A stretch of DNA of 38,996 nt from assembly GCA_015066515.1 (NCBI GenBank), contig SVOH01000019.1, forward strand, positions 1 through 38,996. Reading direction: 5' to 3'. How positions within the stretch are numbered: the first letter of the stretch is position 1; each line of letters opens with the position of its first letter. The notes beneath the pieces were generated by a model. It saw nothing but the letters and a program-made list of their open reading frames with translations, was not told the DNA's origin and searched no databases. This document shows positions 1 to 38,996 of the stretch, piece after piece. Source of the DNA: Oscillospiraceae bacterium (GTDB lineage: Bacteria > Bacillota > Clostridia > Oscillospirales > Acutalibacteraceae). The position numbers were made by a program, and so were the translations under genes.

Positions 1-2804
1 TCATCGCCTGCTGAAAGGCCTGTAATGGTATGGCCGTCACCGTCTAATGTGCCGCCAAATGGTGTATAGGTGTAGTAAATGCCACCTGTTTCTCTTGTCT
101 CTTGAGTGATCCAAGGAGCAGCCGAAAGGTCAATATCGCAACCAAGCTTATAGTAAAGCTTGTCGTAAAGGTTCATACCACCTGTTGCAATTGCGCGAGC
201 AAGCTGTATGTCGGTTTCAATAATGTATGGATCCTCTTCGGTGCCTGCACCCTTAAGTAAATAGGTGTATGGGTTAGAGCCGTAAGCATATGGGCCAACA
301 CCTGCATAGTTGTTTTGACCTTTACCTACAAGTTCAATGTAAGAAGCAATTGACTGCTCTGCTGTGTTAACTGTAGGCATTGGGAATGTACGGTCGCCTT
401 CGGTTACGATTGTCCAGTTACCCCAAGAAAGCTTAGGCATATCGAACATTTCGTAAGCGTCTTTTGCTTCAATACGTGTAATATCTTTAAGCTTGTCATA
501 TTTGTTAGGATATGTGGTAGTAATCGCGTTAAGAGGCATATCGCTATAGCTGCTATAGAAGTATACCTCAAAACCGCCGTTTTTGTCATAGCGGTTGTAG
601 AATACCTCTTTACCGCTAACGTAAACTTCGTTTACTGCGGGTGCGCCGAATGATACGCAACCCGAAAGGGTAAAGTTGTTAGCGCTGCTGGCACCGCTAT
701 AAATACCGCCCATCATATCAATGGAAGCCTCAGAGCTTGCGCCTATAGCACGCTCACAAGAAATGCCGTCATATAAACAGTTAGAAATTGTAATATTTTC
801 AGGAGTGCTATTTGTAGAAACAATACCTGCCGGACCGGGAGCGTGGTCATAACAACCTGAAGAGTCGGTTCTTGCAGTAAGTGTTATAGCACGAGTAGTG
901 CCAATGTAAGAATTTCTTACGCTGATGTTAGAAACTTTAATACGGGTTGAGTCATTATTGTACGTACCCAAGTTTGTGGTAAGCAAAGCGCTGTTACCCG
1001 TACCACTTGCATAGCAAGCATTAAAGTTAATGTTCTTAACTGTTGAAGAACCGTCAAGCTTGTAAATAAGACCCTGACCGGTTGAAGAGTACATACCGTA
1101 AATGGTAACGCCGTTACCGTCAAGATGGCCTACGAAGCTCTTGCCGGGTTTCCAGTCTTTTGCAGTGCCTGCAGCAACCATTGCCTTAGCGCCTGAAAGT
1201 GTTTCATTGCCGTAAACGTTGTTAAGGTAGAACGCATCAACTGTGTCAGCTACCTTGTAGTAATATGGTGTGTAAACAGGAGCGTAAACAGTGGTTGAGC
1301 CCTGTTTAAATATTCTATCTGTTTGTGTACCACCTGCTACGCTTTCAGCAGTTTCAACTGCCAAGTCGCCGCTTGTTGAAGTGGTATATGTTACTGTAGA
1401 AAGAGCGCGATAAAGCTGATCGGCAGTTTCGATGATGAAAGGATCATCCTTTGTACCTGTACCGCCTGCAAAGCCTGCATCGGCAGTACCGGTCCAGAAA
1501 GAAACGCCTGATTCTTCGCCTGGTTTTACAAATGTTGGGTATTCACCCTCAGCGCCCGGTTTCCAAACAGCAAACCATGCAAGGTTCATATTGCTAACAG
1601 CAGCACTACCCTGCATTTGAGCAGGTGTAAGCTGGAATACAACACTGCTAAAGTCTTGTATATAATGAGCCCAACCGGTATTATAGTTAATTTGAATCTG
1701 ACCGGTTGCCTGGTCGGTATAAACGTTTTTAAAGTGACTTGCGCCACCTGTGTGCTGAACGTCATTACCGGTATACACAGATGTTGAGTATGGTGTAACA
1801 CCTAATACAATACAGTCACTAACCATAACAGCGTTTGAACCAGCGCCACCTACTACACCACCGTGGCAGGTACGTATAGTGCTTGATGCTGTGTCGCCTT
1901 CTGCAGCTGAAATAAAGTACTGTTCATCAAGGTCTACAAAGCAGTTTTTAACGTTGTAAGCAACGTTTACGTAGATGGTATCTACCATATCGCCGTCACC
2001 GTTACCGTCAACGCCCTTGTCTGCCTCTTTCCAAGAAGGAGCACTGTTTGCCCAACCGATTATGCCACCTATAGCTGTAGCCCAGCCGGTAGTTGTAACT
2101 TCAAGGTAAGAATCGGTTACAGAACAGTTTTCAACGGTTACTGTGCACATACTGTCAGCTGCGTGGTAACCAATGATACCGCCTACCGCATTTTTACCGG
2201 TGAAGTGAGCCTTGTTAACGTGAATGTTTTTGATGGTTACTTCGCCCTTTGTGCAGGTAAAAAGACCTGCGTAGGTAGAAACTGACGTGTTGTTGGTCCA
2301 AGCGCCGTAAACTGTAGCGCCGTTACCGTCAAAATGACCCTGGAAGCCGGGTGTGCCGCCTGCGTGGTTTTTACCGGCTGCAATGATTGCATCCATGTTA
2401 TCAGCCAAAGTGCCGTCAATATCAAGGTTATTGCTTGCAAGGTTAAAGCCAGCAAGACCGTCAGCAACCTTGTAGTATTTACCCTTAGTATCGTCGCCTG
2501 ATCCTTTACAAAGGTAAACAAGCTCTTCGGCAGAGTCAATTATAATAGCGTTATCCCAAGAATCACCTGTTTCGCCGTTATCGGCAAGCTTGGTATCATA
2601 CCACTTGCTTGTGCTGCCGAGGTCGTTAATAAGATAATCACCAAATTCCAAAAGGTCAATAGTACCCTCTGCAATTGGAGCAGTTTGGGCGTTGGCAACA
2701 ATACCTGTGCCAACGTTAGCGGTAAAGAGTGTACCTATAACCATTGCAAGTGACAATGCGATACTTAATACTCTTTTAGCGCTTTTGTTTATTTCGATTT
2801 TCAT
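1..2804 (-). CDS. Giant secreted GLUG/beta-helix repeat protein, C-terminus beyond window
   Basis: This is an open frame of 934 codons from the ATG at 2804 to the left edge, so the C-terminus is missing. The start is set by an AAGAGAGG ribosome site at 2811-2818. Residues 1-40 form a Sec signal peptide: a basic start, a hydrophobic core (SIALSLAMVIGTLF) and an ANA-Q cleavage site. Residues ~45-428 are module A, present twice in the upstream gene. A second domain starts with GTGTKDDPFIIET (~residue 450) and a third with GAGTEEDPYIIET (~residue 855). The recurring 'GHFDGNGATVYG', 'GLFT', 'VTIKN' and 'VENCSV' blocks are GLUG-like and fit a right-handed beta-helix. It is probably a cell-surface or released protein that binds or acts on glycans. 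No catalytic residues could be assigned, and anchoring cannot be judged without the C-terminus. Confidence 0.85.
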   Translation of the reverse strand, partial: MKIEINKSAKRVLSIALSLAMVIGTLFTANVGTGIVANAQTAPIAEGTIDLLEFGDYLINDLGSTSKWYDTKLADNGETGDSWDNAIIIDSAEELVYLCKGSGDDTKGKYYKVADGLAGFNLASNNLDIDGTLADNMDAIIAAGKNHAGGTPGFQGHFDGNGATVYGAWTNNTSVSTYAGLFTCTKGEVTIKNIHVNKAHFTGKNAVGGIIGYHAADSMCTVTVENCSVTDSYLEVTTTGWATAIGGIIGWANSAPSWKEADKGVDGNGDGDMVDTIYVNVAYNVKNCFVDLDEQYFISAAEGDTASSTIRTCHGGVVGGAGSNAVMVSDCIVLGVTPYSTSVYTGNDVQHTGGASHFKNVYTDQATGQIQINYNTGWAHYIQDFSSVVFQLTPAQMQGSAAVSNMNLAWFAVWKPGAEGEYPTFVKPGEESGVSFWTGTADAGFAGGTGTKDDPFIIETADQLYRALSTVTYTTSTSGDLAVETAESVAGGTQTDRIFKQGSTTVYAPVYTPYYYKVADTVDAFYLNNVYGNETLSGAKAMVAAGTAKDWKPGKSFVGHLDGNGVTIYGMYSSTGQGLIYKLDGSSTVKNINFNACYASGTGNSALLTTNLGTYNNDSTRIKVSNISVRNSYIGTTRAITLTARTDSSGCYDHAPGPAGIVSTNSTPENITISNCLYDGISCERAIGASSEASIDMMGGIYSGASSANNFTLSGCVSFGAPAVNEVYVSGKEVFYNRYDKNGGFEVYFYSSYSDMPLNAITTTYPNKYDKLKDITRIEAKDAYEMFDMPKLSWGNWTIVTEGDRTFPMPTVNTAEQSIASYIELVGKGQNNYAGVGPYAYGSNPYTYLLKGAGTEEDPYIIETDIQLARAIATGGMNLYDKLYYKLGCDIDLSAAPWITQETRETGGIYYTYTPFGGTLDGDGHTITGLSAGD
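1520..2671 (-). repeat. Module A, copy 3
   Basis: This copy runs from the TIDLLEF block to a YPTF block (residues ~45-428 of the partial protein). It shares the order DNGETG, AIIIDSAEELVYLCK, KYYKVADG, GKNHAG, FQGHFDGNGATVYGAWTN, GLFTCTKG, ENCSVTDS with copies at ~4760-5921 and ~7515-8632. A 39-base stretch beginning at 2295 is identical to those at 5532 and 8256. Boundaries are approximate. Confidence 0.8.
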
Positions 2805-2869
2805 AAAAAACCTCTCTTTTCTTTTCACTATGTGTGAATTAATAGGTTAGTTTCTTTTGTTCTTGTTAA

Positions 2870-2989
2870 TTATTTAGGCCAGATTACGATATCATCGTCG
2901 TCATCGCCAAAGTTAGCGTTAGGATCGCTTGTAACGATAATATCTGTAAGGTCTAATTCATAGATTTCGATTTTTGATTTTTCAAACAT
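2870..2989 (-). CDS. 39-aa acidic peptide of unknown function
   Basis: This is a short gene between two giant secreted-protein genes and in the same direction. The ATG at 2989 has an AAAGGAG ribosome site about 8 bases upstream and the frame ends in TAA at 2870-2872. The peptide opens with MFEKSKIEIYELDLTDIIVT, continues S-D-P-N with a short polar stretch, has five consecutive Asp (residues 29-33) and ends in DIVIWPK. It has 11 acidic and 3 Lys residues, no signal peptide, no membrane segment and no Cys. I recall short Clostridia peptides of this layout (a 'K-x-x-I/V-E-I' start, then 'D-I-I-x-T-S', then an acidic tail) but no established function. A RiPP precursor, a cytoplasmic partner of the neighbouring exported proteins, or a regulatory peptide are all open. 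No RiPP-modifying enzyme is visible nearby. The gene looks real from ribosome site and context. Confidence 0.7.
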   Translation of the reverse strand: MFEKSKIEIYELDLTDIIVTSDPNANFGDDDDDIVIWPK

Positions 2990-3018
2990 AATCTAATTCT
3001 CCTTTTCTATCGGGGTCC

Positions 3019-3050
3019 TCATCTACAATGTGAAGCCACATTGTAGATGA
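3019..3050 (-). promoter_or_regulatory. Intercistronic 14-bp perfect hairpin
   Basis: Arms TCATCTACAATGTG (3019-3032) and CACATTGTAGATGA (3037-3050) pair perfectly around a 4-base loop. It lies 22 bases after the stop of the 2074-aa gene and 30 bases before the ATG of the peptide gene. No T-run follows on the minus strand (GGACCCCGATAG instead), so it does not look like a full intrinsic terminator. More likely it is an mRNA-stabilising or processing hairpin, or a partial terminator that sets different levels for the genes on either side. Confidence 0.7.
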
Positions 3051-3071
3051 AGCCGTTTATATTATCGTTTG

Positions 3072-6000
3072 TTATTTACCGTAACGCGCTTGAATCATTT
3101 GAACGTAGAACAAAAGCGCTTTTGATACTTCATAATATGATGCATACTGGCCGCAAGGCTCAATCTTGTTAGCGTTATCTGCCATAAGTGCAAAGCCCTC
3201 TACTGAGTATGAACCAAAGTCAGCCCACGCGCCACCGTTGTATGAAGCTTCTACCTTGATACCACTAGCCAAAGCTTCTACAGGGAGACCTGTTGCTCTG
3301 TAGGTGTGGAATCTACCTGCGTTTTGGCTTTCCTTATGAGTCCAGCCGCTTACGTTAACGATATCGCTACCGTCGAATGCAGGAACTGCGATTTCTTCAC
3401 TTGTTACACTTGCACCATCTTTGGTGTAGGTAAATCTAATCTTAATGTTTTCACGATTTTCTTTATATTCACCAGAAAATGCAAATGTGAATATCATATA
3501 TGGATTTGCCTTGATGTTAAGGCTGGAGCCATACATACCAAATACCATAGAACCGTTTGCATTATACTGAGTACCTGCACCTACGGTGTCAGGGGTATCA
3601 AGAATTATACCGTTGTAAAGTGTCTGAGCACTTGATGGCATACTGCCTGCTTCTTTAAAGCCTGGCATATCGCCTGCGGCACCTACGTACCAAACGGTAT
3701 CAGCAATTGGTGCAGCGTTAAGAGCGTTAACAATTGATGTAGCATTGCTGCCGATAACGTCATTGGTAGTAATTGCCTTAATCTGAGCGTCTTCGAACGT
3801 GAATTCACCGTTTGAGAATGTTATTGTACCTGACGCACCGTTGGTATAAACCCCGCTAACGCAGTTTTGAGCATTTCTTCTATAGCTTCTGCCGCCTTTA
3901 GTGTTCAAAGCGTCACAGTCAAGAATGATAGAGTTACGAACTGTGTTGCAGTAGAAGCCACTGTTTTCAACAAAGCTTGGAAGCTCGGCAGGCTTTTTAG
4001 CAGTTGTTTCAACGTCGTTATTACCTACACCAGTAAGTGCCATCTTAACACCGTCGCCGTATGTTGCGTCGTTGCCGTAAACCAAGCAGTTGTCAATCAT
4101 TATAATATCGTTCTGGAAAGAACCTGCCAATACACCGGAACGCTCCCAAGATGTGCAAGCGTTGTACATATAGTTGTTAGCAACTGTACAGCCGTTAACC
4201 CAAACTATACCTTCTTGTTTTACACCGTAGCCGCTACTATTAGCAACAGCTGCTATAGCTGCTACCTGGTAATTGGTAGCGCTGGATGTAAGGTAAGAGT
4301 TCTTAACACCGATGTTCTGAATTACAGCACCTGCATCTACCGTAGAGAACAAGCCTGCGTTATTAGTAGATGTCTGATACAAACCATAAACTGTAGCACC
4401 GTTACCGTCAAAGTGACCACAGAAGGATGAACCTTCCCAACCGTAGTTAGGCCACTTGAGCATATTAGCGGCATTCTCTTCAAAGTAAGCCTTTGTATCG
4501 GCAGCTGAGCTAAGAGCCATAATTTCTGATGCGTATTCTGGCTTTTGCATTACGAATGCGCTGATGCCGTCAGCCACCTTAAAGTACTTATCAGGTGAAA
4601 TTGTTGCGGCGCTATCTACCAATTTATCTTTTACTATGTAAGCAAATTCAGCAGCTGTGCTGATGATGTATGGATCTTCTTTTGTACCGCTACCGTTTGC
4701 AATGCTTGTTGCAACCGTACCGTCCCAAGTAGCAACAATGCCTGAAGCAGGAGCCTTGTAATCTTTGTTTATAAAGGTTGGATATGTGCTTGTTGTGGTC
4801 CAAACATTATTCCAATCAAGCGCTGTCATATTGTCTTTAGCGTTTAAGCCTGTAAGCTGTTCTTCGGTAAGTGGGAATACTTTGCCTGTGAAGTTACGGT
4901 TAGTTAATGTACCGCCAAGGTAAACACCTGTAACAGGAACATCACTTGTTGTGTAAACGTTGCTGAAGTGACTTTCAAGACCTGAGTGCTGAACAGCATT
5001 GTTGTCGGTGCTTATGCTTGTTGCATATGGCTTAATACCAATAACAATACAGTTATTTACATCAAGTGCGTTTGAACCCATGTGGCCTACTACACCACCG
5101 TGAGATACCTGCTGGCCTGCTGCACTACCACCCTCGTTTAGTGAAACAAAGTTATCTTCATCAAGATTTACATAGCAGTTTTTAATTATTACCTTGTTGT
5201 TTACGTAAAGTGTTTCGGTTGTGTTACCGTCACCGTCTTCATCGCTTGTGTCCTTATAGCTTGATGGGCAATCAACTCTACCCACTATAGCACCAAGACC
5301 ATAGCCGTAGCCTGTTTGTGTAACCTCAAGATAAGAATCGGTTACAGAACAGTTTTCGATTGTAAGGGTTGTGTTGTTAGTATTAGTACCCTCACCTTTA
5401 TAGTAACCAATAACACCGCCTGCTGCAGCTGTTGCAGTAAAGTGAGCCTTATTAACGTTAATGTTTTTAATGGTTACATCGCCCTTTGTGCAGGTGAAAA
5501 GACCTGCGTAAGCGGAAATTGATGTGTGGTTGGTCCAAGCGCCGTAAACTGTAGCGCCGTTACCGTCAAAGTGACCCTGGAAGCCCGGTGTGCCACCTGC
5601 GTGGTTTTTGCCGGAGCCCATAACAATGTCAAGGTTGGTTTTTCCGCTTGTTAATGATTTGCCGGTTAATGTACCGTTTATGTCAAGCTTATCGGTTGAA
5701 AGGTTGAAGCCTGCGATACCATCGGCTACCTTGTAATATTTGCCGTCAGTATCATCGCCTGATGCTTTACAAAGATAAACAAGCTCTTCAGCAGAGTCAA
5801 TGATGATTGCGTCATCCCAAGATGAACCTGTTTCGCCGTTGTCAGCAAGCTTGGTGTCGTACCACTGGCTTGAACTGCCTGCATCCACAAGATACTGGCC
5901 AAATTCGAGAAGGTCGATTGTGCCGGCATTATACGCCTCGTTGCTTACTGCGTCAGCCTTTTCACCGTAGTTAAGAAGTGCTGCTGCAACGTTTTTGTCA

Positions 6001-9000
6001 GCAGTATCATAGTCACCTTCAAGAATTGCCTTTGCGTTGTCGGCAATTGCAATTTGCTGTGATTTACCCCATTCAAGTATTGTTGAGCCCTCGGTTACAA
6101 GGGTTGGCAACCAAACAAGGTCAATATCACGAGCAGAAAGGTTTGGAATTGTATACATAATGGCATTTTCGCCAAGTGTATCTTTATAGCAAGATTCCGT
6201 AGCAGTATCAAGCTTTATAAACTTAGACTTATCGGTTGTACCAACGTAAAGTGTTGGAGCAAAGCCTGCTGTTTCAGGAACATAGTGCAGGTTAAAGTCA
6301 AAGCTACCATCATCGTTATAAGCTACGTTAGAGCCAATTAGTGTAAGTTCTGGGTTAGAGAACTTGCTTGTGCCAAATGTTGCAAATGGGGAGAGTACAG
6401 GGTATTTACCCATTGCACCACAGTACCAATCGGTACCCCAAGTAAGATTTGGCATAGCGTTTTTAGCTACCGAGCCTAAAGTGTCGGCCGCATTAATTTG
6501 TGTAATGTATGGTGTAGTTGTCGTTACATAGAAATACTGAAGAAGAGTTTTACCGTTTTTATCGGTATCGGTCTCTACATTAGCATCAGTATAGCAGTTT
6601 TGGTAACCCTTAAGGTCGTTAACGCGTGAACCATAGCCCTGTGGTAAGTCAAACGGGTTAAAGCCCAAGAAGATACTGTTGCGAACCATATTGTAGTAAC
6701 GTGGTGTTTCAACGCCGTCATCTACTACAACAAGACCTTCGGGAATTGCGGGAGCAGAAGAAACCAAAACATTGTTATTAGCAGAAGAGTAAAGTGGCAT
6801 TTTTACGCCGTCGCCGTATGTAGCATCATTGCCGTAAACAAGTGCATTGTCAACATACATAATATCACTTGATGCGCCAAACATTATACCGTTACGGTCA
6901 TGTGACGTAGAGTTGCCATACAAATAGTTGTTGGCAATTTCAATGTTTTTTGCCCAAATAAATCCGTTTACAGATTTACCGTAAGTACCACCGTTAGTAA
7001 CAGCAGCAAGAGCGCCGCACTGATAGTTAGCGCCACTGGACTGGCTTACCATATATGAGTTTTTAATTGCAAGGTTGTGGAACTCGGCACCTGCATCTAT
7101 AGATGAGAAAAGACCTGCGTTAGAAGACGATACCTGATAGATACCGTAAACTGTAGCGCCGTTAAAGTCGATTTTACCGCAGAAGGTTGAGCCTTCCCAA
7201 CCGTAGTAAAGCCACTGCTTCATATTTGAAGCGTTTGCTTCAAAGTAAGCCTTGGTTGCTGCGGCAGAGTCGAGCGCCTTAATATCATTACCGTAAGCAT
7301 ATGGCTGCATTACGATGCTCTTAATGCCGTCGGCAATCTTATAGTACTTGCCGTCGGTAATTGCATAGTTATCACGTGTCTGACCGCCAATGTAAGCAAG
7401 CTCGGCTACTGTGCTGATGATATAAGGATCGGCCTTAGTACCACTACCAACTGTTGGAGCAGTTTTGGTGTTTGCGCCGTCCCAGTAGATTGTGTCAGAC
7501 TTTTCGCCGGGGAGAGCTAAACGTGGGTATGTATCTGTACCGTCCATAACCCAGGTGGTGCCCCAATCAAGATTTGGCATTGCAACTACTGCTGCAGAGC
7601 CCTTAAGGCTTGATACCTGTGTTACTTTATTTGTAAAGTTACGGTTACCAAGTGAACCACCAATGTATACTGCACTGCCTGCAGGCTGATCGGTATAAAC
7701 GTTGGTAAAGTGGCTTTCAAGACCTGAGTGCTGAACGTTGTTGTTAGAAGTATTTGTTGTAGTAGCGTATGGTTTAATACCTATTACTACACAATTTTCA
7801 ACCTTCATTGCGTTGGAGTTGCAAAAACCTGCAACACCGCCGTGAAGCGCCTGATTGTCACTTGCCATACCCGATTTAAAGTATGTAGAATCAAGGTTAA
7901 CGTAGCAGTTAGTGATGTTAAGAACACCGTTTACATAGATGGTTTCGGTTGTGTTGCTGTCATTGTCGGTGTCCTCTGTATCGGTAAATGAAGAGCAGTT
8001 TTCCATAAAACCAACTATTGCGCCTGCGGCTTGACCCCAAGCGGTGCCTGTAGATACGATTTCAGAATCGGTTACAGAGCAGTTTTCGATAGTGAGGGTG
8101 TTGGTGCCGTCACCATTGTGGTAACCAACTATACCGCCTGCTACCCTTGAACCTGTAAATGAAGCAAATTTAACGTTAACGTTTTTAATTGTTACATTGC
8201 CCTTTACACAAGAGAAAAGACCAACTTGGGGAGAAACGTTACCTTCGGTATGGTTGGTCCAAGCGCCGTAAACTGTAGCGCCGTTACCGTCAAAGTGACC
8301 TTGGAAAGCGGTGGATGTGGCACCTGCATGGTTTTTACCTGAGCCTTTAACTATTGCAAGGTTATCTTCCAAAGTACCGTTAAGCTTAAGACTAGCATTA
8401 CCTGAAAGGTTAAAACCTGCGATACCGTCAGCTACCTTAAAGTATTTACCCTTTGTATAACCGGTAGAGTCACCTTTACAAATGTAAACAAGTTCTTCAG
8501 CGCTATCAATTATAATAGCGTTAGCCCAGTCGGCACCTGTTTCGCCGTTGTCGGCAACGTTGCTGTCAAAGTATTTGCTTGTACTGCCGTTGGCAAGAAG
8601 GTCATCACTAAATTCAAGAAGGTCGATTGTACCCTCTGAAACGGTTTCTTCGCTTAATTCACCGGTTGTAGGAACAAGCTGATAACCAAAGGTTTCGCCG
8701 CACTTTGAGCATACAGAATTTTCGTAAACAGCATAACGGTTTGCGTCATCTGTTGTAAGTGGAGTGCCTACTACTGTAAGAGTGTGCTGACACTCAGCAG
8801 CTATTTCGCCTGTAACAAGACCTTCAGCCTCGTAAACATACTCGCTGTCGTTGTAAGCGAGTTCTACATCGTCGAGTCTTATTTTATAAGTTCTTTCCTT
8901 GTCAGCCGAGCCGTTTGAGAACTCAAAAGTCAAGGTAAGTACAACAGTCGTATTAGCGTTTTCGCTATCAAAAAGAACATAGTCCTCTTCAACAGCTACG

Positions 9001-9296
9001 TTAACGCCTGTTGTTTTTGCTGTAACCTCTTTGAGAACCAAGTAATCAGATGCGTCCGCACCTACCTCGGTCCATACAAAGCCACCCGCAACAATACCGT
9101 TTGGCAAGTTAGCGTGTGCAAAGGTTACGTCTATGGAAGCCTCTGACAAGTCGTCTGCTGAGGGAAACGTTGCTTCGCCAAAGCTATAGCAAGAATCCGC
9201 TGCGCTTACTGTCATAAGACAACCTAAGACTGTGGTTGCGCAAATTGCTATTGTCAAAATAATTGCTAACAATTTGCTTGAAAGTCTTTTTCTCAT
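3072..9296 (-). CDS. 2074-aa secreted protein with duplicated GLUG/beta-helix halves
   Basis: The start is placed at 9296 because AAAAGGAG precedes it and the signal peptide begins there (MRKRLSSKLL, a hydrophobic core, then a VSA-AD cleavage site). The frame is open 45 codons further, but that part has no ribosome site and lies inside the leader. Layout: residues ~35-220 are an N-terminal region ending in a C-x-H ... C-x-x-C-G element (AECQHT and CSKCGETFGY). Then come module A1 (~222-595), B1 (~601-970), E1 (~971-1125), A2 (~1126-1515), B2 (~1518-1880) and E2 (~1881-2074). B modules open with GSGTK-x-DPYIIST. E1 and E2 each end in an 'I-x-x-G-x-Y ... V-x-x-ALL-x-Y' helical motif that I recall from gut Bacillota surface proteins. 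No LPXTG, dockerin or S-layer domain is seen. It is likely surface-associated or released, with a beta-helix fold. Catalysis is not shown. Confidence 0.85.
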   Translation of the reverse strand: MRKRLSSKLLAIILTIAICATTVLGCLMTVSAADSCYSFGEATFPSADDLSEASIDVTFAHANLPNGIVAGGFVWTEVGADASDYLVLKEVTAKTTGVNVAVEEDYVLFDSENANTTVVLTLTFEFSNGSADKERTYKIRLDDVELAYNDSEYVYEAEGLVTGEIAAECQHTLTVVGTPLTTDDANRYAVYENSVCSKCGETFGYQLVPTTGELSEETVSEGTIDLLEFSDDLLANGSTSKYFDSNVADNGETGADWANAIIIDSAEELVYICKGDSTGYTKGKYFKVADGIAGFNLSGNASLKLNGTLEDNLAIVKGSGKNHAGATSTAFQGHFDGNGATVYGAWTNHTEGNVSPQVGLFSCVKGNVTIKNVNVKFASFTGSRVAGGIVGYHNGDGTNTLTIENCSVTDSEIVSTGTAWGQAAGAIVGFMENCSSFTDTEDTDNDSNTTETIYVNGVLNITNCYVNLDSTYFKSGMASDNQALHGGVAGFCNSNAMKVENCVVIGIKPYATTTNTSNNNVQHSGLESHFTNVYTDQPAGSAVYIGGSLGNRNFTNKVTQVSSLKGSAAVVAMPNLDWGTTWVMDGTDTYPRLALPGEKSDTIYWDGANTKTAPTVGSGTKADPYIISTVAELAYIGGQTRDNYAITDGKYYKIADGIKSIVMQPYAYGNDIKALDSAAATKAYFEANASNMKQWLYYGWEGSTFCGKIDFNGATVYGIYQVSSSNAGLFSSIDAGAEFHNLAIKNSYMVSQSSGANYQCGALAAVTNGGTYGKSVNGFIWAKNIEIANNYLYGNSTSHDRNGIMFGASSDIMYVDNALVYGNDATYGDGVKMPLYSSANNNVLVSSAPAIPEGLVVVDDGVETPRYYNMVRNSIFLGFNPFDLPQGYGSRVNDLKGYQNCYTDANVETDTDKNGKTLLQYFYVTTTTPYITQINAADTLGSVAKNAMPNLTWGTDWYCGAMGKYPVLSPFATFGTSKFSNPELTLIGSNVAYNDDGSFDFNLHYVPETAGFAPTLYVGTTDKSKFIKLDTATESCYKDTLGENAIMYTIPNLSARDIDLVWLPTLVTEGSTILEWGKSQQIAIADNAKAILEGDYDTADKNVAAALLNYGEKADAVSNEAYNAGTIDLLEFGQYLVDAGSSSQWYDTKLADNGETGSSWDDAIIIDSAEELVYLCKASGDDTDGKYYKVADGIAGFNLSTDKLDINGTLTGKSLTSGKTNLDIVMGSGKNHAGGTPGFQGHFDGNGATVYGAWTNHTSISAYAGLFTCTKGDVTIKNINVNKAHFTATAAAGGVIGYYKGEGTNTNNTTLTIENCSVTDSYLEVTQTGYGYGLGAIVGRVDCPSSYKDTSDEDGDGNTTETLYVNNKVIIKNCYVNLDEDNFVSLNEGGSAAGQQVSHGGVVGHMGSNALDVNNCIVIGIKPYATSISTDNNAVQHSGLESHFSNVYTTSDVPVTGVYLGGTLTNRNFTGKVFPLTEEQLTGLNAKDNMTALDWNNVWTTTSTYPTFINKDYKAPASGIVATWDGTVATSIANGSGTKEDPYIISTAAEFAYIVKDKLVDSAATISPDKYFKVADGISAFVMQKPEYASEIMALSSAADTKAYFEENAANMLKWPNYGWEGSSFCGHFDGNGATVYGLYQTSTNNAGLFSTVDAGAVIQNIGVKNSYLTSSATNYQVAAIAAVANSSGYGVKQEGIVWVNGCTVANNYMYNACTSWERSGVLAGSFQNDIIMIDNCLVYGNDATYGDGVKMALTGVGNNDVETTAKKPAELPSFVENSGFYCNTVRNSIILDCDALNTKGGRSYRRNAQNCVSGVYTNGASGTITFSNGEFTFEDAQIKAITTNDVIGSNATSIVNALNAAPIADTVWYVGAAGDMPGFKEAGSMPSSAQTLYNGIILDTPDTVGAGTQYNANGSMVFGMYGSSLNIKANPYMIFTFAFSGEYKENRENIKIRFTYTKDGASVTSEEIAVPAFDGSDIVNVSGWTHKESQNAGRFHTYRATGLPVEALASGIKVEASYNGGAWADFGSYSVEGFALMADNANKIEPCGQYASYYEVSKALLFYVQMIQARYGK
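3655..4743 (-). repeat. Module B, copy 2
   Basis: Residues ~1518-1880 of the 2074-aa protein. Shared landmarks with copy 1 are GSGTK-x-DPYIIST, TKAYFE, YGWEGS-x-FCG, FNGATVYG or DGNGATVYG, NAGLFS, and LVYGNDATYGDGVKM. Copy 1 lies at ~6385-7497. Boundaries are approximate. Confidence 0.75.
4760..5921 (-). repeat. Module A, copy 2
   Basis: Residues ~1126-1515 of the 2074-aa protein, from TIDLLEF to YPTF. It is closest in appearance to copy 3 in the next gene: both have TPGFQGHFDGNGATVYGAWT, GLFTCTKG and IKNI-x-VNKAHFT, whereas copy 1 differs at several of these points. Confidence 0.8.
6385..7497 (-). repeat. Module B, copy 1
   Basis: Residues ~601-970 of the 2074-aa protein. It begins at the 'YWDG' and GSGTKADPYIIST block and ends near KYPVLSPF. 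The same block order recurs at ~3655-4743. Confidence 0.75.
7515..8632 (-). repeat. Module A, copy 1
   Basis: Residues ~222-595 of the 2074-aa protein, from TIDLLEF to YPRLALPG. It contains the 39-base stretch starting at 8256 that is identical in all three A copies. Confidence 0.8.
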
Positions 9297-9448
9297 GATC
9301 TCATTCTCCTTTTGGTGTGATTTTACACCTTGTTGTTTCTGCCACTGTGCAGAATAGGGAAATATGATACGCCGACGAAAACACCATATATAGTACAGTT
9401 GTAGTAAACACATACAATATAGGCATAACACGGCAAATATACTATTTT

Positions 9449-9477
9449 ATATTACATTAAAAACAGCGATTTGTCAA
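9449..9477 (-). promoter_or_regulatory. Sigma-A promoter of the secreted-protein operon
   Basis: On the minus strand TTGACA (9472-9477) is followed after 17 bases by TAATAT (9449-9454). The -35 is consensus, the -10 is close, and the spacing is ideal. It would start transcription near 9442 and leave a leader of about 145 bases. No other good promoter was seen before the 39-aa peptide gene or the second large gene, so all three probably share it. Confidence 0.75.
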
Positions 9478-9593
9478 TATTTTTTATTAAATTTTTATAT
9501 TTCAGTTTTGATTTTTTGTGAATATTGCACAAGTAATTGCAAACAATTACTACACAAATTACAATTCTACAAATTTATTGCCCCAACAAAAAA

Positions 9594-9630
9594 TAAAATC
9601 GCTTCGTACACCTTATACGAAGCGATTTTA
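9594..9630 (-). terminator. Intrinsic terminator after the helicase-loader gene
   Basis: A 15-bp perfect stem (TAAAATCGCTTCGTA with its complement at 9616-9630) has a 7-base loop. On the minus strand it is followed by a T-rich run (TTTTATTTTTTG). It ends the DnaD/loader transcript. Confidence 0.85.
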
Positions 9631-9685
9631 TCCTTATAACAACTCATATTATTGTTGTTTTTTAATACTGTTCTATGCTTAAAAT

Positions 9686-10648
9686 TTATTTTTTCTCTAG
9701 TGCTTTTTGCAAACGAATATCTTCGCCTACAAATTTTTCGCTATTGTACTTAAACAAGCGCGAAGCTATGCGGGGAGTATAACGCGCAGCTATATCACCC
9801 ATTGTAAGATTGGTGTTTATTATGGTTGGCTTGCCGCCAAGATCACGGCTATTAACTATGTTATAAAATAGACTTTGTATATACGGTGATACAAACTCGC
9901 TGCCGAGGTCGTCGATTACCAACAGGTCACATTCGACGGCAGCATTGTAAGCGTTGTTGGTGTGTCGGTCAAAATGTTCGCTTTCCATTTCACTAAAAAG
10001 ATTATATGCCGAACCGTATATAACATTGAAACCACGATTCAAAAGCTCATACACTATAGAAAGCGTTAAATGTGTTTTTCCAAGACCGGTATTACCCATA
10101 AAAAGCAAGCTACCACTTGTTTTCGGATTAAAATTAATTACATATTCGCGGCACATTTTAAAGACCGAGGTCATATACTTACGTGGTGCTGTGCCGTCTT
10201 CTGCCTTTTGGGGATAATAGTTAAGGTCAAAATTTTCAAATTGACAATTTTCTATAGGCAGGGATTTTGACAAATCCTCTAGCAAAAGCGATTTTGCTGC
10301 GCCGTGAATACAGTCGCATATTTTTCCGTTTATGTAACCTGTGTCGTGGCACGCGTTGCAATCATATTTTATGTCGGTAATTCCTGCGCTTTTTAAAATT
10401 TTACTGCGACGATCGGCAAGCTCGGTCATCTGAGACTGCATCAAAGAAAGCGATGACGTATCACCCGAAAGTGCTACAACAGCAATGCTGGCACCTAACT
10501 GTGCTATTTTTTGGCTAATTTCGGCAAACTCGCTGTTTTGCTGTGTAAGATTTTGCATTGCGGCATCCCAGACTGCTTTTTTATATTCTAAAACTTCGCG
10601 CTGCTTTTGAAAGGCTTTTTCGTAGCTTTGTTCGCGAGTCACTGTCAA
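9686..10648 (-). CDS. DnaC/DnaI-type replicative helicase loader ATPase
   Basis: This 320-aa AAA+ protein should load the DnaB-type helicase onto DNA during replication initiation or restart. The first ~90 residues are helical and charged. Next is a Cys cluster (C97, C100, C111, C113; CNACHDTGY then CDC) typical of the DnaI-like zinc element. The ATPase follows: Walker A GNTGLGKTH (~185-193), Walker B LLVIDDLGSE (~242-251), a sensor Asn in TIINTNL (~275-281), and an arginine-finger region RIASRLF. Its ATG overlaps the stop of the dnaD-like gene by 4 bases (ATGA), so the two primosome proteins are translationally coupled. The downstream hairpin at 9594-9630 ends the unit. Confidence 0.9.
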   Translation of the reverse strand: MTVTREQSYEKAFQKQREVLEYKKAVWDAAMQNLTQQNSEFAEISQKIAQLGASIAVVALSGDTSSLSLMQSQMTELADRRSKILKSAGITDIKYDCNACHDTGYINGKICDCIHGAAKSLLLEDLSKSLPIENCQFENFDLNYYPQKAEDGTAPRKYMTSVFKMCREYVINFNPKTSGSLLFMGNTGLGKTHLTLSIVYELLNRGFNVIYGSAYNLFSEMESEHFDRHTNNAYNAAVECDLLVIDDLGSEFVSPYIQSLFYNIVNSRDLGGKPTIINTNLTMGDIAARYTPRIASRLFKYNSEKFVGEDIRLQKALEKK

Positions 10649-11565
10649 TTACCCCTTTCCTTTATTTTTTGTTTTAGCATTTTTTCGTATTGATCTAAAT
10701 CGTAACCTGCGTAATCATTTTTTACCTGTGGCTTAGATGCTTGGTTTTTCTTTATCTCGTCAGCAGAAGTGACGCCCTCTTTATGCCACTGCTCTATAAT
10801 TTTGGCTATGTACGGCATAGAAAGTTTTGCTTTAGAGTCTATGCAGGTGTCATATGCAGCTTTGAGCAAATTGACACTTATCTTCCACTCATTTATCCAA
10901 ATATTACTGAGCTCAAGCTCTTTGGTACTGGGCTTGCGCCTGTCGATACCAAATGCGTTTTGCACTATGCTCCAAGCAAGATTTTGCTTGGCTTGTTTGG
11001 CAATAAGCTCATCGGCAGCCTCTACCGTCTCGACACCGTTTTCGAGCCACTCGGCTGCAGTCTTTTTTACAAAAGACAGATTACATTTTCCCTCGCGCGC
11101 GGCATAACCCAAAAGAAGCAATATAACCGATACCTTCATATCGTAATCGTCGTATAGCGATACAAGAAGCTGACTTTCGTTTTGCTTTAAATTTCGGCCA
11201 AATTTGAGCTGAGCCTCGCGAAGTAGAAACTTTAGATTTTCGTCCTCAAGGCCGCGTTTGATTACGTCGGTGCGTGACGGCAGACTTGAGTTTATTATAA
11301 CCGGCTTTTTGTCTTGTTCGTTTACCTGTTCACAATTAAGCAACTCACGCTGAGACCAAAACAGCAACGCGTCTTCAACCTCGCTTTTTGGCAAAGATAA
11401 CGCATCAGCAATTTTTGACGAATCAATTTCTTGCGAGATGTTGCGCATAAGAAAGAGTAAAACCTTAAGCTGTGTTTCGGTGGCTATTTTGATATACTTG
11501 TCCACAACTATACTAGGCATTACAAACGTATTGCCTAAAACAGACATATTAAATGTATATTTCAT
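10645..11565 (-). CDS. DnaD-domain primosome protein
   Basis: This 306-aa protein has a winged-helix-like N-terminus (residues ~25-90) and a DnaD/DnaB2-type C-terminal region. That region includes 'DDYDMKVSVILLLLGYA' and a second copy near 'NIWINEWKISVNLLKAAYD'. The tail 'YDLDQYEKMLKQKIKERGN' is the amphipathic end common in Clostridia DnaD proteins. Start choice: the ATG at 11565 has AAGGGGG upstream, while an in-frame ATG 27 bases earlier has none. It should bind DNA and hand over to the helicase loader encoded immediately downstream with an ATGA overlap. A dedicated promoter lies at 11647-11675. Confidence 0.85.
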   Translation of the reverse strand: MKYTFNMSVLGNTFVMPSIVVDKYIKIATETQLKVLLFLMRNISQEIDSSKIADALSLPKSEVEDALLFWSQRELLNCEQVNEQDKKPVIINSSLPSRTDVIKRGLEDENLKFLLREAQLKFGRNLKQNESQLLVSLYDDYDMKVSVILLLLGYAAREGKCNLSFVKKTAAEWLENGVETVEAADELIAKQAKQNLAWSIVQNAFGIDRRKPSTKELELSNIWINEWKISVNLLKAAYDTCIDSKAKLSMPYIAKIIEQWHKEGVTSADEIKKNQASKPQVKNDYAGYDLDQYEKMLKQKIKERGN

Positions 11566-11591
11566 TTTAACAGCCCCCTTTTTAGATAACA

Positions 11592-11620
11592 AAACAAATC
11601 ACGAGTTTTGTGATTTGTTT
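11592..11620 (-). terminator. Leader hairpin or weak terminator before dnaD-like gene
   Basis: AAACAAATCAC and GTGATTTGTTT pair as an 11-bp AT-rich stem with a 7-base loop, followed on the minus strand by TGTTATC. It could stop transcripts arriving from the isomerase-like gene. It also lies inside the leader of the promoter at 11647-11675, so any termination there would attenuate dnaD too. Confidence 0.5.
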
Positions 11621-11646
11621 GTATGTGTTTTTTGCGATGTGTTTAT

Positions 11647-11675
11647 ATTATATATGTGTAGATTAATTTTGTAAA
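11647..11675 (-). promoter_or_regulatory. Sigma-A promoter for dnaD and helicase-loader genes
   Basis: On the minus strand TTTACA (11670-11675) is followed after exactly 17 bases by TATAAT (11647-11652). It sits 2 bases beyond the stop of the isomerase-like gene and gives a leader of about 75 bases that contains the hairpin at 11592-11620. Confidence 0.75.
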
Positions 11676-11677
11676 GA

Positions 11678-12457
11678 TTAAATAATTTTATTTAACAATT
11701 TTTTATGCGAGTCAAATAACTCGTGCGGCTTATCAAAAGCGTTGCGATAAACCTCTATAACCGCGTCGCCCGTATACCCGCACTGTTTTGCCGTATCTAA
11801 AAATAATTTAAAATCAAAGTTTCCTTCAAGCGGTAACATACAATCATATTTTTCATTGCTGTCGCTCAAATGAAGGTGCTTAATTTTATCCCTCAAAATT
11901 GTTAAAACCTCGTAAGGAGAATATCCGCCACGCAGACTCTGCTTAACGTCAAGGCAAAAGCTTACACTATCACCAAGATAATCCGACATATCACTAAGCG
12001 CTTCTAGACTGCCCGCACGAAAATTTACAACATTTTCTTGTAAAAGCGTAGCACCGTTTTGATTTACAGCATCAGCCACACAAGCAAAGCGGTCAAAATA
12101 ACCGTGGTTGTCCATAGTGCCGTTAGGTTTGCCGCCATGCATAATAACGTATTTTGCGCCAAGCTCTGCGGCGATTTCACCATAACGCTTAAACATATCA
12201 AGTCCTTCACAAAAACGGCGATCATAATTTGAAAAAAGCATAAACGACTCGGCAAGCGACATTGTAGGATGAATACTGGAAAGTGCTATACCGTACTCTG
12301 CCTTTATTTCGCACAGCTCTTTTATGAAAGGTGGTTGAAGTTCACAGTTTGCATTAAAAAATATTTCGCTTAGTTCAACACCGTTTTGTGCTATAAGCCT
12401 AAACGATTCTTCAGTATACATAGGATAAAGACAAGAGCTGGATATGCCTATTTTCAT
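11678..12457 (-). CDS. Sugar-phosphate isomerase/epimerase-like TIM barrel
   Basis: This 259-aa protein belongs to the xylose isomerase-like/AP-endonuclease-2 TIM-barrel superfamily. Visible barrel-strand motifs are VELSEIF (near residue 26), SSIHPT (~60), VIMHGG (~103), LLQENV (~138), FCLDVKQ (~167), HLHLSD (~193) and DAVIEVYR (~231). The E, D, H and E residues in these fit a divalent-metal site. The substrate is not evident; the family includes sugar isomerases, epimerases and endonuclease IV. Its ATG overlaps the stop of rqcH by 4 bases, with GAAGGAGG inside the end of rqcH. It sits in a translation and envelope housekeeping cluster rather than a sugar operon, so a sugar role is only inferred. 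Confidence 0.75.
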   Translation of the reverse strand: MKIGISSSCLYPMYTEESFRLIAQNGVELSEIFFNANCELQPPFIKELCEIKAEYGIALSSIHPTMSLAESFMLFSNYDRRFCEGLDMFKRYGEIAAELGAKYVIMHGGKPNGTMDNHGYFDRFACVADAVNQNGATLLQENVVNFRAGSLEALSDMSDYLGDSVSFCLDVKQSLRGGYSPYEVLTILRDKIKHLHLSDSNEKYDCMLPLEGNFDFKLFLDTAKQCGYTGDAVIEVYRNAFDKPHELFDSHKKLLNKII

Positions 12458-14139
12458 TTGCCTTCCTCCTTCGTATACGGATTTACAAACACCGTTTTGT
12501 TGGTTGTATATATAACCATTCCGGCTTTGGCGCCATTTGGTTTTTTTACGTATTTTATTGGCGTATAGTCTACCGGTACATTAGAAGAACCCGACGCCTT
12601 TGAATTTTTAGCAGCAAGAGAAGCCGCCAAAATGATGGTCTCATCACTAAGCTCTGCCCCGCCGCAAAACACCACAACATGAGAGCCATGAATGTTTTTA
12701 GTATGAAACCACATATCACCTTTCGAGGCAAGTGTGCAGGTAATATAATCGTTTTGCATATTGTTTTTACCTACAAGAATTTTATACCCCTCTTGTGAAG
12801 TGTATTCGTCTAATTGAACAGTTGCCTTTTTACGCGGTTGTTTTCGGGCAGTTTGCTTTAGATAGCCGCCGAGCGACAGTTCATCACGTATTTCGTTAAT
12901 ATCAGAAATTGTTTTACAGCGAGCGAGGCTCTCGGTTACCGATTCAAGATATTCTATCTCTTGGCGATCATTCTCTATAAGCAAGCCCAGCGACTGCACA
13001 GCAGCACAGCTTTTTTTATAATCTTTAAAATACTTTGCCGCATTTTGTTGAGGAGTAAGTGACACGTCTAGCGGAATATCTATAAACTCTAAATTTTCGT
13101 CGTAATAATTTTGTACACGTGCCACAGTGCTTCCCGGTTGGACGGCGTAAAGGTTTGCCTTTAAAAGCTCACCCTTTATACGCAAATCCTCACGATTTTG
13201 ATTTTGAAGAAGCTCCTTTTGGCGAATCGCCATACGCCGATTGGCGCGAGATAAAAGGTTAGACAAAAGCTTTGTTATATCGGTTGCCGCTTTGTGTATG
13301 CGTGCCGCATTTTCACGCTCAAAGTAAAACGAATCCAGTAACTCAGACGGCGATTCAAAACGCCTTGCTGTATACAGTGAGCCGTACTGATAAATTGGCA
13401 TATAACAAAAATCAACGGGGGTTCCGTCCGGCTTGCACAGCATATAAAACTCGCTATTTAAAAGCATTTCTTTAAGTCTGTTTAATGAAGCTTTTACGTC
13501 ATTTGCTGAATTGCCAAGTTCACGACAAACAAGCGGAGATACACCCTCTAGTGTTTGTAAAAACGCTCCTGATAGCTCTATGTCATTGCGCTTTTTAATC
13601 TCGTTTGCTATGGTATCAACATTAGCAAGAAAAATGTTTGCTTTGTTTTGAGAGTCCGGGTATTTATAGGTAGCGCCCGATACAACAAGACGGTCAGCTT
13701 CTATGTCACTGCGATGGACAGCATCATAGATTTTACCGTCTTCGGCAACCAAGATAATATTACTGCTATTTCCTATCAACTCACAAATAATTTTGGGACG
13801 TATTTTGTCGCCCATTTCATTTGTGGTGTCAAAGGTAAATTCCACCACTCGTTCAAGTCCTTTTTGTTCTACGCTTATAAGTCTTGCAGAAGAAAATATC
13901 TTACGAGCGAGCATACAAAACATTGGTGGGGTATCAGGGTTTTCATATTTTTGTTCGGTAAAATGCACTCTTGCCGTACCCGATGCGGCGCTTAAAACAA
14001 GTCGCTTGGCAAAGCCCTTTTTGCGCAACAAAAGCACCAGCACATCACGAGCCGGTTGATAGATTTTTTCTACATGACAGTCGACCGCCTCTTGCAGTTC
14101 CTGCGTCACGGTATATAAAAACCCGCCATCAAAAGCCAT
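12454..14139 (-). CDS. rqcH: RqcH/NFACT ribosome quality-control protein
   Basis: At 561 aa this is the usual length for the NFACT family (older name: fibronectin-binding protein FbpA). In Bacillota RqcH binds stalled 50S subunits and adds C-terminal alanine tails. The N-terminal NFACT-N domain starts MAFDGGFLYTV and includes ICELIGNSSNIILV and IYDAVHR. A helical middle (~290-420) includes the coiled-coil arm region. The C-terminal NFACT-R domain has YKILVGKNNMQNDYIT and GDMWFHTKNIHGSHVVV. Where Bacillus RqcH has a functionally important Asp-Arg pair, this protein reads Glu96-Arg97 (GLERVVEF), an alignment made from memory. It is 1 base downstream of trmK and overlaps the isomerase-like gene. 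Confidence 0.9.
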   Translation of the reverse strand: MAFDGGFLYTVTQELQEAVDCHVEKIYQPARDVLVLLLRKKGFAKRLVLSAASGTARVHFTEQKYENPDTPPMFCMLARKIFSSARLISVEQKGLERVVEFTFDTTNEMGDKIRPKIICELIGNSSNIILVAEDGKIYDAVHRSDIEADRLVVSGATYKYPDSQNKANIFLANVDTIANEIKKRNDIELSGAFLQTLEGVSPLVCRELGNSANDVKASLNRLKEMLLNSEFYMLCKPDGTPVDFCYMPIYQYGSLYTARRFESPSELLDSFYFERENAARIHKAATDITKLLSNLLSRANRRMAIRQKELLQNQNREDLRIKGELLKANLYAVQPGSTVARVQNYYDENLEFIDIPLDVSLTPQQNAAKYFKDYKKSCAAVQSLGLLIENDRQEIEYLESVTESLARCKTISDINEIRDELSLGGYLKQTARKQPRKKATVQLDEYTSQEGYKILVGKNNMQNDYITCTLASKGDMWFHTKNIHGSHVVVFCGGAELSDETIILAASLAAKNSKASGSSNVPVDYTPIKYVKKPNGAKAGMVIYTTNKTVFVNPYTKEEGK

Positions 14140-14140
14140 T

Positions 14141-14818
14141 TTATCCTCCCAGTATGTTTTTTAGTTTTTCACTCAAATTAAGATAATAATTATATTCTGT
14201 CTGCTTACCCTTTACCGCCGACAAATCGTTTGCGCATTTTTGCGCTATATTATATTGTTTTTGTATGTAAGAAATAGCCTGTTCACTGTTTGGATTTAAT
14301 ATTCCAATTACGGAGCGAACATCATCTATTTGGTATGCCGTGCCATCAAACTGCACACACATTATAGAATAAATCTTACCGTTTTCTATAATCGCTGTTT
14401 CACTCTTAACAGCAAAACCTTTTTGTGCCAAATAAAGTCGCAAGTCCTTTGCCGCCGTAGTAGGCTGCAATATAAGATTTACTGTGCTGTCACACAAAAA
14501 TGGAGCACGTTCGATTATTCCGCTTATAACCTCGCCGCCCATTCCGGCAATTATTACAGTATCGGCATCATTACGAGTAACGCCAGAAAGCCCGTCACAC
14601 AAAACAAGCTTTACTCCGTCAGCCCCAAGCCTATTTAGGTTTGCTTTAGCGCACTCTAGTGGTTTTTGATTTATGTCGGTAGCGCTTACCGATTTACATT
14701 TGCCCGACAGATACAAAAACGCGGGCAGATAGCCGTGGTCAGTACCCACATCACAAACACTACTGCCCTCGTTTACAAGCTCTGCTATAAGCGACAATCT
14801 TTTACTTAATACAAGCAT
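14141..14818 (-). CDS. trmK: tRNA (adenine-22 N1)-methyltransferase
   Basis: This 225-aa class I methyltransferase matches TrmK, which methylates A22 of bacterial tRNAs with S-adenosylmethionine. The SAM-binding motif is VCDVGTDHGYLP (residues 21-32), followed by the acidic ATDINQKPL and LVLCDGLSG. The catalytic-region motif IIAGMGGEVI is near residue 90. The C-terminal ~70 residues are helical, as expected. The start codon overlaps the stop of the DUF1858 gene by one base (TAATG), pointing to translational coupling. It sits with rqcH and yhaM, so the cluster is partly about RNA and translation. Confidence 0.9.
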   Translation of the reverse strand: MLVLSKRLSLIAELVNEGSSVCDVGTDHGYLPAFLYLSGKCKSVSATDINQKPLECAKANLNRLGADGVKLVLCDGLSGVTRNDADTVIIAGMGGEVISGIIERAPFLCDSTVNLILQPTTAAKDLRLYLAQKGFAVKSETAIIENGKIYSIMCVQFDGTAYQIDDVRSVIGILNPNSEQAISYIQKQYNIAQKCANDLSAVKGKQTEYNYYLNLSEKLKNILGG

Positions 14819-15018
14819 TATTTATCAGCAAAATATTCGTTAAGCTTTGCTACAAGCTCTTCGACATCTGCACCGTGCACAGCACACGCTTGCTCTATAG
14901 ATTCTCCGCGCGAAGCGGGACAACCAAGGCAATGCATACCAATTTCAAAAAAGAATTTTGCGGCTCCTGTGTCTATATCAAGAACCTCGCCTACTATCAT
15001 ATCTTTTGTAATTTTCAT
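14818..15018 (-). CDS. DUF1858 small disulfide-domain protein
   Basis: This 66-aa protein begins MKITKDMIVGEVLD and carries HCLGCPAS with Cys30 and Cys33. It matches the family described as hybrid-cluster-protein-associated redox disulfide domain (DUF1858). No redox partner gene adjoins it here. The ATG has an AAGGAAGT site upstream. It lies 30 bases after yhaM and overlaps trmK by one base, so it is part of the long operon. Its role is unknown; a small redox or metal-binding carrier is only a family-level suggestion. Confidence 0.85.
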   Translation of the reverse strand: MKITKDMIVGEVLDIDTGAAKFFFEIGMHCLGCPASRGESIEQACAVHGADVEELVAKLNEYFADK

Positions 15019-15048
15019 AACTTTTACTTCCTTTCAAAACATTTAAAC

Positions 15049-16020
15049 TTAAAACAATTTTGGATTTTGCTCTAAATCACTTCTTGTGTGATTAAAAAGC
15101 TTACGGTTATCAAGTGCCCACACACGAGATGAAAAATCATTTGGTGCGGCGGCTGATACAGCCTCTCGCATTTCATAAACACGGGCATCCATAAGGTCAA
15201 GTTCAGAAAGAATCTCGGCCTCTATAAACATAGGTCTTACCGCTGCGCCAAATTCAGGCTCGCCGTGGTGCGAGAGAATCATATGCTGCAGTAGCACCGA
15301 TATTTTACGGTCGATGCCAAGACGCTCAGCACACTTATCTATCTTGGTAGCACCCATAGAAATGTGTCCAAGCAGATTACCCTCAACCGTATATCCGTCG
15401 GCTACACCTGCATCGTTTACGTCAAATTCGTCGAGCTTTGATATGTCGTGCAGTATTGCACCCGCAAGTAGTAACTCACGATCGATAAACGGATACACAT
15501 TGCAGACACCTTCACACAAGCGAACGATTGACAGCGTGTGCATCAACAGACCGCCGCGAAGCGCGTGATGAAGCTTGAAGGCCGCAGGCCAAAATAGTAA
15601 ATTTTCGCGGTTGTCAGAAAGCACAGTAGTTACCAATAGCTTTAAATTATTATCTGTAAAACCGCTTGCTATATTCATAAGCGCATCATACATTTGCTCG
15701 CTACTATAACCGCTACTGCGAACAAAATCCTCAATGTGCACATTGTCGGACTCGATTGTATGCCTTATTCTTTCAATGCGCAGCTGGTCGGCGCCGTTGT
15801 ACTGTGAAATTGTTCCGCGAATTTTTACAAGGTCATTTGCCTTGTATTCGCCGTGCTCGGCTGCTGTATATCTCCACAGCTTGCCGTTTATTTCTCCCGT
15901 GCTGTCGCCCAAAGTAAAATCAAGGTAGGTATCGCCCTTTGAAGACGTTTTCGCTTCTACGTTTTTTACAAGGCAGTAGCCATCTACTCTGCCTTGATTG
16001 TCAACCGGTGTAAAGTTCAT
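15049..16020 (-). CDS. yhaM: YhaM-type 3'-5' exoribonuclease
   Basis: At 323 aa this matches YhaM in length and layout. An N-terminal OB-fold domain (residues ~10-90, with KTSSKGDTYLDFTLGD and LVKIRGTISQYNG) is followed by an HD-type phosphohydrolase domain. HD motifs are visible as LMHTLSIVRL (~155-164), AGAILHDISKLDE (~186-198), HISMGA (~218), LLQHMILSHHG (~243-253) and LDLMDAR (~275). YhaM trims 3' ends of RNA with a metal ion. It is followed 30 bases later by the DUF1858 gene and preceded by the cation transporter gene. Confidence 0.9.
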   Translation of the reverse strand: MNFTPVDNQGRVDGYCLVKNVEAKTSSKGDTYLDFTLGDSTGEINGKLWRYTAAEHGEYKANDLVKIRGTISQYNGADQLRIERIRHTIESDNVHIEDFVRSSGYSSEQMYDALMNIASGFTDNNLKLLVTTVLSDNRENLLFWPAAFKLHHALRGGLLMHTLSIVRLCEGVCNVYPFIDRELLLAGAILHDISKLDEFDVNDAGVADGYTVEGNLLGHISMGATKIDKCAERLGIDRKISVLLQHMILSHHGEPEFGAAVRPMFIEAEILSELDLMDARVYEMREAVSAAAPNDFSSRVWALDNRKLFNHTRSDLEQNPKLF

Positions 16021-16040
16021 ATTTTCATCTCTTTTCTTTT

Positions 16041-17225
16041 TTACTGACCCGTAAAATCACGGTCAAAGGTTATTACGCAAACATAAGTTTTGTCACATTC
16101 GTGTGCTTTTTGGCAAACAATGTCGTTAAGCTCGTTTTCGGAAAGCTTTAAATCAGACGGTATTACCACGTCAAAAATTAAATTTGTACGGGTGTCGGCA
16201 GCAGGTGTCATACGAAAATCATGAAGCGTAAGCTTAGTGTCGATTTCTTTTAAAATTTCGACCATTGTTTCGCGGGCTGTGGCAACCGACTCGTCATTGG
16301 TATCAATCGGGTCCATATGTATTACCAGATTAACGCCAAACTTTTCTTGTATCAGTTTTTCACAAAGGTCAATTTTTTCGTGGCAAGCAACTATATCTAC
16401 GCCCACCGGCACCTCTACGTGAACCGACGCAAACTGACGGCCAGGACCGTAGTTGTGTACAATAAGGTCGTGAATTCCGTAAAAACCGTCGAAGCTTAAA
16501 ATAGTATCGCTTATATCTCTTATAAGCTGTGGGTCGGGCGGAAGGCCCATAATTTGATTAAGGGTGTCCCTTGCCGAGCAAAATCCTGACCACAATATAA
16601 ACAATGCAACAAGCCCTGCCATAATTGTATCAAGATTAAACGGCAAATCAACAAATCGCGTTACAATTGCCGAAATCAAAACAGCACCAGTCGATATACA
16701 GTCGTTTAAGCTGTCTTTTGCAGTTGCGACAAAAGCCGAAGATTCTATAGTTTTTCCAATCTTTTTATTAAAGAAAAACAGCCAAAATTTAACCGCAATA
16801 GAAACCACAAGAATTACAATTGCTGTGTTAGAGAAAAACGGAGCAGATGTTTTATTGATTAATGCAGTAACCGAATCCTTAAGCAATTCAAAGCCAACCA
16901 AAAGTATAAAAAACGATATTATGGTTGCCGAAACATATTCTATTCTTCCGTGACCGAACGGATGGTCACGGTCAGCGGGTTTGTTTGCCATTTTAAAACC
17001 GACAAGCGTCACAATAGACGAGCCCGCGTCGGAAAGATTATTTAATCCGTCGGCTACTATTGAAAGACTTGCGGTTAAATAACCTACGAAAATTTTCATC
17101 ACACTAAGCAACACGTTCGCCGTAATACCGATAACGCTCCCAAAATTGCAGTAACGGTTTCTCGCTTCGGGCGATTTTGTATCGTTACCGCTTTTAACAA
17201 ACAATTTTATAAGCAGTGCTGTCAT
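16041..17225 (-). CDS. Cation diffusion facilitator, Mn-type signature
   Basis: This 394-aa CDF membrane exporter has six predicted membrane segments and a cytoplasmic C-terminal domain of ~170 residues. The metal site in TM2 reads N62-x-x-x-D66 (ADGLNNLSD) and in TM5 D171-x-x-x-D175 (AKDSLND). Zinc CDFs usually have H/D-x-x-x-D in TM2 and H-x-x-x-D in TM5. The N-D/D-D set matches what is reported for bacterial manganese exporters such as MntE, so Mn(II) export is inferred. DHPFGHGRIEY is the family signature between TM2 and TM3. It begins immediately after the ddl stop (TAAATG). No manganese riboswitch is seen, as expected mid-operon. Confidence 0.85.
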   Translation of the reverse strand: MTALLIKLFVKSGNDTKSPEARNRYCNFGSVIGITANVLLSVMKIFVGYLTASLSIVADGLNNLSDAGSSIVTLVGFKMANKPADRDHPFGHGRIEYVSATIISFFILLVGFELLKDSVTALINKTSAPFFSNTAIVILVVSIAVKFWLFFFNKKIGKTIESSAFVATAKDSLNDCISTGAVLISAIVTRFVDLPFNLDTIMAGLVALFILWSGFCSARDTLNQIMGLPPDPQLIRDISDTILSFDGFYGIHDLIVHNYGPGRQFASVHVEVPVGVDIVACHEKIDLCEKLIQEKFGVNLVIHMDPIDTNDESVATARETMVEILKEIDTKLTLHDFRMTPAADTRTNLIFDVVIPSDLKLSENELNDIVCQKAHECDKTYVCVITFDRDFTGQ

Positions 17226-18419
17226 TTAAAGTTTTGCTCCCTTGGCTCCTTTGGTACCAAAGGATACGCCAGACAAAATATTTGTATCGATGGTAAAGGT
17301 CAGATTATCACGGTTTCTTTGTCTGCGAAATGCAATTTCGACAAGGCGGTCTAGCATATCGGTGTATTTAAGACCTGTTGCTTCCCACAAATAAAACGCA
17401 AGTGAGCCCGGGATGGTATTTATCTCATTAGCGTAAACCCTATTTGTATCGGTATCGAGCAAAAAGTCTATTCTTACAACACCGCTGGCACCTATGGCCT
17501 TAAATATCTTACAAGAAAGATCACGGATTTCGTTTGATAATTCTTCACTTATATCGGCAGGAATTTTACGGCCGAGTGACGCCATACCCTTTGACGCGCC
17601 GCCCGATTTGCCGCCACCTAAGTATTTATCCTCATAAGACAGAATTTCGTCGTTCATAAATGGCTCTTCGCAAACAGAAGCCTCGCACTCGTCGCTATCG
17701 CCCAAAACCGAACAGTTAATTTCACGAAGATTACAAATTGCCTTCTCGACCAATATAACGTCTGAAAAGCTAATGCCAAGGCGTATTGCCTCGTCAAGTT
17801 CTTCTAAAGTGTTGACCTTGGTAATACCCACGCTTGAACCCAAGTTTACGGGCTTTACAATAAGCGGAAATCCAATTTTTGTCCTTATATTATTTGTAAT
17901 GCTTTCCTTGTCGAGTGTATATTCACGGGCCCTAAACTTAATACAATCAAGCACCGGCAAACCTGCCGATTTAAGCACATCTTTAAACACCGCTTTATCC
18001 ATACCCACTGCGGCTGAGATAATATCACAGCTTATATACGGTAAGCCTAAAAATTCAAAGTATCCCGCCATTGTACCATCTTCACAGTTGGTGCCGTGAA
18101 CCACAGGAAACGCCAAATCGATTACAGCGTCCGGTGTCTTTTTGAATCTTTTTTGGTCGAGATAGTGCATTAAAACAGCATCTTTTTCTTTTATAAAGGT
18201 TACTCGCTTTGCTGCGCTTAAAAGCTCAGGTAAATTGCGGTAATTTTCTATTTCAAAGAGGTTTTCGCCCGTATACATAGAGCCATCCTTTGTAACGTAA
18301 ACCGGAGTCACATCATATTTGTCACGATTAATCGATCGCATTGCCTGAACGGCCGAAATGATAGATACCTCGTGTTCAACACTGCGGCAACCAAAAAATA
18401 CTGCAATATTTGTTTTCAT
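17226..18419 (-). CDS. ddl: D-alanine--D-alanine ligase
   Basis: This 397-aa ATP-grasp ligase joins two D-Ala for peptidoglycan. The N-terminal motif FFGCRSVEHEVSI carries the substrate-binding Glu15. PLIVKPVNLGSSVGI is the ATP-grasp loop, and the C-terminal metal site reads VVRIDFLLD ... EINTIPGS. The omega-loop region has SYEDKYL, which keeps the Tyr-x-x-x-Lys-Tyr pattern of D-Ala-D-Ala enzymes rather than the D-Lac pattern of VanA/B. A Gly/Ser/Lys-rich insertion follows (GGGKSGGASKGMAS), which I recall from Clostridia homologues. It lies 14 bases downstream of murF, the next enzyme in the pathway. Confidence 0.92.
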   Translation of the reverse strand: MKTNIAVFFGCRSVEHEVSIISAVQAMRSINRDKYDVTPVYVTKDGSMYTGENLFEIENYRNLPELLSAAKRVTFIKEKDAVLMHYLDQKRFKKTPDAVIDLAFPVVHGTNCEDGTMAGYFEFLGLPYISCDIISAAVGMDKAVFKDVLKSAGLPVLDCIKFRAREYTLDKESITNNIRTKIGFPLIVKPVNLGSSVGITKVNTLEELDEAIRLGISFSDVILVEKAICNLREINCSVLGDSDECEASVCEEPFMNDEILSYEDKYLGGGKSGGASKGMASLGRKIPADISEELSNEIRDLSCKIFKAIGASGVVRIDFLLDTDTNRVYANEINTIPGSLAFYLWEATGLKYTDMLDRLVEIAFRRQRNRDNLTFTIDTNILSGVSFGTKGAKGAKL

Positions 18420-18433
18420 AAATAAAACCTTCT

Positions 18434-20008
18434 TTATTTAAGATAGTTATCGGGTAAATCGTTTTCCCAAAGCACCACGCTGTCGCGATTTAGCATTGGG
18501 GTATAAATTTCTGTTGCTTCTTTAAAGCTTGAAACAACATAAACATTTTCTTGATTGAAATCAGTAGTGGCAATTGCGTCCATCATAGGCTTTGAACGGT
18601 TTTGACCAACAAGAATTATAACATCAGCATACTTTGTAGCCTCAAGACCTAAAGCATAGTTACAATCATATTCGCGGTCACCTAGTTCTATAAGACCGGG
18701 TGTTACCAATATTTTGCGCTTACCTGCAAAAGAGCCAAGCACTCTTACCGCTTCAAGACAACCCTCAGGATTAGAGTTGTACGCATCGTCAATAAGTAAC
18801 GAGGCATTTATATACGACTTTAATTCCAATCGGTGCTCGGTAGGCTTTAGCGAGCCTATTGCAAACTTTATGTCATTTTCACTCACACCCAAAATATGCG
18901 CCATAGCGGCGGCTGCCAAAATATCGCTTACCGAATGAAGACCTAAAAGGCGCGTGCTTACGGTAAAGGTCGTACCATCCAAGCACAAATCAAAGGTGGT
19001 TCCATCCTCGCTGCAAAAAACATTTTTTGCAGCGTATTTTGTGCCGTCGCCAAAATATATTACGTCATCGCGGGTATCACTACGCTCTTTTATGCCCGCG
19101 CTATCAAGATTAGCAAGTGTTATACCGCCTTTTTTTGCAACCGAATCAGCAAGCTCAAACTTGGTTTTAAAAACATTGTCAACCGTCTTAAAGGTTTCAA
19201 GGTGTTGCTCACCTACCGAGGTGATAATGGCATAATCAGGATTTGCTATATCGCAAATCTCTTTTATGTCTCCAACATTTTTTGCGCCCATTTCGCAAAC
19301 AAACATCTGCGTTTGTGGTTTTATATTGCCGCGCACAGTACGCACAACACCCATAGGGGTATTAAAGCTTTGCGGAGTACAAACCGTGTTGAATTTTTCG
19401 CTTAAAATTCGGTTCAATATAAATTTTGTGGTAGTTTTGCCGTAACTGCCTGTGATTCCAATTACGGTTAAATTTTTATGGGCTTTTAAAATCTTTTTGG
19501 CATCGTTAATATACCACTTTGAAATAGCCTTTTCTATAGGATATGTTATTATCCAGATAACAAAGGTAAGAATTGGAGTCACTATCGACATCACAAGACA
19601 CAATGTGCGGCAAATCTCACTTGCTAATGCATCGATAAATATTGCCGGTATTAAAACCAAAACGCCAAGCAACACAATAGCTGTAATATAAAGCCTTTTT
19701 ATTCGGGCTGTGAAAACAAGCTTTTTGATGGATTTTTTATGCGTATTAATGTTAAGCGTAATGCGCAGCGCCAACAAAATCCCTGCCAGCACAAGCGACA
19801 AAACTGCCTTGCCGTTAATGCTTCCGACCGTAATTGCACAGTACAGTATAGCGCTTATGGCAAGCTCTAAGGTGTATGACTCTTTAAGCCATTTAAAATA
19901 TCTTGACGGAAAATATGAATTTTGTTGTAGCATCTGTAGTTGTCGGTAAAGTGAAAATATTCCACTTGCCGCTACAATCAACAGCATTGCAAAAGTAATA
20001 TATGGCAT
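18434..20008 (-). CDS. murF: Membrane-anchored MurF-type ligase
   Basis: This 524-aa protein should ligate UDP-MurNAc-tripeptide to D-Ala-D-Ala. The Mur ligase core starts near residue 180: P-loop GITGSYGKTTTK (184-195), SFNTPMGVVRT, CEMGAKNVGDI, ITSVGEQHLETF, and the MurF hallmark DDAYNSNPEG. The C-terminal domain follows with KILVTPGLIELG. The first ~160 residues are not the usual soluble MurF domain 1 but five likely membrane segments (about 3-21, 47-64, 68-85, 106-125, 132-157). The start has AGAGG upstream and encodes the first segment directly. It pairs with ddl 14 bases downstream. Substrate specificity is inferred from the signature and context. Confidence 0.88.
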   Translation of the reverse strand: MPYITFAMLLIVAASGIFSLYRQLQMLQQNSYFPSRYFKWLKESYTLELAISAILYCAITVGSINGKAVLSLVLAGILLALRITLNINTHKKSIKKLVFTARIKRLYITAIVLLGVLVLIPAIFIDALASEICRTLCLVMSIVTPILTFVIWIITYPIEKAISKWYINDAKKILKAHKNLTVIGITGSYGKTTTKFILNRILSEKFNTVCTPQSFNTPMGVVRTVRGNIKPQTQMFVCEMGAKNVGDIKEICDIANPDYAIITSVGEQHLETFKTVDNVFKTKFELADSVAKKGGITLANLDSAGIKERSDTRDDVIYFGDGTKYAAKNVFCSEDGTTFDLCLDGTTFTVSTRLLGLHSVSDILAAAAMAHILGVSENDIKFAIGSLKPTEHRLELKSYINASLLIDDAYNSNPEGCLEAVRVLGSFAGKRKILVTPGLIELGDREYDCNYALGLEATKYADVIILVGQNRSKPMMDAIATTDFNQENVYVVSSFKEATEIYTPMLNRDSVVLWENDLPDNYLK

Positions 20009-20024
20009 AAATTTACCTCTGGAT

Positions 20025-20786
20025 TTATTTTATAAAGCTTCTGAGTATTGCGTGTGCCTCGTACGGTCTTTCACAAAAAGAGAAATGCCCCGTACCCTTA
20101 ATAACACAAAGACCTGCGTCAGGAATTAGCTTTTCTATAGTTTTTGCATCCTCAAGTGGAGTGGCTGTATCATTTTCACCCCAGATAAGAAGCGCCGGAC
20201 ATTTTATGTTTGGTAAAACATCTCGAATATCGGTATTAACCAATTTAACAAGCGTTTTGCGCAAAACCTCGGGAGCCGCATTATAGTCAGCCGAGCCGTA
20301 ATGAGCGCGCGCTTTGTTAAGTAAACCTTCGGTGTGCTTTTTCAAAAGAGGAACGGTAAGAACCTTTTTTATAATTTTAAAATTGCGCGCACGCATTTTT
20401 TGCCTAAAGCTTTTTTTAGGTATTAGGCCTGCCGCATCGAGCAAAACTATCTGCGGTGGATTTAATTTGCCGTCGGCAACCAATTTCATGGTAACTCTGC
20501 CGCCGTGTGAGTGCCCCATCATAATGGGATTTTCGAGTCCCATTGCCTTTACAAACTCTAAAACAAAGTCGCAATAATCGTCTACATCCCAAGGCTCGGG
20601 CATTGTCTGGCTGTTTCCACAACCGGGGAAATTAACGGCATAAAGCTTACAGCGGTCACCCAGAGCAGCCGCAATGCCTTTATAGGTATCAAAGCTTGCT
20701 CCCCAACCATGTAGTAGCAGCACTGCTTTTTCACCTTCGCCCCAAACGGTATATTCAGTTTTAAGTCCTTTGATTTCGCAAAACAT
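20025..20786 (-). CDS. Alpha/beta hydrolase
   Basis: This 253-aa alpha/beta-hydrolase has the oxyanion region LLLHGWGAS, the nucleophile elbow GHSHGG (Ser in the middle), an acid region LLIWGENDTATP and a catalytic His in KGTGHFSF. The start at 20786 is chosen because TTGGAGTGG precedes it; an in-frame ATG 27 bases upstream lacks a ribosome site. The substrate is unknown. It is the first gene after the minus-strand promoter at 20818-20846 and lies 16 bases upstream of murF, so it probably leads the envelope and translation operon. Confidence 0.85.
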   Translation of the reverse strand: MFCEIKGLKTEYTVWGEGEKAVLLLHGWGASFDTYKGIAAALGDRCKLYAVNFPGCGNSQTMPEPWDVDDYCDFVLEFVKAMGLENPIMMGHSHGGRVTMKLVADGKLNPPQIVLLDAAGLIPKKSFRQKMRARNFKIIKKVLTVPLLKKHTEGLLNKARAHYGSADYNAAPEVLRKTLVKLVNTDIRDVLPNIKCPALLIWGENDTATPLEDAKTIEKLIPDAGLCVIKGTGHFSFCERPYEAHAILRSFIK

Positions 20787-20817
20787 AAAACCACTCCAAT
20801 TATTTGCATACACAGTT

Positions 20818-20846
20818 ATTATATCATTTAATTTTATATATTACAA
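20818..20846 (-). promoter_or_regulatory. Sigma-A promoter for hydrolase-murF-ddl operon
   Basis: On the minus strand TTGTAA (20841-20846), 17 bases, then TATAAT (20818-20823). It fires leftward, back to back with the rightward promoter whose -10 is at 20861-20866. Confidence 0.7.
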
Positions 20847-20860
20847 TAGCATTTTTTATG

Positions 20861-20866
20861 TATAAT
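20861..20866 (+). promoter_or_regulatory. -10 box for the TauE/SafE pair
   Basis: TATAAT at a suitable distance from the ATG at 20895. No good -35 is seen 17 bases upstream. Because this box overlaps an earlier in-frame ATG at 20865, that ATG cannot be on the transcript and the start is moved to 20895. Confidence 0.5.
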
Positions 20867-20894
20867 GGGCAAAAATATTTTTGGTGATTTTTGT

Positions 20895-21254
20895 ATGGAA
20901 ATTAAAAATAATATAAAAAACGTAGCATCAGGTATGGCGGTGGGTTTTGTAAACGGAATATTTGGTGCGGGCGGCGGTATGATCGCGGTGCCCCTGCTCA
21001 AAAAAAGTGGACTTTCTCAAAAGCAGGCTCACGCAAATGCTGTAGCGGTAATACTGCCGATTACGGTTATAAGCGCTATTTTATATCTAGTTAAAGGAAA
21101 TGTCACACTCCATGATAGTTGGATATTTATTCCAACAGGACTTATGGGGTCTGTCATCGCCACTTTTGTGCTGCAAAAAACCTCAAACAAGGTTCTACAA
21201 AAAATATTTGCCGCATTTATGATTTACGCAGGCGTTCGCCTGCTAACAAGATGA
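20895..21254 (+). CDS. TauE/SafE-family membrane protein, N-terminal half
   Basis: This 119-aa protein has three to four membrane segments. It carries the first half-repeat of the TauE/SafE family (sulfite or organic-anion exporter type; DUF81), with GFVNGIFGAGGGMIAVPLL and QAHANAVAVILP. Full-length members are about 240-260 aa and contain two such halves; the second half here is a separate overlapping gene. The start at 20895 follows TTGGTGA; the longer frame from 20865 overlaps a -10 box. The substrate is unknown. Confidence 0.8.
   Translation: MEIKNNIKNVASGMAVGFVNGIFGAGGGMIAVPLLKKSGLSQKQAHANAVAVILPITVISAILYLVKGNVTLHDSWIFIPTGLMGSVIATFVLQKTSNKVLQKIFAAFMIYAGVRLLTR
21228..21243 (+). promoter_or_regulatory. 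Hairpin before the TauE/SafE gene overlap
   Basis: GCAGGC and GCCTGC pair around GTTC, 7 bases before the overlapping start codon. It sits in coding sequence of the first half gene and could affect reinitiation or frame maintenance. It may be chance. Confidence 0.4.
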
Positions 21255-21616
21255 ATATCGGCGCCCTTTTAGCAGGGCTAATGTCGGGAATAATTGGCGG
21301 TATGGGTCTTGGCGGTGGCGCTGTGCTTATAATATACCTCACCGTGTTTAAACATACCGAGCAATTAAAAGCGCAAGGCATAAACCTACTCTTTTTTATA
21401 CCGATTGCTACAATCGCCGTAATAATCTATGCTTTTAAAAAGCAGATAAAATGGAGAGTTACTCTGACACTTGCTTTAGGCGGTGTTTTGGGTGCTGTTG
21501 GCGGTTTCTTTTTAACCGATTTTATAGGCGGAAATTTTACAGCAAAGCTGTTTGGCGGATTTTTGATCATCTTGGGCATTAAAGAACTTTTTATAAAATC
21601 TAAAAAAGGGTATTGA
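21251..21616 (+). CDS. TauE/SafE-family membrane protein, C-terminal half
   Basis: This 121-aa protein carries the second TauE/SafE half-repeat: GLMSGIIGGMGLGGGAVLI and QLKAQGINLLFFIP, then three further hydrophobic segments. Its ATG overlaps the previous stop (ATGA at 21251-21254) and has no clear ribosome site of its own. A tight GC-rich hairpin (21228-21243) lies just upstream, so it is probably translated by reinitiation. The two products likely form a heterodimer equal to one full-length transporter. The stop lies within the lexA promoter. Confidence 0.8.
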   Translation: MNIGALLAGLMSGIIGGMGLGGGAVLIIYLTVFKHTEQLKAQGINLLFFIPIATIAVIIYAFKKQIKWRVTLTLALGGVLGAVGGFFLTDFIGGNFTAKLFGGFLIILGIKELFIKSKKGY

Positions 21617-21642
21617 AAAGTCATATGAACCTATGCTATAAT
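21613..21642 (+). promoter_or_regulatory. Sigma-A promoter of lexA-rnhA
   Basis: TTGAAA (21613-21618), 18 bases, then TATAAT (21637-21642). The -35 overlaps the stop codon of the second TauE/SafE half. Transcription should start near 21649, inside the SOS box. Confidence 0.75.
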
Positions 21643-21646
21643 AAGT

Positions 21647-21660
21647 CGAATAAATGTTCG
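21647..21660 (+). promoter_or_regulatory. LexA operator (SOS box)
   Basis: CGAATAAATGTTCG matches the Gram-positive SOS box CGAAC-N4-GTTCG with one change (T for C at position 5). It starts 5 bases after the -10 and ends directly against the AGAGGTG ribosome site of lexA, so bound LexA would block the transcription start. This is classic autoregulation. Confidence 0.85.
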
Positions 21661-21671
21661 AGAGGTGTTTT

Positions 21672-22259
21672 ATGGATAAGGCAAAGTTAACCGCAAGTCA
21701 AGAAAAGGTTTATAAATATCTTGTTCAAAAAGTGCAAAATGGCATTCCCCCTACCGTTCGTGAAATTTGTACCGCAACGGGAATTAAGTCAACCTCTACC
21801 GTACACGCTATACTTAACGCACTCGAAAAGTACGGTTATATTTTACGAGATGCTAAATACTCTCGAGCAATAAGACTCGAAAACGAGTTTGACGCCTCAA
21901 TGGTGCCACTTGTTGGTCGTGTAACTGCGGGTCAGCCAATTCTTGCCGTCGAGCAAATAGAGGATTATATTCCCTATCCTACAAAAGATGCCGAAGGTCT
22001 TTTTGCGCTTAAGGTTATCGGCTACAGTATGCGTGATGCGGGTATTTTGCCCGACGATATTGTGATAGCCGACAAAAATGCACCCTGCCGCAGCGGCGAC
22101 ATAATAATTGGTATGGACGGCGATGAGGCAACGGTAAAGCGCTTGCTTATAAAAGGCAACCAAGTAATATTTATGCCCGAAAACCCCGATTTTTCACCTA
22201 TTTACCCCGAAAAGCCTATGGTGCTAGGCAAAGTGGTAGGCAGTTTTAGAAAGTATTAA
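21672..22259 (+). CDS. lexA: LexA SOS repressor
   Basis: This 195-aa protein represses DNA-damage genes and cleaves itself when stimulated by RecA. The N-terminal winged helix-turn-helix (residues 1-70) has [20 protein letters not shown]. The cleavage site is Ala86-Gly87 (GRVTAGQP), the catalytic Ser is 119 ([11 protein letters not shown]) and Lys is 156 (EATVKRL). The start at 21672 follows AGAGGTG; an in-frame ATG 18 bases earlier falls in the SOS box and lacks a ribosome site. rnhA follows after 10 bases, so it should share the SOS promoter. Confidence 0.95.
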
Positions 22260-22269
22260 GGTGAAAATA

Positions 22270-22713
22270 ATGAAGCAAGTAGAAATTTTTACCGACGGCG
22301 CGTGTTCGGGTAACCCTGGGCCTGGTGGCTGGGGCGCAGTGTTGCGTTATAACGGACACGAAAAAGAGCTTTCGGGCGGAGAGCGTAATACCACCAACAA
22401 TCGTATGGAATTAACTGCAGTTATAGCGTCCCTTGAGCAACTTAAAGAACCTTGTGAGGTACTGCTTACTACCGATTCAAAATACGTGTCAGACGGTGTA
22501 AGTAAAGGTTGGGCAGAGTCGTGGCAAAAAAATGGTTGGCGCAAGGCCGACAAAAAGCCTGCATTAAACCCTGATTTGTGGGAAAGACTTTTAGAATTAC
22601 TTAAAGTACACGACGTTACAATAAATTGGGTAAAGGGTCATGCGGGTCACCCCGAAAACGAACGTTGCGACAAATTAGCTGTAGAGTTTTACAAGAAATT
22701 ACAACAAACATAA
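22270..22713 (+). CDS. rnhA: Ribonuclease HI
   Basis: This 147-aa enzyme degrades the RNA strand of RNA-DNA hybrids. The active-site residues D9 ([16 protein letters not shown]), E47 (NRMELTA), D69 (TTDSKY), H124 (KGHAGH) and D134 (ERCDKLA) are all present, so it should be active. The start at 22270 is preceded by AAGGTG; an in-frame GTG at 22261 is inside that ribosome site. It follows lexA by 10 bases with no terminator between them. The transcript ends at the hairpin at 22713-22742. Confidence 0.95.
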
Positions 22714-22742
22714 AAGACGAGGACTGTTTTATCCTCGTCTTT
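22713..22742. terminator. Bidirectional terminator between rnhA and deacetylase gene
   Basis: AAAGACGAGGA and TCCTCGTCTTT form an 11-bp stem with an 8-base loop. It is T-rich on the right for the plus strand and A-rich on the left, so it can stop both rnhA and the converging deacetylase operon. Confidence 0.85.
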
Positions 22743-22745
22743 GTT

Positions 22746-23603
22746 TTATAATCTCAATGTTTCTCCCGATTTGATTTCATAGACTTTTTTATCTATATCA
22801 AGCCAAATGGTTTTAAGTGTGGGGTTGTAGATTTTTGTGCCATCGGCGCTGTAAATAAGTGAGTTATACGCCTGTACGTAATCATAAATTTCTATGTTGG
22901 TTGCGTACCATATATCCTCGTGACCCGAAAGTTTTTTCATAACCTCTTCGCCGTGGTCCCAGTTGTTTTTGTTATCAAACTCAAAGCTGTGACCCCATAG
23001 GTAAAACAGTCTTGAACGGCGAGATGCTATATACATATTCTCGGAAAGGTCTATTTTTAAGAACTGGTCGATAAGCTCAAACACGTTTTCACGGTCGTGG
23101 TGAGCAGTGGGCTTCCAGTTGTGCCAATCATTTGGCAGCTCAAAGCCGTTATCGGTTGCGGTATTGCGTGAGTATGCAACATCAAGCTCGGTCAGATAAT
23201 TTTTAACCTTTTCGTAAGTATAACCGGGGTTTGAAAAAACGTGTATGCCGCTGTCGGGATAAGCCATACCGCGAATTATCATATCAAATTCCTGCTCAAG
23301 CTCGGTGCGGTTATCAAGTGCCTCGCGTATGCCTTCAATAGGGCGCAAGTAGCCCGATGCGCGATGGTTATAGTTGTGAATCGCCACCTCGTGACCACGG
23401 TTGATAATATACTCTCTTATCTCGTCGGAAGTAAGGTTGTCTTTAGGTGATCTGAATTTTTCACCCGTTACGTTAAAGGTGCATTTAAGAGCATATTTTT
23501 CGAGCAAATCAGAAAAGCGGATATCGCTTTTTCTGGCATCGTCGTAGCTAAGTGTTACGCATTTTGCTTTCCCCTCGGGAAAGCGCATAAAAACATATCT
23601 CAT
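22746..23603 (-). CDS. Polysaccharide deacetylase family protein
   Basis: This 285-aa NodB-fold protein would remove acetyl or similar groups from a sugar polymer or derivative. Motif 1 reads LSYDDA (Asp21 base, Asp22 metal ligand), in place of the usual TFDDG. The metal His pair is H76-x-x-x-H80 in HEVAIHNYNH. Later motifs include MAYPDSG and FYLWGHSFEF. There is no signal peptide, so it is likely cytoplasmic, which is unusual for peptidoglycan or chitin deacetylases. It overlaps the kinase gene upstream by 4 bases (ATGA) and is the last gene of the GH127-type operon, so a small sugar substrate is plausible. Confidence 0.85.
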   Translation of the reverse strand: MRYVFMRFPEGKAKCVTLSYDDARKSDIRFSDLLEKYALKCTFNVTGEKFRSPKDNLTSDEIREYIINRGHEVAIHNYNHRASGYLRPIEGIREALDNRTELEQEFDMIIRGMAYPDSGIHVFSNPGYTYEKVKNYLTELDVAYSRNTATDNGFELPNDWHNWKPTAHHDRENVFELIDQFLKIDLSENMYIASRRSRLFYLWGHSFEFDNKNNWDHGEEVMKKLSGHEDIWYATNIEIYDYVQAYNSLIYSADGTKIYNPTLKTIWLDIDKKVYEIKSGETLRL

Positions 23604-24493
23604 ATCATTTCTCCCATTAGCTTTACAATATCATTTTTTGTTGCAAGTCCGTCGCTAAATGCTGTAGCACTTCCTGCGGCAACCGCAAATTCTAAGCTGT
23701 ATTTATATCCTTGGTCGTAAAAAAAATAGTATAAAAACGCCGCTATGGCACTGTCGCCCGCGCCGACAGCACTTATAACGTTACCTTTTGGTGCTGCTTG
23801 GGTGTATGTTTCGCCATTTTTACAAGCCAAAACGGCACCTAATTCGCCCAGTGTTACCATTACGTTTTTAGCTCCCATGTCCTGTAACTTTTTGGCATAC
23901 GTTAATGCAGTATCAAAGTCGCTTATTTTTACGCCAAAAATTTGTCCAAGCTCATGATGATTGGGCTTTATCAAAAAGGGTTTATACTTTAAAGTGTTTA
24001 AAAGCAAATCTTTTTCAGCATCTACAACAAATTCAATACCCTTGTTTTTTAGACGCTCAAGTATTGTTTCATAGATGTTTTGTGGCAAAGCTTTTGGCAC
24101 AGAGCCAGACAACACCAAAAAGTCACCCGATTTAAGATTATCAAACTCTTTATAAAGTTGCTGTAACTCATTATCAGATATATCTGGACCTGCGGCATTT
24201 ATATCGGTATCGTTTAGTTTAACGTTTATACGGGTGTTACCAGAAACTTTTACAAAATCACATTCTATTCCGCGTGAGTTAAGATGTTTTTCGAGTGCAT
24301 CCCCTGTAAATCCGCCGACAAACCCCATACAAGTCGATTTTAGCCCAAGTTCTTTGAGCATAAGCGACACATTTATACCTTTGCCGCCAAAGCTTATTTT
24401 TTCGCCCTTTGTACGATTAACAACACCCGATTTAAAATCATCAACCGTAATGTAATAATCTACCGCGGGGTTTAATGTTAAAGTATATATCAT
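23600..24493 (-). CDS. PfkB-type hexose-phosphate kinase (1-phosphofructokinase type)
   Basis: This 297-aa ribokinase-family enzyme resembles 1-phosphofructokinase (FruK) and tagatose-6-phosphate kinase (LacC). It has TLNPAVDYYI at the N-terminus, the PfkB signature FGGKGINVS (~35-43), PNHHELGQI, and the catalytic loop VGAGDS with Asp247. It phosphorylates a sugar phosphate using ATP. No fructose PTS gene adjoins it, so a fructose-1-phosphate role is not supported by context. It begins 1 base after the creatininase gene stops and overlaps the deacetylase gene. Confidence 0.85.
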   Translation of the reverse strand: MIYTLTLNPAVDYYITVDDFKSGVVNRTKGEKISFGGKGINVSLMLKELGLKSTCMGFVGGFTGDALEKHLNSRGIECDFVKVSGNTRINVKLNDTDINAAGPDISDNELQQLYKEFDNLKSGDFLVLSGSVPKALPQNIYETILERLKNKGIEFVVDAEKDLLLNTLKYKPFLIKPNHHELGQIFGVKISDFDTALTYAKKLQDMGAKNVMVTLGELGAVLACKNGETYTQAAPKGNVISAVGAGDSAIAAFLYYFFYDQGYKYSLEFAVAAGSATAFSDGLATKNDIVKLMGEMI

Positions 24494-24494
24494 A

Positions 24495-25295
24495 TTATTT
24501 TGCCTTTGCTTTTATCTTGCCGTAAAAATCTTGTTGTAATTTTGGAGCAACGGTATCACGCTTTACATTAGCAATTATTTCTGCAAGGTCGTCTACTGCC
24601 GCCGCAATTGCGATTTCGCCCTTTTCTTTTGTTGCGGCATGTGGCTCACCTGTAACATTCTTGGGCCATTTATCATACCACCAAAGCCCTGTGTAAACAC
24701 GACCACCCAAATTGGCAAGCTCGTGCTTTGGCACCATTCTGCCTGTTTCTTTATGATACTCAAGCTTTACGCTGTCAGAAGTTACCGCCATAACCATACT
24801 TGTTTCGCGCTCGTCGGCATGACCGCCTCGCTCAGTTTCCCAAATATCTAAATCTTCAAAACGACCAGGACCATATGCAAAACAACTGTATAAAGTATAA
24901 TCTACCTCACGGTCAAGCTGTGACATTGCAAAATACTGTAAAAAGTTGGTGTTACCACCGTGACCGCTGACAATTAAAATCTTTTTAAAGCCATTACTTG
25001 CGATTTGGTCGAGTAACTGCTCGAGCATTTTGCAAAGCAAATCGGTTTGAAAGTTTATGGCACCCGTAAAGCAAGCCGCCTCGTGAACCTGACCAAACCA
25101 ATAGGTAGGAAACACAACGCAGTTTTCTTTTTGCGCCGCACGCACGCATATATCGTGACACACAAGACCATCTGTGCCAAAAGGCAAATGGTCGCCATGT
25201 CTCTCAAGGCAACCTATCGGCAAAATGCAAAGTTGCTCTTCTTTGACAAGTTTCTCAAAATCGGGTGGTGTTAAATAGTCCCATCTCACTTCCAT
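24495..25295 (-). CDS. Creatininase-family amidohydrolase
   Basis: This 266-aa protein of the creatininase/formamide-hydrolase family contains the metal motifs ERHGDHLPFGTD, SGHGGNTN and GGHADERETS (Glu and His ligands). The start at 25295 follows GTGAGG; the frame is open upstream but that part overlaps the GH127-type gene and has no ribosome site. Family members cleave cyclic amides or act in cofactor and riboflavin-type pathways, so the reaction here is unknown. Its position between a glycosidase and a sugar kinase suggests it acts on an amide-bearing sugar or a breakdown product, which is inference. Confidence 0.85.
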   Translation of the reverse strand: MEVRWDYLTPPDFEKLVKEEQLCILPIGCLERHGDHLPFGTDGLVCHDICVRAAQKENCVVFPTYWFGQVHEAACFTGAINFQTDLLCKMLEQLLDQIASNGFKKILIVSGHGGNTNFLQYFAMSQLDREVDYTLYSCFAYGPGRFEDLDIWETERGGHADERETSMVMAVTSDSVKLEYHKETGRMVPKHELANLGGRVYTGLWWYDKWPKNVTGEPHAATKEKGEIAIAAAVDDLAEIIANVKRDTVAPKLQQDFYGKIKAKAK

Positions 25296-25305
25296 GTTTA
25301 AAGCC

Positions 25306-27264
25306 TCACTTTGTATTGAACCAAACTGCCATTTTGCTCTCTTCGGTCCAAAGTTTACCTGCTGAAGCATAATCAGTGACGGTGAAATATCCGCCATCGG
25401 TAGTAGGAATCCGGGCCTCTATTGCGCAATCATAAGGTGCTGATTTTGTTTCGGGAATAACAATATCAATGTATCCGTCATCGTTTACCTTTACGCTTAC
25501 AGCATCATCAACGCTGTAGCCCAAACGATTTTCCTGTGCGAGCATTAAAGGACCGTACTGTATAGCGATGTGATTTTGGGTAGACGGGTGTTCCTTATCA
25601 AAGGTTGGAACCATATAGTTAACGCCCCAAATAACCTTGTTCATCAAAATTTGACTGCCGTAAGGAATTGGGAATATAGCGCGAGCTCGCATATCAAAAT
25701 CAATGTCAATTACGTCACCGCTTGTCCACTTGCGATAAATAGATATATATCCCTTTGGAGCCGTAACTGCATTGCCGTTTACTAAAACGGCGGTGTTTAC
25801 ACTCCACTCAGGGTTTCTTATAAGAATTTCAAATTCCTTGTCACAGTCGGTATCAACCGTAATTTTAACCTTGCTGTCAACAGGATATGCGGTATCAATC
25901 TTAAGCGTAACGTTATCGCCACTTACGAGTGGTTGTGTAACACTGCCCTTTTCGAACAGGTTTACAACAACACCATTTTTACTTGTAAGCACCGCCGTTT
26001 TCATAGCGGCGCCAATACCTGCAGCGCCAATACATATACAACAACCGTAGTATCGTCCGTCAGCAAACGGCTTAAGTCCACCCGTACCGTTACCGCGAAT
26101 ACCTGCAGTAAGTGGGCTATAGCTGTCAAACGGCATTGGTACCATCGTAAGCTCGGGGTACATTTTAGCCGCTGTTGTGTCAATAGCACCGTCGGTATTA
26201 ACAGCGCCTAAATATCCGTTATAAAGTGAGCGCTCAAACGCATCCATATAACGTGGGTCGCCTGTAATAAGATTAAGCTGATAGAAAAACTGCATAAGCG
26301 TTACCGTAACACAGGTTTCTTGTGCGCGAGGATCTTCTTTGTCGGGATTTGCCTGACGCACGGTGGAGTGGTCAAATAGCTCATGTGTACAGCCTGCAGA
26401 GCCGATAACCGTAAAGTCATCCTCTAAAATGCGATTTGCAAAATTGATTATAGCGGTTAAGTGTCTTTCGTTTTTGCGGATACGATAGTACTCTAAAAGG
26501 CCGACAAAGCAAGAGGTCATTTCATAAGCCTTTGTAACCGGGTACTGATATGGATGCAATTCGTTACGGTAAGCTAATTCAAATACGTTTTCAACATCCA
26601 TACCACCGCAAGCAACTATATAATCAGCAAAGTCAAGATATTTTGCCTCACCCGTAAGTGAATAAAGACGGACAATCGGTTCCAAAATAGAAGAAGAGTT
26701 AAGTCCACGCCAATGACGTGTAAGACGAGTGATAAGCAATTTGCCTTGGTTTGCCCAACCAATTTTAGAGCATAGATAATCGACCTGACGCTTCATACAT
26801 TCAATTACCATATCGTTAAACTCTTTATCGTCAGAAATTTCTACGAAGTACTGCATACCAAGAAGCACATATTTGCGGCTCCAAAGGTCCCACCCGTCAA
26901 ATTCCTTTTCTACCGAATAGGTGCTTATACGACCAAGCTCATCTTGTGCAGCAACAAGGTCTTTTACCGACGCTTTAAGCACCTCAAAAAGCTCATTATC
27001 TTTTGAATAAGAATATACGAAGCAAGCTCCTCGCATCATTTTGCCCCAGAATTCGCCACGCCAACCTGCGTCAACTATGTCGGGATTTGTGCGAAACTGC
27101 TCTACAAAAAGGCTCCACATTTTACTGTCGCGAAGCTGCATATCTGTAATAAGATTAAGGCTACTGTCCAACCAACCGCTAAACTTTCTGCCCTTTATAA
27201 TATCAAAAAATTTGTCGGTTGTATTTCTTGGATAATTAGCTGTTTTTTCACTATAAAAATTCAT
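25306..27264 (-). CDS. GH127-like beta-L-arabinofuranosidase family protein
   Basis: This 652-aa protein fits the DUF1680/GH127-type layout: an (alpha/alpha)6 barrel (residues ~15-430) followed by beta-sandwich domains. The zinc-thiolate site of the family is recognisable as E316-T-C318 (QETCVTVTL) and C408-C409 (YYGCCIC), with C408 as the expected nucleophile. Glu295 (CTHELF) is a possible acid/base. There is no signal peptide, so it is intracellular. Characterised members release beta-L-arabinofuranose, but related families differ, so the sugar is not certain. It is the first gene after the promoter at 27303-27331 and has a GGGAGGAGG ribosome site. Confidence 0.82.
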   Translation of the reverse strand: MNFYSEKTANYPRNTTDKFFDIIKGRKFSGWLDSSLNLITDMQLRDSKMWSLFVEQFRTNPDIVDAGWRGEFWGKMMRGACFVYSYSKDNELFEVLKASVKDLVAAQDELGRISTYSVEKEFDGWDLWSRKYVLLGMQYFVEISDDKEFNDMVIECMKRQVDYLCSKIGWANQGKLLITRLTRHWRGLNSSSILEPIVRLYSLTGEAKYLDFADYIVACGGMDVENVFELAYRNELHPYQYPVTKAYEMTSCFVGLLEYYRIRKNERHLTAIINFANRILEDDFTVIGSAGCTHELFDHSTVRQANPDKEDPRAQETCVTVTLMQFFYQLNLITGDPRYMDAFERSLYNGYLGAVNTDGAIDTTAAKMYPELTMVPMPFDSYSPLTAGIRGNGTGGLKPFADGRYYGCCICIGAAGIGAAMKTAVLTSKNGVVVNLFEKGSVTQPLVSGDNVTLKIDTAYPVDSKVKITVDTDCDKEFEILIRNPEWSVNTAVLVNGNAVTAPKGYISIYRKWTSGDVIDIDFDMRARAIFPIPYGSQILMNKVIWGVNYMVPTFDKEHPSTQNHIAIQYGPLMLAQENRLGYSVDDAVSVKVNDDGYIDIVIPETKSAPYDCAIEARIPTTDGGYFTVTDYASAGKLWTEESKMAVWFNTK

Positions 27265-27302
27265 AATATTTTCCTCCTCCCAAGAGTTTACATTTTAAGT
27301 TT

Positions 27303-27331
27303 AATATAATATATATTTTTTTAAAAGTCAA
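27303..27331 (-). promoter_or_regulatory. Sigma-A promoter of the GH127-type operon
   Basis: On the minus strand TTGACT (27326-27331), 17 bases, then TATATT (27303-27308). The following leader is about 30 bases. No operator repeat is obvious. Confidence 0.7.
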
Positions 27332-27358
27332 TGCAAACGGTCAACAAATACAAAAAAG

Positions 27359-27387
27359 TGGAAATTGATAAATCTATGTGATATAAT
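27359..27387 (+). promoter_or_regulatory. Promoter of lnt
   Basis: TGGAAA (27359-27364), 17 bases, then TATAAT (27382-27387). It is divergent from the GH127-type promoter with about 27 bases between the two -35 boxes. Confidence 0.6.
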
Positions 27388-27416
27388 ATACTAAATTTTA
27401 AAAAGGAGGCGGTATA

Positions 27417-28970
27417 ATGACGGTAAAAAGTTTTTTTCAAAAAACTTTTATTTTACTTTTTATAAGTGCACTTTTATCGGCATTGCCGCTCACTTTTTCA
27501 AGCCTTTTTTTACTTTCGTGGGTATCATTTGTGCCGCTTTTTTACGTTATTATTAAGGCAAGTGGCGACAAGCTACACTATGCCTTTGGTCGTGGATTTT
27601 TATTTGGTTTTTTATATCACGCCTGTATATATTATTGGTTTATATGGTTTTATCCGCTTGACTATGTAAATCTTACAAACGGCGCTTCAATAGCGGTGGT
27701 GGCACTCGCTTGGTTTGGTATAAGTATAGTTCACGGTGTGTTGTGGTGTATACCGTTTGTTTGCTGTCATTTTGCAAGGAAGATTTCAAGCAACAAAATG
27801 CTTTTATCACTTGTTGCGATTGTTGGGATTATTGCAGCGCAAAGAATTACTGCCATAGGCGAGCTTTCTTTTCCGTGGGCTAGGATATCACTTGGGCAGT
27901 ATAAGGCTACTGCACTTATACAAACGGCGTCAATTTGGGGTGCCGAAGGCGTTGATATTTTAATTTTGCTAATAAACGCGCTGATTACCGTGGCACTGCT
28001 TTCAAAGGCCAAAAGGCGCATTGTAGCATTTACTGTTGCGGCGGTGCTGTTTTGCTCTAATTTGTGCTTTGGTATTGTAAGAATCAACACGGCTACTATA
28101 GGTCAAGATTTAAAAATTATGACCGTTCAAGCCAGCGTAACGCAGGATGAAAAATGGGACAGCAAGGGTGACAAAATTTGCCTTGAAGCCTATTCCTCAC
28201 TTACAAAAGATAACTTTACCGACGATGTTGATTTAATTATGTGGCCTGAAAGCGCTGTGCCGAAAATATATAAAAACGCAAGCGCTTTAAAGGATTATAA
28301 AAAGCTGTCAAAAGAGCTTGATACACCCATTCTTGCCGGTATAATTCTAAAGACTGCCGCCGGCAACACCAACAACGCAGTACTTGTAACGAGTGAGGGC
28401 GCACAAGAAATTTACAACAAGCGTCAAATGGTACCTTTTGGTGAATATATGCCCTATAAGGCATTTTTATCAAAGGTGTTCCCCGTGCTAACAGAGCTCA
28501 ATATTATTGAAGACGATTACATTGGTGGAAATAGCGCCGAAATTATGAGTGTAAACGGCGGAAGGTTGGGTAATATTATTTGTTTTGAAAGCATTTATCC
28601 GCAGCTTACACGGCAAAGCACACTTGATGGCGCCCAACTTATGATAGAGCTTACAAACGACTCTTGGTTAAAAGATTCCCCCGCAATGTATCAGCATCTT
28701 GCGCACGGCGTTTTTCGCAGTGTAGAAAACGGGCGATATCTTATACGAAGTGCAAACTCCGGTATATCGGCGGTAATTGATAACCACGGAAACATAAAAT
28801 CAGTTCTTAATATAAACGAAACGGGCGCCATTACCGATACTGTTCAGTATATAGATGAGCAAACAATATACACAAAAACAGGTGACACAGTCTTTCCAAT
28901 TTGTTGCGCAACAGTTTTGATTTGGCTTGCAATACTGATTGTTAAAAAGATAAAAACGGTGAACAAATAA
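27417..28970 (+). CDS. lnt: Apolipoprotein N-acyltransferase
   Basis: This 517-aa integral membrane enzyme adds a third acyl chain to the N-terminal Cys of lipoproteins. The first ~220 residues hold 6-7 membrane segments. The periplasm-facing nitrilase domain follows (residues ~230-485), and one more membrane segment lies at ~490-510. The catalytic triad is intact: Glu278 (IMWPESA), Lys335 (YNKRQMVPFGEY) and Cys389 (GNIICFESIYP). The ribosome site AAGGAGG is optimal. Lnt is typical of Gram-negative bacteria, but I recall annotated homologues in some Clostridia. It stands alone between divergent and convergent neighbours. The last codons lie in the terminator hairpin. Confidence 0.92.
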   Translation: MTVKSFFQKTFILLFISALLSALPLTFSSLFLLSWVSFVPLFYVIIKASGDKLHYAFGRGFLFGFLYHACIYYWFIWFYPLDYVNLTNGASIAVVALAWFGISIVHGVLWCIPFVCCHFARKISSNKMLLSLVAIVGIIAAQRITAIGELSFPWARISLGQYKATALIQTASIWGAEGVDILILLINALITVALLSKAKRRIVAFTVAAVLFCSNLCFGIVRINTATIGQDLKIMTVQASVTQDEKWDSKGDKICLEAYSSLTKDNFTDDVDLIMWPESAVPKIYKNASALKDYKKLSKELDTPILAGIILKTAAGNTNNAVLVTSEGAQEIYNKRQMVPFGEYMPYKAFLSKVFPVLTELNIIEDDYIGGNSAEIMSVNGGRLGNIICFESIYPQLTRQSTLDGAQLMIELTNDSWLKDSPAMYQHLAHGVFRSVENGRYLIRSANSGISAVIDNHGNIKSVLNINETGAITDTVQYIDEQTIYTKTGDTVFPICCATVLIWLAILIVKKIKTVNK

Positions 28971-28986
28971 TTTGTTCACCGTTTTT
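28952..28986. terminator. Bidirectional terminator, overlaps end of lnt
   Basis: AAAAACGGTGAACAA and TTGTTCACCGTTTTT form a 15-bp stem with a short loop that includes the lnt stop codon. A T-run on the right serves lnt and an A-run on the left serves the converging GH78-like operon. Confidence 0.85.
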
Positions 28987-28989
28987 TTA

Positions 28990-30864
28990 TTATTGTTTGT
29001 TAAATAAGTGATAATAATATACCGGTAGTGCGCTCCATCCGTGGCAAAGGCTTCCTGCTCCGCCAAAGTCTGCCTCACCCTTAATGGTCTCCCAGAAGGT
29101 TGTGGCTCCGTTATCTAACATATATCCGTAAAGCTCACGAATTTCATTTAGTATATATTCTTTATTGTCAGGGTTTGCGGCAAGCAATGCGTCGTATTTA
29201 TAAATCAGCATTGAAAGTGATGTCTCAATAAGGTTTTTGTCCTCTTTGATTGCTCTTAATGTGCGCTCGTCACCAAGACCTATAAGCAAAGCAAACGAGT
29301 TACCAAGTTGAGATTTAAAACTGCGGTCATCGGTACGCAAAACAAAGTTGCCGTCGCTTTCGTCAAAAAACTCTTTGTTTATTGCAGTCTTTATGCTGTC
29401 AAAATCGCAATCAAATTCCACACCTGCCATATCGCACATTTCGAGGAACATTTTGCCCGCATATACGAATGCACAGTTAAGAATAAGATGAAAACAATCC
29501 TTGTACTCGTAACCAATCTGAGTTGGTATTTTATCGGCACTGCCGTCGGTCCACTCATAAAAATTCCAATAAGGCGCATCAAACTGGCGGATAAGATTAT
29601 TCTTTTCTATTCTTGATTTAAAGCTGTTCATAATGCGAAGCATTGTAGGCATTGTTGTATCTAAAATTGATTTATCGCCTGTATATTTTATATACTCATA
29701 AACCTCAACTGCATACATAACCGAGAAAAACGGTATTGCAGGTCCATCTACCGAAGGATACGTAAGCTCTAAAAATCCGTCAGAACGTGTTCCCTTTGCA
29801 ACAAGCTCTATGTTTGCTTTAGCAAATTCGGTCTCGCGGAAGACGTAATAACCGCAAAGCATTTGATTACGAGAATCGAGTACATAAAGCGCCTGCTCGC
29901 GCCATGGCGTATCCTCATAGTGCATATTCATACAAAGCCTTAATGTGCGTATGCAAACGTCATAAATTTTTTGGTCAAGCGGATTATCAAGCTTAAAATC
30001 ATTTATCGTCATTGGATAAATGTAGGGCATTATACCAACCGATATAATCTCTACGCCCTCGGGTAAAAAGGCCTGAATATACCTACCTGACATTCTTATA
30101 AAATACTGACTAAATTCGTGCTCGCCCTCTGTAAGCTCAAAATTAAAAGCAAATTCGCGTCCCCAAAGAGCATAACGCACACCGCCATCGGTAATGTGCT
30201 GTCCGTATGCAATTTTTGCCTTACCGGGCTTTGTAGCCTTGAATTTAACATGCAAATAACCTGCGGTTTCGCAACCTAAATCATACAGCTGTTTTTCACT
30301 ATCTATGAGTTTTCCTTCGACAAATGGGAGCGGAACGGTTTTTAAAATAGGTCTTGGCATAAGGTTGTAACTAATGTCGCTTTCCACGCAGGGTATATCG
30401 CAAACATAATCCCCTACACGCATATCACTGCTGTATCCCAATTGACCGCTGAGTTTTGTATTTGTATTTTGAATATAGCGGTTATCGTATCCACCAAGAA
30501 CACCTGCACGGCTATATGTAACTGTATTTCCGTCTTGCGCTACTGTGTATATAACACCCGCACCGCTTTCGATATGTATGTGCGTGTTAATTCCCTCGTA
30601 ACGAACCGAAAGTGTAAAGGTATTTTCGCCATTGACACACAGCTCGGTTATATCAAGCTCGTCGTAATACTTATAATTAGGGTATCCTGCATATTGACCA
30701 AAGCCTGCCAAACGATCGTTTACATACAAAACGTAGTCGCTTTCAGCACAAACCGTAAAGGTTGCTTTTTTTCCGTCAAAGAGGAACTTTTCCTCAAAAA
30801 CGGCATATTCATTTTCTTTTGGACTGTTGTTTATCCAGATCCATTTTGCATTTTTATCTAACAT
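28990..30864 (-). CDS. GH78-like alpha-L-rhamnosidase family protein
   Basis: This 624-aa protein resembles alpha-L-rhamnosidases. N-terminal beta-sandwich domains (residues ~5-310) begin AKWIWINNSP. The (alpha/alpha)6 barrel follows, with DTPWREQALYVLDSR near residue 320 and WNFYEWTDGS near 430. Near the C-terminus, WETIKGEADFGG and SLCHGWSALP match the region of the family's catalytic Glu and His. There is no signal peptide, so it acts inside the cell. Related GH78 families hydrolyse other sugars, so the substrate is uncertain. It is the last gene of an operon with a histidine phosphatase and a zinc-ribbon membrane protein. Confidence 0.75.
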   Translation of the reverse strand: MLDKNAKWIWINNSPKENEYAVFEEKFLFDGKKATFTVCAESDYVLYVNDRLAGFGQYAGYPNYKYYDELDITELCVNGENTFTLSVRYEGINTHIHIESGAGVIYTVAQDGNTVTYSRAGVLGGYDNRYIQNTNTKLSGQLGYSSDMRVGDYVCDIPCVESDISYNLMPRPILKTVPLPFVEGKLIDSEKQLYDLGCETAGYLHVKFKATKPGKAKIAYGQHITDGGVRYALWGREFAFNFELTEGEHEFSQYFIRMSGRYIQAFLPEGVEIISVGIMPYIYPMTINDFKLDNPLDQKIYDVCIRTLRLCMNMHYEDTPWREQALYVLDSRNQMLCGYYVFRETEFAKANIELVAKGTRSDGFLELTYPSVDGPAIPFFSVMYAVEVYEYIKYTGDKSILDTTMPTMLRIMNSFKSRIEKNNLIRQFDAPYWNFYEWTDGSADKIPTQIGYEYKDCFHLILNCAFVYAGKMFLEMCDMAGVEFDCDFDSIKTAINKEFFDESDGNFVLRTDDRSFKSQLGNSFALLIGLGDERTLRAIKEDKNLIETSLSMLIYKYDALLAANPDNKEYILNEIRELYGYMLDNGATTFWETIKGEADFGGAGSLCHGWSALPVYYYHLFNKQ

Positions 30865-30873
30865 ATTTTTCTC

Positions 30874-31551
30874 CTACTTGCCGTACATATTTTCGGCAGT
30901 TATTTTTTCTATATGTCTAGCGTCGTTTACAAGCTCTAATTTCGGTGCTGTAAGCTCGCCAATTTTGTTTTTAAAGCTCACCACCGTTATAGCGGTAAAG
31001 CACGGTCTGATTGTCTGACAAATAAATGGGAACGGTAGATTTAATATATGCGCCAGCACAGCACTGGATGAGCCACCATGACTTACAAGCATTATCGTGT
31101 CGCTGTTTTCTTTTGTAACGCGGTAATAATCGCCCTCTCGACAAAGCCCAAACGAGCTAATCCAATCGTCAAATGCCTTTATTACCTTGTTATAATTCTT
31201 TAAAAAGGTGCTATCCTTATACTCGGAAGTGTTTTGCCAATCAACGTTCATAACGCTCTTGCCGTTCGCTATCCACTCGTCAGCACAATCCCACGGATGA
31301 ATAAAATCATCAGTACCACGCATACCCCAGTCTATTTCGCGCATAAAGTCAAGCTGTGTTATTTCCATATTGTGCCGCAAAGCTATATGCTTGGCAGTTT
31401 CATACGCACGACCACAAGAAGACGAAAATATTTTATCAACTTGCTCATCCTTTAGTCGCTCAGCGGCCGCCTCGGCTTGAGGATGACCTATTTCTGTAAG
31501 GCAGTCTTTTTTATAATCGGGATGTCCGTGACGAACAAATATAATCTTCAT
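30874..31551 (-). CDS. Histidine phosphatase family protein
   Basis: This 225-aa protein begins with the catalytic VRHGHPDY (His8) and has LTEIGHPQAEAAAERL, SSSCGRAYETAK and the second His in MLVSHGGSS (~residue 155). This is the phosphoglycerate mutase-like layout. It probably dephosphorylates a small metabolite such as a sugar phosphate, but the substrate is unknown. It lies between the zinc-ribbon gene (23 bases upstream) and the GH78-like gene (9 bases downstream), so a role in sugar phosphate turnover is plausible. Confidence 0.85.
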   Translation of the reverse strand: MKIIFVRHGHPDYKKDCLTEIGHPQAEAAAERLKDEQVDKIFSSSCGRAYETAKHIALRHNMEITQLDFMREIDWGMRGTDDFIHPWDCADEWIANGKSVMNVDWQNTSEYKDSTFLKNYNKVIKAFDDWISSFGLCREGDYYRVTKENSDTIMLVSHGGSSSAVLAHILNLPFPFICQTIRPCFTAITVVSFKNKIGELTAPKLELVNDARHIEKITAENMYGK

Positions 31552-31574
31552 AATTAGTTCCCTGCTTTTTTAAT

Positions 31575-31901
31575 TTAAATATACATATTATTGGCAACCT
31601 TCATACCAACCATAAACGTAAACGCAAATATTGCTGCATATATCAAAACTACCAGTACCACCGATACTATCACGCCGACCAAGGCGCCCCAGCCTATGCG
31701 TTTGGCGCGAATAGGTGTATCGCCGCCCCATATAATCCATAACACAAGGCCTACAAGTGGAAAGAAAAACCCTAACCACCACCAACCAACGCTATTAGAA
31801 TCGCACTCGGTAGATTTTTGTCTTGTCCTAACCGCACATCCACAACCCAAGCAGACATCGGCCTGATCGTTTATTTCTTTACCGCAATACTGACAATACA
31901 T
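31575..31901 (-). CDS. Zinc-ribbon membrane protein
   Basis: This 108-aa protein starts with a zinc-ribbon (YCQYCGKEI ... VCLGCGCAV; Cys3, Cys6, Cys17, Cys20). After a linker it has two membrane segments (about 41-59 and 72-97). The ribosome site is AAGGAGTGATGGT. Function is unknown; such proteins are common in Bacillota and may sense or scaffold at the membrane. It is divergent from a second protein of the same plan across a compact promoter pair. Confidence 0.8.
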   Translation of the reverse strand: MYCQYCGKEINDQADVCLGCGCAVRTRQKSTECDSNSVGWWWLGFFFPLVGLVLWIIWGGDTPIRAKRIGWGALVGVIVSVVLVVLIYAAIFAFTFMVGMKVANNMYI

Positions 31902-31927
31902 ACCATCACTCCTTATAATATACTAAA

Positions 31928-31956
31928 ATACTACCACAAGAAACGCTGTTTTTCAA
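31928..31956 (-). promoter_or_regulatory. Promoter of the leftward zinc-ribbon operon
   Basis: On the minus strand TTGAAA (31951-31956), 17 bases, then TAGTAT (31928-31933). The leader is short, about 20 bases. Confidence 0.65.
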
Positions 31957-31965
31957 CAAAATACA

Positions 31966-31994
31966 TTGACTTTTTTTCGCAAATAAGATACACT
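31966..31994 (+). promoter_or_regulatory. Promoter of the rightward zinc-ribbon gene
   Basis: TTGACT (31966-31971), 17 bases, then TACACT (31989-31994). Its -35 is only 9 bases from the -35 of the leftward promoter, so the two promoters are unlikely to be occupied at the same time. Confidence 0.65.
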
Positions 31995-32038
31995 TATCAT
32001 ACGGGACATAACCGAATAACAGCAAAGGGGACATTAAA

Positions 32039-32356
32039 ATGAAATTTTGTACAAAATGCGGTAGCGAAATTGTTGATGACGCAGTTGTTTGCGTTCACTG
32101 TGGTTGTCAGGTAGCTAATTCCGCAAAAAAAGGAAATGACGGTTTAGCAACAGCAAGCAAAATCTTTCTTATCCTTGGTTGCATTGCTCAGGGCTGGATG
32201 ATACTTCCTCTCGCTTGGTGCTTACCGATTACAATTTCTGCTTGCAACAAGATGAATCGTGGCGAGCCTGTAGGAACCGGACTTAAAGTTTGCGCTTTAT
32301 TGTTCGTTAGTCTTATTGGCGGCATTTTATTGCTTTGTCGTTCGGACGAAAATTAA
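32039..32356 (+). CDS. Zinc-ribbon membrane protein, second copy
   Basis: This 105-aa protein has an N-terminal zinc-ribbon (FCTKCGSEI ... VCVHCGCQV; Cys4, Cys7, Cys18, Cys21) and two hydrophobic segments (about 42-63 and 84-99). The plan matches the divergent neighbour, but the membrane part is unrelated in detail (ASKIFLILGCIAQGWMI). Function is unknown. The ribosome site is a weak AAAGGGG. It is followed by a strong terminator at 32363-32398. Confidence 0.8.
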   Translation: MKFCTKCGSEIVDDAVVCVHCGCQVANSAKKGNDGLATASKIFLILGCIAQGWMILPLAWCLPITISACNKMNRGEPVGTGLKVCALLFVSLIGGILLLCRSDEN

Positions 32357-32362
32357 TTTTGC

Positions 32363-32398
32363 ATTCAAACTCCGTGCATTAAGGCACGGAGTTTGAAT
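32363..32398 (+). terminator. Terminator overlapping the 3' end of the GH130 gene
   Basis: ATTCAAACTCCGTGC and GCACGGAGTTTGAAT form a 15-bp perfect stem with a 6-base loop, then a T-rich tail (TTTTCTT). On the minus strand most of the stem encodes the last residues of the GH130 protein (RALMHGV and stop). Confidence 0.85.
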
Positions 32399-33402
32399 TT
32401 TTCTTCTGTGCAAAGGGCAATAAGGTCGTTTACATTAGCCGTTGCCAAGCACTCGACTGTATCGGACGCACCGTAGTAAATTTTTACCTCGCCGTTTTCT
32501 TCAAGTATCATACCGCCGGGGAATATAACATTTTGTCTTAGTCCCTCATCTACCTCATAATCGGTTTCGGGAGCGATAAGTGGCAGCTTGCTCATACTGA
32601 TAACTTTAGATGGGTCCTCTAAATCAAGCAACATAATTCCTGCGCAGTAACGCTTTTTCCAAGTGTCTTCCCAACCGTTTTTGCCACGTGTGTGGTCAAT
32701 ATCTACCGTGTGGAAGGTTGTAAGCCAACCCTTTTCGGTCTTTACAGGTGGTGCCGCAGGACCAATTTTATCGTTGGCGTAGGGCACGTGCTCTACACCC
32801 ATAACAAGTTTATTATTACCCCAGAATTTTAGGTCGGGTGACTGTGCATACCATATATCAAATCTGTCCACACCGCCGCGCGAATATACGGGGAACGGAC
32901 GCTCAAGACGGGTATAAAGCCCGTTTATTTTTTCGGGGAAAAGCACCATATTGCGATTGTCAGGTGCCGAGATGCTCATAATCTCTAAACGCTCGAGATC
33001 GTGTATTATACCAACGCCGCCGTGAACACCGTGCTTGGTGTCTACTGCAAAGCACATATGTAGCACGCCGTCAATTACAGTAAGACGAGGATCGTATATG
33101 CGTAAAATCTCGTCGGTTTCGATTGCCGACTGCGGTATAAATGGTTTATCGCTTACCGTCCAATGAATACCATCATCACTAGTTGCAAGACCTAAATCTA
33201 TGCGACTTAGTGGCATAGTACCGTAGCCGTGCGTGCGAACGTCGTTACGAAAAACCATAACGTATTTGCCGTTATACTTCGTAATACCTGCATTATATAT
33301 ACAGGTCGCCTCGTAAGGTATATCCTTCATAGAAAGAATTGGATTACCTTCATATCTTCTAATAACAGTCGATGATTTTAGTTCCGGAAAAACCTTTGGC
33401 AT
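32365..33402 (-). CDS. GH130 family glycoside phosphorylase
   Basis: This 345-aa five-bladed beta-propeller enzyme should cleave beta-mannosides with phosphate. It has RYEGNPILS, YNAGITKYNGKYVMVFR, the catalytic acid in RIYDPRLT (Asp104), and SYSRGG-like and HTVDIDHTRG blocks; the phosphate site is partly conserved. Family members act on mannosyl-glucose, mannobiose or mannosyl-GlcNAc, and the sequence does not decide between them. It is cytoplasmic and 18 bases downstream of the MATE gene. The final codons form one arm of the convergent gene's terminator. Confidence 0.88.
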   Translation of the reverse strand: MPKVFPELKSSTVIRRYEGNPILSMKDIPYEATCIYNAGITKYNGKYVMVFRNDVRTHGYGTMPLSRIDLGLATSDDGIHWTVSDKPFIPQSAIETDEILRIYDPRLTVIDGVLHMCFAVDTKHGVHGGVGIIHDLERLEIMSISAPDNRNMVLFPEKINGLYTRLERPFPVYSRGGVDRFDIWYAQSPDLKFWGNNKLVMGVEHVPYANDKIGPAAPPVKTEKGWLTTFHTVDIDHTRGKNGWEDTWKKRYCAGIMLLDLEDPSKVISMSKLPLIAPETDYEVDEGLRQNVIFPGGMILEENGEVKIYYGASDTVECLATANVNDLIALCTEEKFKLRALMHGV

Positions 33403-33420
33403 AACAAATTCTCCTTATAT

Positions 33421-34791
33421 TTATATATCCTTGGCAAGCACCTTGTGACGCCGCCAAGCTCCTGACAAAAAGTATATAACACCCGGAATTGCAAAGCCGT
33501 AAGGTGCCAAGCCGTAACCGAGCACAAAGCCGTAGAATCCCCAATCCAAATATATACCAAACAGCCAACTAAGGCCAATTCGCAGTATAACACCGTCTAA
33601 TAGCGCCAGCACCATAGAAAGCTTTGCGTTACCTATTCCCTGTATAAGTGCTCCTGTGCCACGCATCAAGGCAAGAGCCGGGAACATCCAAAGTATTGCT
33701 TTTATAAAGGTTGTCGACATTTCATGAACCGCAGGGTCAGACGAAAACAGCATAAACATCTGCTTACCAAAGAAGATGTAAAGTGCAATAAACACAACTG
33801 TCCAAATACCAGAAAAAACCCACGCAGTATATACTATTTGCTTTGCGCGATGTTGCTTTTCGGCACCAATATTTTGGCTTATCATTGGCATAGCCGCATG
33901 ATGAATACCCTGTGAAATTTTATTTATAATATCATCAATCTTAACCCCTGCGCTAAAGGTTGCGGATGCTACCACTCCAACGCTGTTTATCATAGAGTTC
34001 ACAAACAGCATTGATATGTTTATGCAACCTGATTGTATTGCCATAGGTGTGCCGATTGAAGCAATCATTTTAGCATATTGTGGGTTTATTTTAAAACTTT
34101 GCTTTTTAAAATCAAAGCCAAATTCCGTTTTATGCTTTACAAGATAATAAATTGAGAATACAAACGATACTGCCTGTCCTATAATGGTAGCGTAGGCGGC
34201 GCCTGCTACTCCCCATTTTAAAAGCCCTGTAAATAAAAGGTCAAGCACCAAATTTGTTACCGATGCTATTGCTATAAACAAAAATGGTCTTTTTGAGTCG
34301 CCCATACCGCGAAGAACCGCGGACACCATATTATATCCCGCAGTAAAAATGAGTCCTGCCGCACAGATTACCATATACTGCATTGCCATATCGTATGACT
34401 CGTCGGGTATGTTCATAACGTTGAGTATTGCCGTTTTAAATCCTAAAATCACAATAGACAGCACCGCAGCCAATATGAGTATAAGGCTAAATAGTGTGCC
34501 CATAATGTTGTTCATTTCTTTGCGTTTGTTGGCACCTAATGCTTGTGCCAAAAGCACCTGCCCCGCGTTTGAAAAGCCCAAGCACACCATTGTAGCAAAA
34601 TTCACTATCTGGCTGCTTTGCCCCACGGCCGATATGCCCGCAGTGCCCACAAATTTGCCAACAATAATCATATCTATCGTGCTATAAAGCACCTGCATAG
34701 CGTTTGACAGCATAAACGGCAGCATAAAAAAGAACATTTGCTTTGCTATTGGGCCTGCGGTAAAGTCTTTTGATATTGTCCCCTTAGACAC
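33421..34791 (-). CDS. MATE-family multidrug/ion efflux transporter
   Basis: This 456-aa protein with about 12 membrane segments has a pseudo-duplicated MatE architecture: FTAGPIAKQMFFFMLPFMLSN at the start, GKFVGTAGISAVGQSS, and MRGMGDSKRPF and MRGTGALIQGIGNAK in equivalent positions of the two halves. It should export a cationic or small organic compound in exchange for Na+ or H+. It begins 2 bases after the acetyltransferase stop and is followed by GH130, so it is probably in the same transcript. The reason for pairing with GH130 is not evident. Confidence 0.9.
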   Translation of the reverse strand: MSKGTISKDFTAGPIAKQMFFFMLPFMLSNAMQVLYSTIDMIIVGKFVGTAGISAVGQSSQIVNFATMVCLGFSNAGQVLLAQALGANKRKEMNNIMGTLFSLILILAAVLSIVILGFKTAILNVMNIPDESYDMAMQYMVICAAGLIFTAGYNMVSAVLRGMGDSKRPFLFIAIASVTNLVLDLLFTGLLKWGVAGAAYATIIGQAVSFVFSIYYLVKHKTEFGFDFKKQSFKINPQYAKMIASIGTPMAIQSGCINISMLFVNSMINSVGVVASATFSAGVKIDDIINKISQGIHHAAMPMISQNIGAEKQHRAKQIVYTAWVFSGIWTVVFIALYIFFGKQMFMLFSSDPAVHEMSTTFIKAILWMFPALALMRGTGALIQGIGNAKLSMVLALLDGVILRIGLSWLFGIYLDWGFYGFVLGYGLAPYGFAIPGVIYFLSGAWRRHKVLAKDI

Positions 34792-34793
34792 CT

Positions 34794-35366
34794 TTATTTC
34801 ATCTCTTCTTCTGTTAATTCTCTATAAACCTTACACGGATTACCAAAAGCCATAACACCGCTTGGTATATCCTTTGTTACCACGCTACCTGCACCGATTA
34901 CAACATTATCTCCTATTGTAACCCCCGGCAACACCGTAACATTGCCGCCTATCCAAACATTGTTACCGACTGTAATGGGATATGCATATTCAAGCCCCTC
35001 ATTTCGCTCGGTAACGCTTATCGGGTGACCGGCTGTATAAAAGCTACAGTTAGGTGCTACAAAAACGTTGTCGCCAAAACGCACCTTGGCACCGTCAAGA
35101 ATTACACAATTGTGGTTGGCAAAAAAGTTTTCACCCACCTCTACGTTATAGCCGTAATCGCACCAAAAAGGTGACAAAATTATTGTGTTTTGTCCGTGCG
35201 CGCCTAAAATTTCATCAATTAATTTTTTTCTTCCGTCGGAATCGGCAAGTAAAAGCTGATTGTATTTATGGCATTTATCCTTACACGACACTAATTCAAG
35301 GCCTAACTCTTCGTCATAATTAGGGTTATAAATTTGCCCTGCGTCTCGTTTTTGCTTTTCGGTCAT
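34794..35366 (-). CDS. Maltose/galactoside O-acetyltransferase family protein
   Basis: This 190-aa left-handed beta-helix acetyltransferase has the N-terminal Mac domain (RDAGQIYNPNYDEEL) and hexapeptide repeats (VEVGENFFANHNCVILD, ITVGNNVWIGGNVTVLPG, VTIGDNVVIGAGS). The catalytic His is in FYTAGHP. It transfers acetyl from acetyl-CoA to a sugar. The ribosome site AAGGGGG is optimal, with a promoter at 35396-35423. It probably heads the acetyltransferase-MATE-GH130 unit and may detoxify non-metabolised sugars, as proposed for LacA. Confidence 0.9.
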   Translation of the reverse strand: MTEKQKRDAGQIYNPNYDEELGLELVSCKDKCHKYNQLLLADSDGRKKLIDEILGAHGQNTIILSPFWCDYGYNVEVGENFFANHNCVILDGAKVRFGDNVFVAPNCSFYTAGHPISVTERNEGLEYAYPITVGNNVWIGGNVTVLPGVTIGDNVVIGAGSVVTKDIPSGVMAFGNPCKVYRELTEEEMK

Positions 35367-35395
35367 AATGCACCCCCTTAAGTGTACTTGCTTTC

Positions 35396-35423
35396 ATTTT
35401 AACATATCAAAAAAATATTGCAA
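35396..35423 (-). promoter_or_regulatory. Promoter of acetyltransferase-MATE-GH130 unit
   Basis: On the minus strand TTGCAA (35418-35423), 16 bases, then TAAAAT (35396-35401). It lies directly after the terminator of the symporter gene. Confidence 0.55.
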
Positions 35424-35427
35424 TATA

Positions 35428-35460
35428 AAAAATCGCAGTTTAATTAAAACTGCGATTTTT
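35428..35460 (-). terminator. Terminator after the GPH symporter gene
   Basis: AAAAATCGCAGTTT and AAACTGCGATTTTT form a 14-bp stem with a 5-base loop, 3 bases after the stop. On the minus strand a T-run follows. It separates the GH2/GPH unit from the acetyltransferase unit. Confidence 0.85.
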
Positions 35461-35463
35461 GTT

Positions 35464-36999
35464 TTAAATATTTATAGTTTCATCATTTATTGCTATCATT
35501 GCTTCTTCAAGGCTCATACCATCGGTAATTGCCTGCTTTCTTGCGGCGTTTACCTTTTGAATGGTTTTTACTCGTTTTCCGTCAAGCTCGTAACCCTTCA
35601 TTGCCCATAGGGTGAGCAACCACGCCACCATAGGCACTATGCAGAACAGCGCAATTACAACCCAGTTCATACCGTCAACATAGGCGGTTTCTTTTGTGGG
35701 TAGATCGCGAACATTTATAAACAGCAACGCAAGACTTACGACAGTAGCCGAAAGAGATGAAACAAGCTTATCTACAAGACTAAAGAGCGTACCCATAATG
35801 CCGGGGATAAATTTACCCGAACGGTAGGTTTCGTAGTCTGCACAGTCAGCAACCATAGGAATCGGCATATCGGCAGTCGAATAATATGCGCCGTAGCCCA
35901 CGCCAAAGAACAGTATAAACAAAATTGTGTAAAGGTTTATCGACAGCTTACCGTCAGCCATAAGTGTTAAGTTGAATGCGGGGTTACCCTGTTTCCACAT
36001 AAGCAAGAGAGCAAGTACGCCAACATAGCAAATAAGCGCTACCGCAACATAGGTCATAAGAGAACGCTTTTGACCGTGCTTTTGTGAGGTGCGAACAGTA
36101 AGCAGGAAGAACGGTGCCGAGAAAACATAACCCAATACCATCATAGGCAAATATAAACCGTCATAATTGCCCATAAGACAAGAATACAACATTATAAGTA
36201 CGGTTACATTTGTTGCGATTGCAAGTGCCAACTTGCATCCACCGCCTGCTACCATAAGGCGCTGAAGCGGTTTATTTGCTTTAATAATTGAAATATATTC
36301 AGAAACTTTAACCTTTTCTTGTTTGCCACCAAGACCAAAATACTTTTCGTTATCCTTTTCCCAAATGCCGACAATCGCAAGAATGGTAAGTAAAATCGAT
36401 ACAACTACACCGATGGGTGTCATAATTCGGAACCAGCTTGCATTGTAGTCACCCGCAAAGCCGTCGCCCGCAAGAATAGGTCCTACAAACTGCATAACGC
36501 CCATACCGACGAGTGAACCTATAGTATTAAAAACAGTAAACAGCGGTCGCTGTTTTGGGTCATTGGTAAGTACCGGTTGCGCTGAACGAGTAACTGAGGT
36601 CTGGAAGGTATAACCCAAAACCCAAACAGCATAAAGAGCAATAAAAGCGGTATAGCGAAGCCACATTGCGTCTTTTGGAATTATGGGTGTAACCATATAA
36701 AGCAGTATTACCGATACCGCCATAACAATGTTACCCAAAACCATAAACGGTCTGAATTTACCGAATTTTCCGTTGGTTTTGTCCATAAGCGCGCCGATTA
36801 TAGGGTCGGTTATAGCGTCAAACACTCGCATACCCGTAACCATAAATGACGCAAACACCATTGCAAGACCTAACACCTTGTTACCGAAGGTTGCAATATA
36901 ACTTAAAATAAGCACAAAATAAACATTTGTAGCGCCGTTATTCATAGGAAACAGCGCTAATTGATAAAATTTTGCGCGATTTGTACCTTTTTCACTCAT
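35464..36999 (-). CDS. GPH-family sugar:cation symporter
   Basis: This 511-aa MFS transporter with 12 membrane segments belongs to the glycoside-pentoside-hexuronide family. The diagnostic cation-site region reads RVFDAITDPIIGALMDKT (residues 58-75), followed by GKFGKFRPF. A C-terminal soluble tail of ~50 residues follows the last helix. It should import a glycoside or hexuronide with Na+ or H+. It starts 15 bases after the GH2 gene and probably supplies that enzyme. It is the last gene before the terminator at 35428-35460. Confidence 0.9.
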   Translation of the reverse strand: MSEKGTNRAKFYQLALFPMNNGATNVYFVLILSYIATFGNKVLGLAMVFASFMVTGMRVFDAITDPIIGALMDKTNGKFGKFRPFMVLGNIVMAVSVILLYMVTPIIPKDAMWLRYTAFIALYAVWVLGYTFQTSVTRSAQPVLTNDPKQRPLFTVFNTIGSLVGMGVMQFVGPILAGDGFAGDYNASWFRIMTPIGVVVSILLTILAIVGIWEKDNEKYFGLGGKQEKVKVSEYISIIKANKPLQRLMVAGGGCKLALAIATNVTVLIMLYSCLMGNYDGLYLPMMVLGYVFSAPFFLLTVRTSQKHGQKRSLMTYVAVALICYVGVLALLLMWKQGNPAFNLTLMADGKLSINLYTILFILFFGVGYGAYYSTADMPIPMVADCADYETYRSGKFIPGIMGTLFSLVDKLVSSLSATVVSLALLFINVRDLPTKETAYVDGMNWVVIALFCIVPMVAWLLTLWAMKGYELDGKRVKTIQKVNAARKQAITDGMSLEEAMIAINDETINI

Positions 37000-37014
37000 T
37001 TTTATTACCTCGTA

Positions 37015-38996
37015 TTATACCCAATTTTCACCCTTGCCACCGCCTTTTTTAAGCTTATAACTTAAATTCGGCTTATGAACTTTACGAATGAAAGCTGTAT
37101 CCTCACAATCGCCTGATACGGCTTTTAATTCGATATTTTTAAGACAAGTGACCTTAAATTTAAACACCTTGTTGCCCTTTTTGGTAGCGACCTTTTCGCC
37201 GTTTGCATAAAGCGTTACCTCGTCGCAGTTTGAATATACCTTAATAGTATGAACGGTTTCTATTCGGTCGACATATCGACTTCCGCAGATATGCACAAAT
37301 TTTTCATTTGACCAATATGCCTTATAAAGATAAAAGCTATCCTTTTTTATCTCGCGGTCAAAAGTCACAAGTCCCTTATGATTCATACCTGGTTCGCCGC
37401 CCTGATTACGCGCATCGGCGGCAAAATCGAACATATTCCACACATGCGTCGCCCACATAAACGGCCGCTTTTCAAAAAAGCGTAGCATATATTCGTGATA
37501 AACACACTGGTATTCTTCGGTCTGATCGCCACGGTATGGGTGACTTGAGTGTAGATTGGTCATAGCCTCACAGCCATATTCAGAATAACCTAATGCTCTG
37601 TTAGGATAAACGAGGTGGAAAAAGTCCACCCACAAATCATTAAGCCACAAAAATGGAGTATACCAACCAAGATATAAATTCCAACTGACAATATCCGAAA
37701 TATGCGCCACGGGGTTAAACGGTCCGCACACCGCGTAGCACGCAAGGGTGGTTGGTCGGCTTGGGTCCATTTCGTGTACTAAATCATTAAGTACTCGGTG
37801 GTTATCAAGCATATCCTTTTTGTTTTTGGTAGAAATGGTAATTTCGTTGCTAAGTCCCCAAAAACAAATTGATGCGTGATTATAATTTTGAACTATAAGT
37901 TCTCTCATTTGCGATATAGTATTTTCACGGCCGTTTACCATATGCTCGGAGATGTATGGTATTTCCGCCCATACAACAAAGCCGTATCTATCGCACAAAT
38001 CGTAAAAATATTGGTCGTGTTGATAATGCGCCAGTCGAATAGTATTGGCGCCTATCTCCCTTATCATATCTATATCCTGCTCGTGATGCTCGCGAAGAAG
38101 CGCATTTCCAAGCCCTTTGCGGTCTTGGTGTCGGCACACACCACGAAGCGCATAGGGTTTTCCATTTAAGAAAAAGCCTTTTTGCGAATCAACGTAAAAG
38201 CTTCTGACACCAAAATTGGTTGACACACTGTCCACAACCGTGTCGTCGATTACAAGCTCGGCTTGACAGGTGTAAAGATATGGGTTTTCTATGCCTTGCC
38301 ACAAATGAGCATCATATATTGTTGCGTGTACATCTGTGCCGCAAGCCGTAGCCACCTCAACGCCTAAATCGTCAAGTATTTTAACATTTACAGCACCATT
38401 TTTCGCATTGTGCCACGCGCGCACCCAAACATTCGCGTCCTTGTCCTCTACCTCAGCAGATACCGCAAGACCATTACCGCCAAAGTAATCCATATCAAAG
38501 TGCTGTTTATTTAAAACTATAAGACGCACATCTCGGTAAATACCACCGTAAAAGGTAAAGTCAGCCTTTTGCGGATAAACGCGGTCGTTTACCGAATTGT
38601 CAACCTCAACAGTAAGGTGGTTTTGTGGTTTTAAATGCTCGGTTATATCACAGCGAAAGGTCGAATAACCGCCGTCGTGAGTCATAATCTCGATATCGTT
38701 TAAAATCACCTTTGCCGAAGCATTTACACCTGCAAATTCTAAATACACACACTCATTATCATTGTATTGGGGCGCGACAAAATCCTTTTCATAAATACAA
38801 GTACCGCGACGGTAATCGTTGCCGCCGTCCTGTCCGTCAATATTATTCCATGTGTGTGGGATATTTATCTTGCTTTTTTCTCCGTCAAAGTAGGTGTTTT
38901 GTTCGCCGCCATGCTCCATGTATTCCTGATAATACTGACCGTTCTTGTTCCACAGTTCTGCAATAGCTTTCGGGATATTGGCATAAGTTCTTGCCG
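37015..38996 (-). CDS. GH2 beta-galactosidase/glucuronidase-type hydrolase, 5' end cut
   Basis: The frame is open to the right edge, so the N-terminus lies outside; 659 residues are visible. The sugar-binding domain (ending near NDYRRGTCIYEKDF), the Ig-like domain and a TIM barrel are recognisable. The acid/base Glu is in CFWGLSNEI (visible residue ~384) and the nucleophile is Glu472 in GYSEYGCEA. The C-terminus carries an extra beta domain (YSNCDEVTLYANG) and a basic tail (KKGGGKGENWV). Beta-galactosidase and beta-glucuronidase activities cannot be separated here. It is transcribed with the GPH symporter. An internal ATG at 38919 is not the start, because upstream codons continue the domain. 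Confidence 0.88.
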   Translation of the reverse strand, partial: ARTYANIPKAIAELWNKNGQYYQEYMEHGGEQNTYFDGEKSKINIPHTWNNIDGQDGGNDYRRGTCIYEKDFVAPQYNDNECVYLEFAGVNASAKVILNDIEIMTHDGGYSTFRCDITEHLKPQNHLTVEVDNSVNDRVYPQKADFTFYGGIYRDVRLIVLNKQHFDMDYFGGNGLAVSAEVEDKDANVWVRAWHNAKNGAVNVKILDDLGVEVATACGTDVHATIYDAHLWQGIENPYLYTCQAELVIDDTVVDSVSTNFGVRSFYVDSQKGFFLNGKPYALRGVCRHQDRKGLGNALLREHHEQDIDMIREIGANTIRLAHYQHDQYFYDLCDRYGFVVWAEIPYISEHMVNGRENTISQMRELIVQNYNHASICFWGLSNEITISTKNKKDMLDNHRVLNDLVHEMDPSRPTTLACYAVCGPFNPVAHISDIVSWNLYLGWYTPFLWLNDLWVDFFHLVYPNRALGYSEYGCEAMTNLHSSHPYRGDQTEEYQCVYHEYMLRFFEKRPFMWATHVWNMFDFAADARNQGGEPGMNHKGLVTFDREIKKDSFYLYKAYWSNEKFVHICGSRYVDRIETVHTIKVYSNCDEVTLYANGEKVATKKGNKVFKFKVTCLKNIELKAVSGDCEDTAFIRKVHKPNLSYKLKKGGGKGENWV

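Follow-up and report, generated by a model that had tools for sequence, protein, structure and literature searches.

A short gene maintained behind a gene for a secreted giant

What does a peptide of 39 residues do between two genes for giant secreted proteins? The question is raised by the minus strand of the window, as we call the whole 38,996-nt stretch of DNA analysed here, which is one contig of a 2.02 Mb Oscillospiraceae genome in 41 contigs. The 39-codon peptide gene lies at 2870..2989 (minus strand), including the stop. Read from 2989 to 2870 it translates as MFEKSKIEIYELDLTDIIVTSDPNANFGDDDDDIVIWPK, followed by a stop codon, and a ribosome-binding site AGGAG (2999..3003, minus strand) is placed 10-14 nt 5' of its ATG. 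On the same strand and 82 nt upstream ends the gene of a secreted giant repeat protein (3072..9296, minus strand, read from 9296 to 3072), which has 2074 aa from its likely ATG, starts with a signal peptide and is the proposed partner of the peptide. The gene downstream (3..2804, minus strand) encodes another secreted giant and runs off the window end. A previous sequence-only reading had set the peptide between two giants that share repeats; the position is correct, the sharing of modules is judged by eye only, and the GLUG assignment is weak, since Pfam Glug matches the downstream giant with 13.7 bits against a cut-off of 20.5. Elsewhere in the genome, contig C22 stops inside a giant (locus L136, 7832-10225) whose C-terminus, FNNNNHFGYN, resembles that of downstream giants; it is a candidate for the missing part of the gene cut off by the window end (1-2804).

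The gap between the upstream giant and the peptide gene contains a strong hairpin (3014..3054, minus strand; z -6.6), behind which no terminator-like T-run was seen. Strong hairpins or palindromic elements, not all alike, are present in the gap of seven window-type loci of the same genus with 56-299 nt between the two genes (the window, L008, L030, L031, L033, L040 and L042), with z scores of -4.4 to -6.2 relative to mononucleotide shuffles. The hairpin of the window is perhaps an mRNA stability or processing element.

Four near-identical copies of the peptide, with 92-100% protein identity, are encoded in the genome, on the window contig (C32) and on contigs C7, C14 and C24. Two distant copies are found on C8 and C1, the latter added by profile search. 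Three of the copies are the same at the protein level, whereas their genes diverge at 6-11 of about 22 synonymous sites (dS 0.34-0.84; path averaging accounts for the dN of 0-0.011 computed for them), indicating that their likeness is maintained by selection on the protein and is not due to recent copying. Pairwise omega was 0-0.17 over paralogues and relatives (eight genes, three genomes), and ribosome sites are present at the paralogous copies. The existence of a genuine short gene with a good ribosome site, as proposed from the letters alone, is thus borne out by the AGGAG motif, the four genomic copies and a profile-defined family with a null control. The copies in the window, C7 and C14 each directly follow a frame of 1,600-2,100 aa with a signal-peptide-like start. 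For the C24 copy the nearest frame has 495 aa and starts after an N stretch; this gene was scored as having no signal peptide in the counts below, and the frame preceding it has a signal-peptide-like start. At C7 the gene after the peptide is convergent, which places the peptide with its upstream gene.

The peptide family combines a conserved N-terminal block with a variable tail

Searches with a 20-row profile (E 0.05) found the peptide in 31 of 70 genomes of the same genus, and a 38-row profile (E 1e-3) found it in 69 of 394 genomes of the same order, representing 43 of 168 genera. We analysed 120 loci, 58 from the genus and 62 from elsewhere in the order, which encode 114 distinct peptides. 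The matches outside the genus were sampled at 63 places, mainly from the strong end and in places several per genome, and three loci were dropped before counting: L125 (a long ORF), L105 (peptide cut by a contig end) and L217 (a 12-aa frame). On the family loci, 124 short ORFs matched the profile, compared with none of 39,937 reversed ORFs. The check proposed earlier, for conserved homologues beside other genes of this kind, was run and gave a positive answer. In a phylum-wide search at E 1e-4 only 1 of 398 genomes matched, the window's own; the same-order genomes listed there were also empty, so that the result mainly means that the profile is unseen in other orders. A scan of genome contigs returned 18 loci, all in Clostridia MAGs, with the gut of a goat, roe deer, sheep or buffalo as the source of 16 of them.

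An N-terminal block, [YF]xx[PA]x[IL]EI...D[IV][IV]xTS, is common to the 114 distinct peptides; after it comes a variable and mostly acidic tail. Every row of the 38-row alignment has the Ser (38/38), and Glu8 and Asp16 are nearly invariant; the register pattern itself requires the Ser, and its invariance is taken from the alignment and not from the pattern count. When 112 peptides were anchored on the Asp, Tyr at -14 (47/60) and Pro at -11 (44/60) prevailed among order members, and Phe at -14 (43/52) and Ala at -11 (31/52) in the window's genus. The block of the window peptide, residues 1-21 (MFEKSKIEIYELDLTDIIVTS; 2927..2989, minus strand), is leader-like according to the alignments and register counts, ends in the conserved Ser21 and is predicted to include an RRE-binding strand. 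Residues 22-39 (DPNANFGDDDDDIVIWPK; 2873..2926, minus strand) form the variable acidic, core-like tail, which has no Cys, Ser or Thr; the run of five Asp and the Trp near the C-terminus that had been singled out earlier are residues 29-33 and 37. The window peptide had no match in Pfam and NCBIfam, and the peptide profile gave a chance-level match only against the PDB. An open-access literature search, with subscription papers mostly outside it, listed no paper on such peptides beside Clostridia secreted proteins.

Several loci deviate from the single-peptide layout. At L114 the 163-nt gap before the main peptide encodes another family member, arranged in tandem (MIKFETPIIEIIAFESRDVIATSNEPDLDDDGFDNEVVKP, identified by eye). 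Three peptides at L110 and L122 have almost the same glycine-rich tail (GGGLGGLINGGDNNESGWNTGIGGLSDVFGNG) and follow secreted proteins of 756-916 aa with similar C-termini. In a second branch, a small lipoprotein-like gene (about 85-177 aa) comes after the peptide, often overlapping or nearly so (L009, L049, L101, L103, L104, L112, L113, L115, L119 and L190). In four genomes (L006, L032, L038 and L045) one common convergent gene (MKKVLAFDFGASSGRAML...) stands behind the peptide, with what we take to be a sugar-kinase-like start.

The peptide gene is coupled to the secreted-protein gene upstream

A co-directional upstream gene within 300 nt was found at 108 of 120 loci, with a median gap of 26 nt. 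According to a home-made rule, 78 of the 90 such genes with a visible N-terminus (87%) have a signal-peptide-like start, in contrast to 55 of 225 control ORFs (24%) of the window's genome and, in the order loci, 51 of 218 genes that lie further away. The suggestion that the peptide is tied to this class of secreted proteins is therefore supported for the gene upstream and not for both giants. The last 60 or so residues of the window's upstream giant (3072..3254, minus strand; end ...KALLFYVQMIQARYGK) form a C-terminal module common to many upstream partners of the family. All 53 assessable proteins that match the profile of this module have a peptide behind them, none is without, and one lies at an edge, a count that is biased because the loci were picked for holding peptides. 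Six downstream giants of the same arrays, picked by N-terminal pattern and like the one at 3..2804, have neither the C-terminal module nor a peptide behind, and five of them finish in a FNN(N/G)NHFGY-like sequence.

Between genomes, similarity of the tails tracks similarity of the upstream C-termini (36 loci, rho 0.44, 0/500 permutations as high). Similarity of the leaders does so to nearly the same degree (rho 0.42), so that co-inheritance alone could explain the correlation. In the window's genome, three copies with identical tails follow upstream proteins with differing C-termini.

Cysteine in the tail coincides with a radical-SAM enzyme

At L107, L111, L116, L120 and L123 a gene for a radical-SAM/SPASM enzyme stands next to the peptide gene and is followed by one for a remotely HprK-like protein, in L117 the order is reversed, and in four of these six loci (L116, L117, L120 and L123) PqqD and protease genes then follow. 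Cys is present in the tail of 13 of 13 peptides with a radical-SAM/SPASM gene in the locus and in none of the 101 others (Fisher 2e-17, a test that ignores phylogeny). The 13 peptides come from twelve loci, of which seven belong to the window's genus and five to other genera. Enzymes of 400-520 aa were considered, all within 1.2 kb of the peptide, a filter that left out the radical-SAM matches of L242 (281 aa) and L220 (274 aa), and in 3 of the 114 peptides position instead of pattern defined where the tail starts. This rule indicates that the tail is the substrate, i.e. the core, and that the N-terminal block behaves as a leader. The window peptide itself has no Cys and no radical-SAM/SPASM neighbour.

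RiPP-type genes adjoin relatives of the peptide and are scattered in the window's genome

Beside some other family members are genes for a PqqD-type leader-binding protein, an HprK-like protein, a signal-peptidase-like protease, an ABC exporter and a nucleotidyltransferase. Past one intervening gene, L243 has HprK-like, PqqD, protease, ABC and NTP_transf_5 genes in this order and no radical SAM; L241 has the same set, the protease not found and again no radical SAM, and partial kits were seen at L231, L202, L210, L185 and L205. PqqD and NTP_transf_5 exceed the Pfam cut-off in L243 and L241. The NTP transferase (PF14907) is in the cluster at L241, L243, L185 and L210, and Pfam ABC transporter domains are found at L243, L241, L214, L205 and L195. 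In the Cys-free group with the start MFKKA[DN]L[ED]IY, which is closest to the window type, PqqD and protease genes lie divergently beside the secreted-protein gene and the peptide gene at all six loci (L043, L044, L046, L047, L048 and L099). Over the whole set, only 22 of the 120 loci have RiPP-type genes within 4 kb downstream, and 8 have them upstream.

The window copy has no kit gene next to it, and relatives of the kit genes are found on other contigs of the genome. C1 carries a pair of PqqD and protease genes, and its PqqD is 53-55% identical to those of L043, L044 and L047 and 46% identical to that of L099. C30 carries a second PqqD gene beside an ABC exporter whose best model is MsbA, under its cut-off. 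The PqqD proteins on C1, C30 and C22 all exceed the Pfam cut-off. A gene for an HprK-like protein at C26:105031-105726 matches the profile of peptide-adjacent HprK-like proteins with E 2.3e-77. PF14907 is found in this genome only at C30:41663, within a 573-aa protein that is not near any peptide. Two SPASM proteins were detected, one weak and one above the cut-off, which we take to resemble a SCIFF maturase; a single-sequence search found no relative of the L111 radical-SAM maturase. PqqD-domain genes also lie near giant arrays at L030 (C12:8412 of another genome, G018, about 8 kb from the peptide) and at L136 in the window's genome (C22:5599), where the gene adjoins peptidase- and transporter-like genes. 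Across the genus, PqqD is present in 67 of 70 genomes (31/31 with the peptide versus 36/39 others, p = 0.25), so its co-occurrence with the peptide is uninformative. HprK-like proteins are found in 30 of 31 peptide-bearing genomes versus 29 of 39 others (p = 0.018, a figure that ignores kinship and genome completeness).

How far the kit proteins resemble their models was examined with profiles and structures. The PqqD profile matches the structures TbiB1, TfuB1 and PqqD; with the window genome's own PqqD as single query, TfuB1 was reached at no better than E 0.19. In the kit proteases Ser27, His67 and Asp83 are invariant (18/18, own included); compared by residue type only, these are what LppS uses. 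Peptidase_S24 matches lie just below its cut-off of 23.3 bits, at 23.2 for the own protease and 22 for that of L243, and the signal-peptidase-like protease reached 44.3 bits against TIGR02228 (cut-off 51.85). The HprK-like proteins contain a P-loop, and 19 columns of their alignment are invariant. Pfam Hpr_kinase_C touches 3 of 17 of them (best E 0.041; the own protein without match), the NCBIfam models of HprK-related kinases A and B touch 12 and 11 of 17 (best E 1e-4, below cut-off), and NCBIfam ScmC touches 14 of 17 with a best value of 2.3e-11, all below cut-off (own 2.7e-5, far below it). HprK structures gave no match to the HprK-like proteins by sequence. Together with the shared kit, these remote model matches suggest that the proteins may be active kinases.

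The system resembles LPP clusters and differs from them in leader and partner

According to Popov et al. 2026 (PMC13381572), the lpp clusters of Bacilli consist of a precursor gene with genes for LppK, LppB, LppS, LppD and LppN. HprK-like LppK phosphorylates core Ser3, LppB is an RRE, LppS is signal-peptidase-like with Ser, His and Asp, LppD is MsbA-like, LppN is an NTP transferase, and the authors give the LPP products no known role. The LPP leader needs its Tyr and Pro (YxxP), Ala at either position weakens binding, and the motif occurs in both LPP and lasso leaders (PMC13381572).

The family described here also has a short precursor with a conserved N-terminus and a variable C-terminus, and beside some relatives an RRE, an HprK-like protein, a Ser/His/Asp signal-peptidase-like protease, an MsbA-like ABC pump and an NTP transferase. 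Most order members have YxxP, no lasso B2 match was obtained in 70 genomes of the window's genus, and the conserved Ser lies 16 residues past the Pro, compared with 15 in LPP. In contrast, the leader reads EIEI..F/L...D(I/V)(I/V)TTS here and VLxHQxIxFETxxS in LPP. The full LPP leader YxxPxVLxHQxIxFETxxS occurs in 0 of 114 distinct peptides and the looser [YW]xxPx[LVIAFY] in 35 of 114; the latter is absent from the window peptide, and its genus has FxxA/S in place of YxxP. The peptides are moreover coupled to a secreted-protein gene, include a Cys/radical-SAM branch and, in the window's genome, come as several scattered precursors with machinery in trans. The best reading is that the window peptide works like an LPP without being classed as one, since its leader departs from the consensus, the window copy is unclustered and the window's genus mostly lacks the Pro.

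Other systems share parts of this organization. The PqqD-type B1 protein, HPr kinase homologue, nucleotidyltransferase and [Y/W]xxP leader recall paeninodin-type lasso peptides (PMC8498205 and PMC13381572), and HPr kinase, PqqD and nucleotidyltransferase genes are described as common in lasso clusters of rumen bacteria (PMC7533575). Identity with lasso peptides is rejected, as a search at E 1e-3 found the B2 peptidase (PF13471) in none of the 70 genus genomes. TIGR04463 was the best model for the four distinct Cys-branch radical-SAM/SPASM enzymes scanned; they score 132-159 bits against a cut-off of 525, the window branch has neither Cys nor such an enzyme nearby, and a literature search on this model found no paper. 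The SynChlorMet cassette, by its NCBIfam names, comprises ScmC, PqqD-like ScmD and the radical-SAM proteins ScmE and ScmF. The PqqD proteins match ScmD weakly, as 14 of 17 HprK-like proteins match ScmC, all under the curated cut-offs, the comparison being one of enzyme models. In the Qhp system, as described in PMC7876137, QhpC is the radical-SAM-crosslinked gamma subunit of quinohemoprotein amine dehydrogenase, and one operon holds the leader peptide, radical SAM, protease, ABC exporter and periplasmic partner together. That peptide is modified in the cytosol, cut, exported by the ABC protein and joined to its same-operon periplasmic partner, which is the likeness; the proposed partner here is a repeat protein, and the Qhp protease is subtilisin-like (PMC7876137).

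Proposed role of the peptide

With a probability of about 0.65, the window gene encodes a RiPP-type precursor of the LPP kind that is phosphorylated at Ser21 and from which the acidic core is set free to act with the upstream secreted protein. Within the leader (residues 1-21), the IEI stretch would bind to a PqqD-type RRE protein by forming a beta strand, and this protein would present the leader to the HprK-like kinase and the signal-peptidase-I-like protease. The conserved Ser21 is the putative phosphate acceptor and counterpart of LPP core Ser3; neither Ser nor Thr occurs in the window tail. The protease would remove the leader just before or at Ser21. The real cut may lie a few residues N-terminal of it; by comparison with LPP we prefer a cut just before Ser21, with this Ser as the probable phospho-acceptor, to one after Ser21 that follows the -1/-3 rule. 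The short acidic, aromatic tail would then leave through the ABC pump and act with the secreted product of the gene immediately upstream, and the four copies would share the machinery scattered over C1, C30 and C26 in trans. The RiPP-type kit, the split into leader and core and the Cys/radical-SAM rule are additions to the sequence-only reading.

A special case of this precursor model, which we consider possible but hold tentatively, makes the matured peptide a small subunit or cofactor peptide dedicated to the upstream protein, like QhpC. Secretion of the upstream gene product in 78 of 90 cases, the sequence of C-terminal module and peptide (with the selection bias given above), the correlation of tail with upstream C-terminus and the Qhp precedent (PMC7876137) count in its favour. 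The leader correlation, for which plain co-inheritance is enough, and the identical tails behind differing C-termini in the window's own genome speak against it. Rather unlikely, in our view, is an unmodified acidic protein of the cytosol that acts on the upstream protein as regulator or escort, controlling its translation, stability or secretion, the RiPP genes being a matter of other branches only. Such a role would suit the operon position, the acidic tail free of Cys, Ser and Thr and the lack of an adjoining enzyme at the window copy. It does not account for the fact that several genera have the same block next to RRE and further kit genes, for the Ser that is retained while the tail varies, or for the PqqD and protease pair that the genome keeps.

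The scattered kit and the failure to find the L111 maturase relative in the genome could also be understood if an ancestral precursor had lost its enzymes and were now drifting as an orphan relic. The substitution pattern (omega 0-0.17 across paralogues and relatives) disfavours this, ribosome sites persist at the copies, and we regard it as very improbable. That the frame is a chance ORF or the decayed C-terminus of a giant, for which its short length might be cited, is refuted by the paralogues, the 31 of 70 genus genomes and the 0 of 39,937 reversed ORFs. The precursor model with Ser21 as acceptor is the reading that we retain.

Genes as short as 39 codons may be missed by annotation. The peptide family forms a large branch that extends over an order of Clostridia, with most precursors tied to a secreted protein, and its Cys/radical-SAM split suggests one leader type feeding two chemistries. 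The role of LPP-type peptides thereby becomes testable through the adjoining secreted protein. More speculatively, and with the odds against it in our own estimate, a RiPP factory of gut Clostridia (RRE, HprK-like protein, protease and exporter, with a radical SAM in one branch) would make custom modified peptides that partner giant secreted repeat proteins and are not antibiotics, one factory serving several scattered pairs and each core being matched to the C-terminal module of the protein encoded upstream.
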